22,607 nt of DNA from a virus, in IMG/VR virus record IMGVR_UViG_3300021962_005905, positions 1 to 22,607 of that record. The stretch is one strand, 5' to 3'. The position numbers and the translations under genes were made by a program. Under the pieces are notes generated by a model. The model searched no databases and had not been told where the DNA came from. It was given only the letters and a program-made list of their open reading frames with translations. Positions 1-22,607 of the stretch are shown here, piece by piece (position 1 is the first letter of the stretch; every line of letters starts with the position of its first letter).

Positions 1-53
1 GCGGGAGTCGAACCCGCGTCCAGAACACTTTTCTCTTTGCTTCATACAGCAAT
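1..53 (-). ncRNA. ssrA: tmRNA T-arm, probable acceptor piece of a permuted tmRNA (partial)
   Basis: On the minus strand bases 17 to 1 form a perfect T-arm: 5-bp stem GCGGG/CCCGC around the loop TTCGACT, preceded by GGAC. That GGACGCGGGTTCGA block is the hallmark of bacterial tmRNA 3' domains. An upstream protein gene stops at 90-92 and a promoter lies at 60-88, leaving room for only about 53 nt before the window edge. This is too short for the 5' part of a one-piece tmRNA, and too short for a tRNA with D and anticodon arms. It would fit a circularly permuted tmRNA, in which the acceptor/T-arm piece is transcribed first and the tag-encoding piece follows; that part would lie outside the window. 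A tmRNA-derived remnant is the alternative. Confidence 0.55.
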
Positions 54-59
54 ACTGTT

Positions 60-88
60 ATTTAACACTCTTCTATTGAGTTTGTCAA
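60..88 (-). promoter_or_regulatory. sigma70-type promoter for the tmRNA-like RNA
   Basis: The minus strand reads TTGACA (83-88, perfect -35), a 17-nt spacer, then TTAAAT (60-65, 4 of 6 matches to TATAAT). The predicted start lies near base 53, just before the T-arm-containing RNA. The -35 begins two bases after the stop codon of the upstream oxygenase-like gene, as expected for a separately transcribed RNA gene. Confidence 0.5.
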
Positions 89-89
89 C

Positions 90-734
90 TTATATGTGTA
101 GCGTGTTCAATTTACCTCCCAAATTACCTCTAGGAAATACATTGAATGCTAGGCTATATCGGACGATGTTAGATTCGTTAATACCAACACCGTGATACAA
201 ATGACTAGGAAACATAATCAATTCATTAGATTTTGGATAAATGCCCCAACCGTCAGCATTGAAGATGTTTAATCTACTTTGATCTTCGTGTGTTTGATAA
301 TTGAATTCAATGTCTATAACATTAGGCCAAAGATTGTAATAGCTCTTATCCTTTTCGAACACGATAGCACCAGACCGTTGATCAACATCTATGTAGTAGA
401 CTCCACTAATCAGGCTGTTTGAATGACGATGTGTGCCAGCAAAATCTGATTTACCGTGTCGATTAACCCAACTGTTTTCTATGGTAAATTTAACTTCTCT
501 CGAACAGTCTAAGACTTCGTAGACAAAGTGTTCGATACCTTTAACAATGCGTTCTTTTAACAGGAACAGTTCTGGTTTTTCTAGCACATACTTGTCTACA
601 GTATAATCTCCATTGTCCGCAGGCATTCGTTCATATTCTAATCCTAGAATGAAGTTATGTTCTTGGGAGGTTAATTGATCTAACTGTGTCTGATACAGAG
701 GAATAGCGAAAAGTGGAGTGACTTGAAAATTCAT
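90..734 (-). CDS. 2OG-Fe(II) oxygenase-like protein, copy 1
   Basis: This 214-residue protein resembles the putative 2OG-Fe(II) oxygenases (TIGR02466-like) common in aquatic phages. Visible landmarks are H102 and H104 followed by a SLISGVYYI strand, a FPSHLYHGV segment with H181, and R192 in RYSLAFN, the usual place for the 2-oxoglutarate-binding arginine. The canonical HxD metal motif is not obvious: the first site reads HRHSN. The ATG overlaps the stop of the next gene upstream (ATGA at 731-734), so the two are probably translated together. It is a diverged tandem paralogue of the gene at 731-1357. The substrate is unknown; a hydroxylase acting on protein, nucleotide or lipid is possible. 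It is the last protein gene before the tmRNA-like RNA. Confidence 0.65.
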   Translation of the reverse strand: MNFQVTPLFAIPLYQTQLDQLTSQEHNFILGLEYERMPADNGDYTVDKYVLEKPELFLLKERIVKGIEHFVYEVLDCSREVKFTIENSWVNRHGKSDFAGTHRHSNSLISGVYYIDVDQRSGAIVFEKDKSYYNLWPNVIDIEFNYQTHEDQSRLNIFNADGWGIYPKSNELIMFPSHLYHGVGINESNIVRYSLAFNVFPRGNLGGKLNTLHI

Positions 735-1357
735 AGGACGATCTCACTGTTTCCACCTTCGCCGATGATACCTCTAGGAAATACATTGAATGCTAGACTA
801 TAACGATCTTCTTTTGAAAGATTATCAGTTACGCTGTGATTTAAGATTGATGGAAATAGCAGTAGATCATTTACATTAGGATTTATAGCACAGTCTGTGT
901 TATAATCTGTAGGTTTATCAAAATCTATACAGAATGTATCTCTCCATAGATTGTTGTGTGTTCGTTCTTTGTGGAAACAGATAGCACCCGAAGTAGCGTT
1001 GGTCTTGAGATAGTAAACTCCGCTGATCATGCTATTACTATGCCAATGGCTGGTATGATAACCTCCAGGCATAGATTTGTTTAACCAGCTGGTAGTTATT
1101 AACCATTGTTGCTTTCTAGAAACGCCTAGAACATCATAGACATATTCATCAACTTTTTCTTGTATCTGCTTTTTTAATCCGGCAAACTGAGGTTGATCTA
1201 AGAAATGACGTTTGGGTGTTTCTAAGTGTGTGGGTGCCGAATCGTCAAAGTGGCTAAACTCCGAATTTATCAATATCTTTTCTACGATAGGATCTGGTCC
1301 TTTGATAGCCGTGTGATATACCGGAATTGGAAATAGATTGTGCATCTGATAGGTCAT
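731..1357 (-). CDS. 2OG-Fe(II) oxygenase-like protein, copy 2
   Basis: This 208-residue protein has the same architecture as its neighbour at 90-734. It shows an HWHSN block (H104, H106) followed by SGVYYL, a LLLFPS segment with H174 in NHSV, and R185 in RYSLAFNVFPRG. The start chosen is the ATG at 1357, which overlaps the stop of the DUF454-like gene as ATGA; a GTG at 1366 would add three residues but lacks that coupling. The shared SLAFNVFPRG end shows the two copies arose by duplication, though the N-terminal halves have diverged strongly. Family membership is judged by eye; enzymatic activity and substrate are not established. Confidence 0.65.
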   Translation of the reverse strand: MTYQMHNLFPIPVYHTAIKGPDPIVEKILINSEFSHFDDSAPTHLETPKRHFLDQPQFAGLKKQIQEKVDEYVYDVLGVSRKQQWLITTSWLNKSMPGGYHTSHWHSNSMISGVYYLKTNATSGAICFHKERTHNNLWRDTFCIDFDKPTDYNTDCAINPNVNDLLLFPSILNHSVTDNLSKEDRYSLAFNVFPRGIIGEGGNSEIVL

Positions 1358-1764
1358 TTTAACCACCCTATCTTTTCACCAGCGACTTTTCTACGGTCAT
1401 GTTCCTCTACTGAATTAGGGAATCTCCAAGCCCATATCGCTACTAATGCCATGAATACTGCTGTACTGATAATGCCTATAGGTTTCACTCCGCTGACGGT
1501 CATGATGATTAAACTGGTGCTCATCATTGCCAGCATAAAGTATTTCATCTTTTGCGGAAATACCCGTTTGGTATTCCAGTTGGTCAAGAATGGACCAAAC
1601 AGTTTATGATTATAGATCCAACGATGCATGCGTTCGCTGCCTTTGCTGAAACAGTAGGCTGCGAATACCACAAACGGGCTATAAGGGATGCCAGGAGTGA
1701 CAACTCCTATGTAGGCCATTCCTAGGCTAAGGAAGCCTAATATATTCCAAAACAATTTTTTCAT
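1354..1764 (-). CDS. DUF454 (YbaN-like) inner-membrane protein
   Basis: This 136-residue protein matches the DUF454/YbaN pattern. A hydrophobic N-terminal segment (about 5-25) is followed by a TPGIPYSPFVVFAAYCFSKG block resembling the family's LP-x-TPF...CFarsS signature. Next come an amphipathic stretch with a HRWIYNHKLFGPF motif and two further membrane segments (about 74-92 and 96-116). The C-terminus is short and charged. Bacterial members are small inner-membrane proteins of poorly defined role. The ATG overlaps the stop of the PAAR-like gene (TAATG), and its own stop overlaps the next start (ATGA), so it sits inside a coupled operon. It is probably host-derived and may alter the envelope during infection; that role is a guess. 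Confidence 0.7.
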   Translation of the reverse strand: MKKLFWNILGFLSLGMAYIGVVTPGIPYSPFVVFAAYCFSKGSERMHRWIYNHKLFGPFLTNWNTKRVFPQKMKYFMLAMMSTSLIIMTVSGVKPIGIISTAVFMALVAIWAWRFPNSVEEHDRRKVAGEKIGWLK

Positions 1765-2015
1765 TAATCACCTACGCAGATATCTTGGAAGCCTGTTCTT
1801 ATCGCAGGTCCCTGTGCTGTTAAATCACTTTCTCTGGCAATGCCTTTGCCGTTAACTAATACACTTCGAGAAGAAGTAGTCACAGCGTTACCGGACGCTG
1901 TTATCGATCCTTCGAAACAGATGCCGTTGAAGTCGATGCGGACGTCTAGAGATCCTGAAACTAGCACAGAATCTGCTGCGTCATTTTGTATACGTGCTGG
2001 CGCTTTTCCATTCAT
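1764..2015 (-). CDS. PAAR-like spike-tip protein
   Basis: This 83-residue Gly/Val/Ile-rich protein has two beta repeats resembling PAAR proteins. The first (about 15-35) contains VLVSGSLDVRI, and the second (52-83) reads SVLVNGKGIARESD and ends GFQDICVGD, close to the V-x-vNG-x-xAR-x-xD pattern of the family. PAAR proteins cap the spike of contractile tails (T4 gp5.4, T6SS). No histidine is present, and only C33 and C80 could bind metal, so the usual zinc site at the tip is missing or altered. The start follows the upstream stop by 9 nt with no clear Shine-Dalgarno sequence. It lies among unrecognised genes rather than beside gp5, so its virion position is inferred. Confidence 0.55.
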   Translation of the reverse strand: MNGKAPARIQNDAADSVLVSGSLDVRIDFNGICFEGSITASGNAVTTSSRSVLVNGKGIARESDLTAQGPAIRTGFQDICVGD

Positions 2016-2024
2016 ATGTTGACT

Positions 2025-2717
2025 TTAGAGATTTTTTTGAGTTTCGGCTTCGGTTCTAGCTGCTTCGCCTTCGGGATCGGCCGCTTTTGATTTAAACAAT
2101 GTTTTAAAATTATTGCTGATCGTAGCATAGCTTGGCAATAGATCGTAGGCATAATTGGCAGCACCTGTGATGGCTCTCGATGCCGTGGCATTTACTAATC
2201 CTACAGTAGATGCCTGTGCGTAAAGATTAGAACCTGCTCTTATATTCGATTCTACTAGTTCTGAAAAATTAGCTTCTGTGACTACTACTTTTGGAATTTT
2301 GTTTCTATCTAGAGCTTGCTGCGTGGCTTCTTTATCGAAAGCATTTTTCTGCATCTGATCCATCGATGTTAGGGTCTGGATGGCCACTCCAGTGTTAATC
2401 GACGAAGCGATTCCTGATAGTTGTTGAGCTATCACACTCATAGCAGCTAGACCTTCACCTTGTTTCTTATTGCCATCGATATCCATTCCTGCCGATGCTC
2501 TTAATGCTCCGACTGTCCTAAATCCAGAATTAGCAACTGAACCGACAACATTCGAAGCAGCGGCTCCAAACATTTCGTCATTCATAACATCAGTTAGTTG
2601 TTCTACGGCTGTTCTTAAATTGTTAATAGCTGTGGTTAGATTTTCAAACTCTATTGTATAGTCAAAGGCAATAAATTTACCGCTGCCATTGTTCCACTGT
2701 TCTTCTTTTAATGCCAT
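2025..2717 (-). CDS. unrecognised Ala/Ser/Thr-rich helical protein
   Basis: I do not recognise this 230-residue protein. It looks mostly alpha-helical, with a predicted helix at about 23-48 (ENLTTAINNLRTAVEQLTDV), a small-residue-rich middle and a charged C-terminal tail rich in Glu, Ala and Lys. There is no signal peptide or convincing membrane helix. GGGAG lies about 10 nt before the ATG. A late-promoter-like TGTAAATA at 2740-2747 sits just upstream and shares bases with the stop codon of the preceding gene, so this gene can start its own late transcript. Being upstream of the PAAR-like gene, it could be a virion or tail protein; that is only a positional argument. Confidence 0.7.
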   Translation of the reverse strand: MALKEEQWNNGSGKFIAFDYTIEFENLTTAINNLRTAVEQLTDVMNDEMFGAAASNVVGSVANSGFRTVGALRASAGMDIDGNKKQGEGLAAMSVIAQQLSGIASSINTGVAIQTLTSMDQMQKNAFDKEATQQALDRNKIPKVVVTEANFSELVESNIRAGSNLYAQASTVGLVNATASRAITGAANYAYDLLPSYATISNNFKTLFKSKAADPEGEAARTEAETQKNL

Positions 2718-2739
2718 CTATATCTCCCAAATCTAACAG

Positions 2740-2747
2740 TATTTACA
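2740..2747 (-). promoter_or_regulatory. T4-type late promoter-like motif TGTAAATA
   Basis: The minus strand reads TGTAAATACTG, one mismatch from the T4 late octamer TATAAATA. It lies about 23 nt before the ATG at 2717, and the TAA stop of the upstream Sm-like gene is part of the motif. Confidence 0.45.
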
Positions 2748-3033
2748 CCAGCTTGATTCCGGTAGTTGACTGAATGAATTGATCAGCGAACTGCTTATCT
2801 GTGGCTTCTGCTACTGCCACGGTAGCCTTGAAAATCTTGACATCTTTGTCAGGATTTACGGTGAACAAATAGGGCATCAAACCAGGGCCCTGCTGCCCCA
2901 TGCCGATCACCATTGGACGGCTCAATTTGTAATATAGCGGACCATCTTCTACTAGTTTGGCTACTATTTCCTCACCGCTTGTGAGTTTTAGGGTGATCAC
3001 TTCACCTTCTGTAACACCTCTGTCTATTAGCAT
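2743..3033 (-). CDS. small Sm/LSm-like beta protein
   Basis: This 96-residue protein begins with a strand-turn-strand pattern (EGEVITLKLTSGEEIVAKLV) resembling the Sm1 motif of LSm folds. A second beta part (YYKLSRPMVIGM) and a GPGLMPYLF segment follow. Small proteins of this type are conserved in T4-like aquatic phages, without assigned function as far as I know. RNA binding would fit an Sm-like fold but no residues prove it. Its ATG begins one base after the stop of the glutaredoxin gene, so it is co-translated with the reductase module. Alternatives are a small structural or regulatory protein. Confidence 0.6.
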   Translation of the reverse strand: MLIDRGVTEGEVITLKLTSGEEIVAKLVEDGPLYYKLSRPMVIGMGQQGPGLMPYLFTVNPDKDVKIFKATVAVAEATDKQFADQFIQSTTGIKLV

Positions 3034-3034
3034 A

Positions 3035-3259
3035 TTAACCCTGTAAATGTTTTTTTAATTCTATAAATCCACCAACCAATTGGTCGTCTAAAAAGATCTG
3101 CGGAACTGTCCTTGCCGTAGGTACCGCTTCTAACAAATCTTCTTTGGTGTAACCGTCACCGATTTTACGTTCTTCAAATTGTATTCCTTTGTGTGTCAAC
3201 AATGCTTTTGCTTGATCACAGAAGGGACAGTTATACTTACTCCATACGATAGCTTTCAT
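3035..3259 (-). CDS. grx: glutaredoxin
   Basis: This 74-residue protein is a complete glutaredoxin/thioredoxin-fold domain. It has the CPFC redox motif (C11, C14), the cis-proline TVPQIF block (T51-P53) and the GG pair at 63-64 that binds glutathione in the family. It would supply electrons to the phage class Ia ribonucleotide reductase encoded directly upstream. AAGGAAATTTT precedes the ATG and overlaps the nrdB stop region, so nrdA, nrdB and grx form one unit. T4 encodes a comparable protein (NrdC). Family assignment is firm; preferred reductant (glutathione or thioredoxin reductase) is not shown. Confidence 0.92.
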   Translation of the reverse strand: MKAIVWSKYNCPFCDQAKALLTHKGIQFEERKIGDGYTKEDLLEAVPTARTVPQIFLDDQLVGGFIELKKHLQG

Positions 3260-3268
3260 AAAATTTCC

Positions 3269-4381
3269 TTAGATTGTTGGTAACGCATCGTAATCGATGC
3301 TGTCGCTCATAACGCCAATAACATAATTAGTTGACTCGCTTTCCTGTAGAGCAGTCTGCTTCTTGCTGGTATCACTGTGTTTGTTGAACCAAGGAATAGG
3401 AGTGGTTTTAGGAGCAGGAGATTGATATTTAATACCTATTTCTTTTAGGGCATTAAAAGCGGTATAGTCAACGAAGTCTTTTAAGATCTGAGAATTTAAA
3501 CCGATCACTGGACCTTTCTTGAATAGATAATCAGCCCATTCTTTTTCTTCTCGTATTACATCTAGATATAGTTGATATACTTCGGCTTCACATTCTTGCT
3601 TGGCTTTAGCAAATCTAGGATCTTCCTTGACTGCTTGATTGATAAGCCAAGCTGTCCATCCTTTGTGTAGCAATTCATCCTGTAAGATTAGGCTGATGAT
3701 ATTACCGTTGCCAATGAAGATCTTGTTCTCGACCATGGCTAAACTTGTAGCGAACGATACCATAAATCGGAATGCCTCAAGAGCATAACTGGCGTTTAGT
3801 GCCAGCCATATTGCTTGGATGTGTACTTCTTCGCGAACCATACCTGTCATTTCGCTACTTAATTCTTTGTGACAATTAATTCTATGTAAATCATCATAAT
3901 ACTTGCCTACACTACTGGCCATATCAACGATCTCTTTAGTATCGTGGATTGTATTGAATACTTCTTTAGGTACATTATAGATGTTACGGATAATGTGGCT
4001 GTATGAGCGGCTGTGAATATTTGTTTCAAAAAATGTCCAGTTGTAGACTAGACTTTCGAGTTCGGGTAGACTTACTACAGGGGTAAAGATTTGACTCGGC
4101 CCTCGGCCTTGTATACTATCCAAGGCAGTTTGACGTAACAGGTTACTAGTGAAGATATGCTTGACTGCTTCGCTAGCTTCTTTGAAATCGTTAGCATCTT
4201 TAGTTAAGCTGATTTCTTCCGGTACCCAAAAGAAACCACGTGCTGTTTTTTCAAAATCAACGATCTTATTGTATTTGACTTCTTCAAATCGTTGGATAGT
4301 AACTGGACCTGCTGGATCTAGAAACATCTTACGATTTAGATAGTCTGTCTTCGTGTGTAGATTATATTGGTGTTTGCTCAT
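3269..4381 (-). CDS. nrdB: ribonucleoside-diphosphate reductase, beta subunit (class Ia)
   Basis: This 370-residue protein is the R2 subunit, which carries the di-iron centre and tyrosyl radical. Matched to the E. coli pattern, likely ligands are D65, E119, H123, E202, E236 and H239, with the radical tyrosine at Y127 in HSRSY. The helix reads ETNIHSRSY, one residue longer between Glu and His than E. coli's ETIHSRSY, so the ligand spacing is E-x3-H. The rest of the core (SLPELESL, DSIQGRGPS, LEAFRFMVSFA, QDELLHKGW) is well conserved. The ATG overlaps the nrdA stop (ATGA at 4378-4381), ensuring coupled synthesis with the large subunit. It makes deoxyribonucleotides for phage DNA replication in the cytoplasm. 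Confidence 0.96.
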   Translation of the reverse strand: MSKHQYNLHTKTDYLNRKMFLDPAGPVTIQRFEEVKYNKIVDFEKTARGFFWVPEEISLTKDANDFKEASEAVKHIFTSNLLRQTALDSIQGRGPSQIFTPVVSLPELESLVYNWTFFETNIHSRSYSHIIRNIYNVPKEVFNTIHDTKEIVDMASSVGKYYDDLHRINCHKELSSEMTGMVREEVHIQAIWLALNASYALEAFRFMVSFATSLAMVENKIFIGNGNIISLILQDELLHKGWTAWLINQAVKEDPRFAKAKQECEAEVYQLYLDVIREEKEWADYLFKKGPVIGLNSQILKDFVDYTAFNALKEIGIKYQSPAPKTTPIPWFNKHSDTSKKQTALQESESTNYVIGVMSDSIDYDALPTI

Positions 4382-6705
4382 AGTTTACATGCCTCGCAAT
4401 CTTCTTCTGAATCAATTTCTATTTCTTTGTATTCTTGTTTAGATACTTCTTCATCTTCTACTTTAGAACCACTCTTGTTAATTAGGCTGTAATAGAAGGT
4501 TTTCAATCCCCATACATGTGCCTGCATGAGATTTTTAGCAATCAGTGTAGTAGGAACTTTTCTATCTGCGAAATATGCTGGATTATAAAAAGTATTTGTT
4601 GAAATGCTCTGGTCAACATAGGCCGCAAGTACAGCCGCAGTTTTTAAGTAACCGTCACAGTCTTTCTGTTCCCACATCATTTGATACTTGTTCTTAAGTT
4701 TATGATACTCTGGAACAACCTGTACAAATGATCCTGCTTTTGATTCCTTGACACTAATTAGACTCATTGGCATTTCTATTCCATTAGTACTATTAATAAC
4801 AACACTACTAGACTCCACTGGAGCAATAGCCATAAGAGTAGCATTTCGTACACCATGTTGTTTCATCTCCTTACGTAGACTTTCCCAATCTAATTCAGGA
4901 CTAAAGTCTGCTAGTTCGTTAACGCCCTTAGCACGTAGTTCCCAAGGAAACATCCCTTGACCGTATCGGGTATGTGAGCTATGCTGACAAGCACCTCTTT
5001 CTTTGGCCAATTCAACAGTTGCTTCTGTTAGATAAAATGCCTGATGCTCCATCCATGTTTTAACTTCTTGTAAGGCATCTTTTTCTCCGTAACGTAAACT
5101 ACGTTTGGCATGCCAGTAGGCTAAGTTAGTTACACCGATACCTAATGGTTGTATCTCGTCGTTGCTGAGTTTGCTCTGTATCGACAAGAAGTCTTGATAG
5201 TCAAGGATGTTACACAGGCTACGCTGTAGAATACGACAAGCTCTACGCATGTCCTCTGGGTTTCGGAACGATCCCCAGTTGATAGATCCCAGTGTACATA
5301 ACGCTATGCGACCACTATCGTCGTCGAGTCGTTTAAAGGGACGTGTGGGTAATAGGATCTCACAGCACAAGTTACTCTGATATATCGTATGATATTCAGG
5401 ATCAAAGGGTCCTTGATTCATTACATTATCAATGAACACCAAATAGATACGACCTGTATCTGTACGTTCTTTCAGTATACCACCCTTGAAAACTTCTTCA
5501 GCACTGATGACCTTTTTGCGTAGGTCTTTGCGTTTTTCATACTTGACATATAGCTCTTCGAAACGCTCAGTGTTTTGGTAAAATGCTTCAAATAAATCTG
5601 GTACTTCGTTAGGATCGAAGAATGTTATGTTTTCTTTGTTCTTGAATCTTCTCCAAAAGAAACTGCTTAGAACGACACCATAGTCCATATGGCGGACACG
5701 AGTTTCGTCTGTACCTTGATTGTTCTTAAGCACGATAAGATCATCAAATTGATAATGCCAAATAGGATAGAACACGGTAGCTGATGCGTTACGGATGCCG
5801 CCCTGCGAACATGAACGTAGATCACCAAACCATTTCTTGAGGAATGGAATCATGCCAGTGTGCATGATTTCTCCACCACGGATAGGACTACCCAACGGAC
5901 GTAGTCTACCAATCTCTAAACCAATGCCAGCTCGCTTGCTGGCATACTTGGCCATCATCTCACCAGAAGCAAATATGCTATCCAGATCGTCGTCACTGCG
6001 GATAAGAACACAACTAGAAAACTGTTTAGTAGGAGTGCCGAGCCCAGCCAACACAGGTGTAGCAAGAGTAAACAGACCATCGGATGCTGCATTATAATAT
6101 TCTTTAATGTAACGCATTCTCGCAGTATTCGGTTCTTCCTTATGAAAGACTGTAGCCGCTGCCACCATATATCTAATTTGTGGAGTTTCATAAATTTCCT
6201 TTGTCGCACGATTGCGTACCAAATATTTTTCAATCAGCTGTTCAATTGCCGCGTAACTATATTGTTCATCCTTTTCATGATCCAACATTTCATTCATTTT
6301 ATCCCAGTCTGCTTCGCTGTACCATTCGAGTAGTTCTGGAGTATACAGACCGACTGCGACATTTTTCTTTACGATTTCGTAGAGGTGGGGAGGAGTGTAT
6401 TGGCCATATACGTCCTTGCGTAGCATACTAAGGCGTTGTTTACCTGCTACGAATTGATAATTGGTGTGCCCAATGTCTGGATTGTGTTCAATGTCAATTA
6501 AATCAACAATCGCTCTCAGAGTAACAGCATCAATCTCTCTTGTGGTAATGCCGTCATAAAAATGCGGACTTGCTTTGATCTCAATCATCGATTGACTGAC
6601 ATCTGCTATTCCGCTGCACACTTTAGTGATCTGTGCCTGCCACTTTTCTAAGGTCAGTGGTTCCTTTGAACCGTCTCTCTTTAACACAATAATGCTGTCG
6701 TTCAT
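4378..6705 (-). CDS. nrdA: ribonucleoside-diphosphate reductase, alpha subunit (class Ia)
   Basis: This is the catalytic R1 subunit, 775 residues from the ATG at 6705, which follows a GAGGCGAG Shine-Dalgarno-like stretch. A start at 6786 would add 27 unlike-family residues and span the promoter at 6744-6751. An ATP-cone occupies about residues 1-90 (IIVLKRDGSKEPL at the front). Catalytic landmarks are FSSCVL (first active-site Cys), SNLCCEILLPT (N-x-C-x-E set) and ALCTLGSIN (second active-site Cys). The C-terminus ends DCEACKL, the redox tail that passes electrons to the active site. Length is normal for the family. Glutaredoxin and NrdB follow in the same operon. Confidence 0.96.
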   Translation of the reverse strand: MNDSIIVLKRDGSKEPLTLEKWQAQITKVCSGIADVSQSMIEIKASPHFYDGITTREIDAVTLRAIVDLIDIEHNPDIGHTNYQFVAGKQRLSMLRKDVYGQYTPPHLYEIVKKNVAVGLYTPELLEWYSEADWDKMNEMLDHEKDEQYSYAAIEQLIEKYLVRNRATKEIYETPQIRYMVAAATVFHKEEPNTARMRYIKEYYNAASDGLFTLATPVLAGLGTPTKQFSSCVLIRSDDDLDSIFASGEMMAKYASKRAGIGLEIGRLRPLGSPIRGGEIMHTGMIPFLKKWFGDLRSCSQGGIRNASATVFYPIWHYQFDDLIVLKNNQGTDETRVRHMDYGVVLSSFFWRRFKNKENITFFDPNEVPDLFEAFYQNTERFEELYVKYEKRKDLRKKVISAEEVFKGGILKERTDTGRIYLVFIDNVMNQGPFDPEYHTIYQSNLCCEILLPTRPFKRLDDDSGRIALCTLGSINWGSFRNPEDMRRACRILQRSLCNILDYQDFLSIQSKLSNDEIQPLGIGVTNLAYWHAKRSLRYGEKDALQEVKTWMEHQAFYLTEATVELAKERGACQHSSHTRYGQGMFPWELRAKGVNELADFSPELDWESLRKEMKQHGVRNATLMAIAPVESSSVVINSTNGIEMPMSLISVKESKAGSFVQVVPEYHKLKNKYQMMWEQKDCDGYLKTAAVLAAYVDQSISTNTFYNPAYFADRKVPTTLIAKNLMQAHVWGLKTFYYSLINKSGSKVEDEEVSKQEYKEIEIDSEEDCEACKL

Positions 6706-6743
6706 TCTCGCCTCTGGTATTCTTTCTTTTATTAGTAAGGTAG

Positions 6744-6751
6744 TATTTATA
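6744..6751 (-). promoter_or_regulatory. T4-type late promoter motif TATAAATA
   Basis: The minus strand has a perfect TATAAATA followed by CTACC. It is 39 nt before the nrdA ATG and lies between the stop of the 134-residue gene (6758) and nrdA. It is the best candidate promoter for the nrdA-nrdB-grx unit. Confidence 0.6.
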
Positions 6752-6757
6752 ACTTCT

Positions 6758-7162
6758 TCATACTGGCCAAATCTTATTAGATCCATGTGTAAGCTCGCCC
6801 ACGTTAGTAACTTCTCTATGGAAAAGGTTCAACACATCGCGATCATTTATTACGACTATGTTTCTACCTTCCCCGGTAAACATAGACGTATGTATCTCTA
6901 CTTTTTGGTCCTTAAAACGGTCAGTTAATGTCAAAGTATAACACATTCCTAAAGCAATAGCAAGGTCGTCGTATCGATTGTCAAGGATTAAATGCCACGG
7001 ATCGGGCCATTTGGAGGGATTGTTTGGATCGAGGTATCGGCTAACGAATGGAGCGTGGCTCCAGAAGAGTGCTACATCCTCTAAGGGCTGTTCGGAACTT
7101 TCAAGCGACTGGCGAAATTCTTTCCAGACCTTGAGCCTAGAAGTTTGATCGAGATCAAACAC
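6758..7162 (-). CDS. unrecognised protein following the tail spike
   Basis: I do not recognise this 134-residue protein. It is soluble, without signal peptide or membrane segment, and rich in Trp and Asp in its first half (KWPDPWHL). The start is a GTG at 7162 that overlaps the last codons of the tail-spike gene by 8 nt; no in-frame ATG occurs until residue 73. The tight overlap argues for a product used together with the spike, for example an assembly factor or accessory tail protein, but no sequence motif supports a particular role. A TATAAATA motif follows it, so this is the last gene of its transcription unit. Confidence 0.7.
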   Translation of the reverse strand: MFDLDQTSRLKVWKEFRQSLESSEQPLEDVALFWSHAPFVSRYLDPNNPSKWPDPWHLILDNRYDDLAIALGMCYTLTLTDRFKDQKVEIHTSMFTGEGRNIVVINDRDVLNLFHREVTNVGELTHGSNKIWPV

Positions 7163-8720
7163 TGTAACTTACTTTATACCTCAATGTATCCGGAACGAGA
7201 TCGGCTGATGGACTCTTATAATCGACGATCATAGTTTCATTGCCGGGGATTACTGTGCTATTAGAAACCAAACGAACAGAAAATTCTACGGTTTCTGGTC
7301 TAGCATCACCGCAGGTACTGCTGTAACTGTCAGTGATTATTGGTGATGTGAGACCGTCTCCTACAATTATATCTAATTGTCCTGATCGAGCAGAACCATT
7401 AGTAAAAGTGATTGTGTAATCAAGTGTTGTATGGGAATTCAGTGATGAAAATATAATCAACGGAATAGGACCAAACGACACATATAAATTTTGACTTATT
7501 TCATCTGTAATGGTTACTCTGCTACCATTAACTACTTCAGAAACTGCTGATCGATCATCGTCTACAGCGATCGTGGTATAGGCAGCAGCATGTCTGTCAA
7601 ATGAGCAGTCTAAAACATTATTATTGCCAATTTGGCCGAACATAATGATATTATCCGATGGTTCTGAAGGTGTAGCATCGCCGTTACCGCATTTGCGGAA
7701 ACGACTTCTCGTTATCTTTACACTAGACCCGAAATCTGCTTTAAAGGCATATTCGGCGATCTCATTAAAAAAACAGTCATCTATGTACCAGTCGTTGGAT
7801 TGATCTTCAACACCATTAAGTTCTATCGCCGCTCTTAATAATCTAAATTCGCAGGCCATGAAATTAATATTACTTCTTAGAGCATCTACTTGATCGAATT
7901 GTAATGCTCTATAACTCTTTTCAAACTTACAATTTTTAAAAGTAATGCTATCGACTACTGTTCCTATATTCTCAGTGTTAGAAGCATATACCATAGGATC
8001 CGTAGCAATGGCGTTAGCAGCGTCAGTTAATGTTTGTATAGTTCCTTGAAAAGTACATCTTTCAAATAGTCCATCTTTAAGACCAGTTAGATCAAAATGA
8101 CCTGTGGTAAATCTAAATGAAATCTGTTTGAAAATAATATCGTGTGGTCGGTTAGTTGATAACCAACTTGCTGGCAATGCTCCGTCGGTGGTTGTGAGTG
8201 TTAGCTCAGTATCTTCAACGATGATAACAGCACCAACCTGTGATTCACCAATCATTGTTGTATATGATGGTATCGCTAACGGAGTAGCGATTCTATAGTG
8301 TCCGGTCGGGACAAATAGTTCTTTGCGGAACTCAGCATCCGTGTTTCTAAATAGCTCGTTCAGTGCGTTTTGGAAAGCTTCTGTATCATCAACGATACCG
8401 TTGCCTACAGCACCAAAGTCTTTGACGTTAACACGGTCATCGAGCTTGCTCTGTAGAGTTCTAAAAACTGATTTTGTAATGCTAGGTTCATTACGTGCGA
8501 ATCGATAAGATTCGATAAGATCTAAAAGGTTATCCTGTTCTGTAAGGATCTTAGTATTTCCTACAGCAGGAGCACCTTCTGATACACTACCGTTACCGAT
8601 GAATAATTCTTGAGTGTCGACGGCCCATGCTATTTCACCGCCTGATAGTTGCGGAATGCCGGATTCGCCGTTTTTGCGACCTCGTCTAACTTGGATTTTG
8701 CTAATCTGTACGACAGCCAT
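7155..8720 (-). CDS. tail spike/fibre with Mtd-N-like and pectate-lyase-like beta-helix domains
   Basis: This 521-residue protein begins with a module like the N-terminal domain of phage major tropism determinants (about 5-60): QVRRG, LSGGEIAWAVDTQELFIGNG. A linker leads to a Pectate_lyase_3-type opening at 97-120 (VNVKDFGAVGNGIVDDTEAF), the entry of right-handed parallel beta-helix tail spikes. The middle (about 130-380) is rich in short beta rungs with Asn, Asp and Cys. The last 130 residues look like a separate beta-sandwich. The likely role is receptor binding or polysaccharide cleavage; catalytic residues cannot be identified by eye. AAGGGAAAA lies upstream of the ATG, behind a late promoter motif at 8744-8751. 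Confidence 0.85.
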   Translation of the reverse strand: MAVVQISKIQVRRGRKNGESGIPQLSGGEIAWAVDTQELFIGNGSVSEGAPAVGNTKILTEQDNLLDLIESYRFARNEPSITKSVFRTLQSKLDDRVNVKDFGAVGNGIVDDTEAFQNALNELFRNTDAEFRKELFVPTGHYRIATPLAIPSYTTMIGESQVGAVIIVEDTELTLTTTDGALPASWLSTNRPHDIIFKQISFRFTTGHFDLTGLKDGLFERCTFQGTIQTLTDAANAIATDPMVYASNTENIGTVVDSITFKNCKFEKSYRALQFDQVDALRSNINFMACEFRLLRAAIELNGVEDQSNDWYIDDCFFNEIAEYAFKADFGSSVKITRSRFRKCGNGDATPSEPSDNIIMFGQIGNNNVLDCSFDRHAAAYTTIAVDDDRSAVSEVVNGSRVTITDEISQNLYVSFGPIPLIIFSSLNSHTTLDYTITFTNGSARSGQLDIIVGDGLTSPIITDSYSSTCGDARPETVEFSVRLVSNSTVIPGNETMIVDYKSPSADLVPDTLRYKVSYSV

Positions 8721-8743
8721 AGATGATTTTCCCTTATATAGGA

Positions 8744-8751
8744 TATTTATC
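8744..8751 (-). promoter_or_regulatory. T4-type late promoter-like motif GATAAATA
   Basis: The minus strand reads GATAAATATCC, one mismatch from TATAAATA, 24 nt before the tail-spike ATG. The TAA within it is the stop codon of the upstream exonuclease gene. Confidence 0.55.
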
Positions 8752-9454
8752 TATTAGCAGCGTAGTATTCTTCTACCTTACCCAACCAGAGGTCTTGATA
8801 TTTGTTAAAATCGCTGGGCCATAGATCAAACTGCTGATATTCGCAGGCTCTAGAACACATAAAAACATGTCCTTCGCGAATGTCAGTGCCGTAGACTTCA
8901 TTATGTGCTAATATATAAGCTACTAGCTGTATCTTGTAATCTTCTACCCATTCTTCTTTTTTAGGCTTATTGGTCTGCTTGTAGTCACAGACGCTAGGAT
9001 TGCCTTTGTAAACTGCTACTAGATCAGTGGTTCCGGAATACAAACCCGGAAAGTATAAACTCTGTTCCATAGCCCATACTTCGTTAACATCAGCAAGACC
9101 TTTTAGAATGATCTGATCTGCCATAGCATTGGCCTGTACATGTACAGGGGCGTTGCCTGGTTGTCTTTTCAGGCCGGCTATGAACCGTTCTAAGTTACTG
9201 TGCATTGCTGTGCCTACGCCAGCAGCTTCTGTAGTGATCTCTTTAGCTTTCTGTTCACCTACTCGTTTCTTCCATTCATTAAGTGCTGTCATGTCTTTAG
9301 TCGCACTAAGAATAGTTGTTACGCTAGGAAGACTTTCACCGTCAGGAGTCAGATAAACTCTTTTTTTCGTGACAGGATCATTGATCTGTTGACAGTTCTT
9401 GTATTGGAACTTTTCTACGAATGGGGGTGGATTGATGTTTTCGATTAGATTCAT
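8747..9454 (-). CDS. PD-(D/E)XK exonuclease (RecB/Cas4/MGME1-like)
   Basis: This 235-residue protein shows the PD-(D/E)XK nuclease core in order: GTAMHSNLERF with H85, E130 in MEQSLYF, D144 in SGTTDLVAVYK, D157-x-K159 in CDYKQTNK, and a Q176-x3-Y180 helix (QLVAYILAH). This arrangement is shared by RecB-family, Cas4 and MGME1-type nucleases, which cut single-stranded DNA ends using Mg2+ or Mn2+. Homologues in T4-like aquatic phages are annotated as exonucleases. It lacks the four-cysteine Fe-S cluster pattern of Cas4. A role in recombination, replication or host DNA breakdown is likely. Unlike its neighbours it has an early-type promoter and no Shine-Dalgarno sequence before the ATG, so its message may be leaderless. 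Confidence 0.88.
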   Translation of the reverse strand: MNLIENINPPPFVEKFQYKNCQQINDPVTKKRVYLTPDGESLPSVTTILSATKDMTALNEWKKRVGEQKAKEITTEAAGVGTAMHSNLERFIAGLKRQPGNAPVHVQANAMADQIILKGLADVNEVWAMEQSLYFPGLYSGTTDLVAVYKGNPSVCDYKQTNKPKKEEWVEDYKIQLVAYILAHNEVYGTDIREGHVFMCSRACEYQQFDLWPSDFNKYQDLWLGKVEEYYAANR

Positions 9455-9460
9455 TTAGCA

Positions 9461-9488
9461 ATTATAACAGATATTTGATGAAAATCAA
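9461..9488 (-). promoter_or_regulatory. early sigma70-type promoter with overlapping inverted repeat
   Basis: The minus strand reads TTGATT (9483-9488), a 16-nt spacer and a perfect TATAAT (9461-9466). The expected start is about 7 nt on, at or next to the A of the exonuclease ATG (9454). A 7-bp inverted repeat, ATTTGAT/ATCAAAT with a 4-nt loop (9473-9490), covers the -35 and half the spacer and could be an operator. Confidence 0.65.
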
Positions 9489-9862
9489 ATAGCCGCTTTT
9501 GCCAATTGTTTAGGTGCTGCGGAAGCGGCTGCTTGATTAACCTTCTCTTTAGATTTATCAATATCTGAGCCAGGCTCTTCCTTTTCTTGGCTTACGCCAG
9601 GAACTTTGAGATTAACTCCAGATGGATCAAAGTTTCTAACCAATCCTTTGACCATAGGATATTTGTCGTAGATTTTAGCAAAGGTAGATTGATTTAACTT
9701 AAGACCTTTTAGTTCAGGAAGTTGATTTAGGAATGCCCAGTTATAATTAGCAGCTTGGCCTTTACTAGCGGAGCGACCAATGAGGTTGTCTAACGCTAAT
9801 TTTATCCTAACTGCGTATTCGTGTCCTGGATCGGAAGTATCGTCGAATTCATAAAGTCTCAT
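9485..9862 (-). CDS. unrecognised small protein with charged Ala/Lys-rich tail
   Basis: I do not recognise this 125-residue protein. The ATG at 9862 overlaps the stop of the gene before it (TGATG); an upstream TTG would add one residue and is less likely. Residues 1-8 (MRLYEFDD) resemble the short M-[RK]-x-x-EF openings seen in several neighbouring genes, but without an (I/L)-x-E site. The middle part (about 12-80) looks like a compact helical domain. The last 35 residues are a low-complexity tail rich in Glu, Lys, Ala and Gln. It is the third gene of a coupled trio (11168 to 9485), so a function shared with those proteins is likely. Confidence 0.7.
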   Translation of the reverse strand: MRLYEFDDTSDPGHEYAVRIKLALDNLIGRSASKGQAANYNWAFLNQLPELKGLKLNQSTFAKIYDKYPMVKGLVRNFDPSGVNLKVPGVSQEKEEPGSDIDKSKEKVNQAAASAAPKQLAKAAI

Positions 9863-10350
9863 CAAACACCTGCTGACTGTTTTATACCAGCGAGAGCAGT
9901 TTCTAAATCTTTGATACGATTTACCATATCCTGCTGAGATTTAACTGCCAATTGTTGTTGCTGTTGCTGTTGCTTCTGTTGCTGTGGAGTTATTTGTTGT
10001 TGATCTTGTTCTTGATCATTGCCACCTTGAGTAGCGGAACCGAATCCTTTTACTGCTCCGCCTACTGCTTGTCCTGCTAGGTTACCTACACCTCTGGCAG
10101 TGGCCTGGGCACCTTTGGCTAAGGCTCTACCTACTACAGGTGCTGCTTTGGCAACACCTTGACCAACTGCTTTGGTGGCCTGAACAGCACCTCGACCTAT
10201 AGCAGAGGCAGCGGCACCAGCCCCACGTAAAGCAGCACTGCCGGCCATTGCGGCACCGCGAGCTAAAACACCTGCTCCAGCAGCAAGAGCCGGAAGAATT
10301 TCATCCAGCTTCTCTGCTTCTTGCTCTGATATAAATTCGTCGAGTTTCAT
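9862..10350 (-). CDS. Ala/Gly-rich cationic protein with poly-Gln tract; candidate internal head protein
   Basis: This 162-residue protein opens with MKLDEFISE, close to the T4 internal-protein capsid-targeting sequence, with an (I)-x-E site after residue 9. Residues 18-110 are a long run of Ala and Gly with regularly spaced Arg and Lys, typical of cationic amphipathic or flexible helices. A Gln-rich stretch follows (about 114-136), containing a run of seven Gln, and then a short coiled-coil-like end (MVNRIKDLETALAGI). There is no signal peptide. The start is coupled to the upstream gene by TAATG. DNA-binding or membrane-active roles after ejection are both conceivable; neither is proven. No family was recognised. 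Confidence 0.7.
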   Translation of the reverse strand: MKLDEFISEQEAEKLDEILPALAAGAGVLARGAAMAGSAALRGAGAAASAIGRGAVQATKAVGQGVAKAAPVVGRALAKGAQATARGVGNLAGQAVGGAVKGFGSATQGGNDQEQDQQQITPQQQKQQQQQQQLAVKSQQDMVNRIKDLETALAGIKQSAGV

Positions 10351-11168
10351 TAACCTGCTAGAACTTTCAATAGTTGATTTTGTCTTTCAATGCTTTCACG
10401 TTTAGCACGACCCGCTTCTTCTGGTCCGCCTGCTGCTGGCTCTGCCGCAGCAAAATCATCTTCGGCTGGCATTGGTTCTCCGGCATTCAATTCGTCTGGG
10501 GCAGCTGGTTCAGCACCCATATCTGCCATTGGGTCAGCACCCATGTCTGCCTCAGGTTCAGCACCTAGCATGTCTGCGGGCTGTTCGTCACCTGATAGCA
10601 CACGCACACCTGAACTTAATGCTTCACGTGTGGTCTTTAGGGTTTCAAGTGCTGCCTGGATAGCAGGAGCTACTTGGCTGACGAATGCCTTAGCCTGCTC
10701 TTGTCCCATCTCGTCACGGATAACATCGCCTAATTCTAGTAGTTGATCGTTTTCCATCTGTGCTAGGTCTTCAATCCAACGACCAACACGGTCGACCATT
10801 GATTTAGCAGTAACTACCGCACTGGCTTTGTCGGTAGCACTTTCTTTAACTTGAGTGTTCATTTCTTCTCCTGATTGGGTTTCTAGATTTCCTTCTGGGC
10901 TTTCCATAGCAACTTCCTCACGCTGCGAGATTTCTGAATTGATAGCATCTAGCATCCATTGAGCACGTGAATAATCTTCGTTCTCTACAGTCTCATTGAA
11001 ACCGGAACTCTGCTTGAATTGATAAAGCTGTGTTCTTAGTCTATTGCGTGAATCTTCTAGTTGATCTAGTGAATAGTTTTCTAGGCTGATTCGCTGTCCG
11101 AAAGTTTTTTCGAAAGTTTCGTTGAGTTTTTTAGAGTCAGCTTTTTTAAAAATGTCTGTTGTTTTCAT
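10350..11168 (-). CDS. acidic helical protein, possible scaffold or head-core protein
   Basis: This 272-residue protein is acidic and largely helical. The first 90 residues contain an ENYSLDQLEDSRNRLRTQL coiled-coil-like segment that I associate with conserved aquatic T4-like phage proteins of unknown role. A second helical region spans about 105-190. Residues about 195-250 are a low-complexity Ala/Glu/Asp/Pro/Met stretch with repeats of the form ADMGA-EP. The N-terminus offers an (L)-x-E site at residues 15-17. Composition and high charge resemble prohead core or scaffolding proteins, but the major capsid, portal and protease genes are not in view, so this remains a guess. A late-promoter-like motif lies at 11193-11200. 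Confidence 0.65.
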   Translation of the reverse strand: MKTTDIFKKADSKKLNETFEKTFGQRISLENYSLDQLEDSRNRLRTQLYQFKQSSGFNETVENEDYSRAQWMLDAINSEISQREEVAMESPEGNLETQSGEEMNTQVKESATDKASAVVTAKSMVDRVGRWIEDLAQMENDQLLELGDVIRDEMGQEQAKAFVSQVAPAIQAALETLKTTREALSSGVRVLSGDEQPADMLGAEPEADMGADPMADMGAEPAAPDELNAGEPMPAEDDFAAAEPAAGGPEEAGRAKRESIERQNQLLKVLAG

Positions 11169-11192
11169 ATTGGCCCATCCAGGATTATCATA

Positions 11193-11200
11193 TATTTATT
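11193..11200 (-). promoter_or_regulatory. T4-type late promoter-like motif AATAAATA
   Basis: The minus strand reads TAATAAATATATG, one mismatch from TATAAATA, 25 nt before the ATG at 11168 and directly after the stop of the preceding gene. It should drive the three-gene unit 11168-9485. Confidence 0.5.
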
Positions 11201-11202
11201 AC

Positions 11203-11649
11203 TTATCCTGCCAAACTAAGGGCTTGTTTTTTCCAGTATTCGGCAGAGGATTTAGCATAGCCTAATCGGGCTAGATACATGTCGATACGGAACTGATCCT
11301 GCTCTTTGTGTGCTTTTGCTAAACGCTCTTTGAACATCTGATATTCTGCTAGGGCAGATCCAAATTTATTGTCTAACAATATCAGCTGATCTATCTTTTG
11401 CTGATATCTAAATTCGTCAATGGCTGTTAGATTAGCTACCTTAACTGCGACTTTGTTTAGCGATACATTAGGATAAATTAAGCGGTCCCTAAGATAGATG
11501 TTTTTAAGAGCACCCACACTTTCTATCAGCACAGGGCCAACAAGAATTCCCCTTTCTGTTTTCTTGGGTATGACTAGTTCTTGTTGTGTTAATTTCTTAT
11601 TAACTTTGGCAATGACTGTATCAAGTCGTTGCTGTATATTTTTGGTCAT
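11203..11649 (-). CDS. unrecognised helical, basic protein
   Basis: I do not recognise this 148-residue protein. It is Lys-rich and mainly helical: a basic N-terminus (residues 1-30), a short beta-like segment (ILVGPVLIESVGALKNIYL), then two long helices (about 75-145) resembling a coiled-coil hairpin. There is no membrane segment. The start is unusual. The ATG at 11649 directly follows the T-run of a terminator-like hairpin, and the only plausible Shine-Dalgarno (AAGGAA) lies in the 5' arm of that hairpin. Translation would therefore depend on readthrough and hairpin opening, or the gene is expressed weakly. Confidence 0.65.
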   Translation of the reverse strand: MTKNIQQRLDTVIAKVNKKLTQQELVIPKKTERGILVGPVLIESVGALKNIYLRDRLIYPNVSLNKVAVKVANLTAIDEFRYQQKIDQLILLDNKFGSALAEYQMFKERLAKAHKEQDQFRIDMYLARLGYAKSSAEYWKKQALSLAG

Positions 11650-11673
11650 AAAAAAAGGAACCTATGGTTCCTT
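11650..11673 (-). terminator. intrinsic terminator overlapping the next gene's ribosome-binding region
   Basis: The minus strand forms an 8-bp stem AAGGAACC/GGTTCCTT around ATA, followed by five more T residues. The run ends exactly at the ATG of the gene at 11649. It closes the short unit encoding the coiled-coil membrane protein at 11691-12011. Confidence 0.75.
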
Positions 11674-11690
11674 ATTTAAGTGTTGCTTTT

Positions 11691-12011
11691 TTACAGTCCA
11701 AAGAACTTGAGTATCAACGGAAGTGATAAATTTCCACTCCATCCTAGTCCTGCTACGAACGCTGCTCCTATAGCACCATAGAGCATCATCTTATCTTTGC
11801 TCTTTTCTACTGCGGCTACTTTACCTGCGAGTTCGTTGTGTTGAGCTGTCGATTCTGATCTCATCACAGCCAGTGTTTCAGTGAGTGTATCTCTGGTGCG
11901 ATCTAGACAATCATGCATGTCTTTTACATCAACTTTTAAGTGATCAATCTTTTCATCTATGTGCTGTACCTTAGTTTCAAGCACACCTACTCGTTCTGCT
12001 ACTGCGGCCAT
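11691..12011 (-). CDS. coiled-coil protein with C-terminal membrane anchor (XhlA-like)
   Basis: This protein has 106 residues from the ATG at 12011, which has AGGAGA about 9 nt upstream; an in-frame upstream ATG at 12056 lacks such a site. Residues 1-75 form a long heptad coiled coil (VGVLETKVQHIDEKIDHLKV and onward), and residues about 78-100 form one hydrophobic segment (MLYGAIGAAFVAGLGW). This layout matches hemolysin XhlA-type phage proteins, which work with holins, but it also fits other small tail-anchored proteins. It has its own late-promoter-like motif (12097-12104) and terminator, so it forms a one-gene unit. No lysozyme gene is visible nearby. Confidence 0.7.
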   Translation of the reverse strand: MAAVAERVGVLETKVQHIDEKIDHLKVDVKDMHDCLDRTRDTLTETLAVMRSESTAQHNELAGKVAAVEKSKDKMMLYGAIGAAFVAGLGWSGNLSLPLILKFFGL

Positions 12012-12096
12012 TTTAGGCTGTCTCCTGTATGTTAAGTCAAGGTCCGCTCCGGACATGTGCCTAAGTTAGAAAGCCTAATTGTTTGCCTGTATCTAG

Positions 12097-12104
12097 TATT
12101 TATC
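12097..12104 (-). promoter_or_regulatory. T4-type late promoter-like motif GATAAATA
   Basis: The minus strand reads GATAAATACTAG, one mismatch from TATAAATA, just after the stop of the gene at 12108. It precedes the coiled-coil membrane protein gene. Confidence 0.55.
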
Positions 12105-12107
12105 CAA

Positions 12108-12503
12108 TCAATCCAATTTTTGAATTACGGTGTTGAATTTTTCACCTTTTGTTTTAAAAACAGCGATATCAAAGTTCGCTGTATTATTTAGCCCATCTAT
12201 TATAGGAACGCCATCGAGATCATTGATCAGATGCCATACTGGATCAGTACCATCTAAAAAACTGTCTTCTCTTTCTGGTTCAAATTCATAGGTCCAGTAT
12301 CGAGCACGGCCTTTGAATGGTTCAGGTAATCTGCCCTCGTCTACTTTAGGATCAAAGTCTGTGGCCACATTGGCTCTGAGACCAATAACCTGCATGACTG
12401 CGTTAAAATTGCTCTGCTGACCATGTTTGAGTTCATCAGTGTCGGCTCTAGAAGGTCTACTGCGAGTGATGTCTACTAATGTGGTTATTCGGTATCGGTT
12501 CAT
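12108..12503 (-). CDS. conserved phage protein of unknown function
   Basis: I recognise the overall look of this 131-residue protein as a small conserved protein of aquatic T4-like phages, but no function. It opens with MNRYRITTLVDITRSRPSR and continues with a beta/alpha pattern containing several aromatic residues (ARYWTYEFEPER), then a final beta part (NFDIAVFKTKG). There is no signal peptide or membrane helix, and it appears to be a compact globular domain. It lies between two single-gene late units. A CGTAAATA motif 11 nt before the ATG could be its promoter, though the leader would then be very short. Confidence 0.7.
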   Translation of the reverse strand: MNRYRITTLVDITRSRPSRADTDELKHGQQSNFNAVMQVIGLRANVATDFDPKVDEGRLPEPFKGRARYWTYEFEPEREDSFLDGTDPVWHLINDLDGVPIIDGLNNTANFDIAVFKTKGEKFNTVIQKLD

Positions 12504-12513
12504 AATCTGCTAT

Positions 12514-12521
12514 TATTTACG
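12514..12521 (-). promoter_or_regulatory. weak late promoter-like motif CGTAAATA
   Basis: The minus strand reads CGTAAATAATAG, two mismatches from TATAAATA, 11 nt upstream of the ATG at 12503 and just downstream of a strong terminator. Its position supports a role, although the match is weaker than the others. Confidence 0.35.
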
Positions 12522-12526
12522 CAGAT

Positions 12527-12552
12527 AAAAAAAGGCCGGAATAAATCCGGCC
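12527..12552 (-). terminator. strong intrinsic terminator
   Basis: The minus strand forms a perfect 7-bp G+C-rich stem GGCCGGA/TCCGGCC with a 5-nt loop, followed by seven T residues. It closes the one-gene unit 12576-12941. Confidence 0.9.
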
Positions 12553-12575
12553 CTACTTCCCATCCCTAGGAAATA

Positions 12576-12941
12576 TTATAGTGCTGGTTTGAATACTGCT
12601 TCAACAGTTACGGTAGCACCAGTTCCTGCTGCTGCGTCTGTAGTGTTAAATGTACCGCCAGAACCTTGTACACGGAAGAATACAACGTCAGTTGTTCCGC
12701 TTACAAAAGCTGAACCGTCTGCTGTACCAAAACCTGCTACAGTGAATGCATCACCTTGACCAGAAATCAAAGAACCACCTGAACCGCCTGGTAAAGTGAT
12801 AGCATTGTAGATTGCTTTTAGGTTAGCATCGGTCATGTCAGTTAGAGCTACTTTAACGATGAGCTCGTGACCTGCGTCTGATTGGCTAATTACGTGTTTG
12901 TTGAAATTAGCTGCTACTGTTGTGCTTGTTAGATCTGCCAT
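12576..12941 (-). CDS. small beta-rich, Gly/Ala/Thr-rich protein; candidate virion or decoration protein
   Basis: This protein has 121 residues from the ATG at 12941, preceded by AAGGAGAAAATC; a longer frame to 12989 has no ribosome site. The sequence is rich in Gly, Ala, Thr and Val and in predicted beta strands, with no Cys or Trp. Segments such as AFTVAGFGTADGSAF, TDVVFFRVQGSGG and TVTVEAVFKPAL suggest a compact beta-sandwich. A perfect TATAAATA upstream, an excellent ribosome site and a strong terminator indicate a highly expressed late gene. That fits a capsid decoration or other high-copy virion protein. I do not recognise a family, and the structural role is inferred. Confidence 0.75.
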   Translation of the reverse strand: MADLTSTTVAANFNKHVISQSDAGHELIVKVALTDMTDANLKAIYNAITLPGGSGGSLISGQGDAFTVAGFGTADGSAFVSGTTDVVFFRVQGSGGTFNTTDAAAGTGATVTVEAVFKPAL

Positions 12942-12991
12942 GATTTTCTCCTTATCTCGTAAATCGTGATCCCGCTCCGGGATCGGCATAG

Positions 12992-12999
12992 TATTTATA
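12992..12999 (-). promoter_or_regulatory. T4-type late promoter motif TATAAATA
   Basis: The minus strand has a perfect TATAAATA followed by CTATG, 51 nt before the ATG at 12941. With the terminator at 12527-12552 it defines a monocistronic late unit. Confidence 0.7.
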
Positions 13000-13023
13000 T
13001 TGGTTCGGAGAAATCAGCTGATA

Positions 13024-14157
13024 TCAGCGTGTTTTGGCACGATTTGCCGCAGTGAAGTGTAGTCTACGTACTAGTTTTGTCTTGCCGCCTTTGACATATC
13101 CTTCACCACCGGGTTGGCCATTGATACTGGCCTTAACATCAGACTGCTGTTGATCCAGCTGGCTAACGATGTCATCTTTAAGTGCCATCAATTGTTCTAT
13201 AACAGCAAACACGGCTTCAAAAGCACCGGCATGTGATTTGATGTATCCCTGTATTTTAGCCTTCTTCGGAGCACTAACTTTGGGATCGCTGTTGACCCAA
13301 TTTAGGAAACGTTTGTTTAGTTGAGAAAAGCTGCCTGTTTCTGTTTGTTCATTGACAAAGCGATAGAGTAAATTTTTAAAGTCACCCATTTTGTCAGCGG
13401 CCAGTTGATTGTCGTCTAACAGCTTATCAATCTCACCGGCACGGCCCGCAACATATTGTCGTAGAGATTTAAACTTGGCAGTATCTATGGTCGGCAGTTC
13501 GTTGGCTACCACTGGGGGTAATATCAGCACAGGTCCCTGTTGTTTGATGCCTTTTATAGGAAAACTTATTCCTGTAGAGTTACCTTCAAAATCTACATAC
13601 TTGTGTACCACTACACCGCTCTGGCTGCGAGCTATCTGCTGTCCTACAGATGAATCTGCTGGAATATTATAAGTTACTGTGTTAGGTGTAAAGACAAAAT
13701 CATTGTTTTTATCCTTAGGTGGTATTGTGTAGTAAAGCAAATCGCCTTTGAGATACCCACGGAAATTAGGTTCGACCATTTGAGCGAAATTGTTCCATAT
13801 ACCTTTCATAGAACTGGCAAACTGTTTACGTTGATCATTGACTTCTTTGCCTCTATTCAAGACCATGCTTTCTAAATCATCAGCACTGGTAACTTTTCCT
13901 TGATAACCTTTAGCACTAAATCCTGCTATGTCAGTTAACACAAATTCCCCGGCTTCGTTGCGTCCAAAAAAGATAGCCGGGCTTCCATCCCACTTGACTG
14001 TGACATCTTCGACGCTGTTAGCCATTGACTCTAGTTCGTCTAGAGATTCAAGGGCACCTTTAGATCCATCGATCACTATACGATCTTCAGGATGTGGCAT
14101 CTCACGCCCTACTTTGGGCTTGTTGTCACTTTCGATTAAAAATTCAAATGCTCTCAT
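13024..14157 (-). CDS. KWDG ligase-like nucleotidyltransferase (DUF6267-like), candidate head-internal protein
   Basis: This 377-residue protein contains VTVKWDGSPAIFFGR at residues 52-66. K55-W-D-G has the form of motif I (KxDG) of ATP-dependent DNA/RNA ligases, where the lysine takes the AMP. Later stretches could be motif III- and IV-like: GYLKGDLLYYT (134-144) and SGVVVHKYVDF (180-190). Similar KWDG-PA proteins occur in cyanophages (DUF6267, from memory). The N-terminus MRAFEFLIE carries an (L)-x-E site after residue 9, as in capsid-targeting sequences. The ATG overlaps the stop of the nucleotidyltransferase-like gene upstream (ATGA). Activity is inferred; an inactive ligase-like fold is possible. 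Confidence 0.65.
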   Translation of the reverse strand: MRAFEFLIESDNKPKVGREMPHPEDRIVIDGSKGALESLDELESMANSVEDVTVKWDGSPAIFFGRNEAGEFVLTDIAGFSAKGYQGKVTSADDLESMVLNRGKEVNDQRKQFASSMKGIWNNFAQMVEPNFRGYLKGDLLYYTIPPKDKNNDFVFTPNTVTYNIPADSSVGQQIARSQSGVVVHKYVDFEGNSTGISFPIKGIKQQGPVLILPPVVANELPTIDTAKFKSLRQYVAGRAGEIDKLLDDNQLAADKMGDFKNLLYRFVNEQTETGSFSQLNKRFLNWVNSDPKVSAPKKAKIQGYIKSHAGAFEAVFAVIEQLMALKDDIVSQLDQQQSDVKASINGQPGGEGYVKGGKTKLVRRLHFTAANRAKTR

Positions 14158-15017
14158 CTGCAGATATCTATAATTTTACGCATCCAACCGATGCTTCCTG
14201 GTCTGAAACTTTCAAACGCTTCTTTGACTGGCAGCTCGATGCCCTGTCTTCCTAGTGTTTCTCTCGCTGCTGCGATCAGTTCTTCGTAGTTAGGCAGCTT
14301 CATGATGTAAGAAATGATAGCATCTACACTCTTAACATCCTTGACTGTGGCAGTCTGTCCTAATAACTGCTTGGCGATAACATTCCAGTCATCGCCGTTC
14401 TCCACTGGCTCTTCTGTATCTCCGTGTAGCAGACCAAACTTAGGGCTGTATTTGAAACCTCTAGCACGAGCCAGACTGCTGAGTACTATATGTCTATGTT
14501 CTCCGCGATACTGACCTTTACCACCTATCATAGATCCCTGTTGGAACTTGGGATTGACTGTGAGCATGAAATCTGTTTGACCAAACCCATTGGTCTGATC
14601 TCCTAGGATAGGAGTCCTGAAGTGTACATTATCGCCTGCGTCTTTGATCCAACCGTCGGTTTTTTTCGTACCCTTGTTAAAAATTTCTTCTTCCGGTACA
14701 CCGTTAGATCTACACCAATCTGCTAATTTAGCGATCAAATCTTCTTTGGTAATTTCTCTAGCATCAACACTAAGGTCTAGATCGCCAGAACTGTTTAAAT
14801 CAAATGTTCCGTCCGGATCTTCTTTACGACCAGTAGTCCCTAGCCACTTAATTGGTTTCTTGTCATCGGGATCTAGCTCTTTGGTAAAATCTAATCCAGT
14901 GATTTTTTCAATAAAGTCAACTGTTCCCGGAACATCCTTGGTAGCGATGCGTTGTGTTATCGGCTGTTTATCAGCGGTCTTGAATACGTTGCCGCCTTCG
15001 AATAAATCATTCATCAT
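14154..15017 (-). CDS. polymerase-beta-like nucleotidyltransferase
   Basis: This 287-residue protein has the landmarks of the pol-beta nucleotidyltransferase superfamily. A possible WLGTTGR turn (58-64) precedes SSGDLDLSVDA with the D79-x-D81 pair, and a third acidic residue, D149, lies in QTDFMLTV. A region ending SIGWMRKIIDICR forms the C-terminus. Related proteins in aquatic phages are usually listed as nucleotidyltransferases of unknown substrate. The N-terminus MMNDLFE has an (L)-x-E site. It overlaps the upstream gene by 11 nt and the KWDG ligase-like gene by 4 nt, so the two enzymes are made together. Terminal nucleotide addition, end repair or tRNA modification are all possible roles. 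Confidence 0.6.
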   Translation of the reverse strand: MMNDLFEGGNVFKTADKQPITQRIATKDVPGTVDFIEKITGLDFTKELDPDDKKPIKWLGTTGRKEDPDGTFDLNSSGDLDLSVDAREITKEDLIAKLADWCRSNGVPEEEIFNKGTKKTDGWIKDAGDNVHFRTPILGDQTNGFGQTDFMLTVNPKFQQGSMIGGKGQYRGEHRHIVLSSLARARGFKYSPKFGLLHGDTEEPVENGDDWNVIAKQLLGQTATVKDVKSVDAIISYIMKLPNYEELIAAARETLGRQGIELPVKEAFESFRPGSIGWMRKIIDICR

Positions 15018-15291
15018 TGCTTTCTTCTAGTTTTCTTTTAGATTTTCGTGATTCGGCAATTTTACGTATGCCTCTAGTAAATTTAGCAGGGTCTTGTCCG
15101 CGGATAGCATTAAGCAATCTACGCTCAAGTTCATCAGCTATTTCTGGATCATACTGCTTTTTCATAGATTCTATTAAGTTGATAGCAGAATTAATAATAT
15201 TGGTAGCTCTGCTTTCAATAACAGCTTCAGCGTTCCTAACAGAAGCAACTTGATTAAGTTCCTGCAGTATCGATCGTGTGCTTATTTTCAT
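15007..15291 (-). CDS. small basic helical protein, first gene of the nucleotidyltransferase unit
   Basis: I do not recognise this 94-residue protein. It is helical throughout, with a long central helix (about 15-60) and a strongly basic segment near the end (RGIRKIAESRKSKRK), which could bind nucleic acid. The N-terminus MKISTRSILQE offers an (L)-x-E site after residue 11. It is the first gene of the unit that continues into the two nucleotidyltransferase-like genes, overlapping the next by 11 nt. The ribosome-binding site is weak. The likeliest promoter is the GTTAAATA motif at 15313-15320. Confidence 0.65.
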   Translation of the reverse strand: MKISTRSILQELNQVASVRNAEAVIESRATNIINSAINLIESMKKQYDPEIADELERRLLNAIRGQDPAKFTRGIRKIAESRKSKRKLEESNDE

Positions 15292-15312
15292 ATTATTATT
15301 GGTCCTATGATA

Positions 15313-15320
15313 TATTTAAC
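15313..15320 (-). promoter_or_regulatory. weak late promoter-like motif GTTAAATA
   Basis: The minus strand reads GTTAAATATATC, two mismatches from TATAAATA, 22 nt before the ATG at 15291. It lies in the divergent intergenic region, which is the expected place for this unit's promoter. Confidence 0.35.
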
Positions 15321-15373
15321 CTATTTTACTATCTATCAGTAATTTCGTAAATATGCGATCGCACAACACTGGA

Positions 15374-15381
15374 GCTAAATA
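15374..15381 (+). promoter_or_regulatory. late promoter-like motif GCTAAATA
   Basis: The plus strand reads GCTAAATACTCAG, two mismatches from TATAAATA, 49 nt before the ATG at 15430. It is in the same divergent region as the minus-strand motif at 15313. No good sigma70 promoter was seen for this gene. Confidence 0.35.
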
Positions 15382-15429
15382 CTCAGTAGAAACCATAAGT
15401 TACTATACACACTTACAGAGGAAAGTAAA

Positions 15430-15612
15430 ATGCAAACCTTATCAAGGAAAATGCTAGCCATTTTAGAGCGACTAGCAGAGATGTTTCCATCTAGCTCTTA
15501 TCAAGCCCGCTTAGACGAATATCTAAGCTCAAAAGGCATTACCGATGCCGCACAGTTAGAAAGCTATATCCAGCAGTTTAACTACAATTCTCACAAGGAA
15601 AATTTAATATGA
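15430..15612 (+). CDS. small host-like protein (DUF3563-like pattern)
   Basis: This 60-residue protein is the first of four plus-strand genes. AGAGGAAAGTAAA precedes the ATG. An N-terminal helix (2-18) is followed by SSSYQARLDEYLSSKGITD and a final helix (AAQLESYIQQF). This resembles the short proteobacterial proteins with a YL-x-x-x-x-D-x-x-x-LE pattern (DUF3563-like), a weak match judged by eye. Its stop overlaps the next start as ATGA. Such proteins are of unknown role in bacteria and are unusual in phage genomes; a regulatory or host-mimicking role is possible. Confidence 0.65.
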   Translation: MQTLSRKMLAILERLAEMFPSSSYQARLDEYLSSKGITDAAQLESYIQQFNYNSHKENLI

Positions 15613-15731
15613 AATCGTTTATCACTAGTTTCTTCTCTATTTTAGAGGGAATCGGCAGAGCCAAGGCCGCAACAACATTTGCTCGCATGGGCAGACACGA
15701 CTTGGCTAAAGAAATTATGCTCAGGGATTGA
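15609..15731 (+). CDS. 40-residue helical protein, host-like
   Basis: This 40-residue frame runs from ATG at 15609 to TGA at 15729-15731, coupled by ATGA to the upstream gene, with AAGGA about 9 nt before the start. The product begins MKSFITSFFSILEGIGRAKA and ends FARMGRHDLAKEIMLRD. It is a hydrophobic-then-basic helical peptide. The ending resembles short proteobacterial proteins of the LARMGRYdLA type (possibly related to YjiS/DUF1127 small proteins); this is by eye only. No frameshift or disruption is seen. The tight coupling and ribosome site support real translation. Confidence 0.6.
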   Translation: MKSFITSFFSILEGIGRAKAATTFARMGRHDLAKEIMLRD

Positions 15732-15734
15732 TTC

Positions 15735-15748
15735 GGTGAAATTTCACC
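15735..15748. repeat. 14-bp perfect palindrome GGTGAAATTTCACC
   Basis: This palindrome starts 4 nt after the stop of the 40-residue gene and ends 10 nt before the -35 of the phasin-like gene's promoter. No T-run follows, so it is better read as a possible operator or regulator site than as a terminator. Confidence 0.5.
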
Positions 15749-15758
15749 ATGTTGACTC

Positions 15759-15787
15759 TTGATTTACATCCGCTCGGCATATATAAT
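15759..15787 (+). promoter_or_regulatory. sigma70-type promoter for the phasin-like gene
   Basis: The plus strand reads TTGATT (15759-15764), a 17-nt spacer and a perfect TATAAT (15782-15787). The predicted start is near 15794, giving a leader of about 24 nt. The same TTGATT/TATAAT hexamers occur in the exonuclease promoter on the other strand. Confidence 0.75.
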
Positions 15788-15817
15788 AATACATACACAA
15801 ACACACAAGGAGAAGTT

Positions 15818-16072
15818 ATGTTTTCACCACACTTTTACATCGAATCTTTTCAAAATACTAAAAAACTTGTTGCTGATCAGATTTTCAAAGACCCTGCCCT
15901 AAACAAAGCGGCACACACATATATTGATTCACAAACACAATTTGCCAAGATGGCTGTTACTAACACTATCAATATGGCTAAGTATTCAGCAGATTCAGTA
16001 TCCAAAGTACTGTTTCCGCAGAAGGAGCAGGCTTCAAAGGCTCCCTACAAAGTAGAAAAAGAAGCTAACTAA
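15818..16072 (+). CDS. phasin-like small protein
   Basis: This protein has 84 residues from the ATG at 15818, preceded by AAGGAGAAGTT; a longer frame to 15749 would start inside the promoter region. The product is helical, with FYIESFQNTKKLVADQIF near the front and a middle stretch (TYIDSQTQFAKMAVTNTINM) that resembles the amphipathic helices of phasins, proteins coating polyhydroxyalkanoate granules. A basic, Lys-rich tail ends it. At 84 residues it is shorter than most phasins, so the match is tentative. The clear promoter and ribosome site indicate strong, probably early, expression. A general amphipathic membrane-binding protein is the main alternative. Confidence 0.6.
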   Translation: MFSPHFYIESFQNTKKLVADQIFKDPALNKAAHTYIDSQTQFAKMAVTNTINMAKYSADSVSKVLFPQKEQASKAPYKVEKEAN

Positions 16073-16098
16073 GACATACACACACAAAGGAGATTATT

Positions 16099-16365
16099 AT
16101 GTCATTTGAAACACCAAAACTACCAGAAGTAAAATTCAACAAGAACGGATATGAAATCCGCACAGACATTCTTGGCATGGCTAAGGATCTAGTACAAACC
16201 GAGTACAGCGTTAAGTTCCAAGGTTGGGAAATGACAGCTGAACGCGATCAAAAGACTAATCAAATCGTTAGCAAGGTCAACATGCCTGAATTCCCAGGGT
16301 TAGACAAAGTTCTTGAAACCGCAGAAAAAATGTATAGTTTTGTTAACAGCGGTACAAAGAAGTAA
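16099..16365 (+). CDS. conserved small acidic/basic protein with NGYEIRT motif
   Basis: This 88-residue protein is preceded by AAAGGAGATTATT. It contains KFNKNGYEIRTDILGMAKD near the front, a beta-like FQGWEMTAERD segment, and MPEFPGLDKVLETAEKMYSF near the end. I associate this pattern with small conserved proteins of aquatic phages and possibly bacteria, often found near phasin-like genes, but no function is known to me. There is no signal peptide. It is the last plus-strand gene and is followed by a bidirectional hairpin. Its leader shares the CA-rich ACATACACA...AGGAGA design of the phasin-like gene's leader. Confidence 0.7.
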   Translation: MSFETPKLPEVKFNKNGYEIRTDILGMAKDLVQTEYSVKFQGWEMTAERDQKTNQIVSKVNMPEFPGLDKVLETAEKMYSFVNSGTKK

Positions 16366-16410
16366 TATTATGTGCTGCGTAGCGGCTTAAAAGATTATAT
16401 TAGTAGAATA

Positions 16411-16432
16411 GAAAGGGCCTTAGGGCCCTTTC
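16411..16432. terminator. bidirectional hairpin between convergent genes
   Basis: A perfect 9-bp stem GAAAGGGCC/GGCCCTTTC closes a 4-nt loop. It separates the plus-strand block, ending at 16365, from the minus-strand gene ending at 16420, whose stop lies within the stem. The flanks are only moderately T-rich, so termination may be weaker than at 12527-12552. Confidence 0.65.
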
Positions 16433-17049
16433 TTATTGATCATGGTAGCAACAAGCCGCTGTCTAGGAGATGCTTCAGCAAACTGCCTAAATGATAGGCT
16501 AGAGTTTAGCCAATTAGATATTCTAGAAAATCTATATACATCAGTTTTATCATAATCATGAAAAATAGCAGGCAGATTTTCCCCCGTAATAAACAAAGAA
16601 TTGCTGTCCGGCCAAAAGCCCGATATTTGATCAAGGATTTGATCAGTGACTTGGGGTATCACTAAAAAATGATATCGAGGAACTTTTAAATAATTCATTA
16701 CAAACCATCTATCTCTCCCTGGATGTATTCTATATCTTGCTCCATGCGGGATAGCAACTAATGGGGTCATCCATTTATTGGTTCTTAACCAATGTTCATA
16801 TAGCATTAGAATTTTTTCTATTCTATATAAGAATTCGTTTTTGGGAACTGCGCCTATATCTTTTTCCCAGAGATCCTTGATCAATATTTTATTTTGATCA
16901 AATAATTCGATATTGCCGCAGCTTTCATAAGAACAGAGTAACTTGGCATAGATTGATCCCATTCGAGTGGAATACTCATCTTCCTTGTTACTCTGCGACC
17001 ATACGTAGGTTTTAGATAGTTCTAACTCCCTCACACTCACAGGAGTCAT
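16420..17049 (-). CDS. unrecognised soluble protein with HPGRDRW motif
   Basis: I do not recognise this 209-residue protein. It is soluble, with many Trp, Tyr and Arg residues. The block VAIPHGARYRIHPGRDRWFV (98-117) followed by NYLKVPRYHFLVIP stands out as probably conserved, because similar HPG-R-R segments occur in other phage proteins. The C-terminal part is helical. The ATG overlaps the stop of the upstream gene (TAATG), and its own stop lies in the bidirectional hairpin, so this is the last gene of the unit starting at 19550. The (I/L)-x-E N-terminus of its upstream neighbours is absent here. Confidence 0.7.
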   Translation of the reverse strand: MTPVSVRELELSKTYVWSQSNKEDEYSTRMGSIYAKLLCSYESCGNIELFDQNKILIKDLWEKDIGAVPKNEFLYRIEKILMLYEHWLRTNKWMTPLVAIPHGARYRIHPGRDRWFVMNYLKVPRYHFLVIPQVTDQILDQISGFWPDSNSLFITGENLPAIFHDYDKTDVYRFSRISNWLNSSLSFRQFAEASPRQRLVATMINKKGP

Positions 17050-18239
17050 TACTGTTCCTGTTCTGCTTGCTTCTCGAATGTGAAATCGTCAAGATTAACG
17101 TCTGGATGTCTTTCGCGTAACTTGGCCACAGCATCTTCTTTACTATCTGCTACGATTCTGGCAGATCTTCCTGAAGGTGTGTGCGTTACCAAATAGGTTC
17201 CTGGACCGTCGTTGGCATCTTGTTCTGGTTTTTCTTCTTCTTTGGCTTCAGACGCATAGGAGTATGGCAGTCTATCTTTGATGTCAGCGATGGCTTTTGT
17301 AACATCATATCCGCCTGCTACGATATCTTTAGAGTTGGTTTTAATCTCTTCTGCTTTGCTTTGCATTGCTTTGATAATTTCTTTCATCAGCCCCGGGTAT
17401 TTTTCTGAGAATGCTTTATCACCTCTAGAATAAGAAAGACTTTGATTACCGTTGTTCATTTGTCCAGTAGGAGCATGCATCTGCCATTTACCGTTTTCAT
17501 CTTCTTGATTTTGTTTATCAAAAATACTAACGATCGGGCCTTCTGGAGCATAGCGTTCAAACCAACGTTGTCCAGAACTAGATCCTGTACAGAAGCTGGC
17601 ATTGAAACCTGCTGCGTTGTTGAAGTTATAGCAAGCACCGTAGTTGTAGGGCAGTGTGATCAAGAACTGTTCGTTGTCAATTAATGTAGTTTCTTTCTTT
17701 TCACGTTTGTGTTTTTCGATAACTTCGGCATCTTTGATACGTCGAAGTTCTTCACGATAATCTCTACTTTGAATAATCTGTTGTATTTGACGTAGATTCT
17801 TAAACTTATTAAAGTCTTGATGTGGTTCTTTTAGCTTACCACGAATACTCAGTGCTTTCCAAGCACCTAGAGCATCACCACCTTCGCCGTTGATATCTTC
17901 GTAGTCAACAACACCATTGATGTATAAACGGGTCAGCCAATCGTCAAACTTACCATCTGCTGATAAGTCACCGTAATCAGTGGTTCTTAGAGAATCGTCT
18001 AGGAGATCGCTCCATAGGCGTAGAATCTTTTCATCACGTTTCTTAGATTCTTCTGGGTCTTCCTGTCCAACAGCTGATCTGAAAGTTGATAGGTCTAGGG
18101 CAGCTACTTTGTTCTTGGGCAATGAACTATCGTGACGCATGGCAATACCCAGCATCTTGATAGTTTTTGGATCTTTGATTTTAGCAGCTACATTAGCTTC
18201 TTGAAGATCTATTTTATTGAGTACTTGATCTAGTTTCAT
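17049..18239 (-). CDS. large unrecognised protein with Cys/Trp-rich central domain; candidate head-internal protein
   Basis: This 396-residue protein is of unknown function. Residues 1-195 are helical and charged. The core at about 200-270 is distinctive: LPYNYGACYNF, then FNASFCTGSSSGQRWFERYAPEG and GKWQMHAPTGQM, with two Cys and conserved-looking Trp, Tyr and His residues suggesting a folded enzymatic or binding domain. A Lys/Glu-rich linker leads to a small C-terminal domain (YLVTHTPSGRSARIVADSKE). The N-terminus MKLDQVLNKIDLQE has an (L)-x-E site after residue 14. Coupling by ATGA to the upstream gene indicates a joint role. Similar proteins occur in aquatic phages, from memory, without assigned function. 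Confidence 0.7.
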   Translation of the reverse strand: MKLDQVLNKIDLQEANVAAKIKDPKTIKMLGIAMRHDSSLPKNKVAALDLSTFRSAVGQEDPEESKKRDEKILRLWSDLLDDSLRTTDYGDLSADGKFDDWLTRLYINGVVDYEDINGEGGDALGAWKALSIRGKLKEPHQDFNKFKNLRQIQQIIQSRDYREELRRIKDAEVIEKHKREKKETTLIDNEQFLITLPYNYGACYNFNNAAGFNASFCTGSSSGQRWFERYAPEGPIVSIFDKQNQEDENGKWQMHAPTGQMNNGNQSLSYSRGDKAFSEKYPGLMKEIIKAMQSKAEEIKTNSKDIVAGGYDVTKAIADIKDRLPYSYASEAKEEEKPEQDANDGPGTYLVTHTPSGRSARIVADSKEDAVAKLRERHPDVNLDDFTFEKQAEQEQ

Positions 18240-19114
18240 CCTGATATCAATGCCCTTTTAAAGAATGTTAAGATAGCTCCTATTTTTTTAGTGTCACCAC
18301 CGGAAATATCCTTGAGTAACTGTCTAGGACCTTCTGAGAACTGTGATGAATACCCGCTACCATAACTTCTGGTTATGTTGCCGGTAGTTTCTGGATAATA
18401 ATGACTGGCCGCCATTAGTACTGCTGTGTTAACGGCTGCTGAGATAAAGTCCGGCGAATCACCGGTTCCATTTTCAAGTGCTTCGAGCCCGTTCTGTAAT
18501 CGTTCAATCCTGTCTAATTTCTTTTTGGCCTTTTCGAATGCGTCATTCTTGATCATGTTTGTGACATGGCCTTTGATGTCTGCCATGGCTGTTTGGATAG
18601 CTTTGGCCCACAAAGGTTTAAATTTCTTAACTAAAACTTCGTTGTTTATTTCTGTGGTATCCGCACCTCTTTGGGCGTCGGCACGTTTTTTCTGTTTGTC
18701 TTGGACTGCTGTGGTATTTTTACCAACATAGAATTTTTGTAGTTTGCCAATCTCACCTTTGAGGAAATCGATGATATTACCCCCTCTGCTATCTGTGGCA
18801 GTTTTTACTTCGCCACCAGCACTGGCTACCGCTTCATAACTACCTGTGTTGCCGCCTCTGGCTTTGATAGCACCCGTGCCTTTGGTTCCTTGTATGATTA
18901 CCCAAGCACCCCTGTAGCTATCTTTTAGATCACTCCAAGATATCTTTTCTACCTGTCGATAATCTTGGTCGTGTGCTAGAGCCATATCCGAGTGAAGTTT
19001 CTTTATGACTTCTTGACCTCCAGGATTACCGGCAATCAATGAAATAGAAGTACTAGCTTCGTTGACATAGTCTTCAAGTAGTTGGGCAAAAATTTGGCAG
19101 CTTTCTAGACGCAT
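18236..19114 (-). CDS. conserved aquatic-phage protein of unknown function
   Basis: This protein has 292 residues from the ATG at 19114, which lies 2 nt after the nuclease stop; a start at 19162 would lie inside the nuclease gene. Recognisable conserved-looking blocks are ISWSDLKDSYRGAWVIIQG, GSYEAVASAGGE, FKPLWAKAIQTAMADIKGH and AAVNTAVLMAASHYYPE, typical of a group of hypothetical proteins I recall from T4-like cyanophages. The middle is helical and Lys-rich; there is no membrane segment or signal peptide. The N-terminus (MRLESCQIFAQLLE) offers an (L)-x-E site after residue 14. It probably acts with the overlapping downstream gene; the function is unknown. Confidence 0.75.
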   Translation of the reverse strand: MRLESCQIFAQLLEDYVNEASTSISLIAGNPGGQEVIKKLHSDMALAHDQDYRQVEKISWSDLKDSYRGAWVIIQGTKGTGAIKARGGNTGSYEAVASAGGEVKTATDSRGGNIIDFLKGEIGKLQKFYVGKNTTAVQDKQKKRADAQRGADTTEINNEVLVKKFKPLWAKAIQTAMADIKGHVTNMIKNDAFEKAKKKLDRIERLQNGLEALENGTGDSPDFISAAVNTAVLMAASHYYPETTGNITRSYGSGYSSQFSEGPRQLLKDISGGDTKKIGAILTFFKRALISG

Positions 19115-19115
19115 T

Positions 19116-19550
19116 TTAGTTACACCATGTTTGTTTAGCATCGCCAAAGTATTCGCGAGCAAATCCGTTACGGATTAATTCGGCACGTAGACTAACACCA
19201 TTTAGAATGATGTCTCCCAATACACGACCACCAAACTTATCCCATCCATAGAGAACGACCTGATGTTTTTGTGTAGTTGCAACTGCATTCTTAGTAAAGG
19301 CTGACGCGGCTTGTCCTCGCTGATCTTCAGAAGGGCATTGGGCTCTGTGTCCTTTTTCTGGGGTATCAACTCCAAATATTCTGATCGCAAGTTCCGGTTT
19401 AAGGGGTGCTGGTAGAAAGGGAGCTGCGATCACCACCGTATCGCCATCGCTTACGCGAAGAATTTTAGCATCGTAGGTTACACCTTGTGGTGTTTTCTGT
19501 GCGAATGCTAGCATAGGCACAGCAAGTAATAATAGTAGTAGTTTTTTCAT
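19116..19550 (-). CDS. secreted staphylococcal nuclease-like protein (SNase)
   Basis: This 144-residue protein has a signal peptide (KKLLLLLLAVPMLAFA, likely cut after residue 17) followed by a complete thermonuclease domain. Aligned to Staphylococcus nuclease, the calcium and catalytic residues are all present: D37 (SDGDT), R57, D62 and T63 (FGVDTPE), E65, and R109 (FGGRVLG). The typical GFAREY end follows. It hydrolyses DNA or RNA, using Ca2+ in the family. The signal peptide sends it to the periplasm or medium. C72 and C143 could form a disulfide. A perfect TATAAATA precedes it, so it is a late gene. Roles could include degrading extracellular or superinfecting DNA, or nutrient scavenging. 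Confidence 0.9.
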   Translation of the reverse strand: MKKLLLLLLAVPMLAFAQKTPQGVTYDAKILRVSDGDTVVIAAPFLPAPLKPELAIRIFGVDTPEKGHRAQCPSEDQRGQAASAFTKNAVATTQKHQVVLYGWDKFGGRVLGDIILNGVSLRAELIRNGFAREYFGDAKQTWCN

Positions 19551-19574
19551 CTCTCAGATCCAAATAAGATACTA

Positions 19575-19582
19575 TATTTATA
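19575..19582 (-). promoter_or_regulatory. T4-type late promoter motif TATAAATA
   Basis: The minus strand has a perfect TATAAATA followed by TAG, 25 nt before the nuclease ATG at 19550. The TAA stop of the upstream 207-residue gene is part of the octamer. Confidence 0.7.
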
Positions 19583-20201
19583 CACTCTTTTCAGTGTACT
19601 CGGCCTTTTTCCAACCTAGTAGATATTCTGCTTTCCAATGGTTTTGATCAAATCCTGTATAGTTTCGCCATTGGTCTCGCTGGTTCCATATCCTACGAGC
19701 AGCATCGTGCCAGTCTGTATGTCGCACAACCCATTCAAAGTTTATCAATCTATTTTTAAAATGTTCGTAATCGTAGTTGTCATACTCAACATGGAGGACT
19801 TCGTAGACAGTGCCGTCATTTGCTATCGCATCTAAAGCAAAATCAAACCCCCATTTTCTGCGAGTCCTTAATAATAGATCTGCTGTAGGTATTGTGGATT
19901 TAAGTTGTCGTAGTTGCTGTTCTGCTTCCTTCTCATAGCTACATCGACATAAGAATAGACTATGATCAAGTATTAGATCTTTTACTGAATCTTCTAAGGT
20001 AAACCAAGGTTCCTGCCAACAGGTATGATTAAGCACAGGATAGTCGATGGGGAAATTCATAGCAGCATAGAACTTTTGCTCTGCTAGATTTAATTCAAAT
20101 CCATCTTTGTCATAGTACTGAAAATCTGTAGTTTCTAAATCTTCAACTTGTTTGTTACAAGATGGATTTGACATCAAAGTTATTTGATGCCTGTGAAACA
20201 T
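19578..20201 (-). CDS. unrecognised Trp/Tyr/Asp-rich protein
   Basis: This protein has 207 residues from the ATG at 20201, which begins one base after the Cys-rich gene's stop; longer upstream starts would run through that gene in another frame. The product is soluble, rich in aromatic and acidic residues. Its C-terminal half carries a conspicuous block: LHVEYDNYDYEHFKNRLINF, then a VRHTDWHDAARRIWNQR segment and an HWKAEYLLGWKKAEY end. I recall similar hypothetical proteins in aquatic T4-like phages, without a function. A metal-binding role is possible given the Asp/His content but not shown. It is the last gene of the lipase chain. Confidence 0.65.
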   Translation of the reverse strand: MFHRHQITLMSNPSCNKQVEDLETTDFQYYDKDGFELNLAEQKFYAAMNFPIDYPVLNHTCWQEPWFTLEDSVKDLILDHSLFLCRCSYEKEAEQQLRQLKSTIPTADLLLRTRRKWGFDFALDAIANDGTVYEVLHVEYDNYDYEHFKNRLINFEWVVRHTDWHDAARRIWNQRDQWRNYTGFDQNHWKAEYLLGWKKAEYTEKSV

Positions 20202-20202
20202 T

Positions 20203-20361
20203 TTACTTCTCTGCTTCAGATAGACAAATAGGACAATGACACTCGTTGCAGTCACAGCCCGATTCCATACAACTATTCCCACAGTGTTTGGGATGCCAAC
20301 ATTTACATTGTGGAACTAATTTCTGATATGCTTCGTTGTCGTCGATATAGTTTTCCATCAT
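20203..20361 (-). CDS. 52-residue cysteine-rich microprotein, probable metal binder
   Basis: This 52-residue frame runs from ATGATG at 20361 to TAA at 20203. Nine of its residues are Cys, at 19, 21, 27, 31, 36, 38, 41, 43 and 46, and H23, H26 and H42 are also present. The sequence CKCWHPKHC...CDCNECHCPIC resembles metallothionein or zinc-knuckle patterns, so it probably binds several zinc, copper or iron ions. The N-terminal 18 residues are acidic and uncharged-polar. GGAG precedes the start, which overlaps the stop of the holin-like gene. The next ATG follows one base after this stop. No family was recognised; this should be checked for structure. Confidence 0.75.
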   Translation of the reverse strand: MMENYIDDNEAYQKLVPQCKCWHPKHCGNSCMESGCDCNECHCPICLSEAEK

Positions 20362-20576
20362 TCGCTCCTATCATCTTTCTTGTCCGGCTTTCCTGCTAGA
20401 TATCCCGCTATGATACCTACTACGCCAGTGATAGCCATCTTTAATAATTCTATAACACCTTCGTCTGGTGCTCGGCCCGCTCTAAGTGCTGTAGAAAAAT
20501 CAGCCACTACGATGAATACTAGGAGGAAAATTACTCCTCCTGTTAGTATCATAACAACTTTATCCCTGGGTGTCAT
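20358..20576 (-). CDS. two-TM holin-like membrane protein
   Basis: This 72-residue protein has two hydrophobic helices: about 8-27 (VMILTGGVIFLLVFIVVADF) and about 46-62 (MAITGVVGIIAGYLAG), separated by a short charged loop (RAGRAPDEG). The C-terminus is short and strongly charged (KPDKKDDRSE). Length, topology and tail match class II holins and similar small phage membrane proteins. There is no endolysin in the window to confirm a lysis role. The ATG overlaps the stop of the upstream repeat protein gene (ATGA), and the stop overlaps the start of the Cys-rich gene, so it is translated in a chain with both. Confidence 0.65.
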   Translation of the reverse strand: MTPRDKVVMILTGGVIFLLVFIVVADFSTALRAGRAPDEGVIELLKMAITGVVGIIAGYLAGKPDKKDDRSE

Positions 20577-21364
20577 TGTACTGCTTTTGTTAGCCCTTTT
20601 GGTGCGGTCTTATCACAAATCAATTGTGCAACGATAGGGCTAATAACTGATCCGATGAAGATGCCGACACCGGCAGGGGTAGCTAAACTAGCAGTCAATA
20701 CTGTTGGGTTGCAAGTGGCAACCGCATTAACAATAACGGTATTCAAAAGTTTTTCATCGCAATTACCTTTAACACCCGGAATCAATAGAATTGACTTAGT
20801 GATAATACCGCCAACTTCTTTTGCCATTAAAGCATTACTTCCCTTTTTAACCATGTAAGAAACAAACGCTGTGCTGATAGCAGTAGAAGTTACAGTTCCC
20901 GGTTCAGCAGGTTCGGGTTTTGGTGTAAAGTATAAAACACAACCAGTGGTCAATGCCGCATTCAAACCGATGTGACAAGCATTAGCGTCAGCCCACTTAT
21001 ATGCTTCCATTGCGCCATACTCGACATACTCAACACCCTCTGAGGCATACTTGACAACTTGTGATGATCCTTCTTTCCATACATCGCTAGCAACATCAAA
21101 CCCTTGCTTCGCATATTCTTCTGTATTCTTTGCGACAACAGAAGCAGTATGTTCAACTGCTTTGGCTGTATCATTTGCCAAACTGACTGCGAAATCTTTT
21201 GTTGCGTTGTATGCGGCGGTAGCAGTTGAAGTAACTGCATTAACTACTGTGTTTGTAGTGTTTACAACAGTATTGACAACAGCGTTTGTTGCTGATGATA
21301 CGCCACTAGCAATAGAATTTCCTACACTTGTCCAGCTGCTTTTCTTAAATGGATTCCATCCCAT
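20573..21364 (-). CDS. LEA-like amphipathic repeat protein with hydrophobic C-terminal domain
   Basis: This 263-residue protein has two parts. Residues 10-130 are a long amphipathic stretch of roughly 11-residue repeats with Ala, Thr, Asn and Lys (ATNAVVNTVVNTT, then AAYNATKDFAVSLANDTAKA), as in LEA or apolipoprotein-like helices that lie on membranes. Residues 131-255 are mostly hydrophobic, with a Cys-containing ACHIGLNAALTTGCVLYF block and a Gly-rich segment (GVGIFIGSVISPIVAQLICD). I associate such proteins, by eye, with lipase neighbours in some bacteria. The ribosome site AAAGGAGAA lies inside the lipase gene's end, so the two are co-translated. A membrane-targeting or pore-forming partner of the lipase is plausible. 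Confidence 0.65.
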   Translation of the reverse strand: MGWNPFKKSSWTSVGNSIASGVSSATNAVVNTVVNTTNTVVNAVTSTATAAYNATKDFAVSLANDTAKAVEHTASVVAKNTEEYAKQGFDVASDVWKEGSSQVVKYASEGVEYVEYGAMEAYKWADANACHIGLNAALTTGCVLYFTPKPEPAEPGTVTSTAISTAFVSYMVKKGSNALMAKEVGGIITKSILLIPGVKGNCDEKLLNTVIVNAVATCNPTVLTASLATPAGVGIFIGSVISPIVAQLICDKTAPKGLTKAVQ

Positions 21365-21365
21365 A

Positions 21366-22082
21366 TTATTCTCCTTTGTTTAGTTTAGCAATGTAATTAT
21401 TCATAAGATGATCGAATACACCTATGAACTTTTCGCCTTTCATTCGTGCTCTGAGTCGGCTTCTTAACATATCTTTGACCATCTGCCAGCCTGTGAAATC
21501 TCTAAAATCTCCATGAAAGTTCATATATCTATGATTGCCATGATGTCGGAATCCCATCAAAATAAATGGAACTTTAGTGACATCATCGCAGTTGTTTTGA
21601 ACTCGATGGTGTGTGACTTTGAGACTGTTTACAAATGCTCTAGTACCTACTCTAGGTGAACCAAAAGTCACTAGAGTTAAAACTTTATCCTGTATCCTGC
21701 TGGCAGCGATAGTGGCCATAGCAGCGCCTAGGCTGTGACCAGTGACGTGAACTTTTTCTATATTAGCCAATGCTTTTTCTATCAAAGGCCATAGTTTGTC
21801 TAGTTCTTTCTTAAAACCGTGATGTACCTTCCCACCAGATGCTTCTAGGTTTTTACCGGCTTCTAAGTCTGCTAGGATATCACTTTTTTCAGTGACTTCA
21901 GTTCCTCGAAAGCTCAACACATGATGATCTGTACCTTTTAACAAATAACCTTGGGCGCCTTTGACATCAAAGAACTCTATGATATCATATCCTTGATCTT
22001 TAAACTTCTTTTTTGATTCTTTGGGATTATCGTAGGTTATAGCTGCAACATGAGCAAACTTTAATAATTCTTTTCTTTCCAT
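21366..22082 (-). CDS. class 3 lipase
   Basis: This 238-residue protein shows the class 3 (Lipase_3) alpha/beta-hydrolase features. The oxyanion strand reads LSFRGTE (56-62). The nucleophile elbow GHSLGA has S117, the likely acid is D167 (CDDVTKVPF), and the likely histidine is H225 (VFDHLMNNY). These enzymes cleave triacylglycerols or phospholipids. There is no signal peptide or membrane helix, so it is probably cytoplasmic, released at lysis, or packaged. AAGGAG precedes the ATG at a good distance. It is followed one base after its stop by the repeat protein and holin-like gene, suggesting action on the host envelope. Phage class 3 lipases are uncommon. Confidence 0.88.
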   Translation of the reverse strand: MERKELLKFAHVAAITYDNPKESKKKFKDQGYDIIEFFDVKGAQGYLLKGTDHHVLSFRGTEVTEKSDILADLEAGKNLEASGGKVHHGFKKELDKLWPLIEKALANIEKVHVTGHSLGAAMATIAASRIQDKVLTLVTFGSPRVGTRAFVNSLKVTHHRVQNNCDDVTKVPFILMGFRHHGNHRYMNFHGDFRDFTGWQMVKDMLRSRLRARMKGEKFIGVFDHLMNNYIAKLNKGE

Positions 22083-22092
22083 TTAGTACTCC

Positions 22093-22515
22093 TTATTCGG
22101 TTCGATCCTTGTCATCAATGGCGCCGCCACTAACCCACGCAGAACACGATCGTGTGCCGGCACATTTAAAATGTAAAAAGTTACAGTAACCTAAATCTGC
22201 TTTGTGTATCGTAGCCATAGCATCAGTTTTTTTCTCATCGCCTTTGATACCCGCCTCGATACACGACCACATCTTATCACTAACATCAAAAGCCGCACAG
22301 TTAGAACACTTCATGGTCTTGGCAGTCTTCTCTGAGATCTTCCAACGCTTGGCCGCTTCCTTCCAATATGATTCTGGTTCATCTGGATTGGCAGGACCGT
22401 AGTGATATTCGTCTATGGCCTTTTGTCTATTCTTTAGATTAACATCTATGTCGTATGTAGCGATGGGACAGCCTTTGTTAGCTGCTTCTACGATGTTGAT
22501 ATATTTTCTATACAT
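22093..22515 (-). CDS. Cys-rich conserved phage protein, possible metal or Fe-S binder
   Basis: This 140-residue protein carries six Cys in its second half: CSNCAAFD (CxxC), then WSCIEAG, DLGYCNF, HFKCAGTRSC and SAWVSGG. Spacing of the first four recalls high-potential iron-sulfur or zinc-ribbon-like proteins (C-x2-C...C...GYC), but this is only a resemblance. A separate Cys is near the N-terminus. The opening MYRKYINIVE has an (I)-x-E site after residue 10, similar to capsid-targeting sequences. It starts 2 nt after the stop of the gene upstream. Similar proteins occur in T4-like cyanophages, from memory. The function is unknown. Confidence 0.65.
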   Translation of the reverse strand: MYRKYINIVEAANKGCPIATYDIDVNLKNRQKAIDEYHYGPANPDEPESYWKEAAKRWKISEKTAKTMKCSNCAAFDVSDKMWSCIEAGIKGDEKKTDAMATIHKADLGYCNFLHFKCAGTRSCSAWVSGGAIDDKDRTE

Positions 22516-22517
22516 GT

Positions 22518-22607
22518 TTATCTCTGTTCAATCCAAGTCATTGCGGCCAGTGCGTCTTTGCCAGTGTTGGGGCTGGCTATGGCCAATGTTAGCGTGTCGC
22601 TGACTGT
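22518..22607 (-). CDS. C-terminal end of an unidentified gene (partial)
   Basis: An open frame enters from the right window edge and ends at TAA (22518-22520). The visible 29 residues end AAMTWIEQR. The next gene's ATG follows 2 nt later, supporting a real, coupled upstream gene. Too little is seen to name it. Confidence 0.6.
   Translation of the reverse strand, partial: TVSDTLTLAIASPNTGKDALAAMTWIEQR

Follow-up and report, generated by a model that had tools for sequence, protein, structure and literature searches.

Three adjoining genes near the right end of a viral record, coding for a class 3 lipase (gene B), an amphipathic repeat protein (gene C) and a two-transmembrane (TM) protein (gene D), may well form an accessory lysis (envelope-disruption) module that a large T4-like phage carries in addition to the standard set, as judged from sequence comparisons. 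The stretch analysed, hereafter the window, is the whole 22,607-base record (G000), a 22.6 kb fragment with T4-like features (ribonucleotide reductase-like genes, read from the translations, a 2OG-Fe(II) oxygenase, an exonuclease, a tail spike and a PAAR-like protein). At its right end, genes A to F form a minus-strand run from 22515 to 19578 (Table 1), in which A and B are separated by 10 nt, B and C by 1 nt, and E and F by 1 nt, while C and D, and likewise D and E, overlap by 4 nt. A first-pass annotation had described this tightly spaced run of six open reading frames, and all of its positions were recovered, with gaps from -4 to +10 nt; gene F likely begins at the ATG at 20201 rather than at a GTG upstream of it. 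The order B-C-D-E-F is kept in four further records (L003, L004, L006 and L007), with B, D and F 68-75% identical, so the arrangement is not due to chance; L002, a near-identical record, was left out of the independent counts. Genes A, E, F and the nuclease gene G also occur together in L057, and A is separable from the lipase.

Table 1. Coordinates of the cluster genes and of associated features in the window and in related records
Feature	Position	Strand	Description
Gene A	22093..22515	-	140 aa, no assigned role, Cys-containing
Gene B	21366..22082	-	238-aa class 3 lipase
Gene C	20573..21364	-	263 aa, 11-residue amphipathic repeats, hydrophobic C-terminal part
Gene D	20358..20576	-	72-aa two-TM protein
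Gene E	20203..20361	-	52-aa Cys-rich microprotein
Gene F	19578..20201	-	207 aa, no assigned role
Gene G	19116..19550	-	144-aa SNase-like nuclease; PF00565 E 5.6e-11; N-terminal hydrophobic signal-like segment
TATAAATA	19575..19582	-	T4-type late-promoter-like octamer before nuclease gene G
TATAAATA in relatives	L138:14523; L057:2538		Homologous place before SNase-like gene
Nucleases near lipase or C	window 19116-19550; L058, L063, L091, L057; L112, L036, L135
CxxC..HC small proteins	window 20203-20361; L025:2635-2793; L029:3194-3346; L179:5520-5642; L181:7478-7630; L187:5324-5449
D-Ala-D-Ala endopeptidase-like gene	L154:14827-15528; L142:7567-8277		In G002 (L154), near lipase; in G012 (L142), convergent to lipase run
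Coiled-coil TM protein	window 11691-12056		121 aa, XhlA-like layout
DUF454 membrane protein	window 1354-1764		PF04304, E 2e-30

The class 3 lipase identity proposed for B is borne out by Pfam, where the protein scores above the gathering cut-off of PF01764 (Lipase_3; 71.6 bits vs 22; E 7.8e-20). B contains the motif GHSLG, a GxSxG nucleophile elbow, and Ser117, Asp166 and His225 are invariant in 17 aligned homologues that are 35-77% identical to the window protein; by their position, these residues are assigned as the putative catalytic triad. The AlphaFold2 model (pLDDT 85, pTM 0.86) predicts an alpha/beta-hydrolase fold, although a region at about residues 61-80, where a lid would be expected, is poorly modelled, and the top 25 PDB matches to the model are class 3 lipases and their relatives, the best being fungal class 3 lipases and a feruloyl esterase. 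With the enzymes of this family (Rhizomucor, Rhizopus and Thermomyces lipases, Aspergillus feruloyl esterase, plant phospholipase A1) B shares the GHSLG motif and the Ser/Asp/His residues, and its predicted fold superposes on their structures with a TM-score of about 0.6-0.7. Unlike them, B lacks a secretion signal and is encoded by a phage beside membrane proteins. A basic helix of the lipase (residues 198-215) was considered as a membrane-binding amphipathic helix and rejected, since 41% of shuffled sequences reach its moment.

The amphipathic repeats and hydrophobic part attributed to C in the first-pass annotation are likewise confirmed, in that an 11-residue period is found over 21 homologues: identity at lag 11 is 25%, vs 7.8% at other lags, and the autocorrelation of hydrophobicity peaks at lags 11 and 22. 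The protein begins with a conserved MGWNPFKK, its N-terminal half contains the amphipathic 11-mer helix, and its C-terminal half is hydrophobic. The 11-residue period and amphipathic helix are common to C and the LEA/apolipoprotein-type 11-mer proteins, but C differs from LEA proteins in its hydrophobic C-terminal half, in its MGWNPFKK start, in being confined to phages within the collections searched, and in matching no LEA family in Pfam up to an E-value of 1. Indeed, C belongs to no family in Pfam or PHROGs and has no relative in the cultured-phage collection or in 85,000 prokaryote (bacterial and archaeal) genomes, so no host origin was found; within the collections searched, it occurs in viral contigs only. 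The structure prediction for C is of low confidence (pLDDT 51), and the fold search was uninformative. C matched tape-measure and baseplate profiles weakly (E 0.0025-0.006), and its identification as a tape-measure protein or a phasin was rejected, as the matches are only low-complexity or sub-threshold.

Gene D encodes 72 residues with hydropathy segments at positions 7-25 and 40-58, in agreement with its earlier description as a two-TM protein, and has the size and topology of a holin. It matches no holin family in Pfam, and its only PHROG match (phrog_2720) has no function assigned there. A D homologue follows chitinase (GH19) and PF05105 holin genes in the cultured Flavobacterium phage immuto, and another is separated by about 1.3 kb from M15 peptidase genes in pelagiphage Greip. 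Gene E is, as annotated, a Cys-rich microprotein (a 52-mer), and short proteins that are rich in Cys and bear a CxxC..HC pattern turn up repeatedly close to the lipase or C, in settings that are unrelated (Table 1).

Lipase loci were collected in three scans of viral contigs and reduced to 48 clusters at 92% identity. The link to lysis suggested in the first-pass annotation is supported by these data, in which B, C and D each have relatives in lysis cassettes. In G005, a one-strand run comprises a GH19 endolysin (phrog_181, E 2e-75), an Rz-like i-spanin, an Rz1-like o-spanin, a lipoprotein, a DUF4337 protein, the lipase, C and a GTA-type 3TM holin (phrog_3427, E 7e-8), followed on the same strand by a secreted protein and a lipoprotein; this run is repeated in G009, except that a TM coiled-coil protein replaces C. 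In L083, an i-spanin, an o-spanin (PF23793 LysC, E 2e-7) and a GH19 endolysin are followed after 1 nt by the lipase and then DUF4337, while in L043 and L044 the GH19 endolysin gene abuts that of the lipase. A C gene without a lipase closes a run of i-spanin, o-spanin, lipoprotein, small gene, GH19 endolysin and DUF4337 in L034, and L018 carries an Rz-like spanin (phrog_739, E 1e-13), the lipase and C. In L057, the order is TATAAATA, SNase, holin-like protein and lipase, with the holin-like gene, whose product is 31% identical over 96 aa to the G002 holin, directly before the lipase. The cassettes holding relatives of B and C are thus composed of GTA-type 3TM holins (PF11351), GH19 endolysins (phrog_181) and Rz/Rz1-type spanins; in contrast, the window lacks all three, and D matches none of them.

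How these genes relate to the standard set is illustrated by the relatives in which that set is complete. The first-pass annotation had envisaged a system different from the usual holin, endolysin and spanins, and this part of its proposal, if taken to mean a replacement of that set, is not supported: the standard parts are present wherever the lipase or C lies in a cassette, with the lipase and/or C being additional to the set in G005, G009, L083 and L034. The annotation had also named a complete standard cassette elsewhere as one half of what would speak against its proposal, and G015, a relative with the same lipase-D pair as the window, has such a cassette at a separate place some 14 kb from its lipase, made up of an i-spanin, an o-spanin, a lipoprotein, a small protein, a GH19 endolysin and a small TM protein. 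In the window itself, neither an endolysin nor a spanin pair was recognised by Pfam and PHROGs searches of most proteins and inspection of the rest; the endolysin of this phage may lie outside the 22.6 kb fragment. The near relative G022, an incomplete record of 44.6 kb, gave no endolysin in a search with PF00182 and PF00959, and no spanin was seen in it. Across 26 records, the T4-type lysozyme family (PF00959) matched in G006 only, in a gene with an internal stop codon.

Lysis of Gram-negative hosts is least understood at the step of outer-membrane disruption, to which spanins are the usual answer, and most endolysins are cytoplasmic products that have no signal peptide. The identities of the genes in the cluster, their coupling, their recurrence and their closeness to lysis genes in relatives are established by the comparisons above; for the timing of the B-C-D module late in infection, its delivery to the membrane, its substrate and its part in lysis, we infer the following course. 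The lipase, likewise without a signal peptide, would be made in the cytoplasm and co-translated with its membrane partners C and D. C would bind lipid surfaces via its 11-mer amphipathic helix and insert its hydrophobic part, while D would act as a two-TM, holin-like partner. Late in infection, these partners would take the lipase to the inner membrane or, alternatively, let it into the periplasm once holes have formed. There, it would break down phospholipid by hydrolysis, and the inner membrane, the outer membrane or both would yield along with the action of the standard lysis proteins (holin, endolysin and spanins). What is conserved appears to be a lipase with a membrane partner that varies by lineage, the partners including C, D, the GTA-type holin, coiled-coil TM proteins and DUF4337. 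A bolder and rather doubtful extension is that the lipase and C (with D) are a new lysis module, in which C, as a lipid-binding protein of 11-mer repeats, would bring the cytoplasmic lipase to the envelope, and by which aquatic T4-like phages would dissolve membrane lipid enzymatically, either together with the spanin-driven disruption of the outer membrane or, in some lineages, in its place.

Lipolytic enzymes in lysis cassettes are already known. LysB of mycobacteriophages such as Ms6 is a mycolyl-arabinogalactan esterase encoded in the lysis cassette (PMC5707550), and B resembles it as a lipolytic enzyme coded among lysis genes, LysB being one that removes an outer lipid layer. However, the substrate of LysB is the mycolyl-arabinogalactan of mycobacteria, while B belongs to PF01764; a place in the LysB/cutinase-related lineage is not supported, with the Pfam Cutinase match below its cut-off (14 vs 25.4 bits). 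The spanins beside relatives of B point to Gram-negative hosts. A second counterpart, as a lipase in the lysis cassette of a Gram-negative phage, comes from a phage of Pseudomonas syringae pv. actinidiae, in which the lipase gene lies upstream of the holin and endolysin; this lipase is described as homologous to one from Aeromonas hydrophila, carries a carbohydrate-binding domain, and its active site is needed for the antibacterial action of an endolysin fusion (PMC12173070). No amphipathic repeat protein is reported in that cassette, which by its description is set apart from B-C-D. Our literature search found no report of a class 3 lipase in phage lysis. The lipase family is other than that of LysB, and B comes with membrane partners and in uncultivated aquatic phages. 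The repeated co-translation of the lipase with membrane proteins, and its place within complete holin/endolysin/spanin cassettes in several lineages, suggest that many such phages also attack lipids, and make C and DUF4337-type proteins candidate new lysis factors.

The lysis association differs between the marine clusters and the others. Among the 29 non-marine clusters, a recognised endolysin, holin or spanin lies within seven genes on the same strand in 8, and either one of these or one of three accompanying families in 18. The 19 marine clusters have almost no recognised lysis gene nearby, and in almost all of them the partner of the lipase is a different TM protein (TM104); the association between lipase and lysis is thus real but not universal. 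In annotated phage genomes (P-SSM2, Cr-LKS4, XacN1 and SCTP-2), no annotated lysis gene adjoins the lipase, although in XacN1 a chitinase is encoded at a distance of about 4 kb, and these contexts therefore weigh little either way. The marine clusters would suit lipid remodelling or scavenging, in which a partner-anchored lipase would hydrolyse lipids of the host membrane during infection, freeing fatty acids or reshaping membranes, and the lysis genes would be mere neighbours. Also in keeping with this unlikely alternative, a metallophosphoesterase (PF00149, E 4e-10, distantly LpxH-like) is encoded no more than 6 kb from the lipase in 5 of the 48 clusters, often followed by a glycosyltransferase, and G022 has a similar pair. 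But the phosphoesterase falls far under the curated LpxH cut-off (42 vs 134 bits) and rarely adjoins the lipase, while in several lineages the lipase directly adjoins lysis genes, and the products of a lipase would harm membranes, not build them. The metallophosphoesterase followed by the glycosyltransferase, seen near the lipase in L057, L084, G002 (L154) and G022 (L138), is a possible phage-coded lipid-remodelling pair in its own right; that it is PlcP/Agt-like is a guess.

The survey of co-occurrence between lipase and repeat protein gave a divided answer: the B-C pair recurs in several lineages, but C stands without the lipase in about half of its 19 clusters and, in several lineages including L009, L017 and L025, without lipase or lysis genes. 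The lipase, in turn, is followed by D without C in L047, L048 and L050-L052, with an ATGA overlap. Such findings, with B, C, D and E each also present singly, and with lysis genes and the same partner both missing from many clusters, would be expected if unrelated small late genes were shuffled in a hypervariable region that also houses lysis genes. We consider this quite unlikely, as both the B-C pair and that of lipase and TM partner are found again in several lineages, spaced by 1-4 nt, and the lipase lies closer to the holin than random. The next gene downstream of the lipase encodes a TM segment in 30 of 39 clusters, vs 176 of 729 genes (24%) in the same loci (Fisher P 1e-12, an optimistic value because the clusters are related and TM segments were called by hydropathy). 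Where a record has both a 3TM holin and the lipase, the two are no more than 2.5 kb apart in four of nine (P about 7e-4 under random placement), the distance being 33-104 kb in G001, G002, G003, G006 and G007.

Gene C has been exchanged on its own between phages that are 31% divergent in the lipase and D genes on either side of it. In nucleotide identity, L003 and L007 reach 97.8% for the lipase and 97.2% for D, against 67.2% for C. The reverse is seen between the window and L003, at 69.0% for the lipase, 67.6% for D and 96.8% for C; the identity switches at the ends of the gene. Between the window and L004, C has 48 synonymous vs 6 changed codons and is therefore under purifying selection. 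Since C is exchanged singly, its sequence does not have to be matched to a particular lipase or D, and the exchange hints at a host- or conflict-related specificity. Allele exchange of this kind is typical of specificity genes, and a signal-bearing SNase is encoded close by, as would fit superinfection exclusion or another envelope conflict, with C, D and the secreted nuclease blocking incoming phage and the lipase being part of the system or neutralised. This is distinctly improbable, however, as C and D match no known exclusion protein in Pfam or PHROGs, and the repeated joining with endolysin and spanins would be left unexplained; none of the explanations fully accounts for the swap. Least probable by far is a virion or injected component, with the lipase or C carried in the particle to act on the envelope at entry. 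In its favour are the weak profile matches of C and a 531-aa protein upstream of A in G022, read as a probable tail fibre; against it, those matches reflect low-complexity helical similarity that a designed helical bundle shows too, and the PAAR-like protein encoded elsewhere in the window is 19 kb away and under the Pfam cut-off.

Beside the proposed accessory lysis module, further features accompany the lipase or C. Gene G is found near the lipase in several relatives, and nucleases with a signal-like N-terminus, of the SNase type and, by eye, a second, NUC-like type, adjoin the lipase or C in many. The octamer TATAAATA occurs three times in the window vs 1.74 expected, which is not significant, and is conserved by position only, at the homologous place before the SNase-like gene in the window and two relatives (Table 1). 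A gene whose product resembles a D-Ala-D-Ala endopeptidase (NF008668, E 9e-41, under the cut-off of that family) is present in G002 and G012. In the window, a 121-aa protein combines a coiled coil with a C-terminal TM segment; it has no Pfam match and could be part of a lysis system. Upstream of the marine lipase in L185, L200 and L187, curli-type (CsgF/CsgG/CsgA-like), FecR-like and CHASE2-like genes were noted by eye, and pelagimyophages are reported to carry curli genes (PMC7029224). DUF454-like proteins, one of which is encoded in the window, were also seen by eye near the lipase in G004 and L090.
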